Below are positions 1 to 64,000 of a stretch of 64,000 nucleotides of DNA, one piece after another (position 1 is the stretch's first letter; each line of letters begins with the position of its first letter). Location: positions 1,674,001-1,738,000 of the forward strand of contig NZ_CP087724.1 in assembly GCF_024972755.1 (NCBI RefSeq), written 5' to 3'. This DNA is from Halanaeroarchaeum sp. HSR-CO. Its GTDB lineage: Archaea; Halobacteriota; Halobacteria; Halobacteriales; Halobacteriaceae. Below the pieces are notes generated by a model that saw only the letters and a list, made by a program, of their open reading frames with translations, ran no database searches and was not told the origin of the DNA. The position numbers and the translations under genes are program-made.

Positions 1-1
1 C

Positions 2-496
2 ATCGGCGGCGTCAAGGTCGGCGTCGAGGACGAGGACGTCGAGGACGCCTTCGAGGACCTCGTAACCCGCGCTCGCAACTACCAGCCCGACGCGACCATC
101 CTGGGGGTGCAGGTCCAGGAAATGGTCGATCTCGACTCGGGTACAGAGACCATCCTCGGAATGAACCGGGACCCACAGTTCGGGCCGCTGATGCTGTTCG
201 GTCTCGGCGGGATCTTCGTCGAGATCCTCGAGGATACCACCGTCAGGGTGGCTCCCGTCAGCGAACGGGAGTCCGAAGAGATGATCGACGAGATCCAGTC
301 CGCGCCCCTGCTGCGGGGTGCCCGAGGCCGCGACCCGGTCGACGAGGACGCGGTCGTCGAGAGCGTCCAGCGCCTCTCGCAACTCGTCACCGACTTCCCG
401 GCCATCCTCGAACTCGACATCAACCCGCTCGTCGCGACCCCGGACGGCGTACAGGCTGTGGACATCCGACTCACCGTTGACCCCGACCAGCTATGA
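2..496 (+). CDS. acd: ADP-forming acetyl-CoA synthetase, C-terminal part (5' end outside window)
   Basis: This is the last 164 codons of an ATP-grasp protein that runs in from the left edge. Visible family marks are the segment around PQFGPLMLFGLGGIFVEILED, of which only the central part is quoted here as FGLGGIFVEIL, and the closing ELDINPLV motif near the C-terminus, both typical of the ATP-grasp (beta) part of ADP-forming acyl-CoA synthetases. The enzyme converts acetyl-CoA, ADP and phosphate to acetate, ATP and CoA, the usual route of acetate formation in haloarchaea. Its stop codon overlaps the start of the next gene (ATGA), so the two are probably co-translated. The N-terminal CoA-ligase half cannot be seen. 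Confidence 0.9.
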   Translation: MGGVKVGVEDEDVEDAFEDLVTRARNYQPDATILGVQVQEMVDLDSGTETILGMNRDPQFGPLMLFGLGGIFVEILEDTTVRVAPVSERESEEMIDEIQSAPLLRGARGRDPVDEDAVVESVQRLSQLVTDFPAILELDINPLVATPDGVQAVDIRLTVDPDQL

Positions 497-1548
497 ACAC
501 GTTACTCGTCGCTTCCACGGAGGAAAGTACAGGCAAGACGGCCCTGGCGCTCTCGCTCGGCCAGCTCGCACAGGAGCGAGGCGCCTCGGTCGGCTACATG
601 AAACCAAAGGGAACCAGACTACAGAGCAACGTCGGCAAGACCCTCGACGCGGACCCCATGCTCGCCCGCGACATCCTCGACCTCGACTCGGAGATGCACG
701 AGATGGAGCCTATCGTCTACTCGCCGACGTTCATCGAGGGCGCCATCCGCGGACAGGAGGACGCGACGGAGCTCCGCGACCGCATCGGGGAGGCCTTCGA
801 TGCCCTGTCCGAGGACCGGGACATGATGATCGTCGAAGGTGGTGGCCGGTACACCACCGGCGGCATCGTCGACCTGGCCGAAGACGACGTGGCCGAGGCC
901 ATCGATGCCGACGTCCTGCTCGTCGAACGGATCCAGACGGCGAGCGACGTCGACGAGCTCCTCGCGGCAGCCGACCGATTCGGCGACCGACTCGAGGGTG
1001 TCGTCTTCAACGCCGTCAGCGACTCGATGTACGACATGGTCGAATCGGACGTCGTCCCGTTCCTGCAGACGCGGGACGTCTCCGTTCACGGCGTCATCCC
1101 GCACGACCGCACCCTCGCCGGCGTCACGCTCTCCGACATCACCAACGAACTCGGCGGCGACATCCTGACGAACGTCGACGACGAGGTGTTCGTCGAACGC
1201 GTGCTCGTCGGGGCGATGTCCGGCGAGTCCGCGCTACGCCACTTCCGGCGCACCAAAGACGCCGCCGTGATCACCGGTGGCGACCGCTCGGACGTCCAGA
1301 CGGCGGCGCTCGAGGCGCCTGGCGTGAAAGCGCTCATCCTGACCGGCGGCATGGAACCCCCGGGAGCAGTCCTCGGCAAGGCACAGGAACGAAACGTCCC
1401 GGTGCTGGTCGTCCAGTCGGACACCCTGGCGACGGTCGAGCGCGCAGAAGAACTCATCCGCGGCGGCCGCGTCCGCGACGTTCGCACCGTCGAGACGATG
1501 TACGGCCTGTTGAACGAACACGTGGACGTCGACGCGCTGCTGGACTGA
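493..1548 (+). CDS. P-loop / DRTGG-domain protein (phosphotransacetylase N-terminal-like)
   Basis: A 351-residue cytoplasmic protein. Residues 1-210 form a BioD/CobQ-like P-loop domain with Walker A TEESTGKT (9-16) and a VEGGGRYTTGG loop near 113-123. The C-terminal third matches the DRTGG domain found between the P-loop and catalytic domains of long bacterial phosphotransacetylases. The catalytic phosphotransacetylase domain is absent, so it is not expected to make acetyl phosphate. It overlaps the preceding acetyl-CoA synthetase gene by 4 nt, which suggests a regulatory or accessory role in acetyl-CoA/acetate turnover. That role is inference; the fold assignment is firmer. Confidence 0.8.
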   Translation: MNTLLVASTEESTGKTALALSLGQLAQERGASVGYMKPKGTRLQSNVGKTLDADPMLARDILDLDSEMHEMEPIVYSPTFIEGAIRGQEDATELRDRIGEAFDALSEDRDMMIVEGGGRYTTGGIVDLAEDDVAEAIDADVLLVERIQTASDVDELLAAADRFGDRLEGVVFNAVSDSMYDMVESDVVPFLQTRDVSVHGVIPHDRTLAGVTLSDITNELGGDILTNVDDEVFVERVLVGAMSGESALRHFRRTKDAAVITGGDRSDVQTAALEAPGVKALILTGGMEPPGAVLGKAQERNVPVLVVQSDTLATVERAEELIRGGRVRDVRTVETMYGLLNEHVDVDALLD

Positions 1549-1552
1549 CGGT

Positions 1553-1951
1553 TCAGACGAGCGCTGCTGGGTCGATCCAGACGACGAATCGGTCGTCGCG
1601 TCGGATGACCCCTCGCGTTCGTTCGGAGGCCAGTGACGTGTCGACGTCCTCCGTTCGAACGTCTTCTACCTGATGGACGTCGTCGATGAGCAGGCCCGTT
1701 CCATCCTGATCCGAGAGGACCACGATTCGCCGTCCGGTACGGTCCGCGTCCAGGTCGAGCGATACCTTCGGGTCGACGACCCGGGTTGTCTCACCTCGAA
1801 GATCGACGACGCCCACGATGTGATCGTCGGCGTCGGGCACCGGGGTTATCTCTTCGGTCGCGTCGACGATCTCGTCGACGTGGGCGATGTCGATACAGTA
1901 GCGACCGTCGCCGAGCGAGAACTCGAGTACGTTTGTCGTCTCGGCCGTCAT
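1553..1951 (-). CDS. cheW: CheW-like coupling protein, stand-alone copy
   Basis: A 132-residue single-domain CheW. The conserved core ITPVPDADDHIVGVVDLRGE (about 35-54) and the C-terminal GVIRRDDRFVVWIDPAAL are typical of the family. CheW couples membrane transducers to the kinase CheA in the signalling array. This copy lies outside the main che operon at 20-27 kb and is shorter than the CheW at 26777-27352. It is convergent with the DRTGG gene, with only 4 nt between the stops. It may serve a different subset of transducers, which is inference. Confidence 0.9.
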   Translation of the reverse strand: MTAETTNVLEFSLGDGRYCIDIAHVDEIVDATEEITPVPDADDHIVGVVDLRGETTRVVDPKVSLDLDADRTGRRIVVLSDQDGTGLLIDDVHQVEDVRTEDVDTSLASERTRGVIRRDDRFVVWIDPAALV

Positions 1952-1987
1952 ACACGGGACTCATCGCCGTTTCGAATAAGCGTTTGG

Positions 1988-2359
1988 TTATTTCGAGCAG
2001 TTCCGCGGGGACCGGATCGCTCGAATGTGCACTCCGCAGATCAGCGCGGTCCCAACGAGGAACGGCGCTTCATCATCTGTCGGCGGCCGCAGGGGCTCAT
2101 CCGGGACCGTGGACTCGACGACGAAGGCAGATTCCGCCCGCCGTAACGTCCAGAACCGGCCAGATTTCGCGACGGGATGGTGATGCTCACGGGAGAGACA
2201 CCCCGCGAAGTCATCCACTCGCCCAGAACCGCTTCGAGGGGTACGACAGCTGGTCCGACGGCGTCGAAACGGGCGACCCCGTCCCGACCGCTCGCAGGCG
2301 ACGAACGTAATGACGGCATCCCGATACGTCCAGTCCGAGCACGCCGTTTCTGTGAGCAT
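1988..2359 (-). CDS. Possible small hypothetical protein
   Basis: An open frame of 123 codons fills most of the 480-bp gap between cheW and the winged-helix gene. It begins MLTETACSDWTYRDAV and has six cysteines, but no family is recognised. The middle part is Arg/Ser rich like an out-of-frame shadow, whereas both ends look more protein-like. No clear TATA box or Shine-Dalgarno was found at the right distance. It may be real, decayed, or chance. Confidence 0.22.
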   Translation of the reverse strand: MLTETACSDWTYRDAVITFVACERSGRGRPFRRRRTSCRTPRSGSGRVDDFAGCLSREHHHPVAKSGRFWTLRRAESAFVVESTVPDEPLRPPTDDEAPFLVGTALICGVHIRAIRSPRNCSK

Positions 2360-2383
2360 CCCCGTCCGATGACGGCCGAGCCC

Positions 2384-2408
2384 TGAAAAAGGTCGATACT
2401 CTTTTTCA
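2384..2408. promoter_or_regulatory. Inverted repeat, candidate operator of the winged-helix gene
   Basis: TGAAAAAG and CTTTTTCA form a perfect 8-bp inverted repeat with a 9-bp spacer. Its centre is about 36 nt before the ATG at 2432, where an archaeal promoter and its repressor site would lie. Small haloarchaeal winged-helix proteins often bind such dyads, so autoregulation is plausible but unproven. Confidence 0.4.
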
Positions 2409-2431
2409 CCCCGGGGTCATTGTCCAACCTG

Positions 2432-2773
2432 ATGGAACCGGTTGCGGTACTGCGTGTTCTCGGCAACAAGTACAACGCCGAGATTCTTCGGGCCACGCAC
2501 ACGCCGAAATCGGCGCAAGAACTCTCAAACGAGCTAGATATTCCGATCGCCACGTCCTATCGCCGCATCGAGGAACTGGTCGAAAACGACCTGTTGGCCC
2601 TCGAAGGGAAGGAACTCTCGGAGGAGGGGCGGCGGACGAAGGTCTACAGACGACGGGTCGACGAGATATCCGTGCAGTTCGGAACGCAGTCCGTCGAACT
2701 CGACTTCAAAGAGCGCACGGAAGCGAAGAACAACCTCGTCGACGTGTGGTCGGATCTCCGTCGCGACGGGTGA
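2432..2773 (+). CDS. Winged helix-turn-helix transcriptional regulator
   Basis: A 113-residue ArsR-like DNA-binding protein. The HTH lies at about residues 24-55 ([20 protein letters not shown]), followed by a wing region ([19 protein letters not shown]) and a short helical tail that could dimerise. ATG at 2432 is chosen because the family normally starts just before the first helix; an in-frame TTG at 2420 is an alternative. It sits between a cheW and the archaellum block and is followed, after a transposase relic, by a DUF7521-type membrane protein. HTH genes and such small membrane proteins are often neighbours in haloarchaea. Confidence 0.85.
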
Positions 2774-2778
2774 GCTAC

Positions 2779-3126
2779 CCACGACGCGCCAGTGCGCTCG
2801 CGGATGGACGTCAAGTCCACGAACGGTATCACCGAACAGGCGTAGTCACGAGCTTCAGCTACCCACTCCTTCGAGATGCGGCGAAGCGTCATTCTGATGC
2901 GGCCTTCCTCTTTCCGACCGACCGCCGGTATATTCTCGTGTACCCACCGCGTCCCGGGTTCCTGTAGGTCGTCACGCCGCTTCTCGTATTCGCGCCGCCA
3001 GTGGTCGAACTCGTCGCCAGTCCAGAACGTGCCTGTCGAAGCAACGGCGAGGTTGTTCACGCCGAGGTCACCGCCAAGCACCGTTCCGTGCGTGGTCGTT
3101 GCCTGGGCCGGCGTGTCAGACCCCAT
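2779..3126 (-). pseudogene. TnpB (IS200/IS605, IS1341-type) transposase relic
   Basis: Translation of about 116 codons matches the C-terminal RuvC half of Tnp[19 protein letters not shown] keeps the first catalytic aspartate, then come [16 protein letters not shown] and [17 protein letters not shown]. The RuvC-II motif reads [13 protein letters not shown], where the family has FEDLT, so the catalytic glutamate is replaced by valine. Homology stops abruptly after GASW, 6 nt from the stop of the winged-helix gene, so the zinc-finger end is lost. The N-terminal half is also missing. It is an inactive fragment. An ATG at 3126 opens the frame, but translation is not implied. Confidence 0.85.
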
Positions 3127-3142
3127 TTCCCCCGTGCAGTGG

Positions 3143-3156
3143 ACGGCTAAAGCCGT
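3143..3156. repeat. Palindrome typical of IS1341-type element ends
   Basis: ACGGCTAAAGCCGT is a perfect 14-bp palindrome followed by GGGGTTTCTCGTGCG. Subterminal hairpins of this form mark the ends of haloarchaeal IS200/IS605-group elements. It lies just upstream of the TnpB relic, so the element seems to have lost its internal 5' tnpB half and its far end. The stretch 3157-3248 otherwise holds only AT-rich promoter-like sequence. Confidence 0.55.
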
Positions 3157-3248
3157 GGGGTTTCTCGTGCGTTGTCTCTAATTATCCGAGATTATAATTG
3201 GCGGGGTAGATTTAAGGGCAATTCTGTGACCAGTTACGAAGAGAGCCA

Positions 3249-3530
3249 ATGCGAACCATCGAGATGTTGTACGTGGTGTTCAGCCTGACCCTGACGGTCG
3301 CCGGCCTCTCGATGGTTGGCTTCGCCATTCGAGCGTACGCACAGACCACGAGACGGGCGATGTTACATCTCTCTATCGGATTCGCGCTCGTCGTCGCCGC
3401 GGCCATCGGGACGACCATCAGTGCGTTCATTACCGGATTCTCGGGGGCTCGCAGTCTCCTGACCGTCAACTACGTGATCACGACGGCGGGGTATATCTTC
3501 GTCATGTACTCCATCGTTTCACGCGGCTGA
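3249..3530 (+). CDS. Small haloarchaeal membrane protein (DUF7521-like)
   Basis: A 93-residue protein with three predicted membrane helices: residues 4-28, 38-60 and 70-90. The pattern MRTIEMLYVVFSLTLTVAGL and a short charged loop (RAYAQTTRR) match small membrane proteins that haloarchaea place beside winged-helix regulators. The function is unknown. A TATA-like tttaag lies about 37 nt upstream. The stop is directly followed by the convergent stop of the MinD-like gene. Confidence 0.7.
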   Translation: MRTIEMLYVVFSLTLTVAGLSMVGFAIRAYAQTTRRAMLHLSIGFALVVAAAIGTTISAFITGFSGARSLLTVNYVITTAGYIFVMYSIVSRG

Positions 3531-4472
3531 TCAAGACAGCCGGGACCAGACCCTATCGAGGAGCCGTACCCGTTCTTTCGTCGCCGTCTCCCCATCATCG
3601 AGACCCGCTTCCGCGATAAGTTCCTCCAGTGGGACCTCGACGACAGTTTCGTCGTCGGGACCGTCTGTCTCCGCCGCCGTACCGCTGGCCGGGTCGACCC
3701 ATTCGAAGCCGGCACCCGATTCGCCTGGCGATTCGATATCGAAATCGAGCAGCGATGTCAATCGGGTTGCCAGTCGATCGTAGGCTTTCGACGCGGGAGC
3801 CGCGGGGGCCGACATGACGACAGGAACGCCACCGCGGATACTCCGGTGGACGGCACGGTCGTACGGGACGCTCACGGTGACGGCGTCCGTCGTCCCGAGG
3901 GCGGTGGCGATACCCTCGACGTCGTCGAACGAACCGTCGCCCGTGCGCGTGAAGACCGCGCCGACGACGGGGACGTCGAGTCGATCGACGAGTTCGCCGG
4001 TCTTGGCCGCGTCTGTCAACGAGGCCAGCTCCGCCGTCGTGACCAGGACGGCGCCGTCCGCTGCGCTGAGCGTGACGCCCACCTCGTGGCTGAGGCCCGC
4101 CCCGGCGTCCAGGAGGACCACGTCGAAATCCACTTTGAGTGTCTCGACCACGTCCTCGATCGCCGCAGTATCGAGTGACGCGAAGCTATCGAGATCCGTG
4201 GCCCCGGGGACGATCGTCAGTCCGCCTCCCTCGTGACAGGCGGATTCGATCGAGGCATTTCCTCGAAGAACGTCGTGAATCGTCGCCTCGGGGTCGGTGA
4301 GCCCCACGAAAGCACCGAGATTCGCCATCCCGAGATCGAAATCCACGATGGCGACGTCGAGACCCCTGTCCGCGAACGCCGCGCCGAGGTTGACCGCGGT
4401 CGTCGTCTTGCCGACGCCGCCCTTACCGGAGGCTATCGCGAGGGCGAACCCGCCCGAGGCGTCGTCGTCCAT
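3531..4472 (-). CDS. MinD/ParA-family ATPase
   Basis: A 313-residue P-loop ATPase with the deviant Walker A GKGGVGKTT (16-24), whose first lysine is the MinD/ParA signature. The switch region (VDFDLGMANLG) and VVLLDAGAGLSHEV (Walker B) follow. ATG at 4472 is preferred because a strong GGAGGT lies about 13 nt upstream. The C-terminal 70 residues are acidic and end in a short LLDRVWSRLS segment that may be amphipathic. It lies next to arlJ, and MinD homologues in haloarchaea position archaella and chemosensory arrays at the pole. That link is from context and known MinD4 biology, not shown here. Confidence 0.88.
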   Translation of the reverse strand: MDDDASGGFALAIASGKGGVGKTTTAVNLGAAFADRGLDVAIVDFDLGMANLGAFVGLTDPEATIHDVLRGNASIESACHEGGGLTIVPGATDLDSFASLDTAAIEDVVETLKVDFDVVLLDAGAGLSHEVGVTLSAADGAVLVTTAELASLTDAAKTGELVDRLDVPVVGAVFTRTGDGSFDDVEGIATALGTTDAVTVSVPYDRAVHRSIRGGVPVVMSAPAAPASKAYDRLATRLTSLLDFDIESPGESGAGFEWVDPASGTAAETDGPDDETVVEVPLEELIAEAGLDDGETATKERVRLLDRVWSRLS

Positions 4473-4516
4473 CTGTCGTCTGCTTACCTCCTTTGGTACA
4501 TAAGTGTGGCCCACGC

Positions 4517-6256
4517 CTACACCGAGAGCAACATCGAGACCAGTTCGAGCGTCATCGACCCGATGACCGCAGTGATCCAGGTGAGGACGACGAAGTGCAG
4601 ATACGAATTGACCTTGTGACCCCCGTCCACGACGCGGATGATGAGCGACGAGAGCACGGCGTTGACCAGCACCGTCACCGTGAGCAGGTACTCGATAACG
4701 TCCACGTCGTACACCTGGGTGTTGATCAGGCTCTCGAAGTTGAACTGTCCCGTCGACTCGATCCCCATCGACATTCCGGCGAGCACCTCGACGATGCCGA
4801 GGCCGATGAAGAATGCGAACGTCGCGGCGGCGGAGATACCGTACATCACCCCGATGAGCGTAGTGGTGGACTGATCACGGCGTTCGCGCAGCTGAAGCAC
4901 CTCACTCATGTTCTGACTGATGAGTTCGCCGAGATGCTTCGGGTCACCACCCATCTCCCGACCGATGAGATACATTTCCGAGAACTTCTGGATGAGATAG
5001 GAGTGGGCGTCGGCCGTGAAGAATCGCCAGGCGTCGGGGCCGGACAGTCGCATGTTGAGTCGCTTGTACAGGTCGTCGATGTTCTCGGTGAGGGGTCCGA
5101 AGTCCTTTCGCCTGAGTCGTGAGAGGACCTTCGTCGTGGTGGTCTGCTGGGCCGTCTCGCTTGACCCCAGCGCACGGATGAAGCTGACGAACTCGTCGTC
5201 GCGGCCCTTCACGTCTACCTCTGCATTCCGGGCAATGAGTCCGGGGATGATGAGTGGGGTCGTCGGCACCGCCGCATAGATCGGCAACGGAACCGACTGG
5301 GGGTCGATTCGCGTCATCCCGAGCATGACCGCCAGCGTCCCGGTGATGACGGCGATAGAGAGCACGACACCGACGGCCGTACCGACCTGCAGTTTTCGTT
5401 CGATGGTGGTGGTCCGATCGGTCGGGAAATACCAGATGGGGTCACTCGGCGCAACCGTGTAGATGGCATAGAGGAACCCGATCTGAATGAAGGTGTACAT
5501 CACGACGACGGCAGCCACTGTCAGCGTCGGATTCGTTCCCGAGAGGATCGGCAAGACGGTCGCGAACACGAGCGCGAACGTCACCGAGAGGACCATCGAC
5601 ATGTAGAGGTCCTTCATCACCTCCAGGTTCTCGAGTTGGCCTTCGTAGATCGTCGTGTAGTTGCGGATGATGGCCGATTGCTCGCTCACCAGATAACTCG
5701 AGAGACTCTCGCCGGCGTTGATAGTATAGGCGAGTCGATCGAAGAAATCGGAGACCGGATCGCTGGGTACCTTCTTCGCCCGCATCCGGCACGCGTCGTC
5801 GAGGCTCTGGTTCCAGGTGTCAACCAGCTGTACGATTCGTCGGGTCTCCTCCGCCAGCGGACCGTACTCCGCTTCCGAAGAGATGCGACGGAAGACCTCC
5901 ACGCGGTCGATGTTGGTGGTCGAGAGGACGGTCATGTGCGTGACGTAGAGGTGAAATACCTCCTCCATTCGCTTCCGGCGCTGGTCCTGTTTTATTTTGG
6001 GATACAGCAGGGCAGACCCGAAGACGAGCACCCCCAGCAACGGCATCGGCATCCGTACTGCCCCTGGGAGATCCAAAACGAGTGCCGCAACGAAAGACAG
6101 CATCGCGACGATGACCGCCGGAATGACGATGACGAGGAGATACCGCGGAATCGACATCTCCATGTCGATGTACGACTGCCGGATCGACGCGAGTAACGAG
6201 ACGATGTCGATGTTCTCGAGCGAGTTATCGGTGGCGGCGTCCGATTCCGTCGCCAT
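4517..6256 (-). CDS. arlJ: Archaellum platform protein ArlJ (FlaJ)
   Basis: A 579-residue polytopic membrane protein of the GspF/TadC-like FlaJ family, with about nine membrane helices. A cytoplasmic stretch near 130-220 precedes two helices at about 225-280, and a second cytoplasmic part contains DEFVSFIRALGSSETAQQ. It forms the membrane platform that the ATPase ArlI acts on during archaellum assembly and rotation. ATG at 6256 starts 1 nt after the arlI stop; the open frame extends further upstream only as a shadow of arlI. Last gene of the arl operon. Confidence 0.95.
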   Translation of the reverse strand: MATESDAATDNSLENIDIVSLLASIRQSYIDMEMSIPRYLLVIVIPAVIVAMLSFVAALVLDLPGAVRMPMPLLGVLVFGSALLYPKIKQDQRRKRMEEVFHLYVTHMTVLSTTNIDRVEVFRRISSEAEYGPLAEETRRIVQLVDTWNQSLDDACRMRAKKVPSDPVSDFFDRLAYTINAGESLSSYLVSEQSAIIRNYTTIYEGQLENLEVMKDLYMSMVLSVTFALVFATVLPILSGTNPTLTVAAVVVMYTFIQIGFLYAIYTVAPSDPIWYFPTDRTTTIERKLQVGTAVGVVLSIAVITGTLAVMLGMTRIDPQSVPLPIYAAVPTTPLIIPGLIARNAEVDVKGRDDEFVSFIRALGSSETAQQTTTTKVLSRLRRKDFGPLTENIDDLYKRLNMRLSGPDAWRFFTADAHSYLIQKFSEMYLIGREMGGDPKHLGELISQNMSEVLQLRERRDQSTTTLIGVMYGISAAATFAFFIGLGIVEVLAGMSMGIESTGQFNFESLINTQVYDVDVIEYLLTVTVLVNAVLSSLIIRVVDGGHKVNSYLHFVVLTWITAVIGSMTLELVSMLLSV

Positions 6257-6257
6257 A

Positions 6258-8144
6258 TTAGAAGTCTCGGCGAGCCATCGTGAACGGGAGCCCCTCGACG
6301 CCGTCGCGCTGGAACGAGGCGACGGTATCGTTGAAGTCGTGATAGCCGATGAGGTCCTCCTGGATGATCCGCTCGATGATCTCCGTCCGGAAGTCCATCT
6401 CGTCGTAGATTTCTCGGGTATCCTCGTACCCGAGCAGCGTCGCGATCTGCTCTTCGAGAACGTAGGAGTTGTTTCGGCCCTGGAAGACGATCTCGTCCTC
6501 GACGGGGTCCCAGTAGAAGGCCTGCCGAGTGACGACCCCACCCATCTCTTTGGAGTAGCCTTCTATCTCCTGCACGCTGGTGACGCGACGAAGCACGTCG
6601 TTGCCCTGTTTGACCCGGTTCTGGAACAGCGCGACGTCCGCGTTGTCCATGAACGTCTCGGGGACGTCGATCGGTTCGCCGGTGAACCGCTGGATCATCG
6701 AGACGATGTCGCTGGCGTGGAAGGTCAGCATGACGGGGTGGCCGGTCTGGGCGGCCTGGAACGCCATCCGCCCCTCCTCCCCACGGACCTCGCCCACGAT
6801 GATGTAATCGGGACGTGATCGCAGGGCTGCCGCGACCAGATCGAACATGTCGACGTCGGCGCTGTTCTCTCCCTGTCCCTCACGCGTGAGCAGTTGCTGC
6901 CAGGTGTCGTGGGGCGGAAGGACCTCCGCGGTGTCCTCTGCGGTGTATATCTTCGAGTCCCGTGGGATGAACGCCATGATGGAGTTGAGCGTGGTCGTCT
7001 TTCCGGAGGCCGTCTCGCCGACGACGAACACCGTCTGCTCGTTCTCGAGACAGAGCCACAGGTACGCGGCGAGTTCCGGTGAGAGCGTTCCCCACTTGGT
7101 GATCTGGCCGACCGACAGGGGCACCTCGTCACCTTGACGAATGGTGAGCGACGGCCCCTTCAGACTCACGTCGTCTGAGTAGATGATGTTGATACGCGAC
7201 CCGTCGGGTAACGTCGAGTCGACGATCGGGTCGGAATCGGAGACCGGATCACCCATTCGTTCACCGATGTTGCGAAGCCAGTTGTCGAACTCCTCGGGAT
7301 CCCCGAAGTCGACCGTCGTGCGGATGAGGCCGTAGGTCCCGTGGTCGACGTACGTCTGATGGGGGCCGATGACGTGGATGTCCTCGTTGAAAGGATCGCG
7401 CATCACCGGTTCGAGTGGCCCCAGCCCCACGATGTCGCGGTTGAGACGATATCGAATCGTGTCGTAGGTCGTATCCGAAACGGGGATACGGCCGTAGCCG
7501 AACGTCCGCTCGGCAGCCTCCTGAATGACCGGTAGTTTGGCACGCATCGCCTCGACGGCCTGCTTGGGCCGCCCGGCGATCGACCGTGCGCCGTCGAGGA
7601 CGCCGCCGGTCGAGATGTCCGCCGAATCCATCGAGAGTTGTCCTCGGGAGGACCCACTGAGTTCGTTGACGAGGTCCTCGCTGGTCAGGTTCCTGATCGA
7701 CGCGACGTCCATGTTCCGGAGCCGAGAGAGGAGGTTCCCGCCGGCATCGTTGGCAGCCACCCGAATAGTGTCTTCGAGGAGTTCTTCAATCCGATCGTCG
7801 TACTCGGCTTCGGCGGTCGGCGCGGTGTGCTTGACCGACTTCTCGAGGATGCGGGTACGCACTTCGTCGAAGACTGCAGCCTCGGGTCCCGAGAGTTCCG
7901 GTTCGATAGTGTAGTACTTGGTATCCTTTCCAACGTCGCCGTAGACGTGACAGAAGATCGGACCCCCGACGTTGTAGATGACGTTCGGTTTCCGGGCCTC
8001 CCACTCGTCGGACGGTTCCTCGATGAATTCGGGAAACTCGCCGGTGAACTGCTTGAACCGCTGAAGGTACTCCCGCAGGTGGGGATGGCGACTGGCGGCC
8101 TCGCGCAGTTCGTGTCCGATCTCCCGGGTTCCGTGATCTGCCAT
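6258..8144 (-). CDS. arlI: Archaellum motor ATPase ArlI (FlaI)
   Basis: A 628-residue type II/IV secretion ATPase. Walker A is VVGETASGKTTTLNS in the second half, with Walker B IIVGEVRGEE and a His-box region TGHPVMLTFHA after it. The N-terminal 200 residues are the variable ArlI domain. It hydrolyses ATP to assemble archaellins and then to rotate the filament, working on ArlJ with ArlH. ATG at 8144 lies 4 nt past the arlH stop; the longer open frame upstream is arlH shadow. Confidence 0.96.
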   Translation of the reverse strand: MADHGTREIGHELREAASRHPHLREYLQRFKQFTGEFPEFIEEPSDEWEARKPNVIYNVGGPIFCHVYGDVGKDTKYYTIEPELSGPEAAVFDEVRTRILEKSVKHTAPTAEAEYDDRIEELLEDTIRVAANDAGGNLLSRLRNMDVASIRNLTSEDLVNELSGSSRGQLSMDSADISTGGVLDGARSIAGRPKQAVEAMRAKLPVIQEAAERTFGYGRIPVSDTTYDTIRYRLNRDIVGLGPLEPVMRDPFNEDIHVIGPHQTYVDHGTYGLIRTTVDFGDPEEFDNWLRNIGERMGDPVSDSDPIVDSTLPDGSRINIIYSDDVSLKGPSLTIRQGDEVPLSVGQITKWGTLSPELAAYLWLCLENEQTVFVVGETASGKTTTLNSIMAFIPRDSKIYTAEDTAEVLPPHDTWQQLLTREGQGENSADVDMFDLVAAALRSRPDYIIVGEVRGEEGRMAFQAAQTGHPVMLTFHASDIVSMIQRFTGEPIDVPETFMDNADVALFQNRVKQGNDVLRRVTSVQEIEGYSKEMGGVVTRQAFYWDPVEDEIVFQGRNNSYVLEEQIATLLGYEDTREIYDEMDFRTEIIERIIQEDLIGYHDFNDTVASFQRDGVEGLPFTMARRDF

Positions 8145-8148
8145 GATA

Positions 8149-8910
8149 TTATGCGACGCTCCGACTCTCGATGACGATGCCAGTGCCCGACCGCACGGAG
8201 AAGCCCACCGAGTCACCGACCTGTTCGCCCATCCCGGCGAACCGGCGGACCTGGATCGAACGGCGGACGTCGTTGCCGACCTCGGCCATCTGCAGTTCCA
8301 GGAACACGTCCGCGATGGATCTGAACGGACCGATGGCCTCCTCGTCGACGGTCGATGGGTCGACCGTCAGGACGATAACTTTCCCCTGGGTAACGATGTC
8401 CCTGAAAAAGGAGATGATCTCGAGAGCGGCCTGGCGTTCTTCGTTCTGTCTGACGAGCGCTTCGAAGTTCGGATCGTTCCGCAGGATGGCGTCGAACGTG
8501 TCGATGACGATGACGTCGCCGTCCCACATCGCTTCGGCCTCCATCAGTCGTTTGAGGAGCTTCTTCCGGTCGGTGTTGTCGTCGCCACCCCGGAGTGCGC
8601 TCCCGCCGGTATCGACGTCGGCGTGCAAGAAGAGCAACCGTTCGTCCAGGAGGTGCTCTTCGACGCCGTAATCCAGCGAATGCATCTGGTCGATGAATCC
8701 ACGAACCGTGAGTTCAGTCGAGAGGAGGGTAACCGAAGCGCCCTGGTCACAGAGGCCGAAGGAGAACCGCTGGCTCAGCGCGCTCTTGCCCGCGCCGTAG
8801 TCACCCTCGATGAGGACGATACTGCCTTGCGGGATCCCTCCCCCCAGTTCCTTGTTGAGGCGATCCCGTTCTTCCAGTCCGAGCGAGTAGAGGTTCTGTC
8901 GTTGGCTCAT
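8149..8910 (-). CDS. arlH: Archaellum motor accessory ATP-binding protein ArlH (FlaH)
   Basis: A 253-residue RecA/KaiC-like protein. Walker [10 protein letters not shown] covers residues 35-43, and the Walker B-like strand is [12 protein letters not shown]. ArlH binds ATP and interacts with ArlI to switch the motor between assembly and rotation; it docks in the ArlC/D/E cytoplasmic ring. It overlaps arlG by 4 nt (ATGA), in keeping with tight co-translation. Confidence 0.95.
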
Positions 8911-9350
8911 GTGCGGAACTCGAGCACCTCCCGATCACCGTCGATGTCGACGACGACCCGGTGATCGCCCGTGGCGAGATCCACGCCGGTGACGGTGAGT
9001 CGGATGACCGACCCTTCCCGCCACGTGTCCTGCTCGATGACGGTCGTCGAGACTGCCGTCCGGTACTGGCCATCGATCAGGACGTCAATCGTATCCGGAT
9101 CGTGAGCGAGCGTGCCCGAACCGGTGTTCTTCACCAGGACGGTGACGTTGGAGCCATCGTAGGTCTGATTGCTCCCCGGATCGCTGATGATCTCGATGTC
9201 CGTTCGGATTTCGTCGCTCACATCGATGCTCCGGTCACCGAGTGCGTCGCTCAGCCGGTTCACCCCCGTCGTCATGGTCCCGGCGACGCTCGCGGCGACC
9301 AGCAACGAGGCGATGAAGATTATTAGCGTCTCCGAGGACACCGAGGCCAT
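8907..9350 (-). CDS. arlG: Archaellum stator protein ArlG (FlaG)
   Basis: A 147-residue protein with one N-terminal membrane helix (residues about 7-28, [20 protein letters not shown]) and an extracytoplasmic beta-sandwich. With ArlF it forms the pseudoperiplasmic stator that binds the S-layer. The ATG at 9350 is chosen because the upstream codons belong to arlF. The helix has the type IV pilin-like hydrophobic pattern but no prepilin-peptidase glycine site that I can see. Confidence 0.92.
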
Positions 9351-9351
9351 A

Positions 9352-9819
9352 TCAGGAGACCACCTCCGTCGCCGCCACACCTCGATCCGAGACGACTTTC
9401 ACCCGAAACGGTTTCGAGACGTTCTCGTGGACCACGAGGGTGAGGTTCTCGCCTGGCTGCCAGAGGTCGGTCCCGTTCGTCCCCGCCTCGATGGTTCCGT
9501 CGGCCGTCGAGAGGGTCCTCGACTCGAAGCCGTTCGTGTATGTGCCGTTCAGGAGCAGATCCGTTTTCGAAACGTGGAGGGTGCTCGCCCCGGCGTTCTC
9601 GACGGTGACGTTGACGTAGTCGGTCGTTCCCGAAGTGTTGTGCGTGATATTCACGATCGACACGTCGGTATTCTCCGTTTCCAGTGCCTGTTCTTGCTGA
9701 GTGAGAGTCGCATCGGATACCTGCTCGAACCCGTTCGCCGCGGAGGTGTACAGCATCCCAACGCTGGCGAACGCTGCGACCAGGAGGATGGCCGTCGAGG
9801 CACTGACGCTAAAACCCAT
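9352..9819 (-). CDS. arlF: Archaellum stator protein ArlF (FlaF)
   Basis: A 155-residue protein with an N-terminal membrane helix (MGFSVSASTAILLVAAFASV) and a beta-rich outer domain with many N-x-S/T sequons (for example NIT, NTS, NVT, NGT). ArlF binds S-layer protein and anchors the motor. The sequons suggest N-glycosylation, which is common on haloarchaeal surface proteins. Its start lies inside the end of arlCE (11-nt overlap) and its stop lies 1 nt before the arlG start. Confidence 0.93.
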   Translation of the reverse strand: MGFSVSASTAILLVAAFASVGMLYTSAANGFEQVSDATLTQQEQALETENTDVSIVNITHNTSGTTDYVNVTVENAGASTLHVSKTDLLLNGTYTNGFESRTLSTADGTIEAGTNGTDLWQPGENLTLVVHENVSKPFRVKVVSDRGVAATEVVS

Positions 9820-11305
9820 TGCTCTCCAGGGTATCGAGTCGTTCGACGAACGTTCTCTCGAGTTGTCCGCCGGCCAACTCCTCGACGTACCCGAGACTCT
9901 TTCGGTGGTCGCTCATCGTGATATCCGTCGTTCCGAACTCGTCACGATAGAGGTACTCGGCGTCGGTGATTCCGAGAAGCACCTCCACGCAGTGATCGCG
10001 CATCGGTTCGCCGATCCAGCCGATACGCTCGTAGTAGTTGATCGCCCGAACCGCGTTCCGAGCGTCGTACGCGTCGACGAGGAAGTCCAACCACTCGAGG
10101 ATGACCACGTCGGCGAGATATCCATTCGGGGGGCGTTCGAGATGCGGACTCTCGCCCGCAGCCGTCACGTGTGCGGCCCCGAACTGGAACTCGGATCCCG
10201 ATTCCGCCTGGTCGGCGGGTCCGTCTGCAGCAACTGTACTCTCGGGGGCGGGGTCGTCGTGGATCTCCTCGTCTTCGACCTCGAACGAATCCTCGCCCAT
10301 GGCCTCGGTTGGTTCCATCCCGGCGTCAGCGTCGGGTTCGTCTTCCTCGCCAGTGAGGTCGTCTTCGATGAACAGATCTCCGGGTTCGTCTTCCGTTTCG
10401 TCTTCGACGTCGAGGTCCGCATCCATCGAATCATCCGGATCGTCCCCGTCGTCGAGTTCGTCCGCCCAGTCCGCCTCGCCGGACTCGTATTCGGCTTTCA
10501 GTTCCTCGAACGACGTGCCACCGCCACCCGAATCGTCCGAATCGTCGTCCATCGTCTCGAGGTCGTTGTCCATGCTTTCGTCCATCATGTCCTCCATCCC
10601 GTCCATGTCGCCGAGGTCGTCGTCCCCGTCCTCGAACTCGTCCATCCCGTCCATGTCGCCGAGGTCGTCGTCCCCGTCGTCGAACTCGTCCATCTCGTCC
10701 ATATCGCCGAGCTCGTCGTCCCCGTCGTCGAACTCGTCGTCGAATTCGTCGAATGCGTCGTCGTCGAAGAAGTCTTCGGCCTCGGCGTCGGCGATGTCCG
10801 AATCGAGGTCCTCGTCCGCCTCCTCCGCCGTCTCATCCTCGTCGGAGTCGAATAGCCCAAAACTCCCCGCGTCTGCATCCATTCCAGCGCCCGTGCTCAC
10901 GTCGTCGACGAACGGATTGACGCCCCGAGTCACCATCTCGTATATCTCGAGGAGTTTGCGCACGTTCTCCTCGACGTCGTCGACCTTCTCGCTGATCTGT
11001 TCGTTCTCGCTGCGGACGGTGTTCGCGGTAGAAGAGACGTTCGCTATCTCGCTCTCCAGCTCCTCGATCCGATGTTCGAGTTCCGACGAAGAGGACCCAC
11101 CGGTATCCTCCATCTCCTCCATCCCACCGAAATCGTCGTCGAAGTCGTCCATGCCGAACTCGTCGTCTTCCATCGCGAACTCGTCGTCGCCACTCTCCTC
11201 CGTCTCGGATTCCTCTCCCCCGCCCAGCCAACTCGCCATTCCGACCGCGAATACACCGAAAGAAAATATCATCGAGATGGATGGAGGGATATCGACCAGT
11301 ACCAT
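9809..11305 (-). CDS. arlCE: Archaellum switch protein ArlCE fusion (FlaCE)
   Basis: A 498-residue protein. A possible membrane segment (about 10-26) is followed by a coiled coil, an ArlC-type motif (RKLLEIYEMVTRGVNPFV), a long Asp/Glu-rich linker with tandem repeats, and a C-terminal FlaD/FlaE domain (LADVVILEWLDFLVDAYDA and NYYERIGWIGEPM). It belongs to the cytoplasmic ring that receives the CheY-CheF signal. ATG at 11305 is preferred because a TATA-like TTAATT lies about 29 bp upstream, fitting a leaderless mRNA. A shorter start at 11239 (MASWLGGGEES) is possible and would lack the hydrophobic segment. Confidence 0.88.
   Translation of the reverse strand: MVLVDIPPSISMIFSFGVFAVGMASWLGGGEESETEESGDDEFAMEDDEFGMDDFDDDFGGMEEMEDTGGSSSSELEHRIEELESEIANVSSTANTVRSENEQISEKVDDVEENVRKLLEIYEMVTRGVNPFVDDVSTGAGMDADAGSFGLFDSDEDETAEEADEDLDSDIADAEAEDFFDDDAFDEFDDEFDDGDDELGDMDEMDEFDDGDDDLGDMDGMDEFEDGDDDLGDMDGMEDMMDESMDNDLETMDDDSDDSGGGGTSFEELKAEYESGEADWADELDDGDDPDDSMDADLDVEDETEDEPGDLFIEDDLTGEEDEPDADAGMEPTEAMGEDSFEVEDEEIHDDPAPESTVAADGPADQAESGSEFQFGAAHVTAAGESPHLERPPNGYLADVVILEWLDFLVDAYDARNAVRAINYYERIGWIGEPMRDHCVEVLLGITDAEYLYRDEFGTTDITMSDHRKSLGYVEELAGGQLERTFVERLDTLESNGF
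10597..10744. repeat. 48-bp tandem repeats inside arlCE
   Basis: About three direct copies of a 48-bp unit (on the plus strand, gtccatgtcgccgaggtcgt begins a unit) encode 16-residue acidic repeats of the form DDGDDDLGDMDGMDEF. The copies differ at a few bases only. They keep the reading frame, so copy-number change would lengthen or shorten the flexible linker of the switch protein. Confidence 0.85.
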
Positions 11306-11457
11306 TGAGCGAATATGGCGCGTGCGTGGTAATTAATCTTCGGCAAATCTGTAATATTGAAGACCGTTACGCGCGGCGAATGGCCGGTTATACGTGACAG
11401 TTTGTGACGTATCACCAGCAGATGTGTCAGTAGGTATTTACTTAGGGCCGGAAATCG

Positions 11458-11937
11458 TCATTTCGGGGCCATCGATGCCAGGCGGGCGACGTAGACGAGA
11501 CTCAATACGTGGTCGGTCGTCTCGAGATCCGTCGTCGAAGTCTCGCGCGCGACATCCCGAAAGGCGCGAACGTGGTCACGAAGTTCTTCGGCGACGTCGC
11601 CGCTGATCCAGCCGATCTTCTCGTAGTATTCTAGCGCTTCGAGGGTCCGTCGCACGCCGGCGCGCCTGAGCACGAAATCGAGCCATTCGAACAGCGTCAA
11701 TCGACCGGCGTACTGGTCCGGAATCGACGTCAGGTAGGGCCGGTCGAGGGTGGTCGGGTCTGCACCACTCTCGATTCGGACGAGTTCTTTCACCTGGTCG
11801 GCCTTCACCGTCGCGGCCGATCCGGTGTCGGCTGCCGATATCCGGGAACGGAGGTCTTCGAGCTCGCGCGAGTCGAGTTCTTCACGGGCGGCACGACGGA
11901 GGTCCTCGGGGTCGTAGTCACCTGGGTTGATGGTCAT
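11458..11937 (-). CDS. arlD: Archaellum protein ArlD (FlaD)
   Basis: A 159-residue soluble protein with a FlaD/FlaE-type C-terminal domain: RLTLFEWLDFVLRRAGVRR and LEYYEKIGWISGDVAEEL parallel the same motifs in ArlCE. It is part of the cytoplasmic ring beneath the motor. ATG at 11937 is chosen because the family starts close to MTINPGDYDPEDLR; upstream in-frame codons overlap the divergent promoter. It is separated from arlCE by 152 bp that hold the arlCE promoter and no gene. The stop lies inside that gap. Confidence 0.9.
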   Translation of the reverse strand: MTINPGDYDPEDLRRAAREELDSRELEDLRSRISAADTGSAATVKADQVKELVRIESGADPTTLDRPYLTSIPDQYAGRLTLFEWLDFVLRRAGVRRTLEALEYYEKIGWISGDVAEELRDHVRAFRDVARETSTTDLETTDHVLSLVYVARLASMAPK

Positions 11938-12066
11938 AGTGGGAGAGCGGTGTTGGTGAGTCCGAGGGCCGGGGTGCACTTAACTGTTCGAGGCTCACGT
12001 GGCACCGATACCACGTGCGAATCACAGCACAATGATGAAGCCCCCTCGGTCTCGATAGACAGACGA

Positions 12067-13578
12067 ATGGATCGGATCGTCGGGACGATACTGCTCGTCG
12101 GTATGCTCATCGTATCGTCTGTCGCCGCATCGGGGGTCGTCGGTGCAGCCGAGGAAGGCCCAACCATCGCGGTCGACGTGAACGGCGAGCACATCTCGGA
12201 TGGTGCTCGGGTCGTCGTCGCCGAGGGTAATCTGACGGTACACGTCGATGCAACCGAAGCCCTCTCGACGGTCGTCGTCCGCGTCGGCGGCGAGGAACTC
12301 GGGCCGTTCTACCCGGACGGGACCTCCTTCGAGCGGTCCTTCGAACCTGATCTCCACGGCGCGGACAACGAGATTCGCGTCATCGCCACGGACGACGCCG
12401 ATCGAACGAGTAGTTATCGAGCGACGGTGTACCGCGATTCGATCGCACCGCATATCGGTCTGTCCGAACCCTTCTCCGTCGAGCCGGGCCACGCGTTCCC
12501 CGGCAACCATACGGTCGAGGCCGTGAACCTCACGCTCAACGGGACGGTGACCGACGAATCGAACGTCACCGACTTCCAGGCCCGCATCGACGGCGACGGC
12601 GTCGTCCAGGCCACACGACTCGAGAACGATTCGTCGTTCGACCTGAACACGACCCTCGGAGTGGGTACCGCGAATCTCACGATCCAGGCGACCGACGAGT
12701 ATGGAAACGAACGACGAGTCAGGACGATGCTGATCGTCGAGGACGAGGCGGACCCGACGATCGAGATCCGCGGCTGGCGCGACGAGAGCAGACACCCCGT
12801 CACCGTCCAGGTCCACGCATCCGACGACGTGGGACTGCACTCGCTGACCGTCGACCCCGATCGCCAACCACAGCGAGACCTGATCGAGCCGTCCTACGAC
12901 CTCTTCGACCAGGGCCGACACGACGTCGTCCGGAACGTGACCCTCGATTTCAGATACGATAGCGTCTACAACGTCACGTTCACTGCCAAGGACGTCGAGA
13001 ACAAGACGACCGAGGTGACGAAGACCATCGCGTACGACCCGATCACGGAAGCCGAAGCGGCAGCCCCGGCAATCCAGGTGAACGAGAACGAGAGCGGCAT
13101 CGTCAACGACGGCACCTATCTACTCGACGCCGCGGCGACGAACGGGTCGATATCGAAGGTCACCGTGGAGTCGGAGACGGTCCCAGGGGGGAACGTCACC
13201 GCCCACTCGGTGATCTACGACGGGCCCGAGCGATCGAACGTCACCATCTACGAGCGGATCGCCCTCGAAGAGGGACGAAACGTCATCCACATCCGCGCGA
13301 CGGACACGTTCGGCGTCCAGCACGAGCGGACGATTCGGGTCGATACGGACAACGATTCCCACTGGCTAGCGACGACACCGACGACCACCACAAATGAATC
13401 GCCGAATACCACGGATACTGTGACGACCGCGACTCGAGTCGCAATGGAGTCCACCCCCGTCCAGGAGGACCCGTTGACACCGGTCTCGAAGACGAGTGTG
13501 CCGCTGTCACCAGTGCTCGTGGTACTCGCCGTCGTGGCCATCGCTATCGTCCTCGGTCGACGATCGAAAATCGAGTAA
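12067..13578 (+). CDS. Secreted membrane-anchored surface protein with Ig-like repeats
   Basis: A 503-residue protein with a signal peptide (residues 1-28, ending near VVGAAEE). Four or so beta-sandwich modules of about 95 residues follow, each ending in patterns such as NLTIQATDEYGNERR and NVIHIRATDTFGVQHER, as in bacterial Ig-like or cadherin-like domains. A Thr/Pro-rich hinge (about 440-475) leads to a C-terminal membrane helix and GRRSKIE. Many N-x-S/T sequons suggest glycosylation. It is divergent from arlD and lies directly before the archaellin genes, so a role at the cell surface near archaella is possible. ATG at 12067 was picked because it starts the signal peptide. Confidence 0.8.
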   Translation: MDRIVGTILLVGMLIVSSVAASGVVGAAEEGPTIAVDVNGEHISDGARVVVAEGNLTVHVDATEALSTVVVRVGGEELGPFYPDGTSFERSFEPDLHGADNEIRVIATDDADRTSSYRATVYRDSIAPHIGLSEPFSVEPGHAFPGNHTVEAVNLTLNGTVTDESNVTDFQARIDGDGVVQATRLENDSSFDLNTTLGVGTANLTIQATDEYGNERRVRTMLIVEDEADPTIEIRGWRDESRHPVTVQVHASDDVGLHSLTVDPDRQPQRDLIEPSYDLFDQGRHDVVRNVTLDFRYDSVYNVTFTAKDVENKTTEVTKTIAYDPITEAEAAAPAIQVNENESGIVNDGTYLLDAAATNGSISKVTVESETVPGGNVTAHSVIYDGPERSNVTIYERIALEEGRNVIHIRATDTFGVQHERTIRVDTDNDSHWLATTPTTTTNESPNTTDTVTTATRVAMESTPVQEDPLTPVSKTSVPLSPVLVVLAVVAIAIVLGRRSKIE

Positions 13579-13636
13579 TCAGCTACGAGAAGCGGTCAGC
13601 GGCCATTATCGCAGTCGATAACCGGCCCCAAATGCT

Positions 13637-13642
13637 CTTATA
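13637..13642 (+). promoter_or_regulatory. TATA box of the archaellin cluster
   Basis: CTTATA lies 68 bp before the first archaellin ATG, in the only promoter-sized gap upstream of the three genes (the gaps between them are 26 and 32 bp). It predicts a transcript start near 13668 and a short 5' leader. No strong Shine-Dalgarno precedes the ATG. Confidence 0.5.
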
Positions 13643-13704
13643 GGGGATTGGAGAACCATCTGGTAAGCAAGCGCCATAGCCGGTGCTTGTCCGCATACCA
13701 AACC

Positions 13705-14550
13705 ATGTTCGAATTCATTACGGACGAAGACTCCCGCGGTCAAGTGGGGATCGGGACGCTCATCGTGTTCATCGCGATGGTCCTGGTCGCCGCCATCGCC
13801 GCTGGCGTCCTCATCAACACTGCCGGCTTCCTCCAGACGCAAGCGGAGGATACCGGTACGGACAGTACAGATCAGGTCGCGAACAACATCAACGTCATCG
13901 GCGCGGTCGCCGACGTGAACGACCCTGTCGCGATCAACGACTCCACGAACGGCGGCTCGATGGATAATCTGACATCGTACTACGACGACTCCGACAAGCC
14001 GGAAGCGTACGAAGTCAGATTGACGGTACAGAAATCGCCTGGTGCAGCAGACGTTGATCTCTCTGGACTAACGATCCAGTACGTCGGCCCGAACTCTTTC
14101 GATAACCTCGTGCACGCGAGCACCCAGGCGAACGAATCGGGCTCACCCGATGATAACGAGTTCAGTAGTGTCTATCTCGTTTCGGCAGTGACCGCAGAAA
14201 CGGAAGACGACACGGTCATGACGGCCAAGAGTGACCGCTACGAGATAGTCATCCCCACCGGGACGTACTGGAATCACTCGGTGACACGGAATGACACCGA
14301 TAACACGCAAGGGGCATTACTGACGAACGCCACTGGCGAGACGGCTGTAGCGACAGAGCAGTACGATTCTGAGACCGACATCGACGTTGATCTCAACAGT
14401 ACGCATCTGGACAACACCGTCCTCTCGCGGCTCGGCGAGAGTGATAATCTCGAGATCACAATCACCACCGAGTCCGGGTCACAGCGGTACGTGAACCTCC
14501 AGGTCCCCGACTCGCTCGTCGGTGACGAAGGCGGCACCGTCCAACTCTAA
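13705..14550 (+). CDS. Archaellin 1 (type B flagellin)
   Basis: A 281-residue archaellin. The class III signal [12 protein letters not shown] is expected to be cut by the prepilin peptidase after Gly12, exposing [20 protein letters not shown], the hydrophobic helix that builds the filament core. The rest is a beta-rich, acidic outer domain with N-x-S/T sites. The C-terminus ([19 protein letters not shown]) is almost identical in all three copies. First and presumably best expressed gene of the array, downstream of its own TATA box. Confidence 0.96.
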
Positions 14551-14576
14551 GGATACCCCACAGCACATCACAAATA

Positions 14577-15422
14577 ATGTTTGAATTCATCACTGATGAA
14601 GACGAACGCGGGCAAGTCGGGATCGGGACGCTCATCGTGTTCATCGCGATGGTCCTGGTCGCTGCCATCGCCGCGGGCGTCCTCATCAACACTGCCGGCT
14701 TCCTCCAGACGCAAGCCGAAAATACCGGCACCGACAGTACAGATCAGGTCGCGAACAACATCAACGTCATCGGCGCGGTCGCCGACGTGAACGATCCGGT
14801 GCTCGTCAACAACACGTTCGATCCAGATAGTTCCAATAGCCTCAACTCCACGTACGCAGACTCGGACTCGCCCGATGCATACGAACTCAGGCTGACCGTT
14901 CAGAAATCGCCAGGAGCGGCTGACGTCGACCTCTCGGGACTGACGATCCAGTACGTCGGTCCCAACTCCTTCGACAACCTCGTTCACGCGGGCACCCAGC
15001 TGAACGAATCTGATCAGCCTGAAGACGGAATATTCAAGAGCATCTACCTGGTTCAGGCTGTGACAGCCGACACGGAAGACGACACGGTCATGACGTCCAA
15101 GAGTGACCGTTATGAAATCGTCATCCCGACCGGGACCTACTGGAACCACACTCTCGATCACGAAGGCGAGAATGCTGGACCAGGAGTGCTGGTCAACGAG
15201 TCAGGTACCGACGGGGTCGTCTCAGTGGAGCAATACGCGAACGAAGACGACATCGACGTCAACATGAGTGCGCACAGCTTCGATAACACGAACCTCGAGC
15301 GGTTGAGCGAGAGTGCGAATATCGAAGTGACCATCACCACCGAATCCGGTTCACAGCGCTACGTGAACTTGCAAGTCCCCGACTCGCTCGTCGGTGACGA
15401 AGGCGGCACCGTCCAGCTCTAA
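14577..15422 (+). CDS. Archaellin 2
   Basis: A 281-residue paralogue of archaellin 1 with the same class III signal ([12 protein letters not shown]) and core helix. The first 70 and last 30 residues are nearly identical to archaellin 1, while the centre (about 80-105 and 180-240) differs. It starts 26 nt after archaellin 1 and has no promoter of its own that I can see, so it is likely co-transcribed. Confidence 0.96.
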
Positions 15423-15454
15423 AATCAACCCACAAACAATACAATAGTAATCCA

Positions 15455-16240
15455 ATGTTCGAATTCATCACAGACGAAGACGAACGCGGGCAGGTCGGGA
15501 TCGGGACACTCATCGTGTTCATCGCGATGGTCCTGGTCGCCGCCATCGCCGCGGGCGTCCTCATCAACACCGCCGGCTTCCTCCAAACGCAAGCAGAGGA
15601 TACCGGCACAGACAGTACAGATCAGGTCGCGAACAACATCAACGTCATCGGCGCGGTCGGCGAAGTTAACGAACCGAATGTGAGCAGTGCAGAAGACATC
15701 AATAGAACGGTCGTCTACGAGATGCGCCTGACCGTTCAGAAGTCACCTGGTGCTGCAGACGTCGACCTCTCTGGGCTCTCGATCCAATACGTGGGCCCGA
15801 ACGGCTTTGGTAACCTCGTCCATGTGAGCCAAGGTGAAGAGGCTGAAAACCGGACGAACGCGTACTTCGTGAACGCTGTCACCGCCGAGACCGAAGAGGA
15901 TACGGTGATGACCCAGAAGAGTGACCGGTACGAGATCATCATTCCGACCGGAACATACCTGAACAACACCGGCGGAGACTCGCACGTTGAGGTCTTGAAC
16001 GCATCTGTCGACAGTGGTAATGCAGTGAACGTTACGGACGAGACCTATGGATCCGAAGCAGACATCGAAGAGAACCTGCAGTCCTTGAGCTACAACGTCG
16101 ACAACACGGAGCTCGACCTCCTCACGGAGAGCGACAACGTCGAGTTGACGATCACCACCTCCTCCGGCTCACAGCGCTACGTGAACCTCAAAGTCCCCGA
16201 TTCGCTCGTCGGTGACGAAGGCGGCACCGTCCAGCTGTAA
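15455..16240 (+). CDS. Archaellin 3
   Basis: A 261-residue archaellin, 20 residues shorter than its two neighbours because of a shorter variable loop after GEVNEP. Signal ([12 protein letters not shown]), core helix and C-terminus are conserved. It lies 32 nt after archaellin 2. In other haloarchaea minor archaellins alter filament stability or salinity tolerance; which role applies here cannot be told from sequence. The following 94 bp hold no gene and contain the convergent terminators. Confidence 0.95.
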   Translation: MFEFITDEDERGQVGIGTLIVFIAMVLVAAIAAGVLINTAGFLQTQAEDTGTDSTDQVANNINVIGAVGEVNEPNVSSAEDINRTVVYEMRLTVQKSPGAADVDLSGLSIQYVGPNGFGNLVHVSQGEEAENRTNAYFVNAVTAETEEDTVMTQKSDRYEIIIPTGTYLNNTGGDSHVEVLNASVDSGNAVNVTDETYGSEADIEENLQSLSYNVDNTELDLLTESDNVELTITTSSGSQRYVNLKVPDSLVGDEGGTVQL

Positions 16241-16334
16241 GGACGACCAACCCTCCGATTTTCCGATTTATCGAATGGGATAGAGCAGGCTAGCTCGCGG
16301 CCTACCCGCGGAAAATCAGACGTACAGTTCCGGC

Positions 16335-16988
16335 TTATTCGCCGTCCGAATCCGAAAACGTCGTCCCGTTATCCATCGCGTCCTCGAGAGCCTCGTCGAA
16401 GTAGCCACTCGCGAGGACCTTATTCACAATCTCAGCCCCCGAGAACTCCTCGGCGTTGTACTGTCGGATCCACTCGCGTTGCACCAGATAGCCATCCGGT
16501 TGCTTGGCCGCCTCGCTCGGGTTGTCGATGCGCGCGTGGACCACCGACCCGCGCTCGCCGTTCTGTGCGACGTATTCCGAGAACATCCGGATCATCTGGC
16601 CGACCTCCCGGACGTGCTGACGCTGCGGGGGGACGTCCTCCACCTCTTTGGCACGCGTCCGATAGTTGACGGCGATGACGTCCTCTTCGTCGAAGAACCG
16701 GAAGCGGGTGACGTCCAGGCGACCCTCCTCGGGCCCGCTCTCCTCGAGGATGTAGTGGAATTCCGCGAGCGTCGCCTCGCCGTCGTCGTTGGGTTCGGTA
16801 GGCGCGATCTCCCGGCCGTCTGCCGAGTCACCCATCAGCCCGTAGCCAACGCCGACGGCTGTCCCAACACCGATACCCGCGATTCCAGCGATCAGTGTTC
16901 GACGCGAAACCGGAAGCCCGCCACCCGAGTCCGCCGAAGGGTCGGCGGACTGTGAGGCCCCGTCCACGGGGCCGTCGTCCTCTGTCAT
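16335..16988 (-). CDS. Tat-type membrane-anchored or exported protein
   Basis: A 217-residue protein with an acidic N-terminal leader, then the twin-arginine motif SRRTLIAGIAGIGVGTAVG (about 29-47) and a hydrophobic run, so it is exported folded or anchored by that helix. The mature part (FHYILEESGPEEGRLDVTRF) shows no family I recognise. ATG at 16988 is used because the upstream frame has no good start context. It is convergent with the archaellins and divergent from the HEAT-repeat gene, between the arl and che blocks. Confidence 0.7.
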   Translation of the reverse strand: MTEDDGPVDGASQSADPSADSGGGLPVSRRTLIAGIAGIGVGTAVGVGYGLMGDSADGREIAPTEPNDDGEATLAEFHYILEESGPEEGRLDVTRFRFFDEEDVIAVNYRTRAKEVEDVPPQRQHVREVGQMIRMFSEYVAQNGERGSVVHARIDNPSEAAKQPDGYLVQREWIRQYNAEEFSGAEIVNKVLASGYFDEALEDAMDNGTTFSDSDGE

Positions 16989-17118
16989 ACCGTCGCCTAG
17001 GCAACGACGACTATATGGTCCTTGGGTCATCGCTCGCAGCGCGAGCATCGATTCAACCGTCGTGGGACGGGGCCGGACAGCAGTTCAGTGGAGAATGGTT
17101 CACTGCCACCAACACCGA

Positions 17119-17124
17119 CTTATA
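17119..17124 (+). promoter_or_regulatory. TATA box of the HEAT-repeat gene
   Basis: CTTATA centred 26-27 bp before the GTG at 17148 predicts transcription starting at or next to the start codon. This leaderless arrangement is the main reason for choosing that GTG. Confidence 0.5.
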
Positions 17125-17147
17125 CGATATCCTCGTACATTCACGAA

Positions 17148-18386
17148 GTGCCATCCCTCTTCGGTCTCGAACGCGACAAGGACGTCGAGACGCTCCGAGA
17201 GCTGCTCACGTCGAGTGACAATCCCACGATCCGCAAGCGGGCCGCGGAGATCCTCGGCAATCTCGACGAGACGGGCCAGGACGGGATCGAATCGCTCGTC
17301 TCGGCAGTGCAAAACGACGACAACGAAGCCGTCCGGGCAGCGGCGATCGACGCGCTGACCTCCTTAGAGGCCATCAACGCGCTCCTCGCTGCACTGGGAC
17401 GGGACGTGCCCGACAGCGGCGCGGACTGGGCGAAAGCGGAGACGTTCGTCCGCGATCTGAACGCCGAGGCACCCGAACTCCGGATGGCGGCCGCGAACGT
17501 GCTGGGCCAGATCGGGAGCGAGAACGCCGTTCGACCGCTGGTGGCCGCGTTAGAAGACGCCGATCCACGGGTTCGAGCGCGAGTCGCCCGGGCCATCGGC
17601 CAGATTCGAAATCCAACGGCTGCGGGGGCACTCGTCGATCACCTGCACGGCGAACCGTTGCCGGTGAGGCGGGAGGTTGCGGACGCGCTGGGCTATCTGG
17701 GCGGGGACGACGCCCTCGAGGGATTGCTCTCGATCGCCGACGACGAGAACGAAGTGATGCGGCGGACGGTCGCCACCTCACTCGGGCGGTTCGGTGATGC
17801 GAGACCGATCGAGACGCTGGTGGATATGCTCGGTGACGAGAGCGACCTCGTCCGTCGGGGAGCGGTGTTCTCGCTCATCGAAATCCTCTCGAACGTCGAT
17901 TCCTCGAAGAGCGACGAACTCAGACAGTCGATCGTCGACCGGATGAGCGCCAGTGACGACCCGAGTATCGTCGAATCCCTCGCGGAGATCGTCGACGAAG
18001 GGACACAACTCCACCAGCGACGAAACGCCGTCTGGATGCTGGGGCGGGTCGCCGGCGAGCAAAGCGAGAAGCCAGCGATCGAGGCGCTCATCGGCGTCTT
18101 GGACGACGAGGACCATTTGATACAGCAGTTCGCCGCGACCAGTCTCGCGGAAATCGGTGGTCGCACCGTCGAGACGGCGCTGCTGACTGCCATCGACGAA
18201 TCGACGTCCGAGGACACGGTCGCGATGGCCGCGTACACCCTGGGGAAGGTCGGTGGCGACCGATCGAAACGCAGACTCGAACGGCTGGTCGACGACACCG
18301 AAAGCGAGGAGGTCCGAAGCCGCGCCTTCTCGGCCATGTCGAAGATCAGGTCCGAACCCGACGATCTCGGTGATATGAATTTCTGA
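17148..18386 (+). CDS. HEAT-repeat (PBS lyase-like) taxis-associated protein
   Basis: A 412-residue all-helical protein made of about a dozen 30-residue HEAT/PBS-lyase repeats, each with the A-x-x-L-G pattern, for example ADALGYLGGDDALEGLL and ARAIGQIRNPTAAGALV. Start: GTG at 17148 (MPSLFGLERDKDVETL), supported by a TATA box at leaderless distance; the longer frame upstream looks non-coding. In Halobacterium salinarum a HEAT protein sits in the same place beside cheF1 and cheF2 and was found among Che interaction partners, so a scaffold role in taxis signalling is likely. Confidence 0.87.
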   Translation: MPSLFGLERDKDVETLRELLTSSDNPTIRKRAAEILGNLDETGQDGIESLVSAVQNDDNEAVRAAAIDALTSLEAINALLAALGRDVPDSGADWAKAETFVRDLNAEAPELRMAAANVLGQIGSENAVRPLVAALEDADPRVRARVARAIGQIRNPTAAGALVDHLHGEPLPVRREVADALGYLGGDDALEGLLSIADDENEVMRRTVATSLGRFGDARPIETLVDMLGDESDLVRRGAVFSLIEILSNVDSSKSDELRQSIVDRMSASDDPSIVESLAEIVDEGTQLHQRRNAVWMLGRVAGEQSEKPAIEALIGVLDDEDHLIQQFAATSLAEIGGRTVETALLTAIDESTSEDTVAMAAYTLGKVGGDRSKRRLERLVDDTESEEVRSRAFSAMSKIRSEPDDLGDMNF

Positions 18387-18414
18387 TAGTTCGACGATGA
18401 CTCCGGGTAAAGCG

Positions 18415-18421
18415 TTATATA
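18415..18421 (+). promoter_or_regulatory. TATA box upstream of the cheF1 leader ORF
   Basis: TTATATA lies 30 bp before the ATG at 18448 and about 130 bp before cheF1. This spacing fits a transcript that begins at the small leader ORF rather than at cheF1. Confidence 0.5.
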
Positions 18422-18447
18422 GCGAACCCGTGAAGCATAGAGCGATA

Positions 18448-18552
18448 ATGGTGCCGTCGAGGCCCCGAGCGATGCGACACGGCCGAGGAGTCTGCGGGCT
18501 GCTGGGTCGGATCGGGGGTTCGAACGCGTGGTTGGGGGGACAAGACCGATGA
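18448..18552 (+). CDS. Possible 34-codon leader ORF coupled to cheF1
   Basis: ATG at 18448 opens 34 codons (beginning MVPSRPRAMRHGRGVCGLL) and ends in a TGA that overlaps the cheF1 start as ATGA. A TATA box lies 30 bp upstream, so the ORF would be the first thing on a leaderless mRNA. The peptide has no known family and is Arg/Gly rich, so the main value may be translational coupling. Without it cheF1 would have an unexplained leader of about 105 nt. Confidence 0.35.
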   Translation: MVPSRPRAMRHGRGVCGLLGRIGGSNAWLGGQDR

Positions 18553-19427
18553 GCGAGTCGGAATACAAGATCAAGGACGCGAAGGGGAAGTTCCTCCAGG
18601 CGGTCAAGCAGGGCCGACGGTTGAAGGACGCCGAGTGGACGCCTGGGCGCATCATCCTCTCCAACAAGCGGATCATCCTGTTGAGCAACGACGGGAAACG
18701 GGCGGTTCCGCTCTCGAAGATCGCCAGTCTGAGCGGCCGGTACGACGTGAACCAGACGGTCGCGAAGGTCTCCGATTACATCAGCCTCAAGTTGAAGACC
18801 GAGAGCGTCCTCTTGCTTTCGGTCGGGTCGAACACCGAGTCCTTCGAGTTCGAACTCTTCGGCGCGATGTTGGACCAGGAGGAGGTTCACGTCAAACACC
18901 CGGCCGTGGAGGGTGGGGTCGTCCAGGATACGTCCTACGAACGGGCGCGAGTGAAAGTGAGCGATGGCGAGGACAAGCAACTAAACGTCGCCCTCTCGAC
19001 GGGGTCGTTCGTCCCCATCGACCTGGACGACGTGGGGAGCGTCGACACCGGCAAACAGGAGGTCAACGGAGAGTCCCGGCCCATCATCAAGGTCGAACAC
19101 TCACAGGAGGGGACGAGCGTCCAGAGTTACTTCGCCGGGAAATCCCACGCCATGGCGGTCCTGGAGTCACTGTTCAAGCGAGGCGTCAAGGAGAGCCAGG
19201 GCTCCGTGGAGCTGTCCGAGACGGAAAAACGGGTCCTGATGGGACTGTATTCGGGCGTCTCGGCCTTCGAAATTCCTGACTTCCTCGGAATGGACGTCGA
19301 CGAGGTCGAGTCGATCTACGATCGACTGATCGAACTCGACATCCTCGAAGAGGTGCGAACCCGACGGGAAGTCGCGATGAAGACCCGCGGGCGGAACATC
19401 GCGAGCGAAGTCATCAACGAGGAGTGA
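18549..19427 (+). CDS. cheF1: Taxis adaptor CheF1 (DUF439)
   Basis: A 292-residue cytoplasmic protein of the archaeal CheF/DUF439 family. The N-terminal two thirds hold paired beta-rich modules (TPGRIILSNKRIILLSNDGK and similar); the last 80 residues form a winged-helix-like part (ETEKRVLMGLYSGVSAFEIP). CheF binds CheY, phosphorylated or not, and docks it to the ArlC/D/E ring, so that the motor can reverse. ATG at 18549 follows a GGGGGA stretch and overlaps the leader ORF stop. The stop abuts the convergent cheF2 stop with no bases between. Confidence 0.93.
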   Translation: MSESEYKIKDAKGKFLQAVKQGRRLKDAEWTPGRIILSNKRIILLSNDGKRAVPLSKIASLSGRYDVNQTVAKVSDYISLKLKTESVLLLSVGSNTESFEFELFGAMLDQEEVHVKHPAVEGGVVQDTSYERARVKVSDGEDKQLNVALSTGSFVPIDLDDVGSVDTGKQEVNGESRPIIKVEHSQEGTSVQSYFAGKSHAMAVLESLFKRGVKESQGSVELSETEKRVLMGLYSGVSAFEIPDFLGMDVDEVESIYDRLIELDILEEVRTRREVAMKTRGRNIASEVINEE

Positions 19428-20294
19428 TCAGAGATTGACGTCCTCGATGTGCTCGCCGACGGCGAGCGTTCCCGTCGCCGAGAGCGCCATACCCCCGCTC
19501 GATTCCTCGAGCAGTCCCTTCTCGACCAGGGAGTTGAGGAGATAGGTGACACGACTGGCATCGACCCCGAGCATTCCGGCCAGATTTCCTTCTGTGGCAC
19601 CCGAGTAGAGGCCCACCAGCACCTCTATCTCTTCCTCGGAGAGCGAGACGTCCGCGAGCTCCTCTTTGAGCTGGCTGTACTCGGTTCGGAGGTATCGACC
19701 GAGGACGTTCATCTTCCGATCGGACGTCAGCCCGACCTCCGTCGTGACGGTGTCACCGGCATCGACGTGACGGACTGACAGGAGGGGACGGGAGGTTCCC
19801 CGCACCTCACGTTCGACCCGCTCGAAATGGGAGACCGAGGAGACCGTTATCGCTAACGGATTCTCCGATTTGAACCTGACCTCCGTCGGGGCGATGTACA
19901 GCGATGCGCGTCGAAACGATTCGTCCGTTACCCGTCCACCGATTCGGGCAGGATGTTTGACCGTCACCGTGGTCCCGTTCAGGACCCCCTTGAACAACAG
20001 ATCCATGAACCGCTCGACGACGTCGTCGGCCCCTTCGATGAGTGCTACCCGCTTCTGACCAACCGATTCGTAGGCGACGGTGACCGTGTCCTCGAAAAAT
20101 CGTCGCATCCCGTCTGGGGCGCTACCGTAGGCCAGGTCGAACACGTCGTCGATAGCGAAGGTCGTCCGATCGTCGGCGGTCACGATCACGACCTGTTTCC
20201 GATTCATGAGCACCCGGCCGCGGACGGGTTCGTCGTACCTGCCCGTATCGGGGATGACATCGGTCGTGAAGTCTGCGACGACGCCGTCGGTCAT
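19428..20294 (-). CDS. cheF2: Taxis adaptor CheF2 (DUF439)
   Basis: A 288-residue paralogue of CheF1 with the same layout: beta modules (GRVLMNRKQVVIVTADDR, VKHPARIGGRVTDESF) and a C-terminal helical part (EEEIEVLVGLYSGATEGNLA). The shared GLYSGA motif and the facing tail-to-tail arrangement point to an old duplication. It is the last gene of the minus-strand che cluster. In H. salinarum deletion of the homologues locks rotation direction. Confidence 0.92.
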   Translation of the reverse strand: MTDGVVADFTTDVIPDTGRYDEPVRGRVLMNRKQVVIVTADDRTTFAIDDVFDLAYGSAPDGMRRFFEDTVTVAYESVGQKRVALIEGADDVVERFMDLLFKGVLNGTTVTVKHPARIGGRVTDESFRRASLYIAPTEVRFKSENPLAITVSSVSHFERVEREVRGTSRPLLSVRHVDAGDTVTTEVGLTSDRKMNVLGRYLRTEYSQLKEELADVSLSEEEIEVLVGLYSGATEGNLAGMLGVDASRVTYLLNSLVEKGLLEESSGGMALSATGTLAVGEHIEDVNL

Positions 20295-20338
20295 GGTGCC
20301 ACGAGGTAGTACATGCTGGTGTTCGGAGCCCTCTTATC

Positions 20339-21139
20339 TTAGTCGGATTCCGACAGACGATATATCCTGAGGCGTGGGTCAGCTGCTTCGAATCGCTCTT
20401 TCACGTCGGGAGGAAGCGTCTCCGTCTGGCCCAGAACCAGGTACCCTCTGTGCCCGAGCGACCTGCTCACGGTCTCCAGTATCGGTCGTTTGTACTCGGT
20501 GTCGAGGTAGATACAGACGTTGCGACAGAGCACGAGGTCGAACCCGTCCTTCGGGTCGCCCGTGATGAGATCGTGTCGTCGGAAATCGACGAGGTCTTTC
20601 GTCTCCTCGCTGATGACGATCTGGTCGCCGTCCTTCTCGACGTACGACGACGGGGAATCGAGGAAGGACAGTTCGTCGTCCAGGTCCGTCGTCCGGGTGC
20701 TCGTGTAGACGCCCTGTCTGGCGCGGTCGAGTGCGTTCTCGTCGATGTCGGTCGCCAGGATTTCGACCTGCCGCGGTCGTAATCCGAGGTCGAGGGCGAG
20801 CATCGCGAGGGAGTACGGCTCGCGACCGTCTGCACAGGCCGCACTCCAGATGCGAACGGTCCCGGACGAGTCTGCGAGGTCGGCGACGACCGATCGGAGG
20901 GCCGTCCACACCTTCTCGTCCCGGAAGAAACTCGTCACGTTAACCGAGAGTGTATCGAGAAGTTCATCTCGCTCCCCCGGATCCTCGCGCAAGAGGTCGT
21001 GGTATTCCCGGTACGAATCGCTGTCGGTCCGACGCATCCTGGCCGAGATGCGCCGGTCGAGATACGATTCGTCGTAGTAACTCGATGCGAACGTCGTCTC
21101 CGTCTCGATGAACTCTAACAGGTTGTCGAATGCACTCAT
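20339..21139 (-). CDS. cheR: Chemotaxis protein methyltransferase CheR
   Basis: A 266-residue SAM-dependent methyltransferase that methylates glutamates on transducers. The N-terminal helical domain carries [10 protein letters not shown], followed by the SAM-binding [18 protein letters not shown]; the family usually has SAGCSTGEEPYS, so the motif is a natural variant. [13 protein letters not shown] is the conserved post-motif. It overlaps cheD by 4 nt. Confidence 0.95.
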
Positions 21140-21615
21140 ATGGTTACTTCCTTCGAGTCGACTGTTCGAATGGTCACGTCACCGGTCGTCGGGTCGTAGG
21201 AGACCGACCGGCCGGCATCGCCGCCCGTTCGTCTGTCGACGACGTCGATGCCGAGGTCCGACAGCACCGCCTCCGTCGCCGCCACGTTCTTCTCGCCCAC
21301 TGGTGAACCGTTTCCGATCTTCAACATCGACGCACCGCCGGCGAGTTTGGCGGTGACGTCCGATGGATCCGTCCCCATCGACGTGAGTTCGTCGAGGAGC
21401 GCCGCGATACCGGTATCGACGTACTTCGCGTCTCGGTCCGAATCCGGTGGCGCCTCCGGGAGCATTGCGTGAAGCATTCCGCCCCTGCCCTCCTCGTCGT
21501 GGATCACCACGGCCACACAGGACCCGAGACCACTCGTCACGACTGGTTCGTCGCCGTCGGTGACGGCCATGTCGGCGACCCCGACCCGAATTCGCCCAGC
21601 CGTCGACCGCACCAT
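21136..21615 (-). CDS. cheD: Chemoreceptor glutamine deamidase CheD
   Basis: A 159-residue CheD. It deamidates glutamines of transducers and binds CheC. The catalytic Cys is in [14 protein letters not shown] and the His in [12 protein letters not shown], as expected for the Cys-His-Thr triad. ATG at 21615 is used because family members begin close to [12 protein letters not shown]; the open frame upstream is a cheC shadow. Starts 4 nt after the cheC stop region. Confidence 0.95.
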
Positions 21616-21619
21616 GGTT

Positions 21620-22786
21620 TTAGACACGCTCCACGCTCGAGATGTCGAGGTCGGCGTCGAGACTGGAGACAAGCGACCTGAATCCATCGGCCTCCGGGAA
21701 GGCGAACAGCCGACAGGTCATCGGCTCGTCGGCAGTGAGGACGACGTCGAAGACGTAGGCGAACTCCTGAGACATCCCGAGTTCGACGGCGATGGATTCG
21801 AGGACGGCCCGTCCCATGTCGTCGACGAAATCCGGCACCGAGTGATCGATAGTGGTGTCGAGCGCGTTCGCCCAGCCGTCCACGAACCCGCTCGCCGTGA
21901 TGTTCCCGATCTCCTCGATCGCGCTTTGTCGCATCGCTTCGTCAGGGTCATTCGGCGTCAGCGCACCGGTGATCGTGTTCGCCGCCTGGTCTTCGAAGAG
22001 CACGGCCAGATAGCCATCCATCGCCCCGGAGAACTGGAAGACCGTTCCAACGTGCTGGTCGGCCTCCACGACCCCCGGGACGTCCTCGACCGGGATGAAA
22101 TCGAGATGGGAAACCGCCACGTCGGTCTCGATGCCGGTCATGGCCTCTAGGTTGGTCGCGACGGTCTCCGCCCCGGCGGCGGTCAGCCGGATGAACGTCG
22201 AGAGCTCGCGGACGTTCACGTCCGTCTCGGGTGACTCGTCTCCAGCGGCCCGAATTGCCTCGAGGAATCCGGTCGGTTCCGGAACGAGGTAGAACCGACA
22301 TTCGTGGCCCGCACTCCCGATCGCGATGTCGCTCTCGAAGACGAACGAGAACGCCTCGAACGCCGGATGTTCGTCCCACCGAGGGACGGAGTCGACGGTC
22401 GAGGGCGTGGAGATGTCGATGATCTCGTCCAGGTGTTCGGCCCACCCATCGACGAAACTGCTCGTCATGATGTTCGCGACCTCGTGTAGGTACTCGCCAG
22501 TCGGCTCCGTCTCGCCACTCGCGAGTTCGGAGAGCACCTGTTCGGCACTGGCCTCGTCGAACACCAGCAGTGCCTGTCCTTCGAGCCCGCCGTCGAATTC
22601 GATGCCGACGGCCGTCTCGGACTCGCCGAAGAGCGTCGAGACGGTCTCGACGGGGGCGAAGTTGATCTTGTTCGTCTCGACGAACGTCTCCATGCCGGTC
22701 AAGGTCGCCAGGGCGTCCGCTGCCCGCTGCGCGCCGGCGGTGCCGATCCGATTGAACGTCCCGAGGGAGGCGAGATCTACACGCAT
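21620..22786 (-). CDS. cheC: CheC-family protein, two-domain form
   Basis: A 388-residue protein with two CheC-like halves. The first carries EYLHEVANIMTSSFVDGWAE (about 95-115), the second SAIEEIGNITASGFVDGWAN (about 290-310); both resemble the E-x-x-N phosphatase helices of CheC/CheX. It probably dephosphorylates CheY-P and binds CheD. In the literature long haloarchaeal CheC-like proteins are also called CheJ. The ATG at 22786 lies 1 nt after the stop of the next cheC gene. Confidence 0.92.
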   Translation of the reverse strand: MRVDLASLGTFNRIGTAGAQRAADALATLTGMETFVETNKINFAPVETVSTLFGESETAVGIEFDGGLEGQALLVFDEASAEQVLSELASGETEPTGEYLHEVANIMTSSFVDGWAEHLDEIIDISTPSTVDSVPRWDEHPAFEAFSFVFESDIAIGSAGHECRFYLVPEPTGFLEAIRAAGDESPETDVNVRELSTFIRLTAAGAETVATNLEAMTGIETDVAVSHLDFIPVEDVPGVVEADQHVGTVFQFSGAMDGYLAVLFEDQAANTITGALTPNDPDEAMRQSAIEEIGNITASGFVDGWANALDTTIDHSVPDFVDDMGRAVLESIAVELGMSQEFAYVFDVVLTADEPMTCRLFAFPEADGFRSLVSSLDADLDISSVERV

Positions 22787-22787
22787 G

Positions 22788-23375
22788 TCATATCGAGTCG
22801 ATGAGGGCGACGAACTCCTCGATATCGGGGAACGAGTAGATGGTCGCCTCGACGTCGACGTCCGGTGCCCTGAGTGTCGAGTCGAAGACCATCGCAATCT
22901 CGTGTTCGCCAGGTTCGACACAGTGATCAACGATGTCATCGCCGCCAGCCCGCAGCAGTTGGGGCGTGGAGATGTCGATGGTTCGGCCGACGACGTCGGC
23001 CCAGCCATCGATGAACCCGCTCGTCATGATGTTGCCGACCTCGCGGATGGCCGATCGTTCCATCTCCGAGTAGCCCGGAGAGTCGTCGGTCTCACCGCCG
23101 ACCATGGTATGTGCAAGCGTCTTTGCACTCTCGTCGTCAAAGACGATGAGCACCGACCCGTGCGGCGGTTCTAGCAGTGGGATATTGACGCCCACCATCC
23201 TGTCGTGGCCGAGATGACGGCCGAGATCCGTGACGTCGATGACGTTGATCTTCGTGATCTGCATCTCCGTCTCGACACCCGTCAACTGATTGAGATGCTG
23301 GGCGACCGTCTCGGCCCCGGCCTTCGCGAGTTCGTTCACGTCCCGTAACTGGCGGATATCTATTTTCGTTGACAT
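22788..23375 (-). CDS. cheC: CheC-family CheY-P phosphatase, single-domain form
   Basis: A 195-residue CheC with one clear active-site helix (RSAIREVGNIMTSGFIDGWA, about 107-126). It likely returns CheY-P to the resting state. It sits between cheA and the two-domain cheC with gaps of 1-3 nt. An N-terminal helix (ELAKAGAETVAQHLNQLTGV) parallels the one opening each half of the larger paralogue. Confidence 0.92.
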   Translation of the reverse strand: MSTKIDIRQLRDVNELAKAGAETVAQHLNQLTGVETEMQITKINVIDVTDLGRHLGHDRMVGVNIPLLEPPHGSVLIVFDDESAKTLAHTMVGGETDDSPGYSEMERSAIREVGNIMTSGFIDGWADVVGRTIDISTPQLLRAGGDDIVDHCVEPGEHEIAMVFDSTLRAPDVDVEATIYSFPDIEEFVALIDSI

Positions 23376-23378
23376 TGT

Positions 23379-25316
23379 TCAGAGAGTGGCCACGTCGAGG
23401 ATGGTTACCACGTCGCCTTCGCCGAGGACGGCTGCACCCGAAAGGCCGGGAATCCCGCTCAAGATTCCCTCGAACGGTTTGACCACGACTTCCTCCTGAC
23501 CCCGTACCTCGTCGCAGTGGATGGCGACCTGTCGTTCGGATTCGCGGACTTTCACGAGCATTCCCTCGCCGTTCCTGGTCTCGCCGGGCACGTCCAGGGC
23601 TTCACCGAGTCGAATGAGTGGATACACCGTGTCGCCGTAGGTTACGACCGATTCACCGTCTACCGATTTGACGGGTCGCATCCGGCTGATCTCGTCGACG
23701 GACTTGATGGGGATGCCGTACTCTTCGCCACCGGATTCGACGAACAGGACCTTGACGATGGCGACGGTGACGGGGAGCGTCAGCGTGATCGTCGTCCCCT
23801 CGCCCTCCTCGCTCTCGACAGAGACGGTCCCGTCCAGGCGGGCAACGGTGTCGTTGACGACGTCCATCCCGACACCGCGGCCGCTCACGTCCGTGATCTC
23901 CTCGTTCGTGGAGAACCCGGGATGGAAGATGAGTTCGGCCACCTGCGAGTCCGGGAGTTCCTCTATTTGACTCTCGGTGTAGATGCCCTTCTCGACGGCC
24001 TTGCGTCGAACGACGTCGTGGTCGATCCCACTGCCGTCGTCGATGACCCTGACGTTCACCCGGTCGCGTTCGCGCTCGGCCTCCAGCGTAATGGTGCCGG
24101 TGGGGTCTTTGCCGGCGGCCTCGCGCTCCTCCGGAGACTCGATCCCGTGATCGACTGCGTTGCGCAGGAGATGCATCAGCGGATCGCTGATCTCGGAGAG
24201 GATCGTGCGGTCGATCTCGACGTCGTCGCCCACGATCTGGAAGTCGATCTGCTTTCCCTCCTCCCTGGCCAGGTCCCTGACGAGGCGGGGGAACTTCCCG
24301 ACGATCTTCTTCATCGGGACCAGACGCATGTCCATCACGGTGTCCTGCAGGTTGGAGGTGATCTTGTCGAGTTCGTCGAGTTCGTCCTCCGCTCGGCGGT
24401 TGTCGACCTCCACGCTCCGTCGGAGTTTGATTCGTGTCGTCACCAGTTGCTCGACGAGGCCGTGTAATTCGTCCAGCTGATCGACGTCTACCCGGACGGA
24501 CTGGATGTCACCAGCGGATTTGCCACTGCTTCCGCCCACATCGCTCCCGCCGTCATCGCCAGCATCCGACTCGGCGTCCGCGGACTGATCGGCTTCGAGT
24601 TCGATCTCCGCTGCCGTCGCGTCGTCGACGCGACCGATTGCGGCGATGGTCTCGCCGACGTCGGCGGCCTCCGTCTCGATCGCCAGGTCGAAGGTCCGGT
24701 CGTACTCACCATCTTCGATCGCTTCGGTGTCGGGTGCGGCGTCGACGATGTCGAACGCCTCCCGGATCTCCTCGAGGGCGAACATTGCATCCACGCCGGG
24801 CATGTCCGGGTCGCCCATGTCGACCTCGACGTGGAAGAGGGGGCCGTCTGCCCCCTCCAGCAGGGACGAGTCGAAGCGGTCGCCGGCCTCTACTTCGATC
24901 GCATCACCAGCTGTAGAGTCCGCGGCGGAATCATCGGCCTGACTCTCGTCGAAGACGGCGCGCAGGTCGTCGATGGTTGGCCGAACGTTCCGGCTGACCT
25001 CCCCGTCGGCTTCGATCTCCTGGAGACAGCCCTCTATCTGGTCGATGCCCGCGAAGATGTGGTCCATCCGCTCGGACGTCACGGCGATTTCACCCTGGCG
25101 CATCCCGTCGAGGAGGTCCTCGACCGCGTGGGCGAGATCAGAGGCGTCCTCGAACCCCATCGCACCGAAGTTGCCCTTGAGCGTGTGGGCAGTCCGGAAG
25201 ATCTGGTCCATGGCCTCCTCGTCCTCGGGGTCGCTCTCGAGGGTGAGCAATGCGTTGTTCAGATCGGTTACGTGCTCTTCGCCCTCTCGGACGAACGCTT
25301 CCAGGTATTCATCCAT
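23379..25316 (-). CDS. cheA: Chemotaxis histidine kinase CheA
   Basis: A 645-residue kinase with the domains in the usual order: Hpt domain with phosphorylated His44 (FRTAHTLKGNFGAMGF), a CheY/CheB-binding P2 region, an acidic Ser/Gly linker, dimerisation helices (SVRVDVDQLDELHGLVEQLV), HATPase (HLLRNAVDHGIESP, DDGSGIDHD, GRGVGMDVV) and a C-terminal CheW-like domain. It phosphorylates CheY and CheB in response to transducers such as the Htr at 45-47 kb. ATG at 25316 shares its last base position with the cheB stop (ATGA overlap). Confidence 0.97.
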   Translation of the reverse strand: MDEYLEAFVREGEEHVTDLNNALLTLESDPEDEEAMDQIFRTAHTLKGNFGAMGFEDASDLAHAVEDLLDGMRQGEIAVTSERMDHIFAGIDQIEGCLQEIEADGEVSRNVRPTIDDLRAVFDESQADDSAADSTAGDAIEVEAGDRFDSSLLEGADGPLFHVEVDMGDPDMPGVDAMFALEEIREAFDIVDAAPDTEAIEDGEYDRTFDLAIETEAADVGETIAAIGRVDDATAAEIELEADQSADAESDAGDDGGSDVGGSSGKSAGDIQSVRVDVDQLDELHGLVEQLVTTRIKLRRSVEVDNRRAEDELDELDKITSNLQDTVMDMRLVPMKKIVGKFPRLVRDLAREEGKQIDFQIVGDDVEIDRTILSEISDPLMHLLRNAVDHGIESPEEREAAGKDPTGTITLEAERERDRVNVRVIDDGSGIDHDVVRRKAVEKGIYTESQIEELPDSQVAELIFHPGFSTNEEITDVSGRGVGMDVVNDTVARLDGTVSVESEEGEGTTITLTLPVTVAIVKVLFVESGGEEYGIPIKSVDEISRMRPVKSVDGESVVTYGDTVYPLIRLGEALDVPGETRNGEGMLVKVRESERQVAIHCDEVRGQEEVVVKPFEGILSGIPGLSGAAVLGEGDVVTILDVATL

Positions 25317-26368
25317 CAGGTATCCCTCCGAATGGTATCGAGGATTCCATCGACGATGTCCCCGGCCGGCAGGACGGTGTCGATGCACCCGGTCTCGATG
25401 GCCCGGGCTGGTATGCCGAAGACGGCACTGGTCTCTTCGTCCTGGGCGATGGTCGCCCCGCCTGCCTCCTGGATGGCGACCGCACCAGCAGCGCCGTCGG
25501 CACCCATTCCAGTGAGCAGGACGGCCGTCACGTGATCGGTGACCGTCTCGGCGACCGACTCCATCGTCACGTCGATGGCCGGCCGGACCGAGTGGACCTG
25601 CTCCGACTGGTCGAGTCGGACGCGCAATCGGCCGTTGCTGTAGCCGGTGACAGCCAGGTGGTAATCACCTTTCGCGACGAGTGCTTCGCCACCGCCGATC
25701 CGTTCGCCATCGGTCGCCTCACGCACATCGTACGCCGACCCGGCATCGAGGCGATTTGCGAACCGCTCCGTGAATTCGTCGGGCATGTGCTGAACGACGA
25801 GGACACGGAAGTCCGCCTCCCGCGGCAGCTCCGAGAGAAGGGATTCGACCACGTTCGGGCCACCGGTAGATGCCCCGATGACGAGCGTCGGGTCCTCGAC
25901 GAATTCCGCCGCAGACGACCGCGAGACACTCGCGCTGGAGTCCCTCGATGTCGTTGTCGTGCGGTGGGCGGTCGGGTCCGCCCTCGCGACGGTTTCGACC
26001 GCTTCGACGAGGTCCTCGCCGTGGCTCGAGAGGTCCGTCGAGATGGTGCCACTCGGCTTGGCGAACGCGTCGACGGCCCCCTTGTCCATCGCTTCGAGCG
26101 TCGCGTCGGCGCCTTTGGTAGTGAGCGCGGAGAGCATCAAGATGGGGACCGGATGACGGTCCATGATGGCCTCGACGGCCTCGATACCGTTCATCTCCGG
26201 CATCTCCACGTCCATGGTCACGACGTCGGGGTCGTATTCCTGGACGAGTTCGACCGCCTCCCGGCCGTTCCGTCCCTGATCGACGACCTCGATGCCCGAC
26301 GATTCGAGGATGTCGGTGATGACGGTCCGCATGAAATGCGAATCGTCGACCACCAGCGCACGGGTCAT
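25316..26368 (-). CDS. cheB: Chemotaxis methylesterase CheB
   Basis: A 350-residue response regulator and methylesterase. The receiver domain has phospho-acceptor Asp53 (VVTMDVEMPEMNG). The esterase domain carries the catalytic serine in VIGASTGGPN, the histidine in VVQHMPDEFT and the aspartate in TGMGADGAAG. It removes methyl groups from transducers, opposing CheR. Its 5' end overlaps the cheY stop by 4 nt. Confidence 0.97.
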   Translation of the reverse strand: MTRALVVDDSHFMRTVITDILESSGIEVVDQGRNGREAVELVQEYDPDVVTMDVEMPEMNGIEAVEAIMDRHPVPILMLSALTTKGADATLEAMDKGAVDAFAKPSGTISTDLSSHGEDLVEAVETVARADPTAHRTTTTSRDSSASVSRSSAAEFVEDPTLVIGASTGGPNVVESLLSELPREADFRVLVVQHMPDEFTERFANRLDAGSAYDVREATDGERIGGGEALVAKGDYHLAVTGYSNGRLRVRLDQSEQVHSVRPAIDVTMESVAETVTDHVTAVLLTGMGADGAAGAVAIQEAGGATIAQDEETSAVFGIPARAIETGCIDTVLPAGDIVDGILDTIRRDT

Positions 26369-26727
26369 GTCGAGAGGACGTTCTCGATGGCATCCATCAC
26401 GCTGGGCTTCTGGAACGGTTTGGTGATGTATCCGTCAGCGCCGGCCCGGACGGCTTTTTTCATCTTCTCCTCCTGCCCGATGGAGGTGCACATGATAACG
26501 TGGGCACTCGAATCGAGTTCCTTGATATCCGATGTGGCCTCGATGCCGTCCCGAATCGGCATGACGATGTCCATCATCACCAGGTCCGGAGCGTTCTCCT
26601 TGTATTTCTCGACGGCTTCGACCCCGTTTTCGGCTTCGCCCACGATATCGAATTCGCCCTCTAGAATCTCCCGGAGGAGATTGCGCATGAACTCAGAATC
26701 GTCGACGAGCAGGACGTCCCGTGCCAT
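26365..26727 (-). CDS. cheY: Chemotaxis response regulator CheY
   Basis: A 120-residue single receiver domain: acidic pocket VDDSEFMR, phospho-acceptor Asp53 (VMMDIVMPIRD), switch Thr/Ser in IMCTSIGQ and Lys in YITKPF. CheY-P acts on the archaellum motor through CheF and ArlCE/D. ATG at 26727 is set by the family start MARDVLLVDD. A TATA-like element lies about 30 bp upstream, so cheY heads the operon cheY-cheB-cheA-cheC-cheC-cheD-cheR-cheF2. Confidence 0.97.
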   Translation of the reverse strand: MARDVLLVDDSEFMRNLLREILEGEFDIVGEAENGVEAVEKYKENAPDLVMMDIVMPIRDGIEATSDIKELDSSAHVIMCTSIGQEEKMKKAVRAGADGYITKPFQKPSVMDAIENVLST

Positions 26728-26753
26728 AGATACCTCTCTTTCGAACAGGGACC

Positions 26754-26760
26754 TAATAAA
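26754..26760 (-). promoter_or_regulatory. TATA box of the cheY operon
   Basis: On the minus strand TTTATTA is centred 30 bp before the cheY ATG, in the 49-bp gap between cheW and cheY. It suggests that the eight-gene operon has its own promoter separate from cheW. Confidence 0.5.
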
Positions 26761-26776
26761 CCCTCCTCGCCAGTTA

Positions 26777-27352
26777 TCAGACCTGATTGTCGGCGTCGAC
26801 ACGTCCGTCACGGGTCTCGGAGATCGCACCGATGAGCGCCTCGATATCCAGCCAGAGGATCAATCTGACGTCCTCGGGAATCCCGTCGTCGTCTATCTCG
26901 CCGAGCGGTTTCCTGATGACCCCCTTGACCAGTTCGTCCGCGATGGCGGTCGAATCGATGCCACCGAGGTCGCCGTTCCGGTCGACCTGTTCCACAGAGT
27001 ACGTCGAGACCTCGTTCACCTCGTCCACCCTGATGCCGATCTTCTGTTTGTCGTCGTCACGGTCGAGCACGAGGATGTTCTCTTCGTCCCCACCGTCACC
27101 GACCGATAGGAACTCTCGTGGGTCGACGACGGCCGTCGTCTCCCCACGGAGGTCCATGACGCCCTCCACCGCGTCCGGGGCTCTGGGGACCCTGGTGATC
27201 TGTTTCGTCTCCACGATGCTGTCGACGAAGTCGATGTCCATCGCACACGTCTCTTCGCCGAGGGCGAACTCGACGACGTGCGCTGCGGACTCGGAAACCC
27301 CCGCCACGTCGACGTCCCGGGCTGCCAGCTGGTCGCCTTCAGGTTCGGCCAT
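26777..27352 (-). CDS. cheW: Chemotaxis coupling protein CheW
   Basis: A 191-residue CheW in the main che cluster. The core VVEFALGEETCAMDIDFVDS and the RAPDAVEGVMDLRGETTAVV segment are conserved. It has a 28-residue N-terminal extension and an acidic tail compared with the minimal CheW at 1553-1951. A TATA-like GATTAAAAT (plus-strand reading, 27375-27383) sits 27 bp upstream of the ATG, consistent with a leaderless transcript. Confidence 0.95.
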   Translation of the reverse strand: MAEPEGDQLAARDVDVAGVSESAAHVVEFALGEETCAMDIDFVDSIVETKQITRVPRAPDAVEGVMDLRGETTAVVDPREFLSVGDGGDEENILVLDRDDDKQKIGIRVDEVNEVSTYSVEQVDRNGDLGGIDSTAIADELVKGVIRKPLGEIDDDGIPEDVRLILWLDIEALIGAISETRDGRVDADNQV

Positions 27353-27415
27353 TGTAGAGAACCCTGTTGGAAGCGATTAAAATACTTTCGCGGCAGTTAT
27401 CAAACGCGAGTTTCA

Positions 27416-28066
27416 CTACTCCCGAGGACGCAACGGGAAGACCAGGCCGTCCGAGTCGCGGATGGTCTCTAGCAGGTCGGCGATCGAATCCTCGGGTTCG
27501 AGGTCGTTGTCCTCGAGATACGCCAGCATCCCGGCGATCGGATATCGGATGCCGATCGACGACTCGGCGAGGAGGATCCCCAGGGCCTCCTCGACGGGCG
27601 TCCCCCCTGCCACCTGTCTGGTGTACCACAGCAACAGCCCGTCGAAAGCGGTCCCGATGTCGTCCGAGGCGAGTTGCTGGTGCTGGATCGATTCGCCCGT
27701 CTTCGCGGCGATCCGGTAGGCGTACTGACTGTCGGTCCGGTCGAGTTCGGCACTGATCCACCGTTTGACGTCGGTACCAGTGAGAGACGGGTCGGACGTA
27801 TCGTCACCGAACACCGACGACTCCTCTGGCGTCTCGACGCCCGTCTCCCGCTTCAGTTCGTCGAGGGTCCTGTCGATGGAACTACCGGCCTTGGACGTCG
27901 TCGTCCCTTCGGTCGTCTCTGCTTCCATTTTCGGGGGTCCGTCGGCACCGATGACGAACCGCCCGTCTGCTATCTCGGACACCTCCTCCTCGGACGAAAT
28001 GTCCAAATCCTCCGGCGAGAGGGCGTTGTCGTCCGGCGGGTCGTCACCATCACGGGGAGGATCCAT
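27416..28066 (-). CDS. Conserved haloarchaeal protein beside the che cluster
   Basis: A 216-residue soluble protein. The first 100 residues are acidic and disordered-looking and contain short motifs (DLDISSEEEVSEIADGRFVI) of the kind seen in DUF7500-type haloarchaeal proteins; the second half is helical (GTAFDGLLLWYTRQVAGG, LAYLEDNDLEPEDSIADLL). The function is unknown. ATG at 28066 is preferred over the upstream one because the family starts near the acidic stretch. It lies just upstream of cheW in the same direction, so it may take part in taxis. Confidence 0.7.
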   Translation of the reverse strand: MDPPRDGDDPPDDNALSPEDLDISSEEEVSEIADGRFVIGADGPPKMEAETTEGTTTSKAGSSIDRTLDELKRETGVETPEESSVFGDDTSDPSLTGTDVKRWISAELDRTDSQYAYRIAAKTGESIQHQQLASDDIGTAFDGLLLWYTRQVAGGTPVEEALGILLAESSIGIRYPIAGMLAYLEDNDLEPEDSIADLLETIRDSDGLVFPLRPRE

Positions 28067-28139
28067 ACCCCTATAGACTGCAGTACCCACCATAAATCCT
28101 GCTTGCCATGACGGCCGACCGACGCCCGTTTCTCATCGT

Positions 28140-30464
28140 CTACGAGTCGATTCCATCGAGTGTGTCGGCACCGAGTAGCGCGTCCAGTAACGCGATGGCG
28201 ACCGACTTGTCCAGCGGATCGTTCGCGTTGCCACACTGGGGTGATTGCACACAGGCGGGACAGCCGTCCGCACACGAACAGGAGCGAAGCATCGACAGCG
28301 TCTCCGAGACGAGTTCGCGAATCCCCTCGAATCCGGCACGGACGAGACCGACGCCACCCGGATACCCGTCGTAGATGAAGATCGTACTCCGACCGGTGTG
28401 GGGATGCATCGGCGTCGAGAGGCCGCCGATATCGCTGCGGTCACAGAGAACGGTCGTCGGCAGCATCGAAATCATCGCGTGTTCGGCCGCGTGGATCCCG
28501 CCTTCGAAATCGCCCAGGGTACGGAGTCGACGTTCGAGCGACGCCGGGATGGTGAGGTAGATCGCCTTCGTTCGAAGCGTCTGTGTCGGGAGCGACAGCG
28601 AGTGTCGAGAGAGGGACTCGCCCGTCTTCCCATCGTTTCGTTCGTACCCAGTGATCGTCGTCGAGAGCGTAATGTCCGCAAAGCGCACCGGGACGTCCTC
28701 GCGTGGAAACGGCTGACGCGTTTCGAGGTCCTCCTGGACGCGGATCTCCTTGTCGGTCAGCACGTTCGTGTAGTAATCCGCCCACGTCGGCGAGAGGGTC
28801 GCGGCCCCACGGTCCAAATCGAGGTCCGTCACCTCGTACGTGCGACCCTGGTGGTGATAGATCGCACCCGGGTGAGCGTCCCGGAGTGCGTCCGAGAGCG
28901 GCAGTGACGCAACGGTGTCGCCACGGACGAGCAACTGGATCTCCCGGTCGTCGATGGTCCGGAGACTCATCTCGTGCTGTGGGCTCCCCTCGCCGTCGTA
29001 CACCCACTTTAGCCCGTCGTCCGTCGCCCGACGCGAGAGGACACTGTCTTCGGTCAGCCGTGATACCCGCTCCGGGAGTGTCTCCCCGAAGACGTCCTCG
29101 TCGTCCGGTTCGAGCCAGGCCTCCCGCGCGGCACACGCGAGGTGGTCGTCGAGCAGTTGCTCGTTCTCCGGGTTGACGACCGCCTGCTCGGGGTCGCCGT
29201 CGAACAGCGCCTCGGGGTGGGCCATCACGTACTGGTCGAGTTGATCCTCGCCGGCGACGAGCACGACGAGGCTCTCCTCGTCGCCTCGCCCGGCACGCCC
29301 CGCTTGCTGGAAGGTGTTCATCCGCGTCCCGGGATAGCCGTCAAGCACGACGGCATCGAGGGTTCCGATATCGACGCCCAGTTCGAGTGCGTTCGTACTC
29401 CAGATGCCGCGGATCTCGCCAGCGTCGATGGCGTCCTCGAGTTCCCGCCGACGATCGGGTTTCAGCGCCGCCTGGTAGGCCGCGATCCGATTGGCGAGGG
29501 CCCCTTCGCCCCGGTCTCGAAGCGTCGCGGCGCTCTTCTGGGCGTAGCGTTCGGTGGTCTGTCGGGCCCGGGCGAACACGAGAGTCTGCAGGTCGCGCTG
29601 GACGAGATCGGCAAAGATCCGCTCGGTCTCGACGTGGTTCGACCGGCGTCGACCATCGCCGCCGCGGTGGAGCGGCGGATTCCAGAAGAGCCACCGCTTC
29701 GGTCCGTGCGCACTGGTGTCCTCGTCGACGAGCGCGAACGACGATTCGGGCTGTCCGGTGACCGCACTCGCGTGCTCGACGGGATTACCGATCGTGGCCG
29801 AACACGCGACGTACTGGGGGTCCGCGTCGAATCGGTCGGTCATCCGGGCGAGGCGGCGAAATACGAGCGAGACGTGGCTACCGAAGACGCCGCGGTACTC
29901 GTGGACCTCGTCGACGACGACCGTCTCCAGAGAGCCGAAAAACCAGTCCCAGATGCGGTGGGCGTACGGCAAGAGCGCGTAGTGAAGCATGTCCGGCGTG
30001 GTCAGCAATATCGTCGGACGTCGGTCGCGAACCGATCGCTTCTCCGCGTCCGAGAGACGACCGGTGTACTGCGCGACGGACACGCGACTGCCGAAGCCGA
30101 GGTCCGTGGCGAGTTCGGTGAGCGATTCCTCCTGGTCGGCGATGAGCGCGTTCTGTGGCGCCACGTACAGGGTCCGGCCACCGTGGTCCATGGCACGCTC
30201 GGCGGCCGGAACGGTGTAGGCGAGCGATTTCCCACTCGCCGTCGGCGTGGACAGGACGACGTTCTGCCCGCCGCGGATAGCCTCGACGGCGGTGGCCTGG
30301 TGTTCGTAGAGGCCGTCGATCCCACGGTCAGCGAGTGCCAAATCGAGGCGGGACTCGAGGTCGATCGTTCGGGTCGCTGCCTCCTGGGCTTCGACGACCC
30401 GCTCGTGGGTTAGCTGCCCGTCGTAGTACGGGCGTTCTGCGAACCAGGCGGCGATATCGTCCAC
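28140..30464 (-). CDS. DEAD/DEAH-box helicase with DUF1998 domain (MrfA/Hrq1-like)
   Basis: A 774-residue superfamily 2 helicase. Walker A TPTASGKS has its lysine at residue 79, followed by VVDEVHEYRG (DEVH box), CSATIGNP (motif III) and GRAGRGDEES (motif VI). The C-terminal DUF1998 region ends in the cysteine cluster CSCADGCPACVQSPQCGN, a probable metal site. Related MrfA/Hrq1 enzymes unwind DNA 3' to 5' in repair of crosslinks. GTG at 30464 is chosen because it precedes DDIAAWFAERPYYDGQ, the normal family N-terminus, and no in-frame ATG is closer; the open frame continues upstream only as shadow of the divergent aminotransferase. Confidence 0.88.
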   Translation of the reverse strand: MDDIAAWFAERPYYDGQLTHERVVEAQEAATRTIDLESRLDLALADRGIDGLYEHQATAVEAIRGGQNVVLSTPTASGKSLAYTVPAAERAMDHGGRTLYVAPQNALIADQEESLTELATDLGFGSRVSVAQYTGRLSDAEKRSVRDRRPTILLTTPDMLHYALLPYAHRIWDWFFGSLETVVVDEVHEYRGVFGSHVSLVFRRLARMTDRFDADPQYVACSATIGNPVEHASAVTGQPESSFALVDEDTSAHGPKRWLFWNPPLHRGGDGRRRSNHVETERIFADLVQRDLQTLVFARARQTTERYAQKSAATLRDRGEGALANRIAAYQAALKPDRRRELEDAIDAGEIRGIWSTNALELGVDIGTLDAVVLDGYPGTRMNTFQQAGRAGRGDEESLVVLVAGEDQLDQYVMAHPEALFDGDPEQAVVNPENEQLLDDHLACAAREAWLEPDDEDVFGETLPERVSRLTEDSVLSRRATDDGLKWVYDGEGSPQHEMSLRTIDDREIQLLVRGDTVASLPLSDALRDAHPGAIYHHQGRTYEVTDLDLDRGAATLSPTWADYYTNVLTDKEIRVQEDLETRQPFPREDVPVRFADITLSTTITGYERNDGKTGESLSRHSLSLPTQTLRTKAIYLTIPASLERRLRTLGDFEGGIHAAEHAMISMLPTTVLCDRSDIGGLSTPMHPHTGRSTIFIYDGYPGGVGLVRAGFEGIRELVSETLSMLRSCSCADGCPACVQSPQCGNANDPLDKSVAIALLDALLGADTLDGIDS

Positions 30465-30584
30465 ACCGGAGGCAGGGGCCGGATGGTTGTTGGCGATTTC
30501 GGTCCCGAAGACTGACCTCGCCCGTCGCGACCAGATACGTCCGGTTTCGCCAGGGGTAAGCCCCCTGGTCGAGTACGCCGGTCC

Positions 30585-31664
30585 ATGTTTCCGCGCCTCT
30601 CGTACCTCGAGTGGATGGGTGGTCGTGCCGACGCCGTCCCCTACGATCTCGGCACCACTGGTCTGAGCGACGACGACGTCGATCGTACGACGGTGGTCCC
30701 GCCCCGGTTGGCCGACCTGGAATCCTCGCCCGCCGGCGCCAGTCTCGAACATCTTCTCGCGACGGAGTACGGGGTCCAGCCCGAGCAGGTCCTCGTCACT
30801 GCAGGCGCAACGCACGCCAACTTCCTCGCGTACGCGAGTGCACTCGGTGGAGACGATTCCACAGTTCTCGTCGAGGACCCGGCGTACCCGCCCCTCGTCG
30901 AGACACCGCGTGGACTGGGTGCCGAGATAGCGCGGTTCGATCGTGGTGACGGTGGCGCCCTGGACGCGACCCGTATCGACGAGGCCGTAACCGACGAGAC
31001 CGCCCTCGTCACGATCAGCAATCGACACAACCCAAGCGGCGCACTCTCCGAGACGGACGCCATACGCCGTGTCGCCGATGCTGCGGCGAGTCACGATGCG
31101 CCACTGCTCGTCGACGAAGTGTACGCGCCATACGTGATCGACGAACGCGACGGGCCGTTCGGTGGACCGAGTGCTGCAAGCCTCGAGAACACCGTCGTCA
31201 CCGGGTCGTTGGCGAAGTTCTTCGGACTCGGTGGGCTTCGAATCGGCTGGATCGTCGGGCCCCGCGAATTCGTCGACCAGGCGCGCAGGATTGCCTACCA
31301 CCTGCCAGACGTCGCAGGTCCTAGCAGAGCACTGGCCGGCCGAGCTCTCTACTCCGTCGACGCCCTGATCGAAGACCGACGGGAGCGCGTCGAGACGAAC
31401 CACCGATTGCTCTCGGAGTTCGTCGCGTCCCGATCGGATCTCGAAGGGACCGTCCACGATGGATCGACGTTCGCGTTCCTCGAGCCGGTCGAAGCCACAG
31501 TCGAGGAAGTCTTCGGCGCGGCCTGGGAAGAGGGCGTGCTGGTCGTTCCCGGTGAGTTCTACGGTGTGCCCCAGAGACTCAGAGTGAGTGCTGGCCGTGC
31601 CCCGACGGACGTCGAGGTCTCGCTCGGCAGATTCGCGCAGGTGCTGACGGACGTCAGACGCTGA
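30585..31664 (+). CDS. PLP-dependent aminotransferase (class I/II)
   Basis: A 359-residue fold-type I enzyme. The PLP lysine is in TGSLAKFFGLGGLRIGW, the aspartate pairing with the pyridine nitrogen in LLVDEVYAPY, and the SNRHNPSG motif binds the substrate side. It transfers amino groups between amino acids and 2-oxoacids; the substrate cannot be read from sequence. It is a little shorter than the usual 380-400 residues at the N-terminus. Divergent from the helicase gene, with a 120-bp gap holding both promoters. Confidence 0.88.
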   Translation: MFPRLSYLEWMGGRADAVPYDLGTTGLSDDDVDRTTVVPPRLADLESSPAGASLEHLLATEYGVQPEQVLVTAGATHANFLAYASALGGDDSTVLVEDPAYPPLVETPRGLGAEIARFDRGDGGALDATRIDEAVTDETALVTISNRHNPSGALSETDAIRRVADAAASHDAPLLVDEVYAPYVIDERDGPFGGPSAASLENTVVTGSLAKFFGLGGLRIGWIVGPREFVDQARRIAYHLPDVAGPSRALAGRALYSVDALIEDRRERVETNHRLLSEFVASRSDLEGTVHDGSTFAFLEPVEATVEEVFGAAWEEGVLVVPGEFYGVPQRLRVSAGRAPTDVEVSLGRFAQVLTDVRR

Positions 31665-31703
31665 CCTCGAACAGTTAAGGGGCACCGTACCGTTCGCCGG
31701 CAT

Positions 31704-31988
31704 ATGGACGAAGAACCCGAGGAAATCACCACGCTGGTGGGACGAGAGGTCTACTCCAACAACGGCGTCTTCGTGGGGGAGGTCGAAGACCTGCGACTCA
31801 ATCTCGACACGGAGGTCGTCAACGGACTCGCCGTCACTGCACTCAACCCGGAACTGTTCGAAGAGGTCGTCACGGGCAAAAAAGGCGTGGTCGTGCCGTA
31901 TCGGTGGGTCCGTTCGGTCGGCGACGTGGTCCTCATCAACGACGTCATCGAGCGATTGAAAGAGCGGGTCGACCAGACGGCGGAGTAA
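31704..31988 (+). CDS. PRC-barrel domain protein (CdpB-like)
   Basis: A 94-residue single PRC-barrel protein (LVGREVYSNNGVFVGEVEDL at 12-31, VVVPYRWVRSVGDVVLI at 62-78). Haloarchaeal proteins of this size and layout include CdpB1 and CdpB2, which connect the divisome protein SepF to the membrane protein CdpA in cell division. Identification as CdpB rests on similarity of form and is not certain. The stop abuts the convergent DHH gene stop. Confidence 0.8.
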   Translation: MDEEPEEITTLVGREVYSNNGVFVGEVEDLRLNLDTEVVNGLAVTALNPELFEEVVTGKKGVVVPYRWVRSVGDVVLINDVIERLKERVDQTAE

Positions 31989-33410
31989 TCAGTTTCCGTT
32001 CGCACTCTCTTTCTCGACGCCCATCGCATCGAACAGCTTTCGCGTCACCGCCTCCTCGGTGAGCGAGAGGAGCGTATCACGGTTCTCCTCGTTCGTCTCG
32101 ATACCCGTGAAGATGCCGAGCGGTATCTCGGCGCTAGCCTGTGTCGAGTGGCCCGCCGCCTCGCCGATGTCGCCGAAGGCGTCGTGGAGGACGTTCCCGA
32201 TGTTCAATCGGATGTCCTTCGATCTGGCGGCCAGGTAGATGGTGTCCTCGATGATACCGAACACCGCCGTCGTGGTGATCCCCTCGAGATTGAGTAACTG
32301 CTGGGCGGCCTGGGTCAACGCGTCACGCGAGTTGATGAACCCGGCCGTCGAGACGAGATGGCTCCCCTGGACCTCGCGGTTGACGATGGCCCCCGCGAGG
32401 ACGTCCAGGGTTTCTGGGCTCATGTTCGGTGATTCGACCTGCTCGAGCGTATCGTGGTTGGCGAAGGGGTAAAGGTACGCAGCGGCGGTAAGATCAGCCG
32501 GTGTCGTATCCCGCCGGAAGTCCAGCGTCTCCGCGCGGATTCCATAGAGGAGTGCCGTTGCCACCGCCTCGCTCACACTGAGATCGAACTCCTGGATGTA
32601 CTTCGTGAGGATGGTCGAGGTGGAACTGACGTTCGAGCGGATGTCGACGAATTCGGCGTCGAAGTCGCGTTCGGGTTCGTAGTGGTCGACGACGATATCG
32701 AAGTCCTGTTCGATGTGGGTCTGACCGGCCTTCGCCGGATCGACGAGTGCGATGGTGTCGTAGTCATCGATATCGACGTCCTGGAAGGGGACGAGCTCGA
32801 TCTCGAGGAGGTTCACGAACGCTCGGTTCTCCTGGTGGCCGATGTCCCCGAAGTAGACGATATCGGCGTCGACGCCCAGATGGTCGGCGATGGCCTGCAA
32901 CGCAGCGGCACTCGCGATCGAATCCGGGTCCGGGTTGTCGTGTGTGACGATGGCGATGCGCGAGCTCGTGCTCTCGATGACGTCCGCGAGTTGCCGCGCC
33001 TTGTACTCGAGTTCGCCCGATTCCAGTGCTCGCAGTGCCGCATCGGAGATGACCGCCGAGGGATTGATGACGACGTCAGCGCCCAGCTCGGTGAGTTCGT
33101 CGCTCGTGACCGGATCGCTCGCACGAGCGACGACGAACTGTTCGTCGCTACGATTCCGGATATGTTTGACCGCCTCCTCGTTGGACTCCACGTCCGACGC
33201 GAGGATGAGTACGACTTCGCGGTCGGTCACGATCTCGGCCACCTCCGGATTCCGGATGTCCTCCGTCTGCGCGTTGAGATCCTGGTCCCGGAGGGCTTCG
33301 ACGCGTGCCTCGTCCCGGTCGAGGATGAGCACGTCTTTCCCCCGCTCGACGAGTTCCTCGGCCACCGCGTGGCCGACGCTCCCACAGCCCAAAATTGCAT
33401 ACGAAGACAT
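31989..33410 (-). CDS. TrkA-N / DHH-DHHA1 phosphoesterase fusion
   Basis: A 473-residue protein. Residues 1-115 are a Rossmann TrkA-N domain (MSSYAILGCGSVGHAVAEEL) that may bind NAD(H) or a nucleotide. A linker leads to a DHH phosphoesterase with THDNPDPDSIAS, VDPAKAG and VDHYEPE metal motifs, and a DHHA1 domain at the end. DHH proteins cleave small phosphodiesters such as nanoRNA, pAp or cyclic dinucleotides; the substrate here is unknown. ATG at 33410 starts the Rossmann strand; an upstream in-frame ATG at 33434 is possible. Confidence 0.88.
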   Translation of the reverse strand: MSSYAILGCGSVGHAVAEELVERGKDVLILDRDEARVEALRDQDLNAQTEDIRNPEVAEIVTDREVVLILASDVESNEEAVKHIRNRSDEQFVVARASDPVTSDELTELGADVVINPSAVISDAALRALESGELEYKARQLADVIESTSSRIAIVTHDNPDPDSIASAAALQAIADHLGVDADIVYFGDIGHQENRAFVNLLEIELVPFQDVDIDDYDTIALVDPAKAGQTHIEQDFDIVVDHYEPERDFDAEFVDIRSNVSSTSTILTKYIQEFDLSVSEAVATALLYGIRAETLDFRRDTTPADLTAAAYLYPFANHDTLEQVESPNMSPETLDVLAGAIVNREVQGSHLVSTAGFINSRDALTQAAQQLLNLEGITTTAVFGIIEDTIYLAARSKDIRLNIGNVLHDAFGDIGEAAGHSTQASAEIPLGIFTGIETNEENRDTLLSLTEEAVTRKLFDAMGVEKESANGN

Positions 33411-33562
33411 CGAAGAGATGGTGGCCCGACTACTCATGGTACCGGTGATTTCCGCGGGCAATCACTTAGTCTTCCCGACCCGACGACCGGCCGGATTGTT
33501 CCCAGCAGGCACTCCCAAAGCAGAACGTTCTTTACTATCCCACGGAGTAGGAGTAATTGCTT

Positions 33563-33636
33563 GGGCCGGTAGCTCAGTTAGGCAGAGCGTCTGACTCTTA
33601 ATCAGACGGTCGCGTGTTCAAATCGCGCCCGGCCCG
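33563..33636 (+). tRNA. tRNA-Lys (CUU)
   Basis: A complete 74-nt cloverleaf with no intron. The acceptor stem pairs GGGCCGG with CCGGCCC, the anticodon stem is TCTGA/TCAGA with loop CTCTTAA (anticodon CUU), and the T-arm is GCGTG-TTCAAAT-CGCGC. CCA is not encoded. A TTTACTATCC element about 30 bp upstream is a plausible promoter. The gene is followed by inverted and direct copies of its own T-arm. Confidence 0.97.
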
Positions 33637-33641
33637 CTTCT

Positions 33642-33701
33642 CCGACGACAGATTCCGAACAGCGGTGAGTCATGCGAACCGCTGTGAGCTTTCGTCGTCG
33701 G
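33642..33701. repeat. Nested inverted repeat directly after tRNA-Lys
   Basis: Outer arms CCGACGAC (33642-33649) and GTCGTCGG (33694-33701) enclose inner arms CAGCGG (33660-33665) and CCGCTG (33679-33684). It lies 5 nt past the tRNA and may act as a terminator or be part of a former integration site. It matches hairpin A behind tRNA-Trp in position but not in sequence. Confidence 0.7.
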
Positions 33702-33716
33702 TGAAGCGGCCACTAG

Positions 33717-33848
33717 CGATTTGAACGCAGGGAACACGCAGCGCGAACGAAGTGAGCGACCGTGTGACCGTGTGTTCACAATCGCGCCCGGCCCGCTTTG
33801 CTCCGAGCACCTTCGCGAGAAGCGACTCGGCCGCCGATTTGAACGCAG
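33717..33848. repeat. T-arm copies of tRNA-Lys in inverted and direct orientation
   Basis: GCGATTTGAAC at 33716-33726 is the reverse complement of the tRNA-Lys T-arm. At 33780-33798 a 19-bp block (aatcgcgcccggcccgctt) repeats the tRNA 3' end and first flank bases exactly (33621-33639). A second inverted copy, CGATTTGAACGCAG, occupies 33835-33848, matching 33717-33730 over 14 bp. The 19-bp direct copy looks like an att scar; the inverted copies are unusual. No gene is supported in 33637-33968. Confidence 0.75.
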
Positions 33849-33968
33849 AGGACCTCCGCAGCGATGCCCATAGACTATCGAGAGCGCCAATACGTGACAG
33901 CCACGATAACGCCCGACGGTCCACACTGCCATCCAGATCGTCTCGTCCCACTCTAGTCGACGGCCCGA

Positions 33969-34565
33969 TCAATCGGCGCGCTCGATACCAGTTATCTCGA
34001 AGCGGGCACCGCCCGTGTCGCTCTCGGTCACTCGTATCGCCCAGCCGGGGGCTTCGACGATTCGGCGACAGATGGCGAGTCCGAATCCCGTTCCTTCGGC
34101 GCTCGAGGTGTATCCCGGATCGAAAATCGATTCGCGCAGCTGTTCCGGGATTCCCGGGCCATCGTCCGCCACGTAGAACCCGCCCTCCTCCAGAAGACCC
34201 ACCCAAACAGTGACGGGACTTCGATCGGCTTCGACTCCGTGTTCGGATTCCATCAGAGTGTTCGTCGCTCCGTGCTCCTCGGCATTCCGAAAGAAATTCT
34301 CGAAGAGGTGATTGAGTCGGTCGACGTCCCCGTGGATCGTTCCGGTCCCTTCAATCGACAGGCTGGCTCCCGCAGTCTCCACCATCCCCCAGCAGCGACC
34401 GGCGATATCGGCCAGTTCGACCGGCGCGAAATCCGAGACGGTCTCTCCATCCCGCGCCAGTGTCAGCGTGTTCTCGACGATCTCCTCGATACGATCGAGC
34501 GCCTCTAGCAGCAACTCCAGATGTGGACTGTCGATAGACTCGTCCAGGAGGGTCGCCCGACCCAT
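33969..34565 (-). pseudogene. Truncated sensor histidine kinase (no phospho-acceptor His)
   Basis: A frame of 198 codons containing the last dimerisation helix (LDRIEEIVENTLTLARDGET) and a full HATPase domain: N-box NHLFENFFRNAEEHG, G1 DDGPGIP and G2 GTGFGLAI. Haloarchaeal kinases of this type normally begin the catalytic part with an H-box such as HDLRNPL about 40 residues before this point; here the frame simply starts, so the H-box and all sensor domains are missing. It is probably a 5'-deleted remnant, or less likely a kinase module acting in trans. It lies close to the repeats behind tRNA-Lys, which may mark the rearrangement. Confidence 0.75.
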
Positions 34566-34571
34566 TGCCAA

Positions 34572-35239
34572 CCGAGTATTTCAAGGAAACGGGGGATATA
34601 TCCCCCAACTCCTCCCCCCTGGGGGTGATTGGGCGATGCCAAACGACTCTCCTCCCCGGGAACCGTCCGGCAATACGATATATTGCCCCATCACCGGGTA
34701 CCAGTTGCCCATGGTGGACGAGGCCGGTTTTACCACCCGGTCGAAAACGGGTCGAGCCCAATTATTCGGGCGGCGCGCGAACAGAGAGACAGCACCGGAT
34801 GACAGCCCTTCCCGTGTCCCACACCGAGGAGGCGTTCCGGCCGTCAGGCAGAGGCCGGTCTGCAATCGGTCTCCTGAGCCACTCACTGGTCGGCCAGCTC
34901 GGCGGAGATGGGAATATCATCGTCTCCATCGACGGTCGCCCGCCGTCTCGAGCGCTCACGTCATTGTTCCAAATACTATCGAAACAGCCGTCATACACCT
35001 GGATTACTCGGTGGTTCGTTCGAATTACCGCGATGGCGCATCCCGAGAATTCCACCATGCGAGTTTGCTCACTACACGTATTCCGCCCTTTCCCGTGTGA
35101 CCGATTTCCGGCGATACGTGGAGAATCCACGGGCCAGTTAAACAATTCAATAAATTGTTACTTGTCTGTGCAACGGCGTTCTATCGGTCCAATGGGCTGT
35201 GTATAACAATGTACTATCGAGTCTATTATCCGAAATGTT
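34572..35239. other. 670-bp stretch without a supported gene; several palindromes
   Basis: Gene-like fragments appear in different frames, for example GNTIYCPITGYQLPMVDEAGF from an ATG at 34636 and, in another frame further on, EEAFRPSGRGRSAIGLLSHS. No single frame looks coding across the stretch, which suggests a decayed gene. A perfect 16-bp palindrome GGGGGATATATCCCCC lies at 34591-34606, and GGCAATA/TATTGCC arms at 34669-34687. The right-hand 150 bp are AT-rich and contain the promoter of the next gene. Confidence 0.4.
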
Positions 35240-36058
35240 GTGACAGAAACATCCAGAAAGCTGCTCGTGGTAGCGCTCTCACTCGCCCTCGTCGGTTCCA
35301 TTATGGCCGTCGGTGCGATAGCGGGCGGAACCGCAGATAGCGATGATAGCGATGCCGACCCCCAGCAAACGTCGTATCTCAGAGCGGTTCACGCTTCACC
35401 GGACGCGCCGGCAGTCGACGTGATGGTCGAGAACGAGACCGTTCTCGAAAACGTCTCGTTCGGTGACGTCAGCGAGTACCTCCCTGTCGAGGCCGGGACG
35501 TACAACGTGACGATCGCTGCGGCCGAAGACCCAGATACCGTCGTCTTCGATGGCAACGTCACTCTCGAACCACGAACGGTAACGACGCTGGCCGCGACCG
35601 GAGAAATCAGTGACGGTGCCGAAACGTCCTTCGAACCGGTAGCGTTCGAGGACACGGCGGTCACGCCCGGAGCGAACGACAGTGCCGTCCGCGTCGTCCA
35701 CCTCTCGCCGGATGCGCCTACCGTCGACATCACGGCCGGGGACGGTAGCGTCGTGCTGGCGGAGAACGTGAGTTACCAGAATGCATCGGACTACGCGACC
35801 GTGCCCGCGGGCAACTACACCGTCGAAATCCGGGCGGCGACAGCAGATAACGATGGCGATATCGTCACCACCGTCGATGTCTCCCTCGAAAACGGGACGG
35901 CATACTCGGCCATGGCCGTCGGCTACCTCAACCCCGATGAGGCGCCCGCAGATACGATGTTCGAAGTCCTGACGGCAGAGGACGCGACCAAAACGATCGT
36001 TGTACCGACCGATGAAGAAGACAGCGAAGACGAGATGACGACGGAATCCGAATCGTAG
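35240..36058 (+). CDS. Exported DUF4397-domain protein
   Basis: A 272-residue secreted protein. The signal peptide covers residues 1-29 (LLVVALSLALVGSIMAVGAI). Two DUF4397-like modules follow, marked by the paired phrases LRAVHASPDAPAVDVMV and VRVVHLSPDAPTVDI. Numerous N-x-S/T sequons are present and the tail is highly acidic. The start is GTG at 35240, the only codon that keeps the n-region of the signal peptide. DUF4397 proteins are surface or extracellular and of unknown function. A T-run at 36076-36081 after the stop is a likely terminator. Confidence 0.85.
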   Translation: MTETSRKLLVVALSLALVGSIMAVGAIAGGTADSDDSDADPQQTSYLRAVHASPDAPAVDVMVENETVLENVSFGDVSEYLPVEAGTYNVTIAAAEDPDTVVFDGNVTLEPRTVTTLAATGEISDGAETSFEPVAFEDTAVTPGANDSAVRVVHLSPDAPTVDITAGDGSVVLAENVSYQNASDYATVPAGNYTVEIRAATADNDGDIVTTVDVSLENGTAYSAMAVGYLNPDEAPADTMFEVLTAEDATKTIVVPTDEEDSEDEMTTESES

Positions 36059-36075
36059 TACCACCCACCCACCGG

Positions 36076-36081
36076 TTTTTT
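36076..36081 (+). terminator. Oligo-T transcription terminator
   Basis: A run of six T residues follows the DUF4397 stop by about 18 nt, in a GC-rich setting. Archaeal RNA polymerase stops at such runs. The rest of 36082-36292 holds no gene I can support. Confidence 0.45.
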
Positions 36082-36292
36082 CGTCGGTCACAGATCGTGC
36101 CATCGCGTCGTTGGGTAGAAGAGCCCGTACCGGAGCGGTGCGAAGAAATCTCCCTACCGGCTATCGCCGCGGCTCCTCGGTGGACGACCAACACTCGCTG
36201 GGACACGCCAGGAGTCTCCCGTGGTCGGCCCAGCCGAGAGCGACCCACGACCTCTATCTGAGAGGGGGATGACACCGGTCAATCGATGACCG

Positions 36293-37024
36293 TCATTCCG
36301 AGTCCTGTCCCACCCACCGGTCGTCGATTTCGGCATAGATACGGATATCCATCGTCTCCATCGACGCTGCACCTGACTCGGGCGTCTCGGTTACCGTCGC
36401 CGTCGGTGAGTCTCCCCCGGAGTCACCGCCACTCGACTCGTGGTGAATGGTAATCGAGACGGTCTCGGAAAGCGATTCCGTCCGGAGGACCTCCTCGTCC
36501 GAGACGATCCGCCACTCTACGTCGATATCGAAGTCGTACGTCTCCGACTCGCCTTCGTCCACGTAGAAGTCCTCCTGCGTGTACGACGTTTCCTCGAAGA
36601 CCGGCACCCAGTCGTTCACCTTCCAGAAGAACGACCGATACGTGAAATCACCGGCATCGGGGCCGAGTTCGCCCAGGAAGTCTGGATGCTCGATCGACCA
36701 GGTACCGTCGTCGACGATTTCCTCGTCTATCGCGAGTGTAAAGCCCTGATGAGTGACCTCGGCCTGGGTGAACCCACTGTACTCGCAATCGACCATGACG
36801 GGGATCACGATCTCGTCGACCGACCCGTCGGGTGTCGTCACTTCGGCATTCCGCGAGTCCATCTGCGCTGTCGACTGTGCGCTCACGGTCGTTGCACACC
36901 CTGCCGTCCCGACGAGGATCACCGATCCGAGCGCGCCGACGACCGACCGCCGGGAGTAGTCGATTCCGCCGATTCGATGCCTCGATACGTCCCCTTCGTC
37001 ATCGCGACTCCCCATCGAGCCCAT
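36293..37024 (-). CDS. Tat lipoprotein, function unknown
   Basis: A 243-residue protein with a twin-arginine signal (SRRSVVGALGSVILVGTAGC, about residues 24-43) ending in a lipobox cysteine, so it is exported folded and lipid-anchored outside. The mature domain is beta-rich (DEIVIPVMVDCEYSGFTQAE; WRIVSDEEVLRTESLSETV), perhaps an Ig-like fold, and contains a Thr/Ser-rich stretch near the C-terminus. No family is recognised. ATG at 37024 fits a leaderless mRNA; an in-frame ATG three codons later (37015) is equally possible. Confidence 0.75.
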   Translation of the reverse strand: MGSMGSRDDEGDVSRHRIGGIDYSRRSVVGALGSVILVGTAGCATTVSAQSTAQMDSRNAEVTTPDGSVDEIVIPVMVDCEYSGFTQAEVTHQGFTLAIDEEIVDDGTWSIEHPDFLGELGPDAGDFTYRSFFWKVNDWVPVFEETSYTQEDFYVDEGESETYDFDIDVEWRIVSDEEVLRTESLSETVSITIHHESSGGDSGGDSPTATVTETPESGAASMETMDIRIYAEIDDRWVGQDSE

Positions 37025-37222
37025 ACTGTTAGCTCGGCGTCACTCCACTTAGGGATGAATAGTGTTGGCATGCAGACAGTACCTGGTGGACGGTACGTGG
37101 TTACAACCCGCAGGCGGATAGCGACGGTACCCAGTTCGATCCGGCCCCGGAAGCCGAAAGCGGTAGTCGACCGAGATCGCTCCCCACCGAACTATTTCGT
37201 CCTGGACCCCCAACATCGTTGC

Positions 37223-37735
37223 ATGGATTTCACCGACGGGGTATGGTCGTTGGCGGATCGCCGTCCCTGGGTCGCCCTCGTGGTCGCCGTCGTCGCGACG
37301 GTGCTTGTCGGAGCGTCGGGCGCGGTCTTCACGTCAATGGGGCTGGCATCGTGGTACCCGCAGCTGGCGCGTCCCGACCTCGCCCCACCGAACTGGGTGT
37401 TCGGCCCGGTCTGGACCACGCTGTTCGCACTGATGGGTGTCGCCGTCTGGCTCGTCTGGAAGGAGGCCACCGGCCAACTGAGCGATGGTGCTCGCTTCGC
37501 TCTCGGAATATTCGTGGTCCACTTCGCCATCAATCTGGCCTGGTCCGGGGTGTTCTTCGGTCTTCGGTCGTTACTCGGCGGCCTCATCGTCATCGCCGTA
37601 CTGTGGCTTCTCATCGTCGCAACCATCTGGGCGTTCGCCAGGGTGGACCGACGGGCAGGGGTGCTGTTAGTGCCGTACCTCGCGTGGGTGAGTTTCGCCG
37701 GTTATCTCAACTACGCGTTCTGGCTGCTCAATTGA
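37223..37735 (+). CDS. tspO: TspO/MBR family membrane protein
   Basis: A 170-residue protein with five membrane helices and the TspO signatures SWYPQLARPDLAPPNWVFGPVW, of which I quote ARPDLAPPNWVFGPVW, and LVPYLAWVSFAGYLNYAFW. TspO proteins bind tetrapyrroles and are tied to oxidative or light stress in bacteria. The sensory rhodopsin genes lie 7 kb away, but no direct link is shown. ATG at 37223 starts before the first helix; the open frame extends far upstream only by chance. The 200-bp gap before it is a divergent promoter region with no gene. Confidence 0.93.
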   Translation: MDFTDGVWSLADRRPWVALVVAVVATVLVGASGAVFTSMGLASWYPQLARPDLAPPNWVFGPVWTTLFALMGVAVWLVWKEATGQLSDGARFALGIFVVHFAINLAWSGVFFGLRSLLGGLIVIAVLWLLIVATIWAFARVDRRAGVLLVPYLAWVSFAGYLNYAFWLLN

Positions 37736-37743
37736 ACGGATCC

Positions 37744-38655
37744 CTACGCATCGGTACGAATACCGGACGTGTCGATGCGGGAGAGGGCCGTTCCGACGTG
37801 TGCCGATAGCGATTCGAGCAAGTCGAGGTCCTCGCGGTCGTAGCTGTCGTCACCGTCCAGGAATGCGACCAGTGAGAGGGTCCCCCCGTTCGCGGACGCT
37901 ATCGGGACGGCGATGACCTCCTGGATGCCCAGGTCGTCTGGTATCTGTAGATCGGCGTCATGTGGGAACCGAACCGCAACAAGCGACTCTCGGGTGGCGA
38001 GACTGTGGGCGGCCGCCTCGATGACGTCCGCCGCATCCGAAGCGAGCGTGGAATCGAGTATCGTTACGTCCTCATCAGATTCGTACGTCACGGCGGACCC
38101 GCGACTCCCGATTAGCAGTTCGAGGACCTCTATCGAGAGCGCACTCACCTCGTAGAGGCTCTGGGACTGGTTGAGTGCCTTGCCGTAGTGGTTGAGACTC
38201 TCGGCTTTGTCGGCGAACTGCTTGACGTGGTCGCGTTCGGCCTCCAGTGCGACGAGTCGGTCCTTGCTCTGTGCATCGTACAACCCGACGAGCGTTCCAG
38301 CGAGGGCACCAGCCGTGAGCATGTCGGCAACCGGCCCGAACGCGGACGTGAACGGTGAAGAGCTATCGGCGGCAAGGACCACGAGCACGGCGACGGCGGC
38401 AAACGTGAGGGCAGAACCGGCCGTCCAGACGAGAACCCGCTGTCCGTACACGCCGTACCGGTCGCTCTTCGAAAGCCAGTAGCCAGCGTAGACGAGCGAG
38501 AGCGCCATCCAGACGAACGGAAGCGTCGCGAACATCTCGACGAGCGTCGACGACGGCCAGCGAGACAGTTGCACGGCCACGAGGCCCACCCCCGAGAGCG
38601 CTAACCCGGCGGACGCCGCCCAGGTACGGTTCACATAGTTGCCTGCGTCGACCAC
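37744..38655 (-). CDS. Membrane-bound GAF-domain sensor protein
   Basis: A 303-residue protein. Four membrane helices occupy residues about 10-120, a coiled coil 125-155 (LVALEAERDHVKQFADKAES), and a GAF domain the C-terminal 140 residues (IQEVIAVPIASANGGTLSLV). No kinase, cyclase or HTH output domain follows, so it may signal by protein contact or regulate another sensor. The GAF ligand is unknown. It is convergent with tspO with 8 nt between stops. Confidence 0.82.
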   Translation of the reverse strand: MVDAGNYVNRTWAASAGLALSGVGLVAVQLSRWPSSTLVEMFATLPFVWMALSLVYAGYWLSKSDRYGVYGQRVLVWTAGSALTFAAVAVLVVLAADSSSPFTSAFGPVADMLTAGALAGTLVGLYDAQSKDRLVALEAERDHVKQFADKAESLNHYGKALNQSQSLYEVSALSIEVLELLIGSRGSAVTYESDEDVTILDSTLASDAADVIEAAAHSLATRESLVAVRFPHDADLQIPDDLGIQEVIAVPIASANGGTLSLVAFLDGDDSYDREDLDLLESLSAHVGTALSRIDTSGIRTDA

Positions 38656-38677
38656 CTACAAGAAGGTTGAGGTGTGG

Positions 38678-40177
38678 TCAGTCGGACTGGGGTTTGTAGT
38701 TCGGCGCCTCGTCGGTGATCATCACGTCGTGAGGGTGGCCCTCCTGCTGGCCAGCCTGTGAGACGCGGACGAACCGGGCCTGGTGTTTGAACTCGTCGAG
38801 AGTTCCGGCGCCGACGTATCCCATTCCCGACTGGATGCCACCGACGAGTTGGTGAAGTTCACTCGCCAAACTGCCCTTGTACGGGGTCGCGGCCTCGACG
38901 CCTTCGGGGACGTAATCTTCGTCGTCCGAATCCTCCTTGAGGTAACGGTCGCCACCTCCGGACTGCATCGCTCCGACCGATCCCATCCCGCGATACTGCT
39001 TGTACTTCTTGCCCTGAATGGTGATGACACGACCCGGTGCTTCGTCCGTTCCGGCGAAGTACGACCCGAGCATCACTGCATCGGCGCCGGCAGCGATCGC
39101 CTTCGCGGCGTCACCGGAGTACCGAATCCCACCATCGGCGATGACGGGGACGTCGTGTTCTTTCGCGACGTCGGCGACCTGCGCGACGGCAGTGACCTGT
39201 GGCATCCCCGCACCGGTGACGACGCGAGTCGTACAGATACTCCCCGGGCCGATACCGACTTTCAGCCCGTCCGCGAAGTCGACGAGATCGGTCGCCGCTT
39301 CCCTGGTCCCGATGTTCCCGACGATGACGTCGGCATCGACTCTCGCTTTGATATCGCGGGCGCTATCGACGACGTTCAGGTTGTGCGCGTGCGCGGTATC
39401 GATGAACAGAGCATCGGCACCGGCCTCGTCGGCGGCGATGGCCCGCTCTTCGTCGAAGGGGCCGACGGCCACACCCACGAGTAATCGGCCGTCCTCGTCC
39501 CGCGCCGCGTTCTCGTGTTCCCGGCGGGCCAGGATCCCTTGCATGGTGACGAGACCGACGAGATGGTCGTCCTCGTCGACGATAGGGACGCGTTCGATCT
39601 TGTGTTCGTACATCAACTCGAGCGCGTCGCGAGCGGTCACGTCCTCGCCGGCAGTGATCACCTCGTCGGTCATCGCCTCGCGGACTTCGTCTCGTTCACC
39701 GACCTCGAGATACGGACGGATGTCCGTCCCGGAGATGATACCGAGCACGCGGTCCGCTTCGTCGACGACGGGCGCCCCACTGACGCCAGCACGGTCCATC
39801 ATCCGGTCGACCTCGTCGACGGTCTGGTCCGGAGCAGCCGTGACGACGTTCTCTCGACGAATCGTCATCTCGTCGGCTCGCTTGACTCGTTCTACCGCTG
39901 CGACCGCGTCATCGACGTCCATGTTCTGGTGAAGGACGCCGAGACCGCCCTCGCGCGCCATCGCGATGGCGAGGTTGGCCTCGGTGACGGTGTCCATCGC
40001 CGCAGAGAGGATGGGAACGTTGAGTTCGATATTGGTCGAGATGCGCGTCGAGACGTCGGCCTCGTCGGGTTCGACCCTACTCTCGGCCGGTCGAAGCAAC
40101 ACGTCGTCGAACGTGAGCGCCTCCGGCACCTCGAGTTTCTCGGAGAAAGTACGGTCCGTTGGTGAATCCTTCGCCAT
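38678..40177 (-). CDS. guaB: Inosine-5'-monophosphate dehydrogenase
   Basis: A 499-residue IMP dehydrogenase, which oxidises IMP to XMP with NAD+, the committed step of GMP synthesis. It has the N-terminal [19 protein letters not shown], a tandem CBS pair inserted at about 100-220, the catalytic loop [11 protein letters not shown] with the active Cys, and the flap [16 protein letters not shown]. The length is normal. ATG at 40177 is chosen because codons upstream of [11 protein letters not shown] look non-coding. Confidence 0.97.
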
Positions 40178-40379
40178 GTAAATCCCAATCGACGGGCGTG
40201 CAAAAGCGTTCCGAGACGACCGCGTCCGAAGTTCCTCCACCGGGCCGCCACGTCCCAGTCGGATTCGTTCGATGGCTCTCGATGATCCGTGAGGAACTCT
40301 CACGCCCGATTTGAAGGTCGGTGACGAAGTCGAAGGACTTGTGGACACGTGTCACGCAATCTTTATACTTTCTTCCATA

Positions 40380-40590
40380 ATGAATGTACATATGGACTCC
40401 GCCAGTCCGTTCACTGTGAGTATCGCCGGCAACCAGAGCGACGTCTCCGGCGGTTTCACAACAGTCTTCGGATCCTTCTCGAAACTGCTGGCGGGGAAAT
40501 CCGTTCTCGGCAGCCAGCCGCGTGCTCGTCGGGATCGTCGCTCTCAACGCCACCACCCACGTGGTCACGGGCACCCCCTCTAGTGCATGA
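40380..40590 (+). pseudogene. Small gene with apparent frameshift, upstream of DUF5794
   Basis: From ATG 40380 (MNVHMDSASPFTVSIAGNQS) one frame reads well to about SVLGSQP near 40520, then turns Arg/His rich (RDRRSQRHHPRGHG) and stops at 40583. The +1 frame picks up there as RVLVGIVALNATTHVVTGTP and ends in a TGA at 40588-40590 that overlaps the next ATG as ATGA, the usual coupling in this window. One extra base (or two missing) would make a single protein of about 70 residues. A TATA-like TTTATA lies just upstream. A pseudogene, a sequencing error or a programmed shift are all possible. Confidence 0.5.
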
Positions 40591-41489
40591 GTAGTTCACG
40601 GCACCCAGTCGCTCTGAGACTCGAGCGACAGGTAGGTGGTGCGACCAAGCTCCTCGCGACGGTGATGCTCCTCCCCCTGGCCGACGGTATCTTCGCCGCC
40701 CTCGTGCTCTCGGGCGCGCTCGACACCGTCGTCGGCATCGTGCAGGTGGGCCTGCTCGTCTTCGGTGGCAGCGCCACCCTCGCGGTCATCATCGCCGAGA
40801 TGGACCGCAACATGCCCCAGCAGGCGGCGAGCGTCCTCATCGTCGGTATCCCGTTGATCGTCATCGCGGTCGTCGAAGCCGCGTTCGCCCCGACCATCGC
40901 GAGCGTCCTCGACATCGTGATCTTCGAGCGGTTCGCCGCCGTCGTCATCATCGCTATCGCGGCGAAGACTGCCTCGGCAACCATCGGCGACTACCTCCCC
41001 CGGCCGAGTATCATCGTCGTCCTCGGACTCATCGCGAGCATCCAGCCCGCTGGCGCCACCCTCACCGTGACGCCGGACATCGAACTGATGGCCCGTGCCG
41101 GTGCAGCGGGTCTCGTCGGTGTCAGCTTCGCCATGGGCGTCGTGGTCCTCCGCCCGTACATCGAGGGACTCGTCGACATCGACCGCTTCCGGTTCGGGAC
41201 CGCCATCGCCCTGGGAACGCTCGCGTTCTCGGTCATCGGCCTCATCCCGAGTAACGCCCCGCTCCCGGTGTTCATCGTCGCCGGTCTGCTCGCGTTCGAT
41301 CCGGCCGCCGAGCCGGATGCAGGACGCGAAAACGAGCGTGAAGCCCCCGCCGCACGGGCGAGAGCCCCCACCGCCGACGGTGGCAGTGAGGAGCTCGGCA
41401 CGGACGTCGCCGAACCAGCCGATCCGATGCGCCAGGGATACGGCTATCCCGGAGAGGAGCACACCGACGACCGCGCTCCGTGGATGTAG
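40587..41489 (+). CDS. DUF5794 membrane protein
   Basis: A 300-residue haloarchaeal protein with about seven membrane helices (LLATVMLLPLADGIFAALVL, GLLVFGGSATLAVIIAEM and others) and an acidic soluble tail from about residue 235. It starts HPVALRLERQVGGATKLLA, the DUF5794 signature. Function unknown. It overlaps the preceding small gene and is followed by a DUF5795 gene in the same direction, a pairing often kept in haloarchaea. Confidence 0.88.
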   Translation: MSSSRHPVALRLERQVGGATKLLATVMLLPLADGIFAALVLSGALDTVVGIVQVGLLVFGGSATLAVIIAEMDRNMPQQAASVLIVGIPLIVIAVVEAAFAPTIASVLDIVIFERFAAVVIIAIAAKTASATIGDYLPRPSIIVVLGLIASIQPAGATLTVTPDIELMARAGAAGLVGVSFAMGVVVLRPYIEGLVDIDRFRFGTAIALGTLAFSVIGLIPSNAPLPVFIVAGLLAFDPAAEPDAGRENEREAPAARARAPTADGGSEELGTDVAEPADPMRQGYGYPGEEHTDDRAPWM

Positions 41490-41543
41490 TCGGGTACTGC
41501 TGGCACACGAACCCTTACTTTCGTCTGGTCCGTGGCCATCACC

Positions 41544-41771
41544 ATGAGTGCTAATCGTGTCGTCCAGGGGCGGATGGTCACCCCCAAGAAGCTAGCCGCG
41601 ATGGTCGAGGGCGACGACGTGATGGAGGCGGACCAGATTACCGATGCCGACCGTGAGTGTCCGGAGTGCGATGGCGACGTCGTAACCGTCGGCTATATGC
41701 CGGACGTGACGGCCTATCGTCACGGCTACAAGTGCCAGGACTGCGACTGGGCGACCGTCGAAGACGCGTAA
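41544..41771 (+). CDS. DUF5795 zinc-ribbon protein
   Basis: A 75-residue protein. Residues 1-35 begin MSANRVVQGRMVTPKKLAAM; the second half is a zinc ribbon with CPEC and CQDC pairs about 28 residues apart. It probably binds one zinc ion and perhaps a nucleic acid or protein partner; function unknown. ATG at 41544 matches the family start. It lies 55 nt downstream of DUF5794 and 45 nt before tRNA-Trp. Confidence 0.9.
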   Translation: MSANRVVQGRMVTPKKLAAMVEGDDVMEADQITDADRECPECDGDVVTVGYMPDVTAYRHGYKCQDCDWATVEDA

Positions 41772-41816
41772 GGAATCGAAACGCCCTTTAGCCGTTCCCG
41801 ATTACGGACCAAGCGC

Positions 41817-41993
41817 GGGGCTGTGGCCCAGCCAGGCAGGGCGACTGACTCCAGAGGTCACAGCGTCCGGGACGACACTCCAGACTGGTATACCGAGCGG
41901 CGGACTGATCATCGGCCGCGTTGACGACCCTCTGGAGTTCCGAGACGCACCGGAGATATCAGTCGATCGGGGGTTCAAATCCCTCCGGCCCCA
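41817..41993 (+). tRNA. tRNA-Trp (CCA) with 103-nt intron
   Basis: Exons are 41817-41854 and 41958-41993. The acceptor stem is GGGGCTG/CGGCCCC, the anticodon stem ACTGA/TCAGT, the anticodon CCA at 41851-41853, and the T-loop TTCAAAT. The intron begins after position 37, the usual haloarchaeal site where the splicing endonuclease cuts a bulge-helix-bulge. A CTTTAG element about 30 bp upstream is a plausible promoter. Confidence 0.95.
41855..41957 (+). ncRNA. tRNA-Trp intron carrying a 2'-O-methylation guide
   Basis: In haloarchaea this intron contains a box C/D guide RNA that directs 2'-O-methylation of C34 and U39 in the same tRNA. The C34 guide is visible: CTCTGGAGT at 41930-41938 pairs over 9 bp with ACTCCAGAG spanning the anticodon (41848-41856). 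An identical ACTCCAGA at 41877-41884 within the intron offers a competing pairing. The C and D boxes are only roughly recognisable (ACTGATCAT near 41904-41912). Confidence 0.75.
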
Positions 41994-41995
41994 TT

Positions 41996-42057
41996 CTCTC
42001 ACGAATTGAAATCGCGAGCGACAGGGCCGTCGCTCGCGATTGGCGCCGCCGTGAGAG
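41996..42057. repeat. Nested perfect hairpin directly after tRNA-Trp
   Basis: Inner arms ATCGCGAGCGAC (42011-42022) and GTCGCTCGCGAT (42029-42040) are perfect over 12 bp with a 6-nt loop. Outer arms CTCTCACG (41996-42003) and CGTGAGAG (42050-42057) are perfect over 8 bp. It begins 3 nt past the tRNA and may form a strong terminator or processing structure. Confidence 0.85.
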
Positions 42058-42064
42058 TGGGATT

Positions 42065-42127
42065 GGGATTTGAACCGGACCGAGGTTCTGCGCGAAGCGC
42101 AGGTTCTCGGGCGTGGTTCAACATCCC
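42065..42127. repeat. Nested inverted repeat whose arms copy the tRNA-Trp T-arm
   Basis: Outer arms GGGATTTGAACC (42065-42076) and GGTTCAACATCCC (42115-42127) pair with one bulged base and copy, in both orientations, the T-arm GGGTTCAAATCCC of the tRNA next door. Inside lie CCGAG/CTCGG and the hairpin CTGCGC-GAA-GCGCAG (42088-42102). The direct arm continues as tRNA-like ctccgg. A further imperfect palindrome, CTATTCGA/TCGAATAG, lies at 42178-42205. No gene is supported in 41994-42232. Confidence 0.8.
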
Positions 42128-42232
42128 TCCGGCTTAGTTACTCGGCAATTGATATCGCGAGCGATAGCCCCCGACAACTATTCGAGCGATAGCACCATCG
42201 AATAGATAGTGCCCCCGGTACGACGTCGACCG

Positions 42233-43825
42233 TCAAAAATCTAGCAGTGCGAGCCCATCCGCGTCCCCCTGAAAAAGCTCGCCGAAGATTTTCGCCTGGG
42301 CCGCGCGGAGATGTTGGTGGAACGTTTGACGGGTCACATCCATCGCCGACGCGAGGGTCTCCCCGTCGACGGTCCGATCAGCGTCGAAATATCCAGAGTG
42401 AGTAGCGAGTCTGATGGCCTGTGATTGTCTGTCGGTGAGCTGGGACGTGATTCGGTCCTGAAACGGTTGCTCGGATGCCGGTCGTGGCTCCCGTTCCGCA
42501 ATCGCGAGGAGTTCGAGGTCCGGCCACTCGTCGGTCACCCGATCATAGACGGAACGTGCCTGACGTCGGGATTCGACGAGGAGTCTACACCGCAACTCAC
42601 CGCTGGTAACTCGATACGATTCGATAACCGCCGGCTCGGGCTTGATCGACTCGAGAACCGGATCGACCATCTCCACGCCCACGAGAGTCGAGTCACCGGT
42701 CTGAATGAGGGTTTTCTCACTGATCGTCTCGAGTGAGTGTACTCGTTCCTGGACATCCTCGAACGTCCCGTCGGGAATCTGGATGATGAACTCGGATCCT
42801 TCGACTCGATCGGTCAGATCGACGACCTGGAAGTCGATATCCAGGGAGTTCCAGAGGGCAATGAGGGGCGAATCTGGGACACGACCGGTGAAGGTAAGGG
42901 CCACGCCGCTGGCGCCAGAGAGAAGATGACGTTGCTCGAGCGATGCGAGACCCTGTCCAACGAGAGATGCGATAGCAGACAGGACCTCACGTTCTTGCTC
43001 CTGGAAGACGATTCTATCGTCGGTAAACACGCCCAGGAGGCCGTAGGTGACGTCGTGAAACCGTATCGGCACCGCGATTTCCCGTGAGATCGGCTCTTCG
43101 ACGGGAATCGATGGAGCAGGGCCGTCCCCAGATGGGTCGACTGCCACTTCGATAGGCTGCCCATCGAGGAGGGCTTTCACGCCTGGCGACGGCTCCTCGG
43201 ATGGATCGAGCGGGAGTGTCTGTCCCGCTCGTATCGATGTCGGGCCCGCCGTACCGATAGTCTCGATTCGTGTGTCGGCGAGATTGCGACGGGCGGTCCA
43301 GCCGACTCGATATCCATCGACTGTGATTAGGATACCGGGCAGTTCCCGGAGAACGATGTCCGGGTTATCTGCTCCCGAGAGGAGAACCGAGATATCGGTG
43401 ATGAGCCCCTCGATACGGACCAGAAGCGCATTCCGTCGCTGCTCCTGTCGTTTGCGATTCGTAATGTCGATGTGAGCGACGGTACCGAACCGTTCCTGCT
43501 CCCTGACGAACGGTGCGACACGCATCATATACCACCGCTTGCCAGCCGCGGTTTCACAGGGATACTCGTGGACGAAGAGGTCCTGATCTCCCGCAAGAAC
43601 GTGGCGAATCCCCTGGTACGACTCGAGGTCGTCCTCCCCGCCAGCATCGAAGTACGGCGTTCCGATCATGGCAGGATCGCTGATGCCTTGCTCCGCTGCA
43701 AACTCTCGCCACCCCCGGTTCGTTTCGACGATTACACCGTCGTTGTCGATAACCGCGATTCGCAATGGAAGTGTATCGAGTGCGGTTCGTGCGAGTGGCT
43801 GTGGGTCAGAGTCTTTCCAGCTCAT
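42233..43825 (-). CDS. Bat-like light/redox regulator (PAS-GAF-HTH_10)
   Basis: A 530-residue protein built like the bacterio-opsin activator. A PAS domain (about 15-125, RIAVIDNDGVIVETNRGW to IDITNRKRQE) is followed by a GAF domain (about 135-300), a BAT linker domain (320-440) and a C-terminal HTH_10 (SQLTDRQSQAIRLATHSGYF and TRQTFHQHLRAAQAKI). Such proteins activate opsin and retinal genes on low oxygen or light. A near-perfect Bat-box lies 46 nt before its ATG, so it may regulate itself. It faces the DICT gene divergently and leads the rhodopsin cluster. Confidence 0.88.
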   Translation of the reverse strand: MSWKDSDPQPLARTALDTLPLRIAVIDNDGVIVETNRGWREFAAEQGISDPAMIGTPYFDAGGEDDLESYQGIRHVLAGDQDLFVHEYPCETAAGKRWYMMRVAPFVREQERFGTVAHIDITNRKRQEQRRNALLVRIEGLITDISVLLSGADNPDIVLRELPGILITVDGYRVGWTARRNLADTRIETIGTAGPTSIRAGQTLPLDPSEEPSPGVKALLDGQPIEVAVDPSGDGPAPSIPVEEPISREIAVPIRFHDVTYGLLGVFTDDRIVFQEQEREVLSAIASLVGQGLASLEQRHLLSGASGVALTFTGRVPDSPLIALWNSLDIDFQVVDLTDRVEGSEFIIQIPDGTFEDVQERVHSLETISEKTLIQTGDSTLVGVEMVDPVLESIKPEPAVIESYRVTSGELRCRLLVESRRQARSVYDRVTDEWPDLELLAIAEREPRPASEQPFQDRITSQLTDRQSQAIRLATHSGYFDADRTVDGETLASAMDVTRQTFHQHLRAAQAKIFGELFQGDADGLALLDF

Positions 43826-43863
43826 GTTTTCCCGTTCTCGAATCCAGTACGGGCCGATAGTTG

Positions 43864-43878
43864 CCTAACTAGTAAGGT
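43864..43878. promoter_or_regulatory. Bat-box (UAS) between the Bat-like gene and the DICT gene
   Basis: On the minus strand ACCTTACTAGTTAGG matches the Halobacterium bop-regulon UAS consensus ACCcnactagTTnGG at every upper-case position and in the ACTAG core. Its centre is 46 nt before the Bat-like ATG at 43825 and about 42 nt before ATG 43913 on the other side, so it could serve both promoters. Confidence 0.7.
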
Positions 43879-43912
43879 AGAGTTCCTCTAAAGCTTGGGA
43901 TACTTGTTTAGG

Positions 43913-44689
43913 ATGCGGACGATGTCGAAGGTCCTTCGCAGATATATCGACGAAATCCCCGCAAACGGTGGCAGACTTCACATTTCGGCGGCACACAGAG
44001 CCGATACTCTCGTCGAAATGACCGACCAGTTGTTTCGTGATCAACCCATCTCTGTCGTCGAGGAGGAGGAGGCCGAAACAGCCCCCGACGATCATATCGT
44101 TGCTATCCGGGAGGGGGAGGTAGTCGCCACCTCTCCCCTCGATCGGTTTGCAGAGACGATCCTGCTCGTGAACTCCGATCTCTATACGACCACCACTCGA
44201 CAGATCGAGGAGTTAGACCTCCCCGACGTGCTGGAGGCCCTCGAGGATACTGAGTTCGTTTTGGACGGGTATCCCGCATCGAATACGGAGAAGGTGCTAT
44301 TTATCGCAATATCCCGGCTCATCGAGCAGATGGCATTCGACAGTGGTGATGGGATACTTCGGTCGGGCTTTCAGAAACTGTCTCGAATACGTGACGAGAG
44401 GGGCACGGCAGACGTCTATCGGCGATTGGGTGATTCGGCAGTCGCCGTTCACCTCTATGGGGTTCCGGACTGGATTCCCGCCGCTGACCTCGGCGCGGTC
44501 ATTCACGGGGGATACTCCTCGATCTTTCGGGATTTCTGGTTCGTGGTATTCGCTCCTGCTGACCGGAGCACTGACACAGGGATGGCGCTCGTCAGCGAGG
44601 AAATCGATGAGAACCGCTGGCGTGGGTTCTGGACGCGGGACACGGATTTGATTTCCGCTATCGACGACGATATCGCCAGCAATCTCTAA
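43913..44689 (+). CDS. DICT sensory domain protein
   Basis: A 258-residue soluble protein. The N-terminal 130 residues are alpha/beta, and the C-terminal part (GVPDWIPAADLGAVIHGGYS, DFWFVVFAPADRSTDTGMAL) matches the DICT domain, found with diguanylate cyclases and two-component systems and often near light sensors in cyanobacteria and haloarchaea. Ligand and output are unknown. ATG at 43913 lies about 25 bp after a TATA-like tctaaag, so it may be leaderless; ATG at 43922 is an alternative. Its stop overlaps the convergent rhodopsin stop by 2 nt. Confidence 0.8.
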   Translation: MRTMSKVLRRYIDEIPANGGRLHISAAHRADTLVEMTDQLFRDQPISVVEEEEAETAPDDHIVAIREGEVVATSPLDRFAETILLVNSDLYTTTTRQIEELDLPDVLEALEDTEFVLDGYPASNTEKVLFIAISRLIEQMAFDSGDGILRSGFQKLSRIRDERGTADVYRRLGDSAVAVHLYGVPDWIPAADLGAVIHGGYSSIFRDFWFVVFAPADRSTDTGMALVSEEIDENRWRGFWTRDTDLISAIDDDIASNL

Positions 44690-45372
44690 TCGGGGAGTGG
44701 CGTCGACGTGACGGTCGCAATTGCATCACGACCATTCACGGCGATGGCGACGAATCCAACCTTCGCCAAGAGATCCAGGTACGTCACCACGATCGCCTCG
44801 GTCTCGATGACGAGCAAGCCGAGTCCGAATGGGCCGAGTAACCAGACGATCGGATAGATACTCCAGAGGATCAGCGTCAGATTCCGTAGCTTCACGAACA
44901 CCGCTCGTGGGCGATGGTTCTCCAGGGCGGCCTGTCGTGGCAGAACGACCAGTAGTGAGTACACGATATATCCATAGGCGGCGACGCCAACGAGGTACGA
45001 AATCCACCGAAACGGATCCCGTACCAAGGCGGCGACGATCCCGGCGCCAATGACGACGACTTCGAGAGCGACGAGAACATAGTAGGTTCGCCGCGGGGGC
45101 TTTGCAAGCATCACGAGATAGAGGACGAGCAACGGGGTCGTGAGCATCCAGTCGATGTATCGTGGAAGATACAGGATGCCACCATACGTATGCACACGGC
45201 CAACACCGAGCGCCATCGCCACGTAGGCAATCGTCGCGATGCCCGTCACGAGTGTGAGGACGAGATAGTAGCGCCAGTAATTCTCGTGACTCGTTAGCAG
45301 CCCCCAGCCTGCGTAGGCTGTCCCCAGGAACATCCCCAGCGCACCGAAGACGTACCAGATCGTGGTTTCCAT
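44686..45372 (-). CDS. sop: Sensory rhodopsin (SRII-like)
   Basis: A 228-residue seven-helix retinal protein. Key residues: Arg71, Asp74 (counter-ion, PRYIDWMLTTP), Tyr85 at the proton-donor position (Asp96 in bacteriorhodopsin), Tyr173, Tyr198, Asp200 and the retinal Schiff-base Lys204 (TYLDLLAKVGF). Loss of the Asp96 carboxylate means slow photocycling, as in sensors rather than pumps. Spacing fits Natronomonas SRII with an offset of one, but the residue before the lysine is Ala203, where that SRII has Thr204. A strong GGAGGTGA lies about 6-13 nt before the ATG. It follows its transducer gene by 16 nt. Confidence 0.92.
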   Translation of the reverse strand: METTIWYVFGALGMFLGTAYAGWGLLTSHENYWRYYLVLTLVTGIATIAYVAMALGVGRVHTYGGILYLPRYIDWMLTTPLLVLYLVMLAKPPRRTYYVLVALEVVVIGAGIVAALVRDPFRWISYLVGVAAYGYIVYSLLVVLPRQAALENHRPRAVFVKLRNLTLILWSIYPIVWLLGPFGLGLLVIETEAIVVTYLDLLAKVGFVAIAVNGRDAIATVTSTPLPD

Positions 45373-45388
45373 GCATTCTCACCTCCGA

Positions 45389-46999
45389 TCAGTCGTCCGC
45401 AACACCGATCTCTGCAGTGCCAGTCGGCGACTCGGAATCGAGACCGCTTTCGGCGGTGAACGACGACGTCGCTTCGTGTAGCTGGCTGGCACGGTCTGTC
45501 AGCGTCGTCATTTCTTCACGAACCTCACGGAGGCTCGCGACCTGTTCCTGTGTGGCAGCCGCGACGTCGTCCGTCTCTTCGGTGGTTTGCTCGGCGATGT
45601 CGGCTGCCGTGCCTATCATAGAAACGACGTTCTGCGTGGCCCTGGCCTGCTCCTCGGTCGCCGTATCGATTTCCTGGACGCCGGCGTGGATATCGTCGAC
45701 CAGATCCGCCCCCGCTTCCAGTTGGTCGATGGCGTCTTCGACGGTCTCGACGCCGGCGTCGATGCGCTGGGTCGTCTCCTGCATTCGATCGACAGTCTCT
45801 TCGGTTTGACTCCGAATGGCGTCTATTCGGTTCTCGATTCGCTCGGCTGACTCCATCGTCTCTTCGGAGAGTGATTGAATTTCGTCGGCGACCACCGCGA
45901 ATCCGCTACCCTCGACATCCGCTCTCGCCGCCTCTATCGAGGCGTTGACGGCCAGTAAGTTGGTCTGCTCGGCCACCTCCGTAATCACGGAGGCGATATC
46001 GTCGATAGCCTCCATCTCCTCGTTGAGATTTTCGATCGCGGTCGATGTCTCTCTCGTCGCAGACTGAATTTCGTCGAGTTCCTGCAGCGCCGAATTCGCG
46101 GCCGCCTGTCCGACCTGTCCGACTTCTGCAGCCGATTCGGTCGTGTCGCCGATATCGTCGACGATGGCATCGATTTGTTGTGCGGACGTCGAGAGCCGCT
46201 CGACCTCCGAAAAGACCTCCTGCAGTTTTTCGCTTTGCTCGTGTGCACCGTGGGAGATCGTATCCACGGATTCATTGACGTTCGTGCTGGCTGTCTGGAC
46301 GGCGTCGACACTTTCCGTGGCCTCCGAAGTCGCCTCGGCGACGAAGTCTGCGAACGCCTGGACGTCCGCGACAGTAGCTTCGAGTTCGTCGACCATTTCG
46401 TTGAAAGCGACGCCGATCTCGGTCATTGCCTCGCTCTGGCTCGTCGAGTCGACCCGCTGGCGAAGATCCCCTGCTGCACAGGCTTCCATCACATCCTGAT
46501 ACGATTTGGCTTTCGTCTCGAGATGTGAGTTCAATGCTTCAGCCTGCTGTTGGCGGCGTTCTGCACGGTCTTTCGCGCTCTCTGCCTCCTCTTTTGCCGC
46601 CTCCACGTCCCGGATGTGTTTCTGGAGGGAGTCGCGCATCTCGTCGAAGGACGCGTACAGGGTCCCGAACTCGTCGACCCGTGGAGTGTCGAATTCCGTG
46701 TCGAGATCACCGTTTGCGATCGACTCGGCCTGTTTCGTGAGATGGCGTAGTGTGATCACCGTGTTCGTCCCGACGGTCGCGCCGAGCAATCCAAAGCTAA
46801 TGACCATGAGCAGGATAAGTCCGAAAACGTACGACGTTACCGTCCTCGCGGCCTGTGTTTCCCCGACGAGGGATTGTATCTCGAGGTGAATCGCGATTCC
46901 AAACCCGACCGTTACGCCCACGATTGCCACGAGGCCGAATCCGAGTTTCGCGCCATAATGTGATCGAATAGTTTGCACGGGTGAGGCGACGATTCCCAT
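45389..46999 (-). CDS. htr: Sensory rhodopsin transducer (HtrII-like methyl-accepting protein)
   Basis: A 536-residue transducer. Two membrane helices (about 18-38 and 54-76) are separated by a short loop with no sensor domain, as in Natronomonas HtrII (534 residues). Two HAMP domains follow, then the methyl-accepting coiled coil with the kinase-contact tip [20 protein letters not shown]. Gln/Glu-Glu pairs along the coiled coil are likely CheR/CheB sites. It relays the rhodopsin state to CheA/CheW and so to the archaellum. TM2 has Ser where NpHtrII has Asn74. A Bat-box and a TATA box (GGTTATC) lie 45 and 29 nt before the ATG, consistent with leaderless, Bat-controlled expression. Confidence 0.93.
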
Positions 47000-47036
47000 A
47001 GGTCAAGTGAGTACGTACGCCGACTGATAACCAGAT

Positions 47037-47051
47037 GCTTACTAGTAAGGT
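47037..47051 (-). promoter_or_regulatory. Bat-box-like UAS upstream of the transducer-rhodopsin operon
   Basis: ACCTTACTAGTAAGC on the minus strand shares its first 11 bases with the site at 43864-43878 and keeps ACC and ACTAGT of the Bat consensus, with two mismatches in the right half. Its centre is 45 nt from the transducer ATG, nearly the same spacing as at the Bat-like gene. A GGTTATC TATA-like element (47026-47032) lies between it and the start codon. Confidence 0.6.
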
Positions 47052-47105
47052 GTCGATCGTCACCGCACCAGCCGAACGGGAGATGCAGAACGGGAGACAA
47101 AAGAG

Positions 47106-47345
47106 ATGGTTTCCGCATACTCGGCGGTCGATTGCCCCGAAGTGTTTTCGAGTCTCCGGATCGTAGACACGCCCATCATCACAGTCACCGACGTGGCATC
47201 AGAATGGATTTCGACCGATGGCCCTCCCGAACATCACGGTCCGTACGAGGGGAGAATCCCGACTAGCCACAGTTCCATCCTGCCAGTACCGCCGTCTGTC
47301 GAGGACCACTCCCTACCCTTCCATTCGATCGAACCCAGCCCATGA
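47106..47345 (+). CDS. Possible small protein coupled to the next gene
   Basis: A frame of 79 codons (MVSAYSAVDCPEVFSSLRIV and onward) ends in TGA overlapping the ATG of the next gene (ATGA), as is common in haloarchaeal operons. The second half is rich in Pro, Ser and His. No homologue comes to mind, and no strong promoter was seen. It occupies most of the 340-bp gap after the transducer start. Confidence 0.3.
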   Translation: MVSAYSAVDCPEVFSSLRIVDTPIITVTDVASEWISTDGPPEHHGPYEGRIPTSHSSILPVPPSVEDHSLPFHSIEPSP

Positions 47346-47929
47346 ACCGAACGCACGTCGTCGGCGGGGTACTGGTCGTGCTGGTACTTGCCCTGGGTAT
47401 CGGGGCCGCCGTCTTGTCGGGCGTCGGACCGGCCCCGGGCGGGAATGGCTCCGGCGATACACTCTCAGAGTTCCCCACCGAGACACCAACGGAGACCCCC
47501 GCGACCGCTGCGCCCGGTGATGAACCCTCCCGGGAGACGGCCACCGATGACGGGACGACCGAGGAGGCGACGACCCAAACGCCGCCGTTCACATTCACCA
47601 TCGACGATATCGAGGAGTGTGGGACGACCTGTCGTGACGTCACGGCGACCCTGACCAACGAACAGGACGACACCGCGACGGGCGTGACCGTCTATACGCG
47701 GGTCTATGCCGGCGAAGACACCACCGAGGAGAACGACATCGTGTGGGAGGGGCGCGAGGACGTCGGAACGCTCGAGGGCGGTGAGGCACACACGACGACG
47801 AGACGAGTCGAGCTATCACTGCTCGATGCACGGAAGGTGAACCAGCGAGACGGCTGGATAACCATCGTGACGACAGTCCAGACTGACGATCGGACCGTCA
47901 CGTTCCGGGACAGCGAACAGGTGGCCTGA
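47342..47929 (+). CDS. Membrane-anchored exported protein
   Basis: A 195-residue protein with an N-terminal membrane anchor or signal (residues 8-28, VGGVLVVLVLALGIGAAVLS), a Thr/Pro/Glu-rich linker (42-80) and a C-terminal beta domain of about 110 residues. That domain has two cysteines (ECGTTCRDV) and the look of an Ig-like CARDB fold (VTATLTNEQDDTATGVTVYT). The function is unknown. It ends 5 nt before the next lipoprotein gene, so the two may form an operon. Confidence 0.7.
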   Translation: MNRTHVVGGVLVVLVLALGIGAAVLSGVGPAPGGNGSGDTLSEFPTETPTETPATAAPGDEPSRETATDDGTTEEATTQTPPFTFTIDDIEECGTTCRDVTATLTNEQDDTATGVTVYTRVYAGEDTTEENDIVWEGREDVGTLEGGEAHTTTRRVELSLLDARKVNQRDGWITIVTTVQTDDRTVTFRDSEQVA

Positions 47930-47934
47930 ATTCT

Positions 47935-50097
47935 ATGGAAGAAGACCCATCGAGAGGATCCCCAGGGTATCAGCCGGTAGATACAGCCAACGAGCGAACA
48001 GCCGAGACGGGGCGATCACCGTCCAGTATCGGACGGCGTGGCTATCTCAGGTCAGTGGCAGCCCTCGCCGGAGGGACGGCGCTCGCGGGCTGCTCGACAT
48101 TCGCTCGGGACGATGACGGCGACACGTCCACAGTGGATGGTGACCGTGCCCGTGATCTCGCCGAGCGGTTCGCGCCGACGTTGTACTTCGACGAAGAGGA
48201 GAAGTGGTTCCCGACCGATCCCCGACCCTACGAGACCGAGCAGGATGGCGAGACGGTCGTCGATGGGTTCGCCGCCTTCGATGGGTACACTGAGCGGTTC
48301 AAACGCTCCGGGGCGCCCCCGTCGCCGACGGTATTCTACCACGCGGTCGAGTACGACGACTCGCCGCTGGCCGTCGTGCAGTTCTGGTACTACTCGGCGT
48401 TCGACCAGTTCACGACGAACTTCCACTGGCACGACTGGGAGGTGCTCCACGTGTTCGTCGACACGGATTCCGGCGACCCACAGCTGTACGTCGCCAGCTC
48501 CCATTCGGGGCGGGTCCCGAACAACGAATTTCTCGACCCCGAACCGGACCGCGTGCCACGGATCCTCTCCGAACTGGGATCGCACTCGAGTGCGCTGTCG
48601 GTCAACGACGTCGTGGACCAGTTCCAGCGCTTCTCCGTCGAGGACACGTTCGCGGATATCACCAACAGCGCGATCGAGGGCCTGGAGGACGTCGCCAACA
48701 TCCCCGTTGCGTACGGGCTCCCCCGAGACGAAGGATCGCGACTTCCCTATCTGGTCCCGGAGCTCGACGGCGAACCGATCTACGACCACGAGCGACTCCC
48801 TTCGGTCGATCGCGACGACCTCGTCGCCGACGAGCTGACGATCCGGTCGTTCGCCGACCTCACGTCACCGCCGAGTGACCTGCCCGAACGGGCGACGGGA
48901 CTGCTATTCCAGGCCGCGGGTCGTGATGGGGACGCCGACGTCGAATACGACCTCGTCCCGTCGGCGGAGCTCGAACACATCACCGACTTCGCGGGGCCAC
49001 AACTCGGCTTCGAGTTCGCCGTCCCGGACTTCGCGGAGGACGCCATCGCGAGTCACATCACGACCTCGGGCGTCCCGTGGGAGCAACCTCGATACGACGA
49101 GCCCGCCGACGACATCTCCGAGCCGAACCATCGAGCGGCACTGGCCGACCGATACGACGTCATCGGCGAGCCACCGGCGATCAACACTGTCGTTGCAACA
49201 GTCGCGGAGGCGATCACCAACGACCAGGCACCCGATGGAGAGGGGATAACGACGGCGGCGCTCTCCGTCGAATCGGTCGCCCTGCTCGAGAGCGAACCGG
49301 AGGCGGTCCCGACGTTCAGTGGCCTCGCCGTCGTGCAGGACGTTCCCGACGGCGATCATCGATTGACGGTGAACGGCGCCGGTGTCGAACCACACAGCGA
49401 GACGGTCTCCGTCGGCTCCGCCGACGGCGGGCTGACGACAGCCGGTGTCGCGGGAGCGATCCCACTGGTCTCCCGCGAGAACTCGACGAAACTCGAGGTC
49501 GATCCCCGCGGTACGGACGACGACCTGACCGACCTCGCCGTCGAGGACGACTTCGCTGGCCGAATTTACGATGCCCCGCTCGAAGAGCCGGACGCGGTCT
49601 ATCTCCACCGGGGCGGTGCGTACACGACCGAGGTCAGAGATTCTGCCGACGAGATCGGGGCGTACCGCGTCAATCCGGCCGAGCAGGCCCGTGTCCGCAT
49701 CGGCGAACCGCGAACCGGCAAGGCGCCCCTGGCGGCGTATCTCGCCGACGTGGCCGAAGAGACGAGTACGGCTGTCGGCAACGTGGGCGATGGTAACGAT
49801 GACGGGCGTTCGACTGGGGGGTCGAGCGGTGGTGCGGAGAACGCACTCAAGGGTCTCGCTCGAGCGCTCGATGCCGTTGTAGAAGCCGCCCGCCGTGCAG
49901 CCGAGCGAGCCGACGCAGGCGACCGCGGAGGTGCCGACGAGAGCCTTCGAACGGTCCAGGACCGACTCGCCCGCGTGGAAACCAGACTCGCGGAGGCGAG
50001 CGGCGACCTCCCCGACGACCTCGAACGAGCCAACGAACGGCGACTCGAGCAGCTACACCGGCGTTCAGAGCAAGCTCGGTCTGCAAAGACATTGTGA
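47935..50097 (+). CDS. Large Tat lipoprotein with NPP1/NLP-like HWHDWE motif
   Basis: A 720-residue exported protein. The twin-arginine signal is SSIGRRGYLRSVAALAGGTA with lipobox Cys53. Residues 72-180 (AERFAPTLYFDEEEKWFPTD, HAVEYDDSPLAVVQFWYY, HWHDWEVLHVFVD at 164-176) recall the Vps62/NPP1 necrosis-inducing-like superfamily, whose hallmark is GHRHDWE. A beta-rich middle (about 420-600) and a C-terminal coiled coil (about 630-715, rich in Ala, Glu and Arg) follow. Substrate and activity are unknown; the NLP relation rests on motif and context only. Confidence 0.72.
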   Translation: MEEDPSRGSPGYQPVDTANERTAETGRSPSSIGRRGYLRSVAALAGGTALAGCSTFARDDDGDTSTVDGDRARDLAERFAPTLYFDEEEKWFPTDPRPYETEQDGETVVDGFAAFDGYTERFKRSGAPPSPTVFYHAVEYDDSPLAVVQFWYYSAFDQFTTNFHWHDWEVLHVFVDTDSGDPQLYVASSHSGRVPNNEFLDPEPDRVPRILSELGSHSSALSVNDVVDQFQRFSVEDTFADITNSAIEGLEDVANIPVAYGLPRDEGSRLPYLVPELDGEPIYDHERLPSVDRDDLVADELTIRSFADLTSPPSDLPERATGLLFQAAGRDGDADVEYDLVPSAELEHITDFAGPQLGFEFAVPDFAEDAIASHITTSGVPWEQPRYDEPADDISEPNHRAALADRYDVIGEPPAINTVVATVAEAITNDQAPDGEGITTAALSVESVALLESEPEAVPTFSGLAVVQDVPDGDHRLTVNGAGVEPHSETVSVGSADGGLTTAGVAGAIPLVSRENSTKLEVDPRGTDDDLTDLAVEDDFAGRIYDAPLEEPDAVYLHRGGAYTTEVRDSADEIGAYRVNPAEQARVRIGEPRTGKAPLAAYLADVAEETSTAVGNVGDGNDDGRSTGGSSGGAENALKGLARALDAVVEAARRAAERADAGDRGGADESLRTVQDRLARVETRLAEASGDLPDDLERANERRLEQLHRRSEQARSAKTL

Positions 50098-50232
50098 GCG
50101 CGCAACCGCCGACCAGAGAGGCGACGTCCGTACAGGACGAACGGATTTGATTGGCGGTCTACCACAACTACGGTAAATAGCGGTTGAATTATACTCGAAA
50201 ACACTAGTAATTATAGTTCTCGACTACAACGT

Positions 50233-50847
50233 ATGAGTATGGCCGGGACGGCGTCACCGATCCAATCACAGGCCGACGCGCCAGCACCGCTCGACGTCCG
50301 GTTGGCGATCCGACCGCCGAACGAGGCGACCTGTCCGCTGATGACCGAGACCGTCGAGTCGGTGCGTCGGTCCTCGGCGGGGAACGAATCGGGAACCGAA
50401 TGCCGACTGGTCATCGGCTCCGGCAGGTCGACGAGCTTCCAGACGGCGAAGATCGGCGACCAGTGTCTGTGTCCCGTCTTCGACACTCACGACTGCGTCT
50501 GGGAGATGACCGGCGTGGACGATGGAACGTTGCAGTTCGCGATCACCGTCCCGGACCGGTCCGGCCTGGCGTCCCTGGTGAACAGCCTCGACGATACCGG
50601 TGCGACGGTCAGACTCGAGCGGATCACGCCCGCCAGCGCGGATCGCCACGCCGAGGACATGCTGACCGCCAAACAGCGGGAGGCGTTCCTCGTGGCCCTG
50701 AACGCTGGGTACTACGAACGACCGAGAGGGACCACACAGGAGGAGATCGCCGACGAACTCGACATCTCTCAGGGAGCCGTCTCCAAGCGGTTGACGGCCG
50801 CGCGCCGGCAGATCGCGGAGAAGTACGCTCGGCGACTGGTCGACTGA
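50233..50847 (+). CDS. HTH_10 (bacterio-opsin activator type) transcriptional regulator
   Basis: A 204-residue regulator. The N-terminal 130 residues form a small domain with two Cys-rich spots (ATCPLMTETVESVRRS, CLCPVFDTHDCVWEM), perhaps a metal or redox site. The C-terminus is HTH_10 (LTAKQREAFLVALNAGYYER, TQEEIADELDISQGAVSKRL). Targets are unknown. A TATA-like attatag lies about 18-25 bp upstream in an AT-rich promoter. Confidence 0.87.
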   Translation: MSMAGTASPIQSQADAPAPLDVRLAIRPPNEATCPLMTETVESVRRSSAGNESGTECRLVIGSGRSTSFQTAKIGDQCLCPVFDTHDCVWEMTGVDDGTLQFAITVPDRSGLASLVNSLDDTGATVRLERITPASADRHAEDMLTAKQREAFLVALNAGYYERPRGTTQEEIADELDISQGAVSKRLTAARRQIAEKYARRLVD

Positions 50848-50925
50848 CCGAACGCGGTCGAGAGAGTGGGGCCCGCTGACGGCAGTGGGTCACCCCCGCT
50901 AGATCGGATCGGCCCCGGACAGTTG

Positions 50926-51177
50926 TCAATCGACAGTCGGTGCGCTGGGCGAAGGAGAGTTATTGACGAGTTTGAATCGACAGTCACTCGCGGAAGCAAC
51001 TGTGCCAGCATCTCGTTGATTCGAAAGGAGAGCACGGTACTTCACGGGGACGGCGACCGTGCACCGCTCGAGTTGACCGAAGGACGGCTCGGGCGTGCCG
51101 CGGATCCAGTCCTCGATCGTGGTCAGTCGGCCGGGAGCCCGCCGGCCGGTTGCATCCATCACGGGACAGTCGTGCAT
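50926..51177 (-). CDS. Possible small hypothetical protein
   Basis: A frame of 83 codons starting MHDCPVMDATGRRAPGRLTT lies in the 570-bp gap between the HTH_10 gene and the rhodanese gene. Its first two thirds favour G or C at third positions, as real genes here do; the last third is Ser-rich and less convincing. No family is recognised. A TATA-like taattgaat lies about 40 nt upstream. The remainder of 50848-51419 shows nothing else I can support. Confidence 0.28.
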   Translation of the reverse strand: MHDCPVMDATGRRAPGRLTTIEDWIRGTPEPSFGQLERCTVAVPVKYRALLSNQRDAGTVASASDCRFKLVNNSPSPSAPTVD

Positions 51178-51419
51178 CGTGTGGGATGGGATGGCCGCAC
51201 CCCGAGCCGATTCAATTACCGATTCGTCCCGACGAGTCGATGCCAAGCAGGGACCAGCATCCGCGGTTTCCTGGACGACCCACCCCGATATCGGACGGGG
51301 TTGACAGCAAGCTTGAATGTGGCTCACGCCCGAAGTCATACTTCACCGACCTCGTCGGCCACACCAGCCACGGATTACAGTGGTCGGCTTCGGAAACCGA
51401 ACGCACTTCCCCAACACCC

Positions 51420-52565
51420 ATGGTCGAGACCATCACCGCCGAACGGCTCGCGGACATGATCGACGCGAACGAACGCTTCACGCTCATCGACACCAGAGAC
51501 GCGGAGAGCTTCGAGGCGTGGCACGTACAGAACGCCAGAAACGTCCCGTACGATCCGGAAGAGGGAATCGATGCAGCCCAGCTCGAGGAGATAGCCGCGG
51601 TGACCGATGGCGAACCGATCGTTACCATCTGTGGGAAGGGGCGTACCTCTGTACCCTTCAGTTTCGAACTCGAGGAGCATGGATACGACGTTTCGATCGT
51701 CGACGGCGGGATGGAGGCGTGGAGCAAGGTCTACGAAGTCGTTCCTATCGAGGTGGACAACGAGGACCTCGTCGTTCGACAGGTCCAGCGGCGAGCCAAG
51801 GGCTGTCTGGGATACGTCATCGGATCGAGGGTGACGAACGAAGCCGTGGTCGTCGACCCGACCAGGCAGACCGATGAGTTCAAACTCGCGGCCCAGGGCG
51901 CTGGACTGACCATCGAGTGGGTACTCGATACGCACGTCCACGCCGACCACATTTCCGGAGGAGCGGCGCTTGCCGACGACCTCGACGTTCCGTACACCCT
52001 CGGCGAGTCCGCCCGGGAACGAGACGTCACGCACGACTACGTACCGCTTTCGGACGGGCAGCTCGTCGACCGACACGGCATGGATATCGAGGCGTTCTCG
52101 GCTCCGGGACACACTTCGGAGATGATGGTCTATCTGGTCGACGGCGAACTGCTTCTGACGGGTGACACCCTGTTCGTCGATTCGGTCGGTCGCACCGAAC
52201 TCCAGTTCGGCGAGGGCGAAGCCGCCCACGGGGCGGACATGCTATTCGACACGCTTCACGAGACCATCCTCGAACTGCCAGCCGATACGACAGTGCTCCC
52301 GGGACACCGCTCGGTCACGAACGACGGTCGATACGAGCAGGGGTCCCCGGGTGAGGCCGTCACTGCTCGCCTGGGCGACCTTCACGATGCCCTCGAGTTG
52401 CTCCACCTCGATCGGGAGACGTTCGTGAAACGCCTGACAGAGGACATCCCCGAGAAACCCCCGAACTACGAGTCGGTCATCGCGATCAATACCGGGGCCG
52501 AATCCGCCGGTAGCGAGAGTGAAGCGACCGAACTCGAACTCGGGCCGAACAACTGTGCCGCCTGA
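51420..52565 (+). CDS. Rhodanese / metallo-beta-lactamase fusion (persulfide dioxygenase-like)
   Basis: A 381-residue protein. Residues 1-105 are a rhodanese domain with active Cys71 in ICGKGRTS. Residues 110-350 are a metallo-beta-lactamase fold with THVHADHISG (172-180), GHTSEMM and LLTGDTLF, typical of persulfide dioxygenases of the ETHE1 group. It probably oxidises or transfers sulfane sulfur in sulfide detoxification. In many fusions the rhodanese is C-terminal; here it is first. ATG at 51420 begins the rhodanese helix. Confidence 0.9.
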   Translation: MVETITAERLADMIDANERFTLIDTRDAESFEAWHVQNARNVPYDPEEGIDAAQLEEIAAVTDGEPIVTICGKGRTSVPFSFELEEHGYDVSIVDGGMEAWSKVYEVVPIEVDNEDLVVRQVQRRAKGCLGYVIGSRVTNEAVVVDPTRQTDEFKLAAQGAGLTIEWVLDTHVHADHISGGAALADDLDVPYTLGESARERDVTHDYVPLSDGQLVDRHGMDIEAFSAPGHTSEMMVYLVDGELLLTGDTLFVDSVGRTELQFGEGEAAHGADMLFDTLHETILELPADTTVLPGHRSVTNDGRYEQGSPGEAVTARLGDLHDALELLHLDRETFVKRLTEDIPEKPPNYESVIAINTGAESAGSESEATELELGPNNCAA

Positions 52566-52675
52566 GCGGGGACGTACCGCATCAGTCGCGATGGCTGTCG
52601 ATAGAAAAGGTGTGAGACAGCGATATCATGTCAGTGTTACAAACTGTTAAGCGGGTTCGGATGGAAGGATGAACC

Positions 52676-53092
52676 ATGGGATACACGACCCGAACGACGG
52701 TGGACGCCAGTTTCGACGACGCGATCGATGCGACGATGGCCGCACTCGAAGACGAGGGATTCGGCGTGCTCTGCGACATCGACATCCAGGCGACGTTCCA
52801 GGAGAAACTCGGTGAGGAGTTCCAGCGATACCGCATCCTCGCTGCCTGCAACCCGCCGCTCGCACACGAGGGACTCAACGAGGAGATAGAACTGGGGGCA
52901 CTGTTGCCGTGTAATCTCATCGTCTACGAGACCGACGAGGGGGAGGTCGTGGTCAGCGCAGGGGATCCCGAGCAACTCGTCGGCATCGCCGACAACGACG
53001 CACTCGACAGCATCGCCACGGAGGTCAAAGAACGGTACGATCGGATCATCGAGTCGCTCGCGGCGGGCCCCGGAGCCGCGACGGAGACCTGA
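52676..53092 (+). CDS. DUF302 family protein
   Basis: A 138-residue protein of the DUF302 fold (TVDASFDDAIDATMAALEDE, GFGVLCDIDIQATFQEKLGE, RILAACNPPLAHEGLNEE). Members bind small ligands or sit near sulfur, heavy-metal or oxidative stress genes; its place next to a persulfide dioxygenase-like gene fits that pattern. Function unproven. A small SHOCT membrane protein follows after 6 nt, so they are probably co-transcribed. Confidence 0.88.
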   Translation: MGYTTRTTVDASFDDAIDATMAALEDEGFGVLCDIDIQATFQEKLGEEFQRYRILAACNPPLAHEGLNEEIELGALLPCNLIVYETDEGEVVVSAGDPEQLVGIADNDALDSIATEVKERYDRIIESLAAGPGAATET

Positions 53093-53098
53093 TCGGCG

Positions 53099-53449
53099 AT
53101 GGCCGCGAACGACCTCGACGCGACGACGATCGTCCTCCTGATCCTGGGCGTGATCGTCCTCCTGCCGCTGCTCATGATGACGATCGGGGTCGGTGGGATG
53201 ATGGGGTACGGCGGAATGACGGGGCAGTTCGGGACGGCAACCGGGTGGGTTCCATTCGCCGGCTTCCTCGTGATGTTGTTGTTCTTCTTCCTCGTCATCG
53301 GAGGGGGCGTTCTGCTCCTCCAGCGCGCCAGCGGAGGCACGCGCGAGCACGACACCGCGATGGAGGAGTTACGGACCGCGTACGCCCGGGGAGACCTGAG
53401 TGAAGAGGAGTTCGATCGCCGGAAGCAGAAACTCGAACGCGAGGAGTGA
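53099..53449 (+). CDS. SHOCT-domain membrane protein
   Basis: A 116-residue protein with two membrane helices (about 9-30 and 51-74, FLVMLLFFFLVIGGGVLLL) joined by a Gly/Met-rich loop (GVGGMMGYGGMTGQFG). A C-terminal SHOCT motif (ELRTAYARGDLSEEEFDRRK) closes it. SHOCT segments mediate oligomerisation. It lies in the DUF302 operon, and the Met/Gly loop may bind metal, which is speculation. Confidence 0.85.
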   Translation: MAANDLDATTIVLLILGVIVLLPLLMMTIGVGGMMGYGGMTGQFGTATGWVPFAGFLVMLLFFFLVIGGGVLLLQRASGGTREHDTAMEELRTAYARGDLSEEEFDRRKQKLEREE

Positions 53450-53552
53450 ACGGGCGGCGGCGAGACGGTAGACAGCCACGTGCGAACAGCCCCGGCGGTA
53501 TCGACCACCAATCGAAAGCGGTTAACCACAGTCGTACGAACCCGTGACCAAC

Positions 53553-54317
53553 GTGTCGAACACACAGGTCACCCTCATCCAGATCGACAACTACGGCCCG
53601 TGGACCGTCACGCCGACCCCTCGCCGCGAGGTGGACCTCCAGACGATGCAGTCACGGCTCTTCGCGGATCTCTCCCAGTCGTTCGGGATGCAGGACGGCT
53701 ACGTCTTCTTCACGCGGTTCGACAACATGATCGCCATCACGAACGGGATGGACGAGGAAGACCACGCGCGCATCCAGGAGTCCATCCGGAACCGGTATCC
53801 GGTGACCATCAGTCTGGGCATCGGTCACGGGCCAGCTCCCGCGAACGCGCTCGTGGATGCGACCGCCCGACTGCAGGAAGAGGGCAGCGCTCAGGACGAG
53901 AACCGGACGGAGATCCTCCGGGGCCAGACACTCGACGAGGACGAACGCACGGACGAAGACGTCCAGATCGCCCACTACGACGTCGTCAACGCGACCGGCA
54001 AGTACACCGACGAACTCGACGCCTTCTCGACGTTCATCGAGATCGAGCAGGGATACGCCTCGCTCATGCGCCACCTCCACGACGCACACGGCTCGCTCGC
54101 CTTCTTCGTCGGCGGCGACAACGTCATCGCCATCACCTCGGGAATGGGCCACGACGACTTCGAGGAAACAATCGACTTCGTCAACGATGACGCGGACGTC
54201 GAACTCCAGGTCGGTGTCGGGAGGGGGACGACCGCCCACGATGCGGGTATGGCTGCCAAACACGGCCTCGAAATCTGCCGGGAGAAGGGCACGCGAATCG
54301 AGGGCCAGTTCTCCTGA
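53553..54317 (+). CDS. arfA: GTP cyclohydrolase III (archaeal, ArfA)
   Basis: A 254-residue archaeal GTP cyclohydrolase (FAPy-forming). It opens the riboflavin and deazaflavin (F420) pathway by hydrolysing GTP to the formylamino-pyrimidine nucleotide. The two pseudo-repeat cyclase-like halves carry QVTLIQIDNYGPWTVTPTPR and SLAFFVGGDNVIAITSGM, with FFTRFDNMIAITNGM in the first half. GTG at 53553 (MSNTQVTLIQ) is preferred; GTG at 53544 would add three residues. The 200-bp gap after the stop has no gene. Confidence 0.93.
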   Translation: MSNTQVTLIQIDNYGPWTVTPTPRREVDLQTMQSRLFADLSQSFGMQDGYVFFTRFDNMIAITNGMDEEDHARIQESIRNRYPVTISLGIGHGPAPANALVDATARLQEEGSAQDENRTEILRGQTLDEDERTDEDVQIAHYDVVNATGKYTDELDAFSTFIEIEQGYASLMRHLHDAHGSLAFFVGGDNVIAITSGMGHDDFEETIDFVNDDADVELQVGVGRGTTAHDAGMAAKHGLEICREKGTRIEGQFS

Positions 54318-54524
54318 AGCGTAGGTACAGGCCCGGGTAACGGATACCGGTACAACGGCTACCAGATGACGAGCGGTCAGTTAGTCGACTGCATCACCCA
54401 CAGGATCCCTGTCACGAATCGACACCGTACGGCAACGCAGACTGTGGCTTGACTGCCGGTCGGCTGCCAGACGGGCGCAGTCGTCGGCGAATACCAATGC
54501 CGTTGCAAACTGCGTTGGCCTTTC

Positions 54525-56942
54525 CTACGGTGTGCTCCTCAGGGACTCTTCCGGTACAGGCGTCACCGTGACCCTTCTAACAGATATCGTGCTATCGTTA
54601 GACAAACGTATGCCACGAAATTCGAGAGAGTTGGAGTAGTTCGCCAAACTGACCGTGAGGGTGACTTGCTCCCATCCATCCGTCTGAGAAATCCGTTTAT
54701 AATTGAGCGGCTCACTATCGACGTCGTCGACGACTTCCAAACGTGCAGCCGCGTCGCCGGGTTCTGTCTCAGTGTTCACTTCGAATGTGACATTGTAGGT
54801 AGCGGGTGGGAGTGAAGCATACGGTCCAAACCAAATGACGTCCTGTTCGTTTCCGTGACTACTTTCGATGGTGTTACCGGAGATGACACCGCTCCCTCGA
54901 ATGAGCTCCGTCGTATCATACGCTTCGCGGGGGGGATGATACTCGTCGGTAATTCCCCGTGGAGCACCGGAATATCCTTTCTTGAAGATCCAGATACCGT
55001 CCTGGTATCGAATGAGACCGTAGTCCTCCGTCAGTTCTCCAGCGTATGCATTCTGTACCGGCCGTGACCACTGCTCGGGTCGAGAGTCGGTCTCAGTATC
55101 GAACAGTATATACTCTGGCTGGTCGACGCCGTGAGTCGATTTATACTTCAGATAGATGTGCTCAGATGCGATGAAAACGGCATTTGGCCGATCGGCAACG
55201 TGTGGGTAGATGTCATTCTGAGTGACGAGGGAGGCATCCCGTGGTATCGTTTCCAGCGCTTCGGTAACTGTCTCTGCATGCTCGGATTGCGAAGGGATCG
55301 CCTGGTGTTCGATTCCAGCGGCGATGCCAACGAACGCGTTCACCACGATGATCGTGACGAAAATTCGCTTGAGTGTTCGGTACGCCTCGTCCGTCAGTGA
55401 TAACGATCCGATGACCCTGACGAGGCCAATAAAGAGGAATGGGAGAAGATACAGCGGGTAGTGGGCGCCGAACATGTAGTATTGGGAGGAGCTAGAAAAC
55501 ACCCAGGCAAAGCCGATGAATGGGACAAGACTCATCACGGCGATATCGTCCCACAGCGAGAGGAACGCCACGGGTACGAGAAACATGACGAGGAATATCG
55601 CTTTCATTAACAAATTATGAGAAAGACTGTCCCAGGCGACTGCCGGATTACTCAGTAGAACGTGGATAAGTTCACCGGCACCGACCCGATGGGAGTCGAT
55701 ATACGGGCGAAATGGCTCTGCAATTGATCGCACCGGGATCCCACTGAACTGGTTGAATTGAGAGATTACGTATCCGGCTAGTTGGTGGGTTCCAATCACC
55801 ATCAGTAACAACATGGCGAATATGGCCCATTCCCGACGTAACGATCGGTTTTCAGATCGGTAGGCGGCAATTCCAAGCCCGATTGCGGATCCGCCAATAA
55901 GAAAGACCATGAATTCGTTCGTGAGTAAGACAGCGACAATCGCCCCGAGAAATAGAGCGTAGTATCGTTTCAGATAGAAGTAGTACGCGCCCATGATGAG
56001 AGCAGGGAGGAAGATCTGTTCTTGGAAGTCGAACAACCACGCAGAATACAAAAACGGGTTAAATACGTATGCGAGGACGACGAGTTTTGCGAGCCGAGAA
56101 GACGTGTGTTCACGGGCAATGAACCAAAGAACAGGGATGCTAAGCGACAGGAATAGCGATTTGACGACCAATAACGTCTCCTGATAGGGGAAGAGCCAGT
56201 ATATCGGGTAGACGAAAAGTAACGTGACGGAGAAGTGTTCCCCCCAGTACGAACTCGTGAGATTTCCAACCCGGTAGCGGCCAGTGTGTAAAAAGTCGGT
56301 TCCCAGGCGAGTCGTCTCGAACGCGTGGACGTACGAACCGAAATCGCCCCCGGTCATCCAAAAGCTGTGATAGAGTAAAATCGTATACGTCGATAGGAGC
56401 ACGAATACCACCGTGGAGAGGAGGAGAACCTGCCGAGTTCCATGATCGATCGATTCGAGGGTAGATGTCAAAACGGAGCGTAGCCGTCGCTCGAGGGGCG
56501 AAGTTTCCCCGGTCTGCCACACCAATTTGTCACTCGCACCAAATCCCCATGCAACGCCGAGGCCGATCGCGATGAGATTCGCAATCAAATAGTGAATCTG
56601 CAACAGTTCGACGAGGGCACCGAGGGAGATGAGGTGTATCAGAACTCCAACGGCGCGAGTGCCGCCATATTTCACGCCGCGATACATCCATGCTCTGAAT
56701 CCAGTAGCGCCGAATTTTTGCCACGTCCACGCGTCATTGATGGCATAATTCGAGGTGAGACTGACGAGTTGGCCGAGGAACCCACCGATGAGATACGAAA
56801 TCCCGATAATCCCCGTCGAAACATAGAGGACGCTTTGATTGATTGCCACACCGATAATTCCAACCAACAAATATTTCAATAACCGTCGATTTTTGGGAGT
56901 GGCCACGGTTCTAACCAAGGCGATTGGTTCGAATCCACTCAC
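54525..56942 (-). CDS. GtrA-like / DUF2079 membrane protein
   Basis: An 805-residue membrane protein. Residues 20-145 are a GtrA-like four-helix domain (LLKYLLVGIIGVAINQSVLY), which in bacteria helps move lipid-linked sugars. Residues 170-540 are a DUF2079-like polytopic part (TGGDFGSYVHAFETTRLGTD, FDFQEQIFLPALIMGAYYF), a GT-C-like fold. A beta-rich outer domain with many sequons ends the protein. It is co-directional with two glycosyltransferase genes and overlaps the first by 4 nt. Base composition is clearly more AT-rich than in the flanks. Likely role: transfer of glycan from a lipid carrier. Confidence 0.82.
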   Translation of the reverse strand: MSGFEPIALVRTVATPKNRRLLKYLLVGIIGVAINQSVLYVSTGIIGISYLIGGFLGQLVSLTSNYAINDAWTWQKFGATGFRAWMYRGVKYGGTRAVGVLIHLISLGALVELLQIHYLIANLIAIGLGVAWGFGASDKLVWQTGETSPLERRLRSVLTSTLESIDHGTRQVLLLSTVVFVLLSTYTILLYHSFWMTGGDFGSYVHAFETTRLGTDFLHTGRYRVGNLTSSYWGEHFSVTLLFVYPIYWLFPYQETLLVVKSLFLSLSIPVLWFIAREHTSSRLAKLVVLAYVFNPFLYSAWLFDFQEQIFLPALIMGAYYFYLKRYYALFLGAIVAVLLTNEFMVFLIGGSAIGLGIAAYRSENRSLRREWAIFAMLLLMVIGTHQLAGYVISQFNQFSGIPVRSIAEPFRPYIDSHRVGAGELIHVLLSNPAVAWDSLSHNLLMKAIFLVMFLVPVAFLSLWDDIAVMSLVPFIGFAWVFSSSSQYYMFGAHYPLYLLPFLFIGLVRVIGSLSLTDEAYRTLKRIFVTIIVVNAFVGIAAGIEHQAIPSQSEHAETVTEALETIPRDASLVTQNDIYPHVADRPNAVFIASEHIYLKYKSTHGVDQPEYILFDTETDSRPEQWSRPVQNAYAGELTEDYGLIRYQDGIWIFKKGYSGAPRGITDEYHPPREAYDTTELIRGSGVISGNTIESSHGNEQDVIWFGPYASLPPATYNVTFEVNTETEPGDAAARLEVVDDVDSEPLNYKRISQTDGWEQVTLTVSLANYSNSLEFRGIRLSNDSTISVRRVTVTPVPEESLRSTP

Positions 56943-58048
56943 AGTTTCTCCTCGGCGTGACCTGGTGGTGTGCTCGCGAGAGCTGATCGATGATCTGTTC
57001 GTTCAGTGACATCCGGATGCAGGTCTTCCGCGCTGTCTGCGACTGTCGTGAGGAGTTTCTGTAATTTCGGGAGGATCTTTTCCTTGCTACGATCTGCTGC
57101 GATGGTGCGTGCCAACTCGCTCCGGGCATCGTATGCCCCACGGGTTGTCGAAAATTCGGACGCTAGTCCCGAGATAACGGAGACTATCTCGTCGACGGAG
57201 CTGGCGTGCACGATCGCGTCGTTTTCTCGAACGTGTGTGGGTAATGGAGTCGTTACGACCGGGGTACCGGAGGCAATCGCTTCGTTGATCACCATGCTAT
57301 CGGTATCCACACGCGCTGGATGAAGGACTACATGTGACCTGGAATACAGGTCGGCCAACTCACGTTCCGAGAGAAATCCGGTCGTCTCGATATCGGGCGA
57401 ATCCGTCGTCCCGGTGGTGATGAACGAAATATCGGGCGATGCTCGTGCGGCGACCGCTCTAGAAATGTCCCACCCTTTTTCGTCGATATGTGCGGCAGGG
57501 ACGAACGCGGTAAATCGATCGAATAAGGACGCCCGATCTGGTTCGAACAGTGTTGTGTCGACGAAATTTGGAATGAATATACTGGGACTGAAGATATGTT
57601 CTGTGACGGGAGTGACCGAGTGGACCGCGTCATAGCGATCCAAATCGTATCTTCCAAACGCCCGATAGGCGAGTTTCGTCACCGTCGGAATGACGCCATA
57701 GTGTTGTTCGAACAATTGTGGGGAAACGTAGAGCCAGGAGTGGATGCCGGCGATATAATGATCTGCGCCATGGAAATTCACGACGCTCGCTCCAGGGTGG
57801 TACATCACGTACGCAGCATCAACACCAGCGAGGTCGTGTCGCCACGCTTCGACATATGGTACTGCTTCGTCGAGGACGTCCTCCGCAACGACCTTTCGAT
57901 CACCATTCGGAGCATACGGGAGCGACCGCACGGAAACAGCGATCGAGTCGTCTTTCACAAGATCGTTCGCCAGGTTGACAGCCCATTTCTCACCCCCTCG
58001 AAAATGTTCGATCGAGAAGTGAGTACAGATCGCGATTCTCGTGGTCAT
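56939..58048 (-). CDS. Glycosyltransferase family 4-like
   Basis: A 369-residue GT-B-type protein with ICTHFSIEHFRGGEKWAVNL at the N-terminus and the C-terminal donor site DIETTGFLSERELADLYSRS followed by VLHPARVDTDSMVINEAIAS, the E-x7-E region of retaining family 4 enzymes. It would add a sugar from a nucleotide donor to a lipid-linked or surface acceptor. It overlaps both neighbours by 4 nt, so the three genes are translated together. Confidence 0.88.
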   Translation of the reverse strand: MTTRIAICTHFSIEHFRGGEKWAVNLANDLVKDDSIAVSVRSLPYAPNGDRKVVAEDVLDEAVPYVEAWRHDLAGVDAAYVMYHPGASVVNFHGADHYIAGIHSWLYVSPQLFEQHYGVIPTVTKLAYRAFGRYDLDRYDAVHSVTPVTEHIFSPSIFIPNFVDTTLFEPDRASLFDRFTAFVPAAHIDEKGWDISRAVAARASPDISFITTGTTDSPDIETTGFLSERELADLYSRSHVVLHPARVDTDSMVINEAIASGTPVVTTPLPTHVRENDAIVHASSVDEIVSVISGLASEFSTTRGAYDARSELARTIAADRSKEKILPKLQKLLTTVADSAEDLHPDVTERTDHRSALASTPPGHAEEKL

Positions 58049-58818
58049 CGGTTTTTTCCATGCACACTCGACGTTCGCTGATTTGCACCATGATTGCCCG
58101 TGTACTCTCGCACGTCTGCTATCAATCGCTCCGAATGCAGCGAAAGCAAATGATAGACAAAATTGAGATACTCCTCGAAGCCGAGGTTACTCTCTCCCCG
58201 CTCCCGATCGTGAAAGGTGTATGGGATCTCCGCAACTGTTCGATACTCACCCTTGGCGAGGATTTCGAGAAGGATTTTGTAACCGATGGGGTCGAGCTCG
58301 ACCGCGTCAATGACGTCACTGTCCACACCAAAAAACCCGGAAAGCGGATCGGAAATATCACGAATCCAAGGAATGCTGATCTTGGCGATGGACGATGCGG
58401 ACTGACTAACGAATTTCCGATATGACGTCCAGTTATCGATGGCACCATCTGCAACATACCGACTCCCAATTGCGATGTCAGCGCCCTCTTCCAAGGCGCG
58501 AGCAATATCGGAGAGAACCTCGGGTGGATGCTGAAAATCAGCATCGATTACCGCGTAGTAGTCGTATGAAGCCTCCTCGAATCCCCGTGATACTGCCGTC
58601 GCAAGTCCAGATTCCTCAGTCCGACGAACGATTTGCACGTGATCGTGATCGTCGTAGACGGTCCTGGCAACTTGCCATGTCAGATCGTGAGAGTCATCGT
58701 CGACGACGATAATCTCGGACTCGAACTCTTCGAGCGCATCCAACGAATGCGCCACGATACCGGAGATGTTCCGGCGTTCGTTATACGTCGGTATCACGAC
58801 CGAGATGCCAGTAGTCAT
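58045..58818 (-). CDS. Glycosyltransferase family 2 (dolichyl-phosphate sugar synthase-like)
   Basis: A 257-residue GT-A enzyme: VVIPTYNERRNISGIV, nucleotide-binding EIIVVDDDSHD, metal-binding VIDADFQHPPEVLSDIA and acceptor loop SRYVADGAIDNW, like polyprenyl-phosphate mannose/glucose synthases. It probably charges dolichyl phosphate for the next two gene products. First gene of the three-gene AT-rich operon. ATG at 58818 starts right before the first strand; the open frame begins slightly upstream. The 420 bp to dinB (58819-59237) carry AT-rich promoter sequence and no supported gene. Confidence 0.92.
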   Translation of the reverse strand: MTTGISVVIPTYNERRNISGIVAHSLDALEEFESEIIVVDDDSHDLTWQVARTVYDDHDHVQIVRRTEESGLATAVSRGFEEASYDYYAVIDADFQHPPEVLSDIARALEEGADIAIGSRYVADGAIDNWTSYRKFVSQSASSIAKISIPWIRDISDPLSGFFGVDSDVIDAVELDPIGYKILLEILAKGEYRTVAEIPYTFHDRERGESNLGFEEYLNFVYHLLSLHSERLIADVREYTGNHGANQRTSSVHGKNR

Positions 58819-59237
58819 CTTCCCAGGTCGGAGACCCACCGCGGTGTTCCGGGAATCACGTCGAGTGTTTTTCGCGTTCCTCGGTTTCCGGCGGCCGTCT
58901 GGGGACCAATGAGAGAATGGAGTACTGTGACCGTCGACATGGGTGCTGGCGTCATCCCTTTACCTCTGTGACCGGGACCACATTGTTACGTGCCAACATA
59001 TGAAAGAACGCTAATTCATCCAACTATCAATCGAGGGGCGCCCGGTAATCCACCGGCAAACAAGTGACGACCGCCGGAGAGCGCGAACAATCACAAAAGG
59101 CCACTAGTTCCAGCGCCGACATCTCCGATACGCCGATGACGATTGCGTTGGGCCAGTATTGCTCGATACCTGCCTCGCGAATCGGACATCGATCGACGCA
59201 TACGCCCGATTACTTCGATACGATGTTCCGAAGGGTA

Positions 59238-60524
59238 ATGGCCGACGGGCGCCTACCGGCGGGTATGCCGCGCGGGGAGACCCTTCCAGGCGCCCCGACG
59301 GAGGAAGAGCGCATCGTCCTCCACGTCGACATGGACTGCTTCTACGCGTCCTGCGAGCGGTTGCGCGAGCCAACCCTCCGGGGCGAACCGGTCGTCGTCG
59401 GCATGGGCTACGAGGCGGGCGAACAGACCGGTGCGGTCGCCACCGCGAGTTACGAGGCCCGCGACCACGGCGTCGAGAGCGCGATGGGCATCTCGAGTGC
59501 CCTCGACAGACTCCCCCGCCGCGAAGAGAATCCGAACGACCCCGAGACGGCCTGGTACCGCCCCGTCGATATGGATTTCTACGAGGCGGTGAGCGAACAG
59601 GTCCGCGAGATACTGACCGAACTGGCGGACACGCTGCGGGTCGTGAGCATCGACGAGGCGTATCTGGACGTGACCGAGCGGACCGCCTGGGAGGTCGCCG
59701 AGGGCTTCGGCCGGCACGTCAAACAGCGCATCGCTCGCGAGGTCGGGGTGCCGGCGAGCGTCGGTGTCGCCCCCAACATGAGCACGGCCAAGATCGCGAG
59801 CGATCACGACAAACCCGACGGCCTCGTGGTCGTTTCCCCGGACGAGGTCGCGGACTTCCTCGCACCGCTCCCGGTGGGAGACATCCACGGCATCGGGCCG
59901 GTGACTGCAGACGAACTGACCTCAATGGGCATCGAGACGGCCGGCGACCTGGCAGCCGCCGATCCCGCCGAACTACGGGCGAAATTCGGCGAGCGGGGCG
60001 AGGAGTTTCACCGTCGGGCCCTGGGCGACGACCCCCGTCAGGTAGAGCCACGCGGGAAGCCGAAGAGCCTCTCGCGGGAATCGGCCTTCGACGGCGCAGT
60101 CGAGGACTTCGACCTGGTAGTCGAACGGGCGACCGGCCTGGCAGGGGCCGTTGCCCAGCGAGCGAAGCGCCGCGGGGCCCTCTACCGCACCATCGGTGTA
60201 AAAGTAGTGACACCGCCGTACGATGTCAACACCCGAGCGAAAACGCTTCCGGGACCGGTCGACGAACCCGACCTGGTCGAATCGGTCGCTCACGACCTCC
60301 TCGAGGAGTTCGACGGCGAACGTATCAGGAAGGTCGGGGTTCGCGTCGCCAATCTCAGCTTCTCGGACCGGGACCAGGCGGACCTCGATAGCTGGGACGG
60401 CGGTGGGGAAGAGGAAGCCACTGCGACGGGCGGACGGGACACTGAACCGAAAGAGACCGACCGATACACGAACGACCAGGCGAGACTCTTCGAGTACGAC
60501 CCGGACCGGACGGACGAGGATTGA
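59238..60524 (+). CDS. dinB: DNA polymerase IV (Y-family)
   Basis: A 428-residue translesion polymerase. Catalytic motifs are HVDMDCFYASCERL and VVSIDEAYLDVTE, with a helix-hairpin-helix GIGPVTADELTSMGI and the little-finger domain behind. The C-terminus QARLFEYDPDR resembles a PCNA-interacting motif. ATG at 59238 (MADGRLPAG) fits homologues; ATG at 59223 adds five residues. The frame open back to 59064 has no protein-like character. dinB lies between the glycosyltransferase operon and a nucleotide-sugar dehydrogenase. Confidence 0.94.
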   Translation: MADGRLPAGMPRGETLPGAPTEEERIVLHVDMDCFYASCERLREPTLRGEPVVVGMGYEAGEQTGAVATASYEARDHGVESAMGISSALDRLPRREENPNDPETAWYRPVDMDFYEAVSEQVREILTELADTLRVVSIDEAYLDVTERTAWEVAEGFGRHVKQRIAREVGVPASVGVAPNMSTAKIASDHDKPDGLVVVSPDEVADFLAPLPVGDIHGIGPVTADELTSMGIETAGDLAAADPAELRAKFGERGEEFHRRALGDDPRQVEPRGKPKSLSRESAFDGAVEDFDLVVERATGLAGAVAQRAKRRGALYRTIGVKVVTPPYDVNTRAKTLPGPVDEPDLVESVAHDLLEEFDGERIRKVGVRVANLSFSDRDQADLDSWDGGGEEEATATGGRDTEPKETDRYTNDQARLFEYDPDRTDED

Positions 60525-60569
60525 GCCGACACGGAAACCGTAAAAGGCGGTCCCGCCCTTGTGCCACCA

Positions 60570-61862
60570 ATGGACGTCAGTATCGTCGGGAGCGGCTACG
60601 TCGGATCGACCATCGCCGCCTGCTTCGCGGACCTGGGACACGACGTGATCAACGTCGATATCGACGAATCGATCGTCGGGGCCATCAACGACGGCGATGC
60701 TCCGATCCACGAACCAGGACTCGACGACCTGGTCGCCGAACACGCCGGGGCGGGCCTCCGGGCGACGACGGATTACGAGGCCATCCGGGAGACGGACGTC
60801 ACCTTCCTCGCCCTTCCGACGCCCTCGCGGGACGACGGCAGCATCGACCGCTCTATCGTCGAGGCCGGTGCTGGGTCGGTGGCCGACGCACTCTCGACGA
60901 AAGAAGACCGGCACACGGTCGTCGTCAAGAGCACCGTGATCCCCGGGACGACCGAGGATCTGGTCGGTACGGCGCTTGCTGCGGTGGAGGGCAACGAACT
61001 CGGCGAGAACGTGGGGATCGGCATGAACCCCGAATTCCTCCGCGAGGGGAGTGCCGTCGACGACTTCCTCGACCCGGACAAGGTCGTCCTCGGATGGGAG
61101 ACCGACTGGGTCGGCGAGGCGATGCACGACGTCTTCGCGCCACTCGTCGAGACGGCCGACCCCGCCGTCGTCGACACCGGCATCCGCGAGGCGGAGTTCA
61201 TCAAGTACGCTAACAACGCCTTCCTCGCCTCGAAGGTCAGCCTCGTCAACGAACTCGGCAACGTGGCCAAGGAGTTCGAGGTGGATTCATACGAGGTGGC
61301 CGACGCCATCGGACTCGACCACCGCATCAGCGAGCACTTTCTCCGGAGCGGCGTTGGGTGGGGTGGATCGTGTTTCCCGAAAGACGTCGACGCCCTCCGC
61401 GCCGCCGCCCGCGACGTCGACTACGAGCCCGGGGTACTGGATGCGGTCGTCGAAGTGAACGACAAACAGCCCCGGCGACTGCTCGGCCTCCTGGAGGAAC
61501 ACGTCGACGTCGAGGGTAAACAGGTCGCCGTCCTCGGCCTCTCGTTCAAACCGCACACCGACGACATCCGGAATTCCCGAGCCATCCCCGTCATCCGCGG
61601 GCTCGAAGAGAGAGGGGCGGACGTCGTCGCCTACGATCCGGTCGCTACCGACGAGATGGAAGAGCGGTTCCCCGAGGTTCGCTACGTCGATTCCGCGGCC
61701 ACCGCACTCGATGGCGCGGACGGGGTACTCGTCGTCACTGACTGGCCCGAGTTCGCGGACCTGGACGAGGAATTCGACGCGATGGCGACGCCGGTCGTCA
61801 TCGACGGACGGCGGATAATCGAACGGCGCGACGGACTGGTTTACGAAGGGCTGACCTGGTAG
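60570..61862 (+). CDS. UDP-glucose/UDP-N-acetylmannosamine dehydrogenase family (AglM-like)
   Basis: A 430-residue NAD-dependent nucleotide-sugar dehydrogenase that oxidises the sugar C6 alcohol to a uronic acid. It has the Rossmann start VSIVGSGYVGSTIAACFADLGH, of which I mark GSGYVGS, the central AEFIKYANNAFLASKVS, and the catalytic cysteine in GVGWGGSCFPKD. Haloferax AglM, which makes UDP-glucuronate for N-glycans, is of this family. ATG at 60570 begins the Rossmann strand. The nearby glycosyltransferases suggest surface glycan use, but the donor sugar is not certain. Confidence 0.93.
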   Translation: MDVSIVGSGYVGSTIAACFADLGHDVINVDIDESIVGAINDGDAPIHEPGLDDLVAEHAGAGLRATTDYEAIRETDVTFLALPTPSRDDGSIDRSIVEAGAGSVADALSTKEDRHTVVVKSTVIPGTTEDLVGTALAAVEGNELGENVGIGMNPEFLREGSAVDDFLDPDKVVLGWETDWVGEAMHDVFAPLVETADPAVVDTGIREAEFIKYANNAFLASKVSLVNELGNVAKEFEVDSYEVADAIGLDHRISEHFLRSGVGWGGSCFPKDVDALRAAARDVDYEPGVLDAVVEVNDKQPRRLLGLLEEHVDVEGKQVAVLGLSFKPHTDDIRNSRAIPVIRGLEERGADVVAYDPVATDEMEERFPEVRYVDSAATALDGADGVLVVTDWPEFADLDEEFDAMATPVVIDGRRIIERRDGLVYEGLTW

Positions 61863-61865
61863 CGT

Positions 61866-62510
61866 TCAGCGCTGGCTGACGAGGTCTTCGAGAGCAGCTT
61901 TCGGATCGTCCGCTTTCGCGACGCCACTGGCGAGGAGGACGCCATCTGCGCCCAGGTCCTGGGCCGCGACGAGGTCCTCCCCGGTGCTGATACCCGCGCC
62001 ACAGTAGACGTCGATGGACGGGTCGACGGCTTCGGCTGCCGCGACGGCGTCCTCGACGATGTCGGGGTCGGCCTGGCTGACCGGCGTCCCCGTCCCGATG
62101 AGTTCGGGTGGTTCGACGGCGACCGCGTCGGGGCCGAGGGCGGCCGCTGCGGCGATCTGCTCGGGGTTGTTCGCGCAGACGACCGTCTCCAGGTCGGCCC
62201 GGTCGGCGGCCTCGAGGGCGGCGTCGATGTCGGCGAGTTTCAGGCGCCGCTCCGAATGATTGATCAGGGTGCCCACGGCACCGTTCGCGGCCACGGATTC
62301 GGCGAGTGTACTCCCGGTGTGGCTCCCGTAGTCGACGGGACTGACGTGCTGGGCCCAGGTCTCCGCGCCGGTGTCGACGACGCGAGCGACGTCGGCCGCC
62401 TGCGGTGCGACCGCGATGTCTACCCCGGACGACTCCGCGACGGCCGCGGCTGCTTCCGCGACGGCCACGGGGTCCGCGGGATACGCCTTGAGATTGACGA
62501 GAACGAACAT
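61866..62510 (-). CDS. tpiA: Triosephosphate isomerase
   Basis: A 214-residue archaeal-type triosephosphate isomerase, shorter than the bacterial enzyme (about 250) as usual. It interconverts dihydroxyacetone phosphate and glyceraldehyde 3-phosphate. Catalytic His is in LINHSERR and Glu in [11 protein letters not shown]; the phosphate loop is [10 protein letters not shown]. Convergent with the dehydrogenase gene, 3 nt apart. Confidence 0.97.
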
Positions 62511-62559
62511 ACCCCAGACGGGTCGGCGCGCAGCGAAAAAGGTTGTTCTTTGGGTCGGT

Positions 62560-63087
62560 TCAATCCTTGCGCTTGACCATGTCGCCGAGGGTGAGTCCCT
62601 GGCCGTCGCCGCCGGACTCCCACTCCTCGTCGTCGCCGGTTGCAGATTCGGTGAGCGAGATACCCAGGTGCTTCTCGAGCTTGCGCTGGACGTCGTCGCT
62701 GGGGAGGATGTCCCCGTGTTCGAGTTTGCGGACGAGACTCGCCTTCTCGTTCAACTGGTCGGCCAGTTCCTCCTGGGTGAGTCCTTCGGCCTCGCGGGCG
62801 TTCCTGATTCGCTGGTCGTAATCCGCGGCGACCTCGTCCATCTCGTCGAACATGTCACGGCGGCGTCGGCCACCCGAGGAACCGCCGGAGCTACTGCCGC
62901 CACTCGATGACGAGGAACTGCCCGACGACGAACTCGTCGAATACTTGGTGGACGTACTGCTCGAGGTCTGCGTCTCGACCTCCGTGCCGAAGTCGGCACA
63001 GGAGTCACAGACCTGGAGTTCCGCCCCCTCGACCTTGACCGTCTTGGGACTCCCGGTCTCCGCGCCACACATCTCACACTGGACCAT
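62560..63087 (-). CDS. Multiprotein bridging factor 1 (zinc ribbon + HTH)
   Basis: A 175-residue MBF1. An N-terminal zinc ribbon (CEMCGAETG and CDSCADFG) is followed by a Ser/Gly-rich linker of about 45 residues, and a Cro/C1-type HTH ([20 protein letters not shown]). Archaeal MBF1 binds the ribosome and may affect translation. The low-complexity Ser/Gly linker is longer than usual. Confidence 0.95.
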
Positions 63088-63127
63088 GGGAAGGAGTTAC
63101 CGACGACAACCTATAAATGGTGCGCCG

Positions 63128-63730
63128 CTACGCCGCGAGGTCGCGCCAGGCACCCCAGAAGCGCTGCAGCGCGGTGAGATGGCCGACGACCGTGAAGAGC
63201 ACGAGCAACCAGGCGACGAGGGACATGCCACCGACCCGCGGGACGATGGCCATCGCGAACCCGACCAGGCCAATGAGCGCCAGGCGGTCGGCCCGCCCGA
63301 GCAACCCGCCGTACTGGCGAGACAGCCCGACGGCTTCAACCTGGGTGCCGAGGTACGACGTAAGGAGGACGCCGGTAACCGCCAGGAACCCGAGGGCGTA
63401 CTGCTCGATGCCCGCGGCCAGGCCGCCCACGACGATCACGTCCGCGTACCGGTCGAGGACGTGATCGAGGAGGTCGCCCGCCCGTGAATCGACGTCGAGT
63501 TCCCGGGCAAGAGCGCCATCCAGGAGGTCGAGCCACCCGTTGAGGAAGACGAAGAACGCGCCCAGCAGGTAGGCGAGCGGCGTCGCTACGTAGAACCCCG
63601 CGGCAGCGACGACGGCGAAGACGAACGCGATTACGCTCACGCCATCAGGAGAGAGTCCGAGACGAACGGCCCCCGCGACGAACGGTCGGAGCGCTCGCGT
63701 CGCCAGCGGCCGGAGTCTATCCAGGGTCAT
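63128..63730 (-). CDS. CDP-alcohol phosphatidyltransferase (archaetidylinositol-phosphate synthase-like)
   Basis: A 200-residue membrane enzyme with six helices and the family motif D-x2-D-G-x2-A-R-x8-G-x3-D-x3-D, seen as LDLLDGALARELD then GDLLDHVLD. It condenses CDP-archaeol with inositol phosphate or another polyol to make polar lipids. It overlaps the adenylate kinase-like gene upstream by 3 nt (ATGA). Confidence 0.9.
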   Translation of the reverse strand: MTLDRLRPLATRALRPFVAGAVRLGLSPDGVSVIAFVFAVVAAAGFYVATPLAYLLGAFFVFLNGWLDLLDGALARELDVDSRAGDLLDHVLDRYADVIVVGGLAAGIEQYALGFLAVTGVLLTSYLGTQVEAVGLSRQYGGLLGRADRLALIGLVGFAMAIVPRVGGMSLVAWLLVLFTVVGHLTALQRFWGAWRDLAA

Positions 63731-64000
63731 AGATATCCCGTGAAGTCGACGGTCCCGGCCGAGGGTCGCACGTCACCCTGGAGGATCCGTTCGATCTCTT
63801 CGGCGACCTCCTCCGGGGACCGGTCAGTGGTATCTACCTCGTAGACGTGGTCCTCGCCATGTCCCTGGACCGCTTCGGAGAGGATAACGTCGAGCGCCTC
63901 GCTCTCCGCGTTCTCCGCCGCTTTCGCCGCCGATGCACCCCGGCGCCGAAGGCGTCGTTCGAGTTCGCCCGGTTCACACCGCAGGACGACGACGTCCTCC
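63727..64000 (-). CDS. Adenylate kinase-like NTPase, C-terminal part (gene runs past the window edge)
   Basis: The last 90 codons are visible. VVVLRCEPGELERRLRRRG and HVYEVDTTDRSPEEVAEEIE match the LID and C-terminal part of AK6/Fap7-type adenylate kinases, which in archaea also assist ribosome maturation. The Walker A lies outside the window. Its stop overlaps the start of the phosphatidyltransferase gene (ATGA). Confidence 0.85.
   Translation of the reverse strand, partial: EDVVVLRCEPGELERRLRRRGASAAKAAENAESEALDVILSEAVQGHGEDHVYEVDTTDRSPEEVAEEIERILQGDVRPSAGTVDFTGYL

Follow-up and report, generated by a model that had tools for sequence, protein, structure and literature searches.

We examined a 64,000-nucleotide stretch of the Halanaeroarchaeum sp. 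HSR-CO genome (GCF_024972755.1; NZ_CP087724.1, positions 1,674,001 to 1,738,000 of the forward strand; hereafter the window), in which two tRNA genes, tRNA-Trp and tRNA-Lys, are each followed by an array of hairpins. The tRNA-Trp gene contains an intron and was identified by Rfam but missed by ARAGORN, indicating that surveys of tRNA flanks that rely on one caller will miss such loci. The features of the two arrays are as follows.

41817-41993, + strand: tRNA-Trp gene with intron (Rfam RF00005, 46.4 bits); its 3' tail TTCAAATCCCTCCGGCCCCA (41974-41993) is the anchor sequence.
41994-42057, + strand: hairpin A of unit 1, with a perfect 13-bp inner stem (42010-42022 / 42029-42041) and an outer CTCTCAC/GTGAGAG stem (DNA fold z -3.7).
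42058-42076, + strand: inverse tail arm TGGGATTGGGATTTGAACC, a partial reverse complement of the tRNA 3' tail that is exact over GGGATTTGAACC; the same layout is seen at other tRNAs.
42077-42114, + strand: core hairpin of the ACCGAGGTTCTGCGC..GCGCAGGTTCTCGGGCGT type, dispersed at five tRNA loci of this genome.
42115-42133, + strand: right arm GGTTCAACATCCC and truncated copy of the tRNA-Trp tail (TTCAACATCCCTCCGGC, 42117-42133), with one inserted C; conserved in a sister species (locus L096).
42134-42205, + strand: decayed second hairpin A, similar to A of unit 1 (palindrome and similarity read directly from the sequence).
33563-33636, + strand: tRNA-Lys (CTT), with the second anchored array in the window.
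33637-33715, + strand: hairpin A of the tRNA-Lys unit (DNA fold z -3.6).
33716-33785, + strand: B hairpin of the tRNA-Lys unit, with arms GCGATTTGAAC / GTTCACAATCGC (DNA fold z only -1.1).
33775-33795, + strand: copy of the tRNA-Lys 3' tail with one inserted C (17/20 to own tail).
33796-33856, + strand: decayed second hairpin A and second inverse arm (GATTTGAA at 33836).

A preliminary description of the tRNA-Trp locus, made from the sequence alone, had reported a perfect nested hairpin, a second inverted repeat whose outer arms are the tRNA's own T-arm in inverse and direct orientation, a third palindrome at 42178-42205, and the same order behind tRNA-Lys. We found this observation to be real. 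Hairpin A is nested, although as a whole it is not perfect. The arm at 42065-42076, GGGATTTGAACC, is the exact 12/12 inverse of the T-arm segment at 41972-41983, and the direct arm at 42115-42127, GGTTCAACATCCC, is that segment with one inserted C, lying inside a 27-nt direct copy of the tRNA 3' end (74%). The third palindrome is present and by sequence looks like the decayed A hairpin of a second unit, and tRNA-Lys shows the same order with its own arms. The stretch folds far better than shuffled sequences (z -5.96; 0 of 200). The inserted C is not confined to this locus: some direct tail copies carry one inserted C in the T-loop octamer (TTCACAATC, TTCAACATC, TTCGACATC) at unrelated tRNAs and in different species (window 42117-42125 and 33775-33783; fetched loci, numbered L throughout, L025, L280, L274, L339 and L096).

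To test whether own-tail copies could arise by chance, we compared the flanks of 44 tRNA genes of this genome with permuted tRNA/flank pairs, a comparison that had been named in advance as the one that could overturn the finding. Own-tail matches averaged 18.0/24 against 14.6 for the permuted pairs (maximum of 10,000 permutations: 15.6). Own 24-nt tails recurred (≥20/24) behind 19 of 44 tRNA genes, against 1.0% of mismatched tRNA/flank pairs, and none occurred upstream at ≥18. The finding therefore survived this test. A looser B-hairpin pattern was found behind 21-24 of 43-44 tRNAs, about half, in each of four genomes, against 10 of 3480 shuffled controls.

Next, we searched the window's own genome with the locus. 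The core hairpin was found at four other places, every one of which lies downstream of a tRNA gene: Asp, Leu-TAG, Leu-GAG and Met. Reading these loci revealed a common unit of about 120 bp, consisting of TTCAAATC plus the tRNA 3' tail, hairpin A, an inverse tail ending in GATTTGAA, and the core hairpin, followed by another TTCAAATC plus tail. The pattern GATTTGAA-N25..55-TTCAAATC occurs 23 times in this genome, whereas the reversed control occurs 0 times. One array (L021, contig 1 of the window's genome, 1878046-1878830) consists of seven similar, mostly identical, units of about 111 bp in tandem behind a tRNA, indicating recent amplification. At L023:1191-1310 (same contig, about 443.0 kb), the T-stem GCGGG of a tRNA-Arg pseudogene runs straight into ATTTGAATCAGGGGAGGAGC..GACCGTGG-TTCAAATCC, that is, the tRNA 5' part is fused to the core of its own array, probably by deletion at the short GCGGG repeat. 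We also observed a second hairpin class downstream of tRNAs (L012, L020, L021, L023, L031, L269, L283, L284 and others; 18-20 cases in four genomes), which ends in GGGACTC, GGGAGTC or GGGAATC followed by the tRNA tail from the T-stem on, without the T-loop octamer, and which is possibly a second element family with another junction.

To examine the distribution of the pattern, we counted exact arm pairs across genomes. The pattern was present in 339 of 392 sampled genomes of the order (about 86%), with 0 in the listed control columns, although this figure counts the arm pattern only and adjacency to tRNAs was checked in the four genomes whose tRNA loci were fetched and in a set of named genomes. 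The reversed pattern gives 0 in nearly all genomes, and in the rest of the phylum matches are sporadic at 0-1 per genome. A partial scan of the named genomes returned loci from many Halobacteria genera, one Methanofastidiosia MAG (L422, which matches the strict pattern by transfer, contamination or chance) and one planctomycete. Of the 84 elements in these loci (a lower bound), 79 lie within 700 bp downstream of a tRNA gene, 0 lie only upstream, 3 are near a locus edge and 2 are without a tRNA, one of these in the planctomycete. Most of the hits that appeared to lack a tRNA in a first count proved to be elements behind a tRNA on the other strand. Many isotypes are used, Arg, Ser and Gly most often, and in the 71 cases compared, the direct copy matched that tRNA's tail at 93% on average.

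We then asked whether the arms follow the tRNA. In four genomes (the window's, one congener and two of a sister genus) we cut 139 units of 60-200 bp, of which 115 have a recognisable inverse arm. The heptamer of this arm equals the inverse of the host's T-loop octamer variant in 112 of 115 units (TTCAAATC: 79 right, 3 wrong; TTCGAATC: 25 right, 0 wrong; TTCAATTC: 7/7; TTCAAGTC: 1/1), and the adjoining 4 nt match the own T-stem complement at 2.46 against 1.67 ± 0.08 when shuffled. Beyond the T-loop and the first T-stem bases the inverse arm is only partly complementary, often with 3-4 nt missing. The own tail ranks first in 27% of units (expected 2%), but the stem/acceptor part alone is not distinctive (0.07 in the top 5%), and we therefore claim only the T-loop and adjoining T-stem bases.

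The two hairpins behave differently as modules. Core hairpins fold strongly (mean z -4.8; 99% below -2), and 74 of 115 have a ≥80% match at a different tRNA in the same genome, against 20 of 115 for A. Between different genes of one genome, A segments are alike in 32% of same-tail pairs and 2% of different-tail pairs, while cores are alike in 14% and 7.5%, respectively, so whole units appear to travel among tRNAs with the same tail, while cores also cross between tRNAs. CCCT-class cores keep a 5-bp stem beside a fixed internal loop, which pairs in 121 of 125 cells against 85 when shuffled (maximum 96), with changes on both sides.

Orientation relative to the tRNA is nearly fixed (48 to 0 for the commonest class; 107 to 7 over three classes). 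This could suggest that the hairpins are functional RNA parts of the pre-tRNA transcript (a terminator, a 3'-end processing signal, or a switch in which the inverse tail competes for the tRNA 3' half), duplicated and shared because they are useful. In agreement with this view, the sense strand folds better than the antisense in 164 of 184, many units have T-rich starts right behind the tRNA, and T stretches terminate transcription in Haloferax volcanii (PMC7237163). However, an apparent G-T excess (159 against 61) vanished when the conserved segment next to the arms, from which the sense bias comes, was left out. Inner core stems then showed as many G-T as A-C pairs (48 and 48; non-redundant 9 and 13), so pairing is not kept on the sense strand only, which points to a DNA-level hairpin. 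Tail-copy number also differs between sister species at the same tRNA, and about half the tRNA genes lack units. We consider the RNA reading unlikely.

To follow the dynamics of the arrays, we compared orthologous tRNAs between relatives. Between two species of the sister genus, 20 of 42 orthologous tRNAs differ in own-tail copy number, and between the window's species and its congener, 25 of 43. Alignments showed whole, precise units present or absent with the older flank beyond unchanged (L322/L288, L282/L314, L119/L120), and two tRNA genes with the same tail carry the same cassettes in different order (L282, L320). The arrays change quickly by whole units. As these comparisons were not polarised with an outgroup, each may be a gain or a precise loss by recombination between tails. 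The first tail copy is better preserved than the last in 14 arrays, worse in 5 and tied in 22, a weak hint of insertion next to the gene; strict newest-first insertion is not supported, since some new units lie internally. No circular or free form was seen.

It is possible, although in our view unlikely, that replication errors alone make the arrays, with fold-back template switching copying the tail in inverse orientation, slippage or unequal exchange between tail copies multiplying the unit, and no dedicated enzyme moving anything. The near-perfect 111-bp tandem array at L021 (ordinary tandem amplification also acts), the partial inverse copies with small deletions, the non-polar differences between arrays and the tRNA-Arg pseudogene fused to an array at a short repeat are in line with this. 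On the other hand, cores with the same internal-loop classes and ≥80-98% identity occur behind tRNAs with different tails, units at otherwise equal sites carry sequence not derived from the locus, and local copying cannot easily produce shared, orientation-fixed core classes across an order.

The preliminary description had proposed serial integrase scars, a terminator or processing element evolved from them, or a decoy for integrases or tRNA enzymes, and this interpretation was supported only in part. The first is the nearest, since units are precise, bounded by tRNA-tail copies and differ between sister species. A terminator or processing role is not supported by the strand test, and we obtained no evidence for or against a decoy. 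The units are, however, not scars of ordinary larger elements. tRNA 3' ends are the usual target of archaeal integrases (PMC8371274) and tail copies bound every unit, but the recurring entity is the compact two-hairpin unit itself (A and B segments about 48 nt median each), and arm covariation is not expected of scars. A loose pattern returned AT-rich chance matches in viral contigs, while among 2.9 million viral contigs only 2 match the stricter arm pattern and none match the commonest core. No sequenced phage holds the core. One plasmid core hit (L244:2869-3220) lies behind a tRNA-Gly(GCC) with units on the 828-kb plasmid of Natronorubrum bangense, near the ribosomal protein genes L3 and L4, so that this replicon carries chromosome-type core genes. 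We regard deleted viruses or plasmids as a very unlikely source.

To look for an enzyme, we searched for candidate recombinases and transposases, and none was found that accounts for the units. Tyrosine recombinases (PF00589) are too widespread, being present in all ten genomes tested, with and without the pattern, and no family was shared by all four positive genomes among the loci fetched, which did not include every integrase. Four tyrosine recombinases from three positive genomes, a subset of the integrases, match XerA, XerC and integron integrase (IntI) models only far below cut-off. No Cas1 (PF01867) match was found in the window's genome or in a second array-rich genome (G012). We also considered non-autonomous IS200/IS605- or REP-like elements moved by a Y1 (HUH) transposase through single-stranded hairpins, with the inverse arm acting as a guide to the tRNA tail. 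These would be hairpin-based, orientation-fixed and without genes, Y1_Tnp was present in all seven pattern-carrying genomes picked for this test and is present in the window's genome, and related gene-less elements (PATEs) exist in haloarchaea (PMC3119063). Yet several genomes with the pattern have no Y1_Tnp match, including a single-contig, 99%-complete genome with 10 elements (G023) and genomes G072 (6), G020 (6), G004 (4) and G017 (3), although later loss of the enzyme cannot be excluded, and placement only at tRNAs with tRNA-specific arms is not known for this family. We find this reading improbable.

Taken together, we favour, with moderate confidence, the explanation that these are gene-less mobile cassettes that use tRNA 3' ends as attachment sites. 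In this view, one cassette of about 120 bp holds a copy of the tRNA 3' end from the T-loop to the last base, a hairpin A, an inverse partial copy of that tail and a core hairpin; inserted at the T-loop/tail boundary, it would leave the tRNA gene intact and place a further tail copy behind itself, so that cassettes could stack into arrays. Our analysis establishes the anatomy, the tRNA-specificity of tail and inverse arm, the sharing of cores between different tRNAs, the precise presence or absence of units between sister species, the nearly fixed orientation and the order-wide distribution of the arm pattern. We infer, on the other hand, that movement is a site-specific DNA reaction acting in trans on a folded (hairpin) T-arm site, in the manner of integron attC sites or hairpin-ended transposons, most likely catalysed by a cellular or element-borne tyrosine recombinase, and that the inverse arm is needed because the site acts as a folded palindrome; recombination of one folded strand would be by analogy with integrons only. 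The T-arm (stem-loop-stem) has the layout of a tyrosine-recombinase core site. Our working assumption is a selfish element.

Integron cassette arrays with folded attC sites (bacterial, and also in archaeal MAGs; PMC9668308) likewise hold stackable cassettes of fixed orientation that are reordered between arrays and bounded by an imperfect palindrome with conserved arms and a variable central hairpin. Here, the platform is the tRNA 3' end and not attI beside intI, the cassettes carry no gene, and the arms follow the host tRNA and not the attC core boxes (RYYYAAC / GTTRRRY): the right arm is GTTCAAATC or GTTCGAATC, in which the fourth base is C, not R. Small mobile repeats (SMR-A), PATEs and MITEs of Haloquadratum (PMC3119063) share the size of about 110 bp, the absence of genes (unit interior here: median 98 bp, too short for an ordinary gene), the inverted repeats, the lack of a known mobiliser and insertion in or at palindromes, and our units are also present or absent between close relatives. 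SMR-A elements, however, target IS605-type transposons and PATEs and are highly conserved in sequence, whereas these units sit behind tRNAs and their inverted arms change with the host tRNA, so that terminal inverted repeats of fixed sequence are absent. The E. coli tyrT repeats (rtT RNA) also lie behind a tRNA gene and each hold a copy of the tRNA 3' end, but at one locus in E. coli and with no inverse arm following the tRNA known to us; at the tRNA-Trp locus only a tRNA match to Rfam was found at E up to 1, with none to RtT. tRNA-targeting integrative elements with tyrosine integrases (SNJ2, pNOB8 and SSV types; PMC8371274) attach at the tRNA 3' end and restore the gene on integration, but are kilobase elements with genes, while the cassettes are about 120 bp, stacked, and use many tRNAs of one genome. 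Casposases insert at tRNA 3' ends with a duplicated target, but the units have no fixed terminal inverted repeats and Cas1 was absent as described above.

We place these units among gene-less mobile repeats, from which they differ in target and in their changeable arms; an entirely new kind of element is possible but not shown. A more far-reaching reading, which we consider unlikely but not ruled out, is a tRNA-anchored cassette system, in which tRNA genes serve as the platform and a trans-acting recombinase moves gene-less cassettes through a folded T-arm palindrome that is re-matched to each host tRNA. It would be an integron-like system without genes, without IntI and without a dedicated platform, present across an archaeal order. 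We found no description of this structured repeat, which sits directly behind tRNA genes across Halobacteriales, in the literature searched, although prior description cannot be excluded as most subscription papers and all preprints fell outside the search. If mobile, it is among the smallest tRNA-targeting elements known to us, and its inverted arms are matched to each target, which no described family does as far as we know. It makes testable how hairpin sites are recognised, how tRNA genes tolerate repeated insertion, and why integrases favour T-arms. It also adds tRNA fragments that can mislead annotation and searches for attachment sites in haloarchaea.
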